Shown piece after piece: positions 1 through 17,856 of a stretch of 17,856 nucleotides of DNA. Every line of letters begins with the position of its first letter. Within the stretch, counting starts at the first letter, position 1. This DNA comes from Leptospiraceae bacterium (GTDB lineage Bacteria > Spirochaetota > Leptospiria > Turneriellales > Turneriellaceae): positions 1-17,856 of the forward strand of contig JANWWX010000004.1 in NCBI GenBank assembly GCA_025057195.1, read 5' to 3'. The notes below the pieces were generated by a model, which was not told the DNA's origin, did not search any database, and worked only from the letters and a program-made list of their open reading frames with translations. The position numbers were made by a program, and so were the translations under genes.

Positions 1-471
1 TAACCCCAAACCGCGGATTGCCTGTGCCAAGATTGCCGCCAAGCCAGCATCCATTGGATCGCCAAACGAAACATGCACCACAATGCCCTCGTCAAAATAG
101 GTGTCGCGGCGGTGGCGGGTGCGATCGATAATCTGGTTCGGCAATACAAAATGGCCTGGCGCAATCTCTTCTTTCAAAGAACCCACTGCTGAAAAAGCGA
201 TGATTGCCTCGCAGCCGATGAGTTTGAGCGCAGCGATATTGGCATGCGCAGGGATTTTGCTCGGCGGGATAAAATGCCCTTTGCCATGCCGCGGCAGGAA
301 TGCCAAAGCCAAAACACGCCCATTTTCCCTGTAACGGGCTAATGTGATTTTATCCGAAGGATAGCCCCACGGTGTTTTGGGATAGAGTTGGCCGGTGATT
401 TCAAGCCCCTCCACACCGTAAACCCCGGTGCCACCGATGATGCCAATATCAGCCAATTGCCGGATTTTCAT
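1..471 (-). CDS. mtnP: S-methyl-5'-thioadenosine phosphorylase family protein (partial, C-terminus beyond left edge)
   Basis: A nucleoside phosphorylase of the MTAP/PNP family, which cleaves methylthioadenosine (or a related purine nucleoside) with phosphate to give a purine base and a (methylthio)ribose-1-phosphate in methionine/purine salvage; cytoplasmic. The 157 residues present start at ATG 471 and carry the family landmarks in order: a phosphate-binding GGTGVYG loop (residues 13-19), TPWG and PSD (33-40), RHGKGH (61-66), the HANIAALK segment (76-83), SAVGSL (94-99) and the PNQIIDRT segment (111-118). The order and spacing match human MTAP closely. The start is fixed by an AGGAG site five bases upstream, lying in the last codons of pepA, whose stop is two bases away, so the pair is probably co-transcribed and coupled. 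The C-terminal residues that separate methylthioadenosine from inosine/guanosine specificity lie outside the window, so substrate is inferred. Confidence 0.9.
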   Translation of the reverse strand, partial: MKIRQLADIGIIGGTGVYGVEGLEITGQLYPKTPWGYPSDKITLARYRENGRVLALAFLPRHGKGHFIPPSKIPAHANIAALKLIGCEAIIAFSAVGSLKEEIAPGHFVLPNQIIDRTRHRRDTYFDEGIVVHVSFGDPMDAGLAAILAQAIRGLGL

Positions 472-473
472 GA

Positions 474-1964
474 TTACTCCTGTGCCAGCATCTGCCGGGC
501 AACTTCGCACAAAAGCCGCACGCCATAGCCGCTGCCCGAGGCGGTATAGACACTAAAAGGCTTTTTGATCATGGCGATGCCGGCAATGTCCAGGTGCACC
601 CATTGGCGATCTTCTTCGATGAAGAAACGCAAAAACTCGGCCGCGCTGCAGGCACCTCCGGCACGGCCACCGACGTTGTTGATGTCGGCAATGTCGGATT
701 TGAGCAGTTTGCGGTAACGTTTGCCCACGGGCAATGGCCATACTGGCTCGAGCGATTCGGCAGACGCTTTTTCCACCAGCGCCCTTGCCTGCGGGTGGTT
801 GCTAAAAAGGCCAGCATAAAAATCGCCGAGCGCAATCACGCAGGCACCTGTGAGTGTTGCCATATCGATAATGAGATCCGTGCGGTAATGCCTTTGGACA
901 TAACACAGCGCATCGGCGAGGATCAGCCGTCCCTCGGCATCGGTATTCTGCACTTCAACAGTCTTTCCGTTGAGCGCAGTGAAAACATCGCCGGGTTTGA
1001 ACGCCGTGCCTGAAGGCATGTTCTCCACCATGGCAACGGCGCACACGACGCGGATCGGCAGTTTGAGCTCCGCGATTGCGGCAAGTGCATGCAGCGCCAT
1101 CGCGCTCCCCGACATGTCGAACTTCATTTCGTGCATGTCGTTGGCGGGCTTGAGCGAAATACCACCCGTGTCAAAAGTAACCCCCTTGCCGACCAGTGCC
1201 AACGTCTTGCGTGCTTTGGGGGGATTGTATTCCACGACGATGAAGCGTGGCTCCCGCGCGGAGCCCTGGCTGACCGCTAAAATGCCACCCGCCCCCATGC
1301 GCTCCAGTTCTGCCCTGCCAAACGATTGGTAGCGGAGTTTGTAGCGGCGGGCGATGTCGGCTGCGCGCTGGTCCATACTCTGTGGCGTGATATAGTTGGC
1401 CGGCAGTGCCTGCGTTTGGCGCATCGCGTTGGTATGGTATGCCTCGGTGAGCGCAGTGTCTAAAATTTCTTCAGCGATTTTGAGCGAATTTTGTGGCACG
1501 ACAATCTCGGTGCTTTTGGCCGTGATCTGGCGGCGCTTGGCCGGTCCTTTGAGGAAATCGGTCGGGTATTCTGCTGTGCTCTGCGCCACCGCAAGCAAGC
1601 GTAGGGCATGACGCAGGCCAATCTTTTCGAGTGTGGCCGGCGAGACGATGATCTGGTAGTCCACCAGCCGTGTCGCTGCTTTGTTGAGCGCTGCGGCAAC
1701 CGTGTCGGCAAATAGGTCTATGTTCAGCTCAGCCGCCTTGCCCAAACCAACAAGGTAGCCGCGTGCCAGTGTCCCGGTCTCACCCGCTTCCGCCTTAAAA
1801 AATTCTGGCGCCTCTTTGGTGTCTTTTTGTTCTTCTTGGGTGACAAAACGCACGAACTGTTTTTTGTCGTCGGTGCTACCCACAACGCGGCAGCGGATCT
1901 TTTCAGGATAAACTAAAAAGTCGAGGGATTTTTTCGCTGCTGTGGCTTTTTTCTTCTGCGCCAT
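474..1964 (-). CDS. pepA: Leucyl aminopeptidase, M17 family
   Basis: A cytosolic dinuclear-metal aminopeptidase that removes N-terminal residues, especially leucine, from peptides during protein turnover. The 496-residue length is normal for M17 enzymes. The C-terminal catalytic domain has all expected ligands: K260 and D265 in LVGKGVTFDTGG, K272, D283 in KFDMSGSA, and the family signature NTDAEGRL at 340-347, giving D342, E344 and the catalytic R346. The N-terminal domain (about 1-170) is poorly conserved, as usual, and begins with a lysine-rich stretch. I see no strong Shine-Dalgarno sequence before the ATG. It is the first gene of a two-gene unit with the mtnP-like gene, two bases between stop and start, and is transcribed away from rlmI across a shared 109-bp spacer. 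Identification as M17 is secure; the DNA-binding role known for E. coli PepA is not implied. Confidence 0.96.
   Translation of the reverse strand: MAQKKKATAAKKSLDFLVYPEKIRCRVVGSTDDKKQFVRFVTQEEQKDTKEAPEFFKAEAGETGTLARGYLVGLGKAAELNIDLFADTVAAALNKAATRLVDYQIIVSPATLEKIGLRHALRLLAVAQSTAEYPTDFLKGPAKRRQITAKSTEIVVPQNSLKIAEEILDTALTEAYHTNAMRQTQALPANYITPQSMDQRAADIARRYKLRYQSFGRAELERMGAGGILAVSQGSAREPRFIVVEYNPPKARKTLALVGKGVTFDTGGISLKPANDMHEMKFDMSGSAMALHALAAIAELKLPIRVVCAVAMVENMPSGTAFKPGDVFTALNGKTVEVQNTDAEGRLILADALCYVQRHYRTDLIIDMATLTGACVIALGDFYAGLFSNHPQARALVEKASAESLEPVWPLPVGKRYRKLLKSDIADINNVGGRAGGACSAAEFLRFFIEEDRQWVHLDIAGIAMIKKPFSVYTASGSGYGVRLLCEVARQMLAQE
477..481 (-). promoter_or_regulatory. Shine-Dalgarno site for mtnP
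   Basis: Minus-strand AGGAG, five bases before the mtnP ATG. It sits inside the final Gln-Glu-stop codons of pepA, which supports translational coupling and fixes the mtnP start. Confidence 0.7.
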
Positions 1965-2073
1965 GCTGCAGCTTTTGTAAAATAACTCAGGTTGAAAATG
2001 ACAATGTACCTTTTACGGGCAAAAAATAAACACGCATTGGTTGCAGTGCTGTGTCGCTGCCCGGTGTGTTCCC
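1965..2073. promoter_or_regulatory. Divergent spacer between pepA and rlmI
   Basis: This AT-richer spacer must hold the promoters of both diverging genes. On the minus strand a TTGTCA (2004 to 1999) could serve as a -35 element with a weak TATTTT-like box near 1984-1979. An 8-bp palindrome GCTGCAGC (1965-1972) abuts the pepA start. No convincing plus-strand promoter can be picked by eye. Confidence 0.3.
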
Positions 2074-3249
2074 GTGGCCTTAAACCGAGTTATCCTCCAT
2101 CCAGGTCGAGAAGTGCCTGTGCGCTATGGCCATCCCTGGATTTTTTCTGGGGCGGTAAAAGACGCCAACGGGGAACGGGGATTAGTAGAAGTCTTTTCTG
2201 CGAGCGGCATCAAACTGGGCACAGCATTCCATAACCCTGGCTGCTTTTTGGCATTGCGCATGCTGGTAACAGGCGAAGAACCCTTCACTACCGAAACCTT
2301 GCTTAGGCGCATCGCCGCAGCAGTGGCCCGGCGCAAGCCACTGTGGGCTGACCATACCAACGCGCTGCGCCTTGTTTTTGCGGAAAGCGATTTCCTGCCA
2401 GGCCTTGTGGTGGACTACTACGCCGGCAGCTTGGCGTTACAGTTCAACAGTGCTTTTGCGGAATTTTTCCGTGCGGAGATTGTGGCCTGTTTAAGAGAAA
2501 CCATCAAGCCAAAAGCCGTTCATGATGCCTCCGATAACGAGGCACGCCAGCGCGAAAAGCTGCCGCCAGTCACCCCAGACGAGGTCCCAGGAGAAGTGAC
2601 CATCCAAAGCCGTGGCATTGCCTTTTGTGTGAAACCCGGTTTCGGGCAAAAAACCGGTTTTTACCTCGATCAGGCAGAAAACCGCATGCGGATTGCCAGT
2701 TTGGCCCGTGGCAAAAGGGTGCTCGACGTTTTTTGCTACAGCGGTGGCTTCAGCCTCGCCTGCCTTGCTGCGGGTGCCCACTCGGTCCTTGCCATCGATA
2801 GCTCCAAAGAAGCTTTAGCCCTCTTCGAGAAAAATTTGCAGCTCAACCGCCAAATGATCCCACACAATGCGGTTTACGAACTCCGCTGTGCTGATGCATT
2901 TGCTGAATTGCGGCGGCTCAGGGAACAAGGTCTGGAGTTTGATTTGGTGGTTTTGGATCCACCAAAGCTGGCTCCCTCCCGCGGAAAACTCGCTGCTGCT
3001 GAGCGCGCCTATAAAGACCTGAATATGTTAGCATTGCAACTGCTTGCGCCGGGTGGATACTTGGCTACGTTTTCTTGCTCTGCAGCAGTGGGTTGGGAAA
3101 AATTGCGCCAGATCCTGCATTATGCCGCACACGATGCCCGAAAAACAGTGCAGCTCGTTTCGCCGCTGGTGCAGCCAGAAGACCATCCCGTCCTTTTGGC
3201 ATTTCCAGAAAGCGAATACTTACGGGGCTATATAGGCCGCGTGCTCTGA
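2074..3249 (+). CDS. rlmI: 23S rRNA (cytosine-C5)-methyltransferase, RlmI family
   Basis: A class I SAM-dependent RNA methyltransferase of the RlmI/YccW family; E. coli RlmI makes m5C1962 in 23S rRNA. The N-terminal PUA-like domain contains the family's HPWIFSGAV segment (residues 20-28), followed by a QKTGFYLDQ motif (192-200), the SAM-binding LDVFCYSGGF (217-226), DPPK (295-298) and FSCS (333-336), where C335 is the likely catalytic cysteine. Co-linearity with E. coli RlmI is good to the C-terminus. I chose GTG 2074 because it gives an N-terminus (MALNRVILHPGRE) like other family members; an in-frame TTG at 2041 would add eleven residues that do not look conserved. Neither has a clear ribosome-binding site. 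The gene runs tail-to-tail into rnc, overlapping it by 22 bp. The exact target base is inferred from the family. Confidence 0.88.
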   Translation: MALNRVILHPGREVPVRYGHPWIFSGAVKDANGERGLVEVFSASGIKLGTAFHNPGCFLALRMLVTGEEPFTTETLLRRIAAAVARRKPLWADHTNALRLVFAESDFLPGLVVDYYAGSLALQFNSAFAEFFRAEIVACLRETIKPKAVHDASDNEARQREKLPPVTPDEVPGEVTIQSRGIAFCVKPGFGQKTGFYLDQAENRMRIASLARGKRVLDVFCYSGGFSLACLAAGAHSVLAIDSSKEALALFEKNLQLNRQMIPHNAVYELRCADAFAELRRLREQGLEFDLVVLDPPKLAPSRGKLAAAERAYKDLNMLALQLLAPGGYLATFSCSAAVGWEKLRQILHYAAHDARKTVQLVSPLVQPEDHPVLLAFPESEYLRGYIGRVL

Positions 3250-3965
3250 AGTTTACCCACGGATTCTAAGTAGGCGCGGGCAGCGTTTTGTTCCGCCTGT
3301 TTGCGCGAGCGGCCACTGCCCTCGGCGCACTTCTCACCGTTGATGTATAGTGCCACAGTGAACTCTTTCTCGTGGTCGGGGCCGACGGCGGCAATGATCT
3401 GGTATTCAGGGCGCACCTGGCTACGCCGGGCGAGGTATTCCTGCAGTGCTGATTTGTAGTCACGGCCTTCTTCAATTTTTTCAGGATGGTCCAAGATTTC
3501 TTGGAAATGGCGCAGGACAAATTCCCGCGCGGTGTCGAATCCTGCGGCCAGGAAAATAGCGCCAATGACTGCTTCGAGCGCATCCGCCAGGTTGGACGGG
3601 CGGCTCAAGCCACCGGTTGCCAGCTCCCCTTTGCCCATGCGCAAAAGCTCAGCCAGATGCAGTTTTTCGGCCACATGGCAGAGCGATGCCTCGCACACGG
3701 CGATCGATTTGAGCCGCGTCAATCCGCCCTCGTCGGTCTTGCGCCGGGTGAGGTATAACTGGTGGGCGATGATCAGGCCCAACGCCGAGTCGCCCAGGAA
3801 TTCCAGGCGCTGGTTGTGGCGGTCACTGCCGGTAGGCAATTCGCTGCGGTATTCGTTGGAATAGCTTTTGTGCGTGAGTGCTATATCAAGTAGGGGTAAA
3901 ACAGTTTCCGGCAGGTTTTCCTGTGCCAAAAACTGGCGCAGTTTCTGTTCCCGCACTTTGTCCAT
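3228..3965 (-). CDS. rnc: Ribonuclease III
   Basis: A double-stranded RNA endonuclease that processes rRNA precursors and structured mRNAs, acting as a Mg-dependent dimer. The 245-residue protein has the usual two domains. The N-terminal nuclease domain (about 5-155) has the signature RLEFLGDSAL at 53-62, giving catalytic E55 and D59, with D128 and E131 in the second conserved helix (LADALEAVIGAIF). A double-stranded RNA-binding domain follows at about 169-237, ending in the typical basic GSGRSRKQAEQNAA stretch. Start ATG 3965 is the natural family start, though no Shine-Dalgarno sequence is visible. It diverges from the thioesterase gene over a 48-bp spacer, and its last 22 bases overlap the end of rlmI on the other strand. 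The usual era neighbour is absent here. Identity is secure. Confidence 0.97.
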   Translation of the reverse strand: MDKVREQKLRQFLAQENLPETVLPLLDIALTHKSYSNEYRSELPTGSDRHNQRLEFLGDSALGLIIAHQLYLTRRKTDEGGLTRLKSIAVCEASLCHVAEKLHLAELLRMGKGELATGGLSRPSNLADALEAVIGAIFLAAGFDTAREFVLRHFQEILDHPEKIEEGRDYKSALQEYLARRSQVRPEYQIIAAVGPDHEKEFTVALYINGEKCAEGSGRSRKQAEQNAARAYLESVGKLQSTRPI

Positions 3966-4013
3966 TTAACGTAAGGTATTTTCCGCCTGTCAGGCTGTCG
4001 AGTTTAGTTTCGC
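3966..4013. promoter_or_regulatory. Divergent spacer between rnc and the thioesterase gene, with an 11-bp palindrome
   Basis: The spacer is only 48 bp, so the two promoters must lie close together or overlap. At 3985-3995 there is a perfect palindrome with a one-base centre, GCCTG-T-CAGGC, which could be an operator or a small hairpin. No clear -10/-35 pair is visible. Confidence 0.3.
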
Positions 4014-4850
4014 ATGACTGACGAATACACCGCCGTCACTCGTTTTGCGGATCTGGACACACAGCGGCATGTCACCAGCCGCACTTACGAGCAATTTGCC
4101 TTGGAAGGGCGTTACCGCCTTTTGGCGCAGTGGGGCTATAGCATGGAAAAAATCCTGGCTGAGCGCATTTACCCTGTGCCGCTTGCAGGATTTGCAAAAT
4201 TCCACCGCCAGCAGTTTCCGGGCGCAAGCCTTATGGTCAAAACCGCGGCGTTTGCCAGTGGAAAAGCGATCCACTGGCAGCATGGCATCTTCACGGCCCA
4301 AGGGGAGCTGGTGGCAGAACTCGAACTTAAAACACAACTTTTGCGGGGCAGCGAACCCATCCTCCCTGAGGGACTGCCTGCGCTTGAAAAAGTGCCGCGC
4401 TATTTTGAACTCCCGCGCTGGAGCGGCCACAACCGCCGCCTCGTGGGACTTTACACCATGCCCTATTCTGACCGCGACTTCGCCGGCCGCTACAACGTGG
4501 CTGCGCTGTGGCGGGTTTTTGAAGAGGGGCGCTGGCTCTTTGCGGAAAAAACCGGACTCACCTATGAAAAAATCGTCGAACTCGACACCACTTCGTTTTA
4601 TATGGGATCAGTTTATAATTGTTATGGTGAAATCCCAGCCGGCACAACGGTGCAGATCATGACCTGGATCGAACGTGTGGAAAAAATCCGCTACTATTTC
4701 CGCCAAGACGTGTTGCACAATGGCAGGTTGCTCATGGCGATGCGCGACGAGCAGCTGATCGTCTCGCTATCCAAATCTCGGCCGCAGCGTGCCACACCGC
4801 AGTTTCTGGAACTTTTGGGGGATTTTATCGAATTCCGGAGCGAGAGCTAA
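4014..4850 (+). CDS. Tandem hot-dog acyl-(CoA/ACP) thioesterase-like protein
   Basis: Probably hydrolyses an acyl-CoA or acyl-ACP thioester in the cytoplasm. The 278 residues read as two fused hot-dog domains. The first starts with TRFADLDTQRHV (9-20), the equivalent of the RYADTDAMGHVNN segment of 4HBT proteins; the second starts with YSDRDFAGRYN (151-161) and is followed by a long helix WRVFEEGRW, a typical hot-dog helix. Each half then has a run of beta-strand-like sequence. The usual HVNN becomes HVTS in the first half and RYN in the second, so the active site may sit in one half only or be rearranged, as in FatA/FatB-type double hot-dog enzymes. No signal peptide is present. The gene stands alone, divergent from rnc, and its stop overlaps that of the hydrolase gene by four bases. 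Fold is fairly sure; the substrate is unknown. Confidence 0.72.
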   Translation: MTDEYTAVTRFADLDTQRHVTSRTYEQFALEGRYRLLAQWGYSMEKILAERIYPVPLAGFAKFHRQQFPGASLMVKTAAFASGKAIHWQHGIFTAQGELVAELELKTQLLRGSEPILPEGLPALEKVPRYFELPRWSGHNRRLVGLYTMPYSDRDFAGRYNVAALWRVFEEGRWLFAEKTGLTYEKIVELDTTSFYMGSVYNCYGEIPAGTTVQIMTWIERVEKIRYYFRQDVLHNGRLLMAMRDEQLIVSLSKSRPQRATPQFLELLGDFIEFRSES

Positions 4851-5725
4851 CCACTGATGAAACGCTCCATCGCAGCGTTGACGGCATCAGGCTCGTCGTG
4901 CTGCAACCAGTGTGTGGCATGTGGGAAATATTCGAGCTGGCCATTGCGGCAGTACTTAAGGCTTTCTTCGGCCATGCTTGCCTCTAAAAAGCGGTCGTTT
5001 TTGCCCCACAGGATCAACGTCGGCACAATCACATCGTCCGGTTGCGGCAGCTCAGGATAGCGCACAGCCGCGCGGTACCAGTGGATCATCGTGTTGAGCG
5101 CGCCTTCTTTTTGCCAAGCGGCTTTATAGGCCTCGAGATCCTCTGTGGTGAACGAGCCGGGATTGGCCGTGGCCTGCATCGCCCGGGCAAACATATCACC
5201 ACCATCCCAAAGGAGCAGCCATGCAGGCAGAACCGGTATCTGGAAAAAATAGATATACCAACTTTTTAAGAATTGCATGGGATTAGTGAGCACTGTTTTC
5301 AGGAATGCCTGCGGGTGTGGCACGTTGAGGATCACAAGCTTTGCGATTAGGCTCGGGTGGCGGATCGCCGCAATCCAGGCCGCCATCGCTCCCCAGTCGT
5401 GGCCAACAACTGCGCACTGGCCCAGCCCAAGCTGGCGGATGATCGCCGCCACGTCTTCACCTAGTTGCACCAGTCGGTACTCAAAGACTTCCTGTGGCTT
5501 GTCGCTGTCGTTATAGCCGCGCTGGTCTGGCACCACCACGCGGTAGCCACGCCTGGCGAAGTAAGGGATCTGTTTGCGCCAGCCATACCAAAACTCAGGA
5601 AAACCATGCAGGAAAATTATGGGGGTACCCTCCTCGTTGCCAGCACAACGGACGCTGAGGCAGTAGCCGTCGCTGGTGCGCACCACGCATTGTTCCAATT
5701 CCACTCCAGGGATTTGTACGGCCAT
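4847..5725 (-). CDS. Alpha/beta hydrolase, soluble epoxide hydrolase-like
   Basis: A 292-residue alpha/beta-hydrolase of the epoxide hydrolase/haloalkane dehalogenase branch. It has the oxyanion motif HGFPEFW (40-46), a DQRGYNDSDKP segment (67-77) typical of epoxide hydrolases, a nucleophile elbow GHDWG with D110 as nucleophile, a charge-relay acid D244 in WGKNDRF, and a catalytic histidine, H272 (or H269), in HATHWLQHDEP. The use of Asp rather than Ser as nucleophile, together with HGFP and lid tyrosines (for example Y217 in HWYRAA), favours epoxide hydrolysis over esterase activity. I chose ATG 5725 over an upstream in-frame start at 5890, because the 55 extra residues are low-complexity, lack homology-like pattern, and would overlap the opposite-strand gene. 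No signal peptide. It diverges from the glycosidase-like gene and ends tail-to-tail with the thioesterase gene. Confidence 0.88.
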   Translation of the reverse strand: MAVQIPGVELEQCVVRTSDGYCLSVRCAGNEEGTPIIFLHGFPEFWYGWRKQIPYFARRGYRVVVPDQRGYNDSDKPQEVFEYRLVQLGEDVAAIIRQLGLGQCAVVGHDWGAMAAWIAAIRHPSLIAKLVILNVPHPQAFLKTVLTNPMQFLKSWYIYFFQIPVLPAWLLLWDGGDMFARAMQATANPGSFTTEDLEAYKAAWQKEGALNTMIHWYRAAVRYPELPQPDDVIVPTLILWGKNDRFLEASMAEESLKYCRNGQLEYFPHATHWLQHDEPDAVNAAMERFISG

Positions 5726-5811
5726 GCCGGTCGCAGGCAAGTTTTTGCCATCGCTGAAAAGCAGATTCTGCTTTTGTGCCTGTGCACAGCACGGACTTTG
5801 TCCTGATCCGG
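5726..5811. promoter_or_regulatory. Divergent spacer with two adjacent perfect palindromes
   Basis: This 86-bp spacer between the hydrolase and glycosidase-like genes holds an inverted repeat with 8-bp arms and a 3-base loop (AAAAGCAG-ATT-CTGCTTTT, 5757-5775) and, four bases on, a perfect 10-bp palindrome CTGTGCACAG (5780-5789). Their placement between two diverging starts suggests regulator-binding sites. No regulator gene lies in the window. Confidence 0.4.
5757..5775. repeat. Inverted repeat, 8-bp arms, 3-bp loop
   Basis: Perfect arms AAAAGCAG and CTGCTTTT flank ATT. It resembles an operator or, on either strand, a short hairpin ending in four Ts. Because both flanking genes point away from it, a terminator role is less likely. 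Confidence 0.5.
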
Positions 5812-8148
5812 ATGACCCCGCAAAAACCGCCTGCCGCGCCGTTGCGCCGCCAGCCCGATTATGATCTGCCGCGCGATGGCCGCTGGGCACGCCTGAAACA
5901 TTCGCTCATACGTTTTGTGCTACGCCGGCTTGGCGTGCCGCACGATGTCACCGACGTCTTGCGTTCTGCGTTCAAACTCGGCAACCCGACCGAAACCGCG
6001 TGGCCGGCCGAAACGTTGCCGATGAATGCGCGCATCTTCGCCGCCGGATTTTGGAATTATAGCTTTTTCCAATTCAACCGCAAGTTTCTGCCGCCGCTTT
6101 GGGCCGCGGAGCAATATAACCCTGCCTCAAAATCCTTTTTGCCGCGCTCGCACAACATCCTTTCGCTCAACCAGACACAGCGCAACTGGGTGGCGATCGG
6201 ATTCCCTGGCCGCAGCGTGGAAGCTTCGGTTGATATGGCCGGCAGCATCATGGTCTGGCCGGGCTCTTATAGCATCGAATTTGCCACGCTGGAAAACGGC
6301 AAGTTGCTGCGCCCACAGGACGAGGCCAAGGCGGTGGAATTGGTGTTGCATTCTGCCGACTGCCTCGAATGCCGTTGGCGCGGCCTTGCCATCCAATACC
6401 AGGCGACACCGGAAGGCATCCGGATCCAGGCACAGGGCAAAAGCCCGTTGCTTTTGTCAGTGCGACCGTTCAATGTTGAGGGGCCGGCGTTGCTTTATCG
6501 CCTCAGCTACAGCGAAAAGAAGCGGCAGCTGAGTGGTGATGCAGATATCTTTTTTGAAAAGGCGCCGGACTGGTTCCATCTGTCTAGTTGGAAAACTGGT
6601 GACGCATTGCGCCGCATTGTGCCGAAACTGCGCCGGCTCGGCAAAAAGAAAGCACCGGAACCAGTCCACGACGCCCGGGATCCGATGGGGCTGGTAACAG
6701 CAGCGTTTTATTTTTCCCGGGCGGAGCGCTGCGAGGCCAATGTCTTTGATCACCGCCACGAAACCGTGCCACAGCCACTGCGCGGCAAAACGGCGGCAGA
6801 GATTGTCACCGAGTATTTTGGCAAACCACCACAGCTGAAACTGCCCAAAGACCACGACGAATGGTTCCGCCACGCGCGGGAACACCTCATTGCGTTGTGG
6901 GACTACGACTCGATCAAACCTGGCAGCTATACCTACCACCACTTTTGGATCCGCGACGCCGTCATCATGCTTTACGCGCTCCTCCTTTTGGGCGCCAAAA
7001 AGGCAGTGCGGCCAATCCTCGAACAGTTTCCGGGTATGGTTGGCCGCAACGGGCTTTTCCGTTCGCAGACCGGCGAGTGGGATGCCAACGGCCAGGCGCT
7101 GTGGATTTTGGGACAATATGTCCGCTTCACCCAGGATTATTCGCCCATTCTTTCTATGCGCCGCCCGATCGCACGCATGCTGGACTGGATCGAAAAGTCC
7201 TGTGCGCAGTTCGGCGGTGTCCTGCCACCTGGATTTTCAGCAGAGCACCTCGGCCCCGCCGACTGGTATCTTTGGGACAACTTCTGGACGTTGGGTGGCC
7301 TGCAGGCGATCGCCCCTTGCCTGCGGGTTTTGGGACTGGAAGCCCGCGCAAAACAGCTGCAACAAAAACTAACCACGGCCCTCAAGGGCTATCTCAGCCA
7401 CTATTCGTATTATCCGGCAGCACTGGGGCGCGGCAAAGACGCCGGCATGATTGGCTCGATCGCTGCTATTTACCCACTGCAGCTTGCCGAATTCTGCGAC
7501 AGCCGCATGCTGCGCACGCTCGAGCTGATCCGGGAGAATTATTTTTTCCGGGGTTGCTTTTTCCAAGAGAACATCCATTCGGGGCTCAACCCTTATTTGA
7601 CACTGCAGATGGCTGAAAGCTATCTTTTTTTTGGGCGCACCCGGCAGGCACGCCAGATATTGCGCAGCATCCGCCAGCGTGCACAAAAAGCCTATACTTT
7701 CCCCGAAGCCATCCACGTGCGTACCGGTGGCGGCTGCATGGGCGATGGCTTCCACGGCTGGGCCTCGGCAGAATCGGTGATCATGATCCGTAATCTGATC
7801 GTGCGCGAAACCCAGCTCTGCGATGGCCGCGACGCATTGGTCTGGCTATCGGGCTTCCGCGACAAATGGCTCGCGGATGCCACCTACGCTGACAGGTTGC
7901 CGACACCGTGGTCGTACGTTTCGTACCGACTGAAAGACTATCACTTCGAGCTGGCTGGTCTATCCGCCGCAGTCACCAATGTCTTGTCGTTGCCGCAAGA
8001 ATACACCGCAATTGATGCCCGTTCCGGCAAATTGTTGCCCGAAATCCGTTTCGATGCAATCAGTGCCGCCAATTGCGATGAAAGGCGCTATTTCCTCATC
8101 GATGCGAGTTCAGGCCGTGCGGAAGTGATTTTATCCCCCACAAGGTAA
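5812..8148 (+). CDS. Six-hairpin (alpha/alpha)6 glycosidase-like protein
   Basis: A large cytoplasmic protein, 778 residues from ATG 5812, most like the six-hairpin glycosidase superfamily (GH15/GH63/amylo-alpha-1,6-glucosidase-like). The N-terminal part (about 70-310) is strand-rich, with short beta motifs and a jelly-roll or sandwich feel. From about 345 to 730 comes the helical-toroid region, with signature-like segments HHFWIRDA (376-383), TGEWDANGQALWILGQY (420-436), LWDNFWTLGGL (487-497) and GGGCMGDGFHGWASAES (639-655). D382, E422 and D424 are candidate active-site acids. No signal peptide or membrane segment is seen. An in-frame GTG at 5776 would add twelve residues but would enter the palindromic spacer. 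It leads a six-gene run and is 17 bases from the K+ channel gene. Fold class is fairly likely; substrate (a glucan or glucoside) is a guess. Confidence 0.65.
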   Translation: MTPQKPPAAPLRRQPDYDLPRDGRWARLKHSLIRFVLRRLGVPHDVTDVLRSAFKLGNPTETAWPAETLPMNARIFAAGFWNYSFFQFNRKFLPPLWAAEQYNPASKSFLPRSHNILSLNQTQRNWVAIGFPGRSVEASVDMAGSIMVWPGSYSIEFATLENGKLLRPQDEAKAVELVLHSADCLECRWRGLAIQYQATPEGIRIQAQGKSPLLLSVRPFNVEGPALLYRLSYSEKKRQLSGDADIFFEKAPDWFHLSSWKTGDALRRIVPKLRRLGKKKAPEPVHDARDPMGLVTAAFYFSRAERCEANVFDHRHETVPQPLRGKTAAEIVTEYFGKPPQLKLPKDHDEWFRHAREHLIALWDYDSIKPGSYTYHHFWIRDAVIMLYALLLLGAKKAVRPILEQFPGMVGRNGLFRSQTGEWDANGQALWILGQYVRFTQDYSPILSMRRPIARMLDWIEKSCAQFGGVLPPGFSAEHLGPADWYLWDNFWTLGGLQAIAPCLRVLGLEARAKQLQQKLTTALKGYLSHYSYYPAALGRGKDAGMIGSIAAIYPLQLAEFCDSRMLRTLELIRENYFFRGCFFQENIHSGLNPYLTLQMAESYLFFGRTRQARQILRSIRQRAQKAYTFPEAIHVRTGGGCMGDGFHGWASAESVIMIRNLIVRETQLCDGRDALVWLSGFRDKWLADATYADRLPTPWSYVSYRLKDYHFELAGLSAAVTNVLSLPQEYTAIDARSGKLLPEIRFDAISAANCDERRYFLIDASSGRAEVILSPTR

Positions 8149-8165
8149 AGATAGAAATAGCACTA

Positions 8166-8969
8166 ATGTGGCAAAAAATCCGCAATTTTGCCTGGCGCCT
8201 CTGCGAAGACACCGAAAACAGTCTTGGCCGCAATTTTAATCTGTTGATGATGGGGTTGATTCTGGTATCAACCCTGATTTGGCTGCTCGAATCGCATAAG
8301 GACTTACCGCAAAACTACCGGCAATTTCTAATCCGGGTGGAAAATGGCATCATGCTCTGCTTCATGGCCGAGTATGTTTTGCGCTACCTTGCGTATCAGA
8401 GCAGCTTTTGGCGCTATGCGCAGCAGCCGATGGCGATCATCGATCTTTTGGCCATCGTACCCTATTTTATAACGGCGCAGAATGACTTTGTCCTACTCAG
8501 GTTGCTGCGGCTTTTCCGCATCTTCCGGCTTTTGAAATTGGTGCGCCATTCCGAGGCAGTGCAGAATTTGGTACTGGTCTTTCGGCTCAACGGTAGTGTC
8601 CTCGGTGCATTCCTTTTTGTGGTGGTGGTGATCCTCTTTTTGGCGGCAGCGCTGATGCATGCGCTCGAACCAGAACGCTTTGCGCAGATGAGCGACGCGC
8701 TGTGGTGGGCGATCGTCACCCTCACTACTGTTGGCTATGGCGATCTGGTTCCGGAAACATTAGCCGGCAAATTCACCGCAGCCATCTTGATGCTCTTAGG
8801 GATTGGACTGATTGCCTTGCCCACAGGAGTGCTCGGTGCTGCGATGACAAAACTCATGCTGGAAAAGAAAAAGGCTTTTGGCAAAAAACTCTGCCCGCGC
8901 TGCGGCGAGGAGGAGCACCCCCCGCAGGCGCGCTTCTGCCACCGCTGCGGCAAAAAACTCGTGGCATGA
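8166..8969 (+). CDS. Voltage-gated potassium channel with C-terminal zinc ribbon
   Basis: A six-transmembrane Kv-type channel subunit, 267 residues, expected to form inner-membrane tetramers passing K+. Predicted segments: S1 24-42, S2 56-76, S3 88-104, S4 108-127 with basic residues at every third position (R112, R115, R118, R121, K124, R127), S5 138-163, pore helix and selectivity filter TTVGYGD (187-193), S6 202-226. The pattern fits bacterial KvAP/Kch-like voltage-sensor channels. Instead of the common RCK/KTN or cyclic-nucleotide domain, the protein ends in a short CPRC...CHRC zinc-ribbon-like module (C243, C246, C258, C261) after a lysine-rich linker. The start ATG 8166 lies 17 bases after the glycosidase-like gene, and its TGA overlaps the lplA ATG by four bases. 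Channel identity is secure; gating mode and zinc binding are inferred. Confidence 0.93.
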   Translation: MWQKIRNFAWRLCEDTENSLGRNFNLLMMGLILVSTLIWLLESHKDLPQNYRQFLIRVENGIMLCFMAEYVLRYLAYQSSFWRYAQQPMAIIDLLAIVPYFITAQNDFVLLRLLRLFRIFRLLKLVRHSEAVQNLVLVFRLNGSVLGAFLFVVVVILFLAAALMHALEPERFAQMSDALWWAIVTLTTVGYGDLVPETLAGKFTAAILMLLGIGLIALPTGVLGAAMTKLMLEKKKAFGKKLCPRCGEEEHPPQARFCHRCGKKLVA

Positions 8970-9682
8970 TCCTATATACCACCTGGTTGCCTTCGCGCCA
9001 CGCCGGATATAACCTGGCTTTAGAAGAAACATTCCTGACTGCGGCAAAGCCTGAAGGCCATGCCTGGCTTTTTTTTTATGAAAACCAAGATGCGATCATT
9101 CTCGGCAAATCCCAAGTTCTTGAAGAGGAAGTGTATCCTCACAAGGGACCTGCAGTCTTTCGCCGCATTTCGGGGGGTGGTGCCGTGTTGCATACACAGG
9201 GTAATCTGAACTATGCGCTATTTTTATCGCTTGCCGAATTCCCGCAACTGACCCACATCTCACAAAGCTACCGAATCCTGCTTTCGCCGTTGGCACAAGG
9301 CTTGGGCAAGGGAGTAACGGTGTGCGGCAGTTCGGATCTGGCAGTTTACTGCCGCGGCCAGCTGTGCAAAATTTCAGGCAATGCGCAGTGCCGCCGGCGT
9401 GGCTTTTTGCTGCAGCACGGCACACTGCTTTATTGCAAAAAAGCTGTCCGCCGTGTTAGCTATTACCTCCGGATGCCGGCCAAAATCCCCGACTACCGCA
9501 AGGCGCGCCGCCACCGCGAATTTTTAAGTCCAGTCTTGCCGTCTTACAGCCGGGCAGTGCTCATGCGCTGCGTGCGGCACGCCTTTGCATCATTTTTATC
9601 CGCTGAGCTGCGCACCGTGCCTTTTTGGCAACTCCTACAAAAACCGATTAACCCTTTTCCGGCAGAGCGTTCCCTTCGATAA
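8966..9682 (+). CDS. lplA: Lipoate-protein ligase A family protein (short form)
   Basis: A member of the biotin/lipoate ligase fold that attaches lipoate or octanoate to the lysine of lipoyl domains in 2-oxoacid dehydrogenases and the glycine cleavage system. Diagnostic motifs are RRISGGGAV (66-74) followed by GNLNYALF, and CKISGNAQ (134-141) with K135 as the conserved lysine, then LLQHGTLLY (148-156). At 238 residues it is shorter than E. coli LplA (338) and lacks the C-terminal accessory domain, so it could need a separate partner or act as a LipM/LipL-like octanoyl- or amidotransferase. The chosen ATG 8966 overlaps the channel stop as ATGA; an upstream in-frame extension from 8702 only repeats the channel gene out of frame. 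A run of nine Ts (9069-9077) lies within the gene. bolA follows six bases after the stop. Confidence 0.86.
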   Translation: MILYTTWLPSRHAGYNLALEETFLTAAKPEGHAWLFFYENQDAIILGKSQVLEEEVYPHKGPAVFRRISGGGAVLHTQGNLNYALFLSLAEFPQLTHISQSYRILLSPLAQGLGKGVTVCGSSDLAVYCRGQLCKISGNAQCRRRGFLLQHGTLLYCKKAVRRVSYYLRMPAKIPDYRKARRHREFLSPVLPSYSRAVLMRCVRHAFASFLSAELRTVPFWQLLQKPINPFPAERSLR

Positions 9683-9688
9683 GTAAAT

Positions 9689-9955
9689 ATGGGTCGCCAA
9701 GAACGGCTAATGGCACTTCTGCGTGCCCGCTTTCCCGATGCGGAAATCGAGCTTTGGGATGATTCTGCAGCGCATGAAGGCCACCTCCATTCAGGTGGGG
9801 AAACACACTTTCGATTGCGCATCCGCTCACGCGCATTCCACGGTTTAAGCCGCATTGCCATCCACCGCGCGGTCATGGATGCCGTGCGGCCTGAATTTGC
9901 CACAGGGCTGCATTCTTTGGTCATTGAGCAGGCGGAGGCGCGTGGCGAACGATAA
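9689..9955 (+). CDS. bolA: BolA family protein
   Basis: A small (88-residue) BolA/IbaG-type protein. These work with monothiol glutaredoxins in Fe-S cluster or iron handling, and mitochondrial BolA homologues are needed for full lipoyl-synthase activity. The class II KH-like fold is visible: an N-terminal helix, then the HSGGETHFRLRI stretch (34-45), then FHGLSRIAIHRAVMDAV (50-66) holding the usual helix-turn-helix-like segment. H32 and H34 lie in the loop expected to carry a cluster ligand, and H59 matches the conserved C-terminal-side histidine. Start ATG 9689 is six bases after lplA, with no clear Shine-Dalgarno sequence. Its last 14 bases overlap the start of the fusion gene. The link with lplA supports a lipoate/Fe-S role, by inference. 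There is no glutaredoxin gene in the window. Confidence 0.86.
   Translation: MGRQERLMALLRARFPDAEIELWDDSAAHEGHLHSGGETHFRLRIRSRAFHGLSRIAIHRAVMDAVRPEFATGLHSLVIEQAEARGER
9934..9938 (+). promoter_or_regulatory. Shine-Dalgarno-like GGAGG for the fusion gene
   Basis: GGAGG lies in the last codons of bolA, three bases before GTG 9942. The spacing is short, but no other good start exists at this junction and upstream in-frame codons only shadow bolA. Confidence 0.5.
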
Positions 9956-12260
9956 AAATAAAAAAACAATCGCAATCCTCGGCGCTGGTTTTTTGCAGCG
10001 GCCTTTTATCCAAAAAGCCAGAGCACGGGGTTTTTGCACTGTGGCGTTGGATGCAAATCCCCATGCTGTCGGCAAGGCCGATGCGGAAATTTTCTTGAAT
10101 GTGGAGATCGCAGATGCGCAAGCGGTGCTGAAATCCCTGGAGCCTTTTCGGGAAGATTTGGTTTTTGTCACCACCGTGGCCACGGATTTCACCCATGTTG
10201 TGGGAATCATCAACGATGCCTTTGGCCTGCCAGGTCCCACCGCCGCGCAGGGTGAGGTGCTCACGCACAAAGGCAAAATGCGCAACTTCTGCCAAAAGCA
10301 TGGCCACCCGCACCCACCCTATTGCAGCACGCGCGATAAAGATTTTTTGGCAGCCTGGATGGAAGACCACCATTGTCCCGATGGCTTTGTCATCAAGCCG
10401 GCGCAGAACATGGGAGCACGGGGGGTGATGTTCATCCGCTCTGCTGCTGATTTGGCGTACGCTTTTGAATTTGCCGCACGCCAGGACAAAACTGGCGAGG
10501 TGGTCGCAGAGCATTTTGTCCCGGCTCGCGAAATTTCAGTCGATGCTTTATGCAATCATGGCCAAGTTTTTCTCACCGGTGTTGCTGACCGCATAATCGA
10601 AATCAAAGATGGGCATTTTTTTATTGAAAACGGGCACAACCTGCCAGCACAGCTTACGCGCCGCGAATGCGAAAAAATTTTAGCGTTGCTCCAGGATTTT
10701 GCCACATCGCTGGAAAGCCTTTCCGGCAAACCCTACCACGGTGCGCTCAAAGGAGACCTCCGGCTTAAAGCAGATGGCAGCTGGGTGATTGGGGAAATCG
10801 CCGGCCGGCTTTCGGGTGGCTTCATGAGCACACACACCTACCCCGCCGCACACCAGAAAGACCTGATGGGTCTTTTTATCGAATTACTCTGCGGCGAAAT
10901 CCAGTATATCCCTTCTTTCGACGAGTCGCTCAAGACGCATGGTGTGGCCATCGAGCGCTCGCTTTATGCCACCCCCGGTGTGCTTTCACAACTGCCACGA
11001 GAAGACGAACTCGAACGCCTGCAAAAGGACTTTGCACAAGAAGGGGTGATCACCATCCACTGCAACTACCGCAATGGCGATTTGGTTTCGGATTTGCAGA
11101 GCAATGTCGGCAAAGTGTTCCATGTGGTCATCCACCGTGATACGCTCGCTGCTGCAGAGGAAATCTTTGCACGGCTCAAGCCACAGCTAAACTTCCGTAG
11201 CGAAATCCCCCCTTACGATGCGCGGTTTTTTGCCAAGCGTGCGCGCGAGCGATTCCACCATGATTTCTGCTGGGTGTGCAAAGTCTGCGACGGCAACTAC
11301 TGTGCCTCGGGTGTGCCGGGTATGGGTGGGCAGGGCGCGATGCATTCTTTCCGCGATAACATTGCCGCCTTAGCCGAATACCGTGTGCTGCCGGTTTATA
11401 CAGAAAAAAGCGACACCCAGAGCGATCTGCGTTTTCGCTTTTTACGCGATGCGCGCTGGACTTTTGCCGGCCCCGTGCTTTCTGCCCCGATCACGGGCAG
11501 CATCACCAACATGGGTGGCTCCATCACTGAATACGACTATGCCATCGAGACGGGGACGGCGATGCGGCTTTTAGACCTTTTGCCCACCTTCGGCGATGGC
11601 GCCACGCACGATAAGTACCGCGTGGGCTTGCATGCAATCGCACGTTTGGGCTGCGGCATCCCCATCTTCAAGCCACGCCGCGACCAAAAAGAACTCATCC
11701 GCCGCATCCAAGAAGCAGAAAAAGCCGGGGCCACAGCCTGGGGCATAGACATTGATGGCGTTTCATTCAAAACCATGGCACTCAAAGGCATTGCCACCGC
11801 ACACAAAAGCCTTGCCGAATTGCGTGAGCTTGCCTCAGCCAGCCCACTGCCGATGGTGATCAAGGGAGTTTTGACCAAAGAGGACGCAGAAATAGCGATT
11901 GCCGCCGGCGCCAAGGCGATTGTCGTGAGCAACCACGGCGGCAGGGTTGCAGACGGCATGCCGGGAGTGGCGCGGATTCTGCCTGATCTGGCGCGCTTCA
12001 TCCGTCGCAATGCCCCCGATGTCCAGATTTTGGCCGACGGCGGCATCCGCTCTGGCGCAGACATCTTCAAAATGCTGGCGCTCGGTGCGGAGGCAGTCCT
12101 TGTTGGCAGGCCGATTGCGATCATGGCCGTGGGCGCAGGCCGGGTCGGGGTGGCCAGCATGCTGCGCGCATGGCTCGACGAGCTGCGGACACTCATGGCG
12201 GTGCAGGGAATTGCTGATCTCGCCAGCATTGGTCCGCAGCACATTGCAAAATTCATTTGA
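9942..12260 (+). CDS. ATP-grasp ligase fused to FMN-dependent alpha-hydroxy-acid oxidase
   Basis: A 772-residue two-enzyme protein from GTG 9942, probably cytoplasmic; I do not recognise a characterised counterpart. Residues 8-110 form a Rossmann-like pre-ATP-grasp domain (AILGAG). ATP-grasp follows: FVIKPAQNMGARGV (149-162, K152), EVVAEHFVPAREISVD (186-201), and HGALKGDLRLK to GEIAGRLSGG (266-293), with E285 as candidate Mg ligand. About 335-420 resembles the LAL_C2 domain of L-amino-acid ligases. A cysteine motif (C443, C446, C449, C454) precedes GVPGMGG and opens a full FMN oxidase module like those of clostridial alpha-hydroxy-acid oxidising proteins: K641, SNHGGR (663-668; H665, R668), DGGIRSG (699-705) and GRP (722-724). 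It overlaps bolA by 14 bases. The likely chemistry is ATP-dependent amide or thioester ligation plus oxidation of a 2-hydroxy acid; substrates are unknown. Confidence 0.85.
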   Translation: MANDKNKKTIAILGAGFLQRPFIQKARARGFCTVALDANPHAVGKADAEIFLNVEIADAQAVLKSLEPFREDLVFVTTVATDFTHVVGIINDAFGLPGPTAAQGEVLTHKGKMRNFCQKHGHPHPPYCSTRDKDFLAAWMEDHHCPDGFVIKPAQNMGARGVMFIRSAADLAYAFEFAARQDKTGEVVAEHFVPAREISVDALCNHGQVFLTGVADRIIEIKDGHFFIENGHNLPAQLTRRECEKILALLQDFATSLESLSGKPYHGALKGDLRLKADGSWVIGEIAGRLSGGFMSTHTYPAAHQKDLMGLFIELLCGEIQYIPSFDESLKTHGVAIERSLYATPGVLSQLPREDELERLQKDFAQEGVITIHCNYRNGDLVSDLQSNVGKVFHVVIHRDTLAAAEEIFARLKPQLNFRSEIPPYDARFFAKRARERFHHDFCWVCKVCDGNYCASGVPGMGGQGAMHSFRDNIAALAEYRVLPVYTEKSDTQSDLRFRFLRDARWTFAGPVLSAPITGSITNMGGSITEYDYAIETGTAMRLLDLLPTFGDGATHDKYRVGLHAIARLGCGIPIFKPRRDQKELIRRIQEAEKAGATAWGIDIDGVSFKTMALKGIATAHKSLAELRELASASPLPMVIKGVLTKEDAEIAIAAGAKAIVVSNHGGRVADGMPGVARILPDLARFIRRNAPDVQILADGGIRSGADIFKMLALGAEAVLVGRPIAIMAVGAGRVGVASMLRAWLDELRTLMAVQGIADLASIGPQHIAKFI

Positions 12261-12289
12261 CGGCCGGCAAAAGCCCAAAAGCCAATGCC

Positions 12290-15200
12290 ATGCGCTGTGT
12301 GCTATGGCTCCTTGTGGTTTTAGGTCTCCACTGCCATGTCGGCGTGCACGATCCAGGGCTGGGTGACGGCAGGGAGCGCTTTTCGGTCTATTATTCCGAG
12401 CCGGGACGCGACATGTTCACGATGGTGGACAAAAAAGTCGATGAGGAGCTGATACGGCTCATCGACAACGCGCAGCGCTATGTCTATCTTGCTGTCTATA
12501 ATTTCAACAAAACTTCGGTGGTGCAGGCGGTGCTGCGTGCCTTCCAACGCAACCTCGATGTGCGTGTGGTCGGCGACATCGACGAGTTTTATACCAGCGG
12601 TTACCAAGCAATGTTTTTTAACAACATCAACATGACGCTGGGCAACTCGTCAGGGATCCAACATAACAAATTTGCCGTGGTTGATGACCGCTTTGTCTTC
12701 ACCGGCACCGGCAACATTTCCGAGACCGACATGGTGCGCAACAACAACAATTGGTATATCATCGAAAACCCAGATGTCGTGCGTATATACAAAGAAGAAT
12801 TCCTGCAGATGCACAACGGCCTTTTTGCCTCGCAAAAACGGCAACGCTCGGTCAATACCACCACGGTGGTGAATAACTATCCGCTCGAGATCTATTTTTC
12901 ACCTTACCAGGGCAACGAGGCGATGGACCGCATCATCGAGCTGGTCGAATCGGCAACGCAAAGCATCCATTACATGATTTTTGCTTATACGCACGATGAG
13001 CTCGACGCTGCGATGGTCAAGATGGCGCGGCAAAAGGGCATTCCGGTCTATGGCATCCACGATTCGACCTTTGTCACGGGTGTTTCCGAAGAAGCCCCCA
13101 AGCTCTACTCGGCGATTTTCAACAACGACGGTTCATTGCACCCGACTGGACCTTTCGTGCGCTGGGATGGCAATGAAAATACTTCGGTAAAAAATAACCC
13201 GGCGCACGGCGGCAAGATGCACTGCAAGACCGTGCTCATCGATGCCGGCACCGAGAAGGCCAAGATGGCAACTGGCTCTTTCAATTGGTCAAATAATGCA
13301 ATCAACAACAACGACGAAAATGTGATCATTGTGCACCAGCCGCGTGTGGTCAATACCATCTACCGCCAGTGGCAGGATGCTTGGGGTATTGCTAACGACA
13401 TGGCGCTGCGCGTGACCCCGCGCGGGCATATCGCCAACCCCGGGGATGTGGTCATCACCGAAATTGGCTGGGCTGGCTCCACCGATGGCTCTTCGATCAA
13501 GGGCAACGACGATTTCATCGAGATCCTCAATAACACCGGACAGCCAATTGACCTTTCACACTGGGCGATCCAGTGGGGGCCCAACGACAAGCGCAACCTC
13601 TATCCGGTGCCCGACAACCATAACTGGTACTACGAAAACAAAAACTCGTGCGCAGGTTATTTGGGCTATCTTTCCCCGCAGCCGAATATCATCTGTCCTG
13701 GACAAATCCGCATCTTCTTTGTGCCCAAACCTAACAATGCCCCGAGCGCTTTTGCCGAGGTCGGCGCTGATGAGATCATCACCTACAACGAAGATGGCGC
13801 GGAGATCCGCAGCTCTACCGGCGGTTCGCTTTCGACCGAGCACTTTCCCATCGCCGGCACCAAGAATTTCCGGCTCAACCGTGGGCGTTTCCGTGTCCGC
13901 CTTTACGACAAGGCGATGAATTTGATCGACGAGGCGGGAAATGGCGATGCGGCGTTTGCCGGTGAATTGGCCGACTACAATTCCCCCAAACAAACTTTTT
14001 CTTTGGAGCGGCGCGGCTGCACCGCTGCGCCATGGCCATGCACCTGGCCTAGCTGTCCCCGTTGCCAGGGCTATTTGCCAGGAAATTTGCCTTCGGCATG
14101 GTTTACGCATCCCTTAGGACAACCTTATAACTGCAGCAGCCGGCAGGATTATAGCGTCTCCAATCCCATCGATGCCTGCCTGGAGCGGGCAGCCAACACC
14201 TTTTCTTCTGCAGGGTACATATATAGCAGCGAAGCTGATCCACAGATTGTGCGCGCCGAAGCCATCAGCGCCAACCAAATCCGGGTCACTTTTGACAGCA
14301 ATGTGAGTGGTGCTTTGGCACCGAATAATTGCCTCACGGCTGGCTCGCTCAGCATTAGCGAAACCTACGATCCGGGGAATCTCTGCAGCGCACCAACCAT
14401 CAGCACCCTCAGCGCTGGTAGCAACTCCTCACAGGTGATTGCCACACTGTCTGCGGCGGCGATGGCCTCTCCCACTTGCCGCTACCAAATTTCTGCCGCC
14501 GCCTCCTGCCATGACTATGGTAACCGTTCCGCCAGCGGCAGTTCCATCCATTTCAATGGCTATACACCAACCCTGGCAACAGCGATCCTTAACGAAATCT
14601 GTGTTACGGATTGCCCCAGCGGCACGTTCAATGGCAAGGATTGGGTGGAGATAAAGACTACCTCGGCCGGTTCGCTGCGCGGCCTCAAGGTCTATTATTA
14701 CGATGATAGTGACTTGCGCTTGCTTTACGAATTCCACGATGTCTATGCCCCAGCCAATGCCATTGTCGCCATTGGCGTCGCCCAGGCCAGTTTTGCCCGC
14801 CCGGACCGCACCAGTGGTTCACCCAGCTTTCCAATGGTCATCCAGTTGCGTGATACTGAAGGCTTTACTGCCACTGACGGTACGTTCATTCTCACTTACT
14901 GCGCGACTGGTGAAAACGATGTGGTGGATAATAACCAGCCTGGTTGCAACCTGCCCAAAAAGGGCATCCAGGATGCGGTCTATTATTCCAACCGCGATAG
15001 CTCAATAGCCTCGGGAATGGTGGCAGGTGCGCTGCAGCATTTTTACACATCGCTCAAGTCCTTTTGGCCGATTGCCGAACGGCCTGTTTCAGGACTCAAC
15101 GACCGGCAGACACAGCTCACCGCAGCCTGCATTGCCGCCGATAGCAGCGCTTTCGAAAATGCCACCTATTTTTGCAGCAACTCGGGAGCCGGCATTGCGC

Positions 15201-15304
15201 GCTCGGGCAGCGACATGGGTGGTGTGCAGAATCCGGCAAAGGCTGCTTGGCGCAATTTCCCCAAAGCGCAGCTCAGCCCAGCAGCCCCCAATACGGCATG
15301 GTGA
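12290..15304 (+). CDS. Secreted phospholipase D-like protein with two lamin-tail domains
   Basis: A 1004-residue exported protein. The N-terminus MRCVLWLLVVLGLHC looks like a Sec signal peptide; a lipobox is not convincing, because histidine precedes C15. Two HKD phosphodiesterase halves follow: H125-K127-D132 with GTGN (139-142), and H311-K313-D318 with GSFN (329-332), enough for one complete PLD active site (nuclease or phospholipase). Residues about 383-578 form a lamin-tail domain (GDVVITEIGWAG, then DDFIEILNN). A cysteine-rich linker (C577, C584, C589, C592) leads to a threonine/serine-rich Ig-like region (about 650-757), then a second lamin-tail-like domain (ATAILNEICV, KDWVEIKTT; 763-910). 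A TTG at 12257 overlapping the previous stop as TTGA is an alternative start adding eleven residues. Many cysteines fit an envelope or extracellular location. Exact substrate is unknown. Confidence 0.85.
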   Translation: MRCVLWLLVVLGLHCHVGVHDPGLGDGRERFSVYYSEPGRDMFTMVDKKVDEELIRLIDNAQRYVYLAVYNFNKTSVVQAVLRAFQRNLDVRVVGDIDEFYTSGYQAMFFNNINMTLGNSSGIQHNKFAVVDDRFVFTGTGNISETDMVRNNNNWYIIENPDVVRIYKEEFLQMHNGLFASQKRQRSVNTTTVVNNYPLEIYFSPYQGNEAMDRIIELVESATQSIHYMIFAYTHDELDAAMVKMARQKGIPVYGIHDSTFVTGVSEEAPKLYSAIFNNDGSLHPTGPFVRWDGNENTSVKNNPAHGGKMHCKTVLIDAGTEKAKMATGSFNWSNNAINNNDENVIIVHQPRVVNTIYRQWQDAWGIANDMALRVTPRGHIANPGDVVITEIGWAGSTDGSSIKGNDDFIEILNNTGQPIDLSHWAIQWGPNDKRNLYPVPDNHNWYYENKNSCAGYLGYLSPQPNIICPGQIRIFFVPKPNNAPSAFAEVGADEIITYNEDGAEIRSSTGGSLSTEHFPIAGTKNFRLNRGRFRVRLYDKAMNLIDEAGNGDAAFAGELADYNSPKQTFSLERRGCTAAPWPCTWPSCPRCQGYLPGNLPSAWFTHPLGQPYNCSSRQDYSVSNPIDACLERAANTFSSAGYIYSSEADPQIVRAEAISANQIRVTFDSNVSGALAPNNCLTAGSLSISETYDPGNLCSAPTISTLSAGSNSSQVIATLSAAAMASPTCRYQISAAASCHDYGNRSASGSSIHFNGYTPTLATAILNEICVTDCPSGTFNGKDWVEIKTTSAGSLRGLKVYYYDDSDLRLLYEFHDVYAPANAIVAIGVAQASFARPDRTSGSPSFPMVIQLRDTEGFTATDGTFILTYCATGENDVVDNNQPGCNLPKKGIQDAVYYSNRDSSIASGMVAGALQHFYTSLKSFWPIAERPVSGLNDRQTQLTAACIAADSSAFENATYFCSNSGAGIARSGSDMGGVQNPAKAAWRNFPKAQLSPAAPNTAW

Positions 15305-15338
15305 GCCAGCACACGTCACCTAACTAAAACCACAACGC

Positions 15339-16247
15339 TCACCACAGTTTTTCGGGATATTCGCCCCGTGCGATCAGGCTACGGATTTTTTCGACCACGC
15401 GTGGCCGGTCACCGGGATAGGTGACCCCGAACCACTCGGCATCGCTTTGCAGCACGCGCACCCTAGCAATCCGCTCTGCCACCAAGCGGTTCACAACTAA
15501 AGGGATGAAAAATTCGGCTTTGGGATCGCTAATGTGTTTGCGCAGGAATTCCACAAAAAGCCGCGCAGAGTGCTCGAAATAGTCGGGGGTGAAACCCCAC
15601 AGGTTCATCGAAACAATGGTGCTATCTGCCAACGCCACGCTATTGCCATTTTCGTCTTGGTAATAAATCGTGCCGCCGTTGCGGGCAATGTGCGTGCGTT
15701 CGGTAACACTGCTCAGATAACCTGAGCTATCCACCGTGCAAACACCGCGTGAAACGGCGCCCTCTTCGGAAAGTGTTTTGCCCAAGGCAAAGCCCACCAT
15801 TGCGTATTCCCCGCGCGTTGTACCAAGCTGTGCCAGGTAATCGGCCATCACGCGGAAAGAAGCGCGGCCATAAAAATCGTCGGCGTTGATCACGGCAAAA
15901 GGCTCGGCAATAGCATCCCGCGTGACCAGGATCGCATGGTTTGTGCCCCATGGTTTGCTGCGCTGCGGCGGCGGCAAAAATGGTTCCGGCAGCATTTCCA
16001 ACTCCTGGAAAACATGGCTGACGGCGATCTGGTCGTGGAAGCGGCTGGCAGAAAAGAGCGCAGTGAAATCATGGGCAAAACTCTTGCGGATGACAAAGAC
16101 CACCTTGCCAAAACCAGCACGGATGGCATCGTAAATCGAATAGTCCATCAGCGTTTCCCCGTGTGGGCCAACACCGTCAAGCTGCTTGAGGCTGCCATAG
16201 CGGCTGCCCATCCCTGCTGCGAGCACGAGTAACGTCGGTTTTGCCAT
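15339..16247 (-). CDS. Sugar-phosphate nucleotidyltransferase family protein
   Basis: A 302-residue nucleotidyltransferase of the NDP-sugar pyrophosphorylase superfamily, cytoplasmic, expected to join an NTP with a sugar-phosphate or similar alcohol-phosphate. It has the nucleotide-binding signature LAAGMGSRYGSLKQ (9-22), a GTNHAIL segment (101-107) where related enzymes bind the base and sugar, and INADDFYG (120-127) with metal-binding D123/D124. The length fits a catalytic domain without a left-handed beta-helix, so no acetyltransferase is attached. I chose ATG 16247; a longer frame to 16343 adds 32 residues crossing the divergent spacer and its palindrome. No Shine-Dalgarno sequence is obvious. 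It faces the PLD-like gene tail-to-tail with a 34-bp gap that shows no terminator hairpin. The sugar or alcohol substrate cannot be told from sequence. Confidence 0.85.
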   Translation of the reverse strand: MAKPTLLVLAAGMGSRYGSLKQLDGVGPHGETLMDYSIYDAIRAGFGKVVFVIRKSFAHDFTALFSASRFHDQIAVSHVFQELEMLPEPFLPPPQRSKPWGTNHAILVTRDAIAEPFAVINADDFYGRASFRVMADYLAQLGTTRGEYAMVGFALGKTLSEEGAVSRGVCTVDSSGYLSSVTERTHIARNGGTIYYQDENGNSVALADSTIVSMNLWGFTPDYFEHSARLFVEFLRKHISDPKAEFFIPLVVNRLVAERIARVRVLQSDAEWFGVTYPGDRPRVVEKIRSLIARGEYPEKLW

Positions 16248-16346
16248 GTGCCACAGCCTGCCTTCAATATATATTGTCAGGGAAAATATGTTGAGCAAGG
16301 ATTGAAATCTGCTTGAGCGGGCGTGGCGCAATCTGAGTAGCAACCC
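16248..16346. promoter_or_regulatory. Divergent spacer with 12-bp AT palindrome
   Basis: The spacer between the nucleotidyltransferase gene and pgsA contains CAATATATATTG (16265-16276), a perfect 12-bp palindrome that doubles as a TATATT-like -10 box on the minus strand, about 20 bases before the nucleotidyltransferase start. A minus-strand TTGCTC near 16300 is a possible -35. For pgsA no clear promoter is seen. Confidence 0.35.
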
Positions 16347-17087
16347 ATGCCGGCATGGCTGAATTTGCCCAATTTTCTCACCCTGCTACGCATTGCGATG
16401 ATCCCGTTTTTTCTTTACTATTTATTATCGCAGCATCCGCGGCACCGCCTGATTGCATTGGGCATCTTTTGCCTAGCCTCGATCACGGACTTTTTCGATG
16501 GTTACTTGGCGCGCCGCTGGAAACAGGAGTCTTCGCTCGGGCGCTTTCTCGATCCCTTAGCTGACAAGGCACTGGTCATTACCACACTAATCCTTTTCAT
16601 CATGTTGGACCAGGCCATACCCCTGTGGATGGTGATAGTGATCATCGCGCGCGACATGCTGGTTACGCTCATGCGCTATTTAGCTATCCGCAAAGGCACC
16701 GAGATCCGCACTACCCGGCTTGGCAAGGCCAAGACCACATTCCAAATGATCTCCATAGTGCTCATCCTGCTCATCCTGATTGTGCGTTCTTTCCATTTTG
16801 ACATCCGCCAGACATACCGTGAGGGACGGGCACAAGGGCTTAAAAACTACCAGATTGCCACCACCATGCTGGTTAAGGCACTGCAGTCACTGCGCTCTGA
16901 TGAGATCCCCAAGCGCGAGCGCAACCGGTATTTTGCCGAATCGGCGCCGTATTTTTTGCTGCTTTTGACCACAATTATTACCATTATTTCTGGAGTTCGC
17001 TATCTCTGCACCAACTGGCGGGTTCTGCTGCCACCCTACACGGGGGTAGTGCAGCTGCGCCGCAAAGAGGAGTCTAAACTGGCATGA
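16347..17087 (+). CDS. pgsA: CDP-diacylglycerol--glycerol-3-phosphate 3-phosphatidyltransferase
   Basis: An inner-membrane CDP-alcohol phosphatidyltransferase making phosphatidylglycerol-phosphate, the precursor of phosphatidylglycerol and cardiolipin. The family motif D-G-x2-A-R-x8-G-x3-D-x3-D is exact: D51, G52, A55, R56, G65, D69, D73. Hydrophobic segments flank it (about 7-28, 34-50, 75-90, 92-107, 133-148) and a last one lies at about 203-218. The N-terminus MPAWLNLPNFLTLLRI is typical of PgsA. The 246-residue length exceeds the common 180-200; the extra part is a charged insertion (about 150-200) before the last membrane helix. The ATG 16347 lacks a clear Shine-Dalgarno sequence. The stop overlaps icmF by four bases (ATGA). 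Other CDP-alcohol transferases (PssA, cardiolipin type) are possible but the N-terminal pattern favours PgsA. Confidence 0.88.
   Translation: MPAWLNLPNFLTLLRIAMIPFFLYYLLSQHPRHRLIALGIFCLASITDFFDGYLARRWKQESSLGRFLDPLADKALVITTLILFIMLDQAIPLWMVIVIIARDMLVTLMRYLAIRKGTEIRTTRLGKAKTTFQMISIVLILLILIVRSFHFDIRQTYREGRAQGLKNYQIATTMLVKALQSLRSDEIPKRERNRYFAESAPYFLLLLTTIITIISGVRYLCTNWRVLLPPYTGVVQLRRKEESKLA
17067..17072 (+). promoter_or_regulatory. Shine-Dalgarno site for icmF
   Basis: GAGGAG in the last codons of pgsA, eleven bases before ATG 17084. It supports the overlapping ATGA start of icmF and coupled translation. Confidence 0.55.
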
Positions 17088-17856
17088 AGCCTGTGCGTTT
17101 TGTTACCGCCACTTCACTTTTTGACGGGCACGACGCCTCGATCAACATTGTGCGCCGTTTTTTGCAGCGCGAAGGTGCAGAGGTGATCCACCTTGGGCAC
17201 AACCGCTCGGTCGAGGAAGTGCTGATTGCGGCGCTACAGGAAGATGCCGATGCGATTGCCGTCAGTTCGTACCAAGGAGGCCACAACGAGTACTTCCGCT
17301 ATTTGGTGGACCAACTGCGGGAACACGATGCCACACACATCCGGGTCTTCGGGGGTGGCGGTGGCGTGATTGTCGATCGCGAAATCCGCGAGCTGATGGA
17401 ATACGGGGTGGAACGCATTTATTCTCCCGACGACGGCCGCGCGCTGGGGCTTGATGGCATGGCGCGGGACATGATTGCCCGCGTGCGCCGTACACCACGC
17501 CCGCCTTTTATCCAAAACGGTTCATCGCTTTATGCGCACTATGGCCATCCGCTGAGCCGTTGGATTACCGCGCTGGAGGAAGGCGAAGTGGCACTGGAAA
17601 TTCCCCAAAATCGGCGTGTGCCCGTCGTGGGTTTCACCGGTGTGGGTGGTGCGGGAAAATCGTCGCTTTTGGATGAATTTTTACGCCGTTTTCGGCTATT
17701 TTATCCTGAGCTGAGGATTGCCCTGCTTTCGGTGGACCCCACACAGCGCAAAACGGGTGGGGCACTGCTCGGCGACCGGCTGCGGCTCAACGCCGCCAAC
17801 GATGGCAAGATTTTCGTGCGTTCGCTGGCCACACGCAGCGAGAACTCCGCCCTTTC
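17084..17856 (+). CDS. icmF: Fused isobutyryl-CoA mutase (IcmF), N-terminal part, cut by right edge
   Basis: The first 257 residues of an adenosylcobalamin-dependent acyl-CoA mutase fused to its own G-protein chaperone. The B12-binding domain (about 1-140) has SLFDGHDASIN with D14 and H16 (the lower cobalt ligand), SSYQGGHNEYF (61-71) and the glycine cluster FGGGGG (89-94). A MeaB/ArgK-type GTPase domain follows: P-loop GVGGAGKS (186-193) and SVDPTQRKTGGALLGDR (216-232). This order (B12 domain, then GTPase) is the IcmF hallmark, separating it from stand-alone MeaB and from MCM subunits. The C-terminal mutase barrel lies beyond the window, so activity on isobutyryl-CoA versus other acyl-CoAs cannot be decided. 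It overlaps pgsA by four bases and has a GAGGAG site upstream, suggesting coupling. Confidence 0.95.
   Translation, partial: MKPVRFVTATSLFDGHDASINIVRRFLQREGAEVIHLGHNRSVEEVLIAALQEDADAIAVSSYQGGHNEYFRYLVDQLREHDATHIRVFGGGGGVIVDREIRELMEYGVERIYSPDDGRALGLDGMARDMIARVRRTPRPPFIQNGSSLYAHYGHPLSRWITALEEGEVALEIPQNRRVPVVGFTGVGGAGKSSLLDEFLRRFRLFYPELRIALLSVDPTQRKTGGALLGDRLRLNAANDGKIFVRSLATRSENSAL

Follow-up and report, generated by a model that had tools for sequence, protein, structure and literature searches.

A fusion of an ATP-grasp ligase with a four-cysteine FMN protein in spirochaetes and its possible place in a flagella-associated sugar pathway

In the window (the whole stretch of 17,856 nucleotides that was analysed), one gene encodes an ATP-grasp ligase joined in a single chain to an FMN protein of the hydroxy-acid-oxidase type (Table 1). 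The fusion is real, and its two halves probably act in one pathway, because they are fused in much of the phylum and each also occurs as a separate gene at one type of locus. That locus suggests, tentatively, that the fusion, which is widespread among spirochaetes, may be a two-step bifunctional enzyme of a flagella-associated sugar pathway.

Table 1. Features of the fusion gene and its neighbours (positions in the window)
Feature	Position	Strand	Basis or remark
Fused ATP-grasp/four-Cys FMN_dh protein, 772 aa	9942..12260	+	Frame, Pfam, homologs, model
ATP-grasp ligase half, about residues 1-419 (pre-ATP-grasp; ATP-grasp_4, 149-297; LAL_C2-like, 365-419)	9942..11198	+	
FMN half (TIM barrel, hydroxy-acid-oxidase type), residues 424-772 approximately	11211..12257	+	
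CX2CX2CX4C motif, C443-C454	11268..11303	+	Invariant in 28 fused homologs; N-terminal in unfused relatives
Lipoate-protein ligase-like gene (LplA-B_cat), two genes upstream of the fusion	8966..9682	+	Pfam
bolA-like gene	9689..9955	+	Pfam; its end overlaps the start of the fusion gene
Phospholipase-D-type protein with lamin-tail domain	12257..15304	+	TTG start overlaps the fusion stop

The fusion gene and its ATP-grasp half

The GTG start codon (9942-9944) is preceded by AGGCGGAGG at 9930-9938, and the frame that follows is uninterrupted, with no internal stops. An earlier note on this DNA had described one continuous frame carrying both modules, and all of the residues that it named (K152, E285, K641, S663-NHGGR-668 and D699-GGIRSG-705) are present in the product. 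Both domains score above their Pfam cut-offs (ATP-grasp_4, 31.3 bits versus 27; FMN_dh, residues 617-769, 161.1 bits versus 24.9), and the predicted structure is confident in both halves (pLDDT 91.4, pTM 0.90), with lower confidence at the N-terminus and at about residues 440-470, the cysteine loop. A frameshift or misassembly joining two genes near 11240-11270, which the note had given as the alternative, is ruled out by the 69 single-frame, full-length matches among 120 genomes and by 33 homologs (P0003-P0035) with 59-70% identity over 99-100% of the fusion protein.

The ATP-grasp core is invariant across the 25 N-terminal halves compared and is conserved in unfused relatives too. The LAL_C2-like domain, previously called probable, is below the Pfam cut-off in the window protein (25.1 bits versus 29.4), above it in the unfused relative L160 (62.4 bits), and detected at E <= 0.001 in 19 of 28 fused homologs. 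The L-amino acid ligases BL00235 (3vot) and RizA (4wd3) have the same fold and ATP-grasp core as this half but only 18-19% identity to it, and 4dim (named phosphoribosylglycinamide synthetase), PurK and PurT match it about equally well; it is a candidate amide-bond-forming ligase of the ATP-grasp_4/L-amino-acid-ligase type. Pyruvate carboxylases make up six of Foldseek's top eight-and-nine rows, and their likeness (ranks 1-6) was rejected as a two-domain artefact, spanning both halves at an rmsd of 21-23.

The FMN half and its four cysteines

The structure comparison (VIA rows) covers residues 423-772 almost alone. This half shares the TIM barrel and K641, H665 and R668, the Lys, His and Arg of hydroxy-acid oxidases, with the FMN alpha-hydroxy-acid oxidases (mandelate oxidase 5zzp, glycolate oxidase and HAO1; PF01070), but differs from them in carrying a four-cysteine N-terminus in the Tyr24 region and an attached ligase. 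The cysteines, K, H, R and the DGG residues are invariant in 28 of 28 fused homologs. The active-site tyrosines of spinach glycolate oxidase are Tyr24 and Tyr129; the cysteine motif occupies the region of the first, and Pro574 aligns with the place of the second and with the HAO1 active-site Tyr, in a stretch where the alignment is weak (i-Evalue 0.01), within a strand that has no Tyr at all. Because the Tyr129 place holds no Tyr, the FMN half cannot be called a canonical glycolate, lactate or mandelate oxidase. It also scores far below the NCBIfam cut-offs for LldD (99.0 bits versus 550), lactate oxidase (85.9 versus 645.5) and MftD (85.0 versus 470.85).

The cysteine spacing, C443-x2-C446-x2-C449-x4-C454, is invariant in 28 of 28 fused and 18 of 18 unfused proteins, and the unfused relatives, 336-346 residues long, carry the motif about 18 residues from their start (18 proteins aligned; a second alignment held 11 of these and the window's FMN half). 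By this comparison the four cysteines, which the earlier note had read as a hinge between the modules, are the N-terminal signature of an FMN subfamily and not a linker, since the unfused relatives have the same motif at the N-terminus. Their spacing suits a putative Fe-S site. The unfused members, annotated as 'alpha-hydroxy-acid oxidizing protein' in Clostridia, Nitrospirae and sulfate reducers, share the pattern CxxCxxCxGxxC, are about 41-48% identical to the FMN half and, unlike the fusion, have no ATP-grasp half. A search with the FMN half gave 4147 matches at E <= 0.001 from 8000 candidates, with Thermodesulfovibrio, Desulfosporosinus and Clostridia among the names of the best 120; it admitted proteins of about 191-609 residues (0.55-1.75 times the query length), which places full-length fusions outside its range, so that the frequency of fusion is not readable from it. 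DVU2784 (PMC4481167) was considered as a lead.

Distribution in spirochaetes and beyond

A whole-protein search of 7998 candidates returned 242 homologs, the best 120 of which are nearly all fusions; Turneriella parva and Leptospira fainei are among the fusion homologs. Matches were present in 57 of 61 genomes surveyed, the window's own included. With a profile of the fused protein (E <= 1e-25), 115 of 120 Spirochaetota genomes match one or both halves, and single-frame fusions occur, among the matches listed, in 69 of the 120, one being the window's own. All but one of these 120 genomes are at least 90% complete and at most 5% contaminated; the window's own is 54% complete. The 115 matching genomes were sorted by hand from tables (as were the distances and the 4/69 figure given below; late or weak matches may lie outside the matches listed) into 69 with fusions, one with a gene cut by contig ends (G068), 22 of a Brachyspira type and 23 in which the ATP-grasp gene is unfused. 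Those that do not match, five in all, are G008, which is in 470 contigs, and four genomes of 1.0-1.5 Mb, Borrelia-like in size, from one genus (g62).

The earlier note knew of no described enzyme that joins these domains, and had counted a common and characterised architecture as grounds for refutation. The architecture is common (69/120 genomes) and already known in annotation, and no function was found for it in the literature searched. A 2010 table lists L. interrogans LA2659 as 'Isopentenyl-diphosphate delta-isomerase, FMN-dependent; ATP-grasp fold', a hypothetical protein for which it gives no function (PMC2964297); judged by its label alone, LA2659 has the same architecture as the fusion. 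Within the literature searched, part of it accessible only in excerpt, this table line was the sole mention of an ATP-grasp/FMN_dh pairing and the sole place where LA2659 is named.

Outside the Spirochaetota, fusions were found in two of the best 80 loci from at least 596 matching stretches (L138 and L139), both labelled Nitrospinota, in a set that leans to unfused proteins because its query was made from them and whose flanks are at most 10 kb, many cut by contig ends. The fusion in L138 is followed by a gene (5517-6302) for an HpcH/HpaI-type aldolase (31.9 bits versus a cut-off of 25), an enzyme type that makes 4-hydroxy-2-oxo acids. The two halves were also sought as adjacent separate genes, a Rosetta-stone pair, outside spirochaetes: near the 78 unfused FMN loci among these best 80, one of which (L143) has no FMN frame called, no ATP-grasp gene of the fusion's type was found beyond two weak matches (L151 and L147).

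An alternative role is the breakdown of lactate or another 2-hydroxy acid, in which the FMN half would be a lactate dehydrogenase and the ATP-grasp half would capture its product. Genes resembling lactate permease, LutB and GlcD lie near three of the 78 (L077, L081 and L125; read by eye), but the near-absence of such ATP-grasp genes from the set, the Tyr129 place without Tyr and the widely missed lactate oxidase and LldD cut-offs make this explanation quite improbable.

Degenerate, separate and second copies

In two Brachyspira-type proteins (L060, 8342-10492, and L164, 7309-9519) the FMN half has kept its length and lacks the cysteines, NHGGR and DGGIRSG, and the ATP-grasp half is intact; the C-terminal half of a third (L163) gives a weak profile match only from position 49 on (89.7 bits). 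In G143, a genome of the same family, the fusion is intact. The ATP-grasp gene of Treponema-type genomes ends in a different C-terminal tail, and for 10 of the 23 genomes in which this gene is unfused the matches listed include no FMN match at E <= 1e-25, so the two steps are separable. These degenerate and missing FMN halves are what would be expected if the ATP-grasp half were the sole working enzyme and the FMN half had, in many species, been left with a structural or regulatory part to play. That explanation is nonetheless unlikely, slightly more so than lactate breakdown, given the invariant Cys, K, H, R and DGG residues of the 28 fused homologs and the separate FMN match that, among the matches listed, accompanies 20 of the 22 Brachyspira-type genomes (all 22, including the other two, have at least two matches).

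Two genomes (G063 and G071) have a second fusion beside a separate ATP-grasp gene; it scores weakly over its ATP-grasp half (128.6 and 135.6 bits) and strongly over its FMN half (268.3 and 263.2 bits). Fusions with a weak ATP-grasp half and a strong four-cysteine FMN half at L161:8399-10561 and L166:7839-10007 lie behind a DNA polymerase IV-like gene (read by eye).

Neighbours of the fusion gene

In the window, the start of the lipoate-protein ligase-like gene overlaps the stop of an ion-channel gene (8166-8969). Further upstream, a protein of 790 residues (5776-8148) has no Pfam match at E <= 0.01 and a weak NCBIfam trehalase match (E 0.0025). Across the 41 loci that were compared, 8 have an LplA- or LipB-like gene one or two genes upstream of the fusion, 5 have an upstream gene like MnmA, and 7 have one like MnmG in the vicinity. 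Pfam confirmed one or two representatives of each; neighbour families without a Pfam or NCBIfam score were read by eye. These recurrences hint at a lipoate- or tRNA-linked housekeeping enzyme, but the neighbours differ between families, and we hold this to be very improbable. We know of no pathway that links such neighbours with an ATP-grasp/FMN pair.

Linkage to the spiro-SPASM/FlaA locus

Around the unfused ATP-grasp gene of L160 and L154 the gene order is a radical SAM/SPASM gene, an unknown gene, a cytidylyltransferase (PF02348), a PseG-like part with a methyltransferase, the ATP-grasp gene, an amidase (PF01520), a GerMN-like gene (below cut-off) and FlaA (PF04620), the radical SAM/SPASM protein of L154 being TIGR04321, spiro-SPASM (520.4 bits versus a cut-off of 250). 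A protein of 306 residues at L160:5238-6158, with no Pfam or NCBIfam match, recurs in five loci compared and in L184 and L185. Among the matches listed, 14 of the 23 genomes with an unfused ATP-grasp gene, drawn from six families, have FlaA at a distance of 1.0-2.6 kb from that gene (G052, G079, G141, G103, G091, G120, G099, G123, G126, G107, G132, G111, G087 and G138), and 13 of the 23, the same set without G138, have spiro-SPASM 3.3-3.7 kb from it.

For the FMN gene, such a position was seen in a single genome, G083, which is of T. pallidum size. Its spiro-SPASM, unknown and cytidylyltransferase-PseG-like-methyltransferase genes precede a HAD gene and, 0.9 kb behind the locus, a gene for a four-cysteine FMN protein of 293 residues (170.3 bits against the profile of the fusion's C-terminal half; FMN_dh 90.7 bits), the ATP-grasp gene being located elsewhere in the genome. 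Of the 69 genomes with the fusion itself, 4 (G049, G056, G086 and G088) have a pathway gene no more than 7 kb from it among the matches listed, against a rough Poisson expectation of 0.6 by chance, computed after the pairs were seen and taking 3.3 Mb as the mean genome size, with two pathway loci and a flank of 7 kb on each side. In the other 65, some cut by contig ends, no pathway gene was found within 7 kb among the matches listed, a count in which the FlaA distances of fused genomes are not individually included.

Across the 120 genomes, spiro-SPASM is found in 116 (108 above cut-off) and is absent only from the four Borrelia-like genomes; G008 has a spiro-SPASM fragment and no ATP-grasp match. 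A PseG-like plus methyltransferase query matches 109 of the 120, in the window's class by the methyltransferase part only, and has no match in G051, G094, G098, G121, G130 and G139, though the ATP-grasp gene is present there. The PseG-like genes are below the PseG cut-off of 153.55 bits (34.3 in L160, 59.5 in L056). FliM or FlaA occurs in 120 of 120 genomes, so the sample holds no flagella-less spirochaete, and for core genes, joint presence across a phylum counts for little as evidence. In the two Nitrospinota-labelled fusion genomes no spiro-SPASM was found above cut-off, and the PseG-like/methyltransferase query gave no match in G144 and weak methyltransferase matches only in G145.

Support is weakest in the window's own family, because the fusion's neighbours there are lplA, bolA and phospholipase D and the spiro-SPASM neighbourhoods are without the partner genes. 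Cytidylyltransferase and PseG-like genes adjoin spiro-SPASM in four loci of the window's order and class (L181-L183 and L187); none was found beside it in the stretches read from three genomes of the window's own family (G000, G004 and G007; L178-L180), and the window's own 54%-complete genome has spiro-SPASM and no match to the cytidylyltransferase family.

A SPASM-type radical SAM protein at the linked locus could also belong to a peptide-derived cofactor or natural product, spiro-SPASM modifying a peptide, the ATP-grasp half, which resembles amino-acid ligases, adding an amino acid, and the FMN half acting like MftD of mycofactocin, against which it does score. The MftD cut-off lies far above that score, however, and the locus also holds a cytidylyltransferase and, in the 14 of 23 genomes listed above, FlaA; a peptide product is accordingly an unlikely reading, if less so than lactate breakdown.

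Proposed role in flagellin modification

The preferred, still tentative, reading of the fusion as a bifunctional enzyme of a flagella-associated sugar pathway can be put in chemical terms. The product of the pathway would be an activated amino sugar, of the nonulosonic-acid type, destined for flagellin. The FMN half, whose four cysteines may hold an Fe-S cluster, would interconvert the 2-hydroxy and 2-oxo forms of an acid before ligation, and the ATP-grasp half would form the acyl phosphate of the hydroxy acid and then the amide to the amino sugar. Ligation and 2-hydroxy-acid chemistry on one substrate or pathway, as the earlier note had supposed, stays our best guess, but with an FMN half that is not a canonical hydroxy-acid oxidase.

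The T. denticola flagellin glycan is reportedly a nonulosonic acid with a 2-methoxy-4,5,6-trihydroxyhexanoyl group on N7. Making an acyl group of this kind would call for redox chemistry at C2, O-methylation and amide ligation, and the three enzymes involved, a C2 oxidoreductase, an O-methyltransferase and an amide ligase, would correspond to the set seen here. A more specific proposal, which we regard as doubtful, is that in almost all spirochaetes except the Borrelia-like genus the fusion prepares the acyl group carried by a flagellin nonulosonic acid and also attaches it, an Fe-S/FMN dehydrogenase setting C2 of a 3-deoxy-hexonic acid and passing it on to the ATP-grasp ligase of the same chain, together with the spiro-SPASM, cytidylyltransferase, PseG-like and methyltransferase proteins. 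In the portions of the sources consulted, densities on FlaB1 of L. biflexa are interpreted as glycans (PMC13144727), and the flagellins of T. denticola carry a novel glycan of 450.2 Da that is said to be essential to filament assembly (PMC9481697).

The link of this architecture to a flagellar locus is new as far as our searches of the literature go, which also returned nothing on spiro-SPASM by that name. If true, the proposed role would name genes for a flagellin modification to which these two reports, in the parts available, attach no named enzymes, would give the spiro-SPASM family a role, would predict a two-step chemistry within one chain, and would offer a first hint at the chemistry of the large four-cysteine FMN subfamily.
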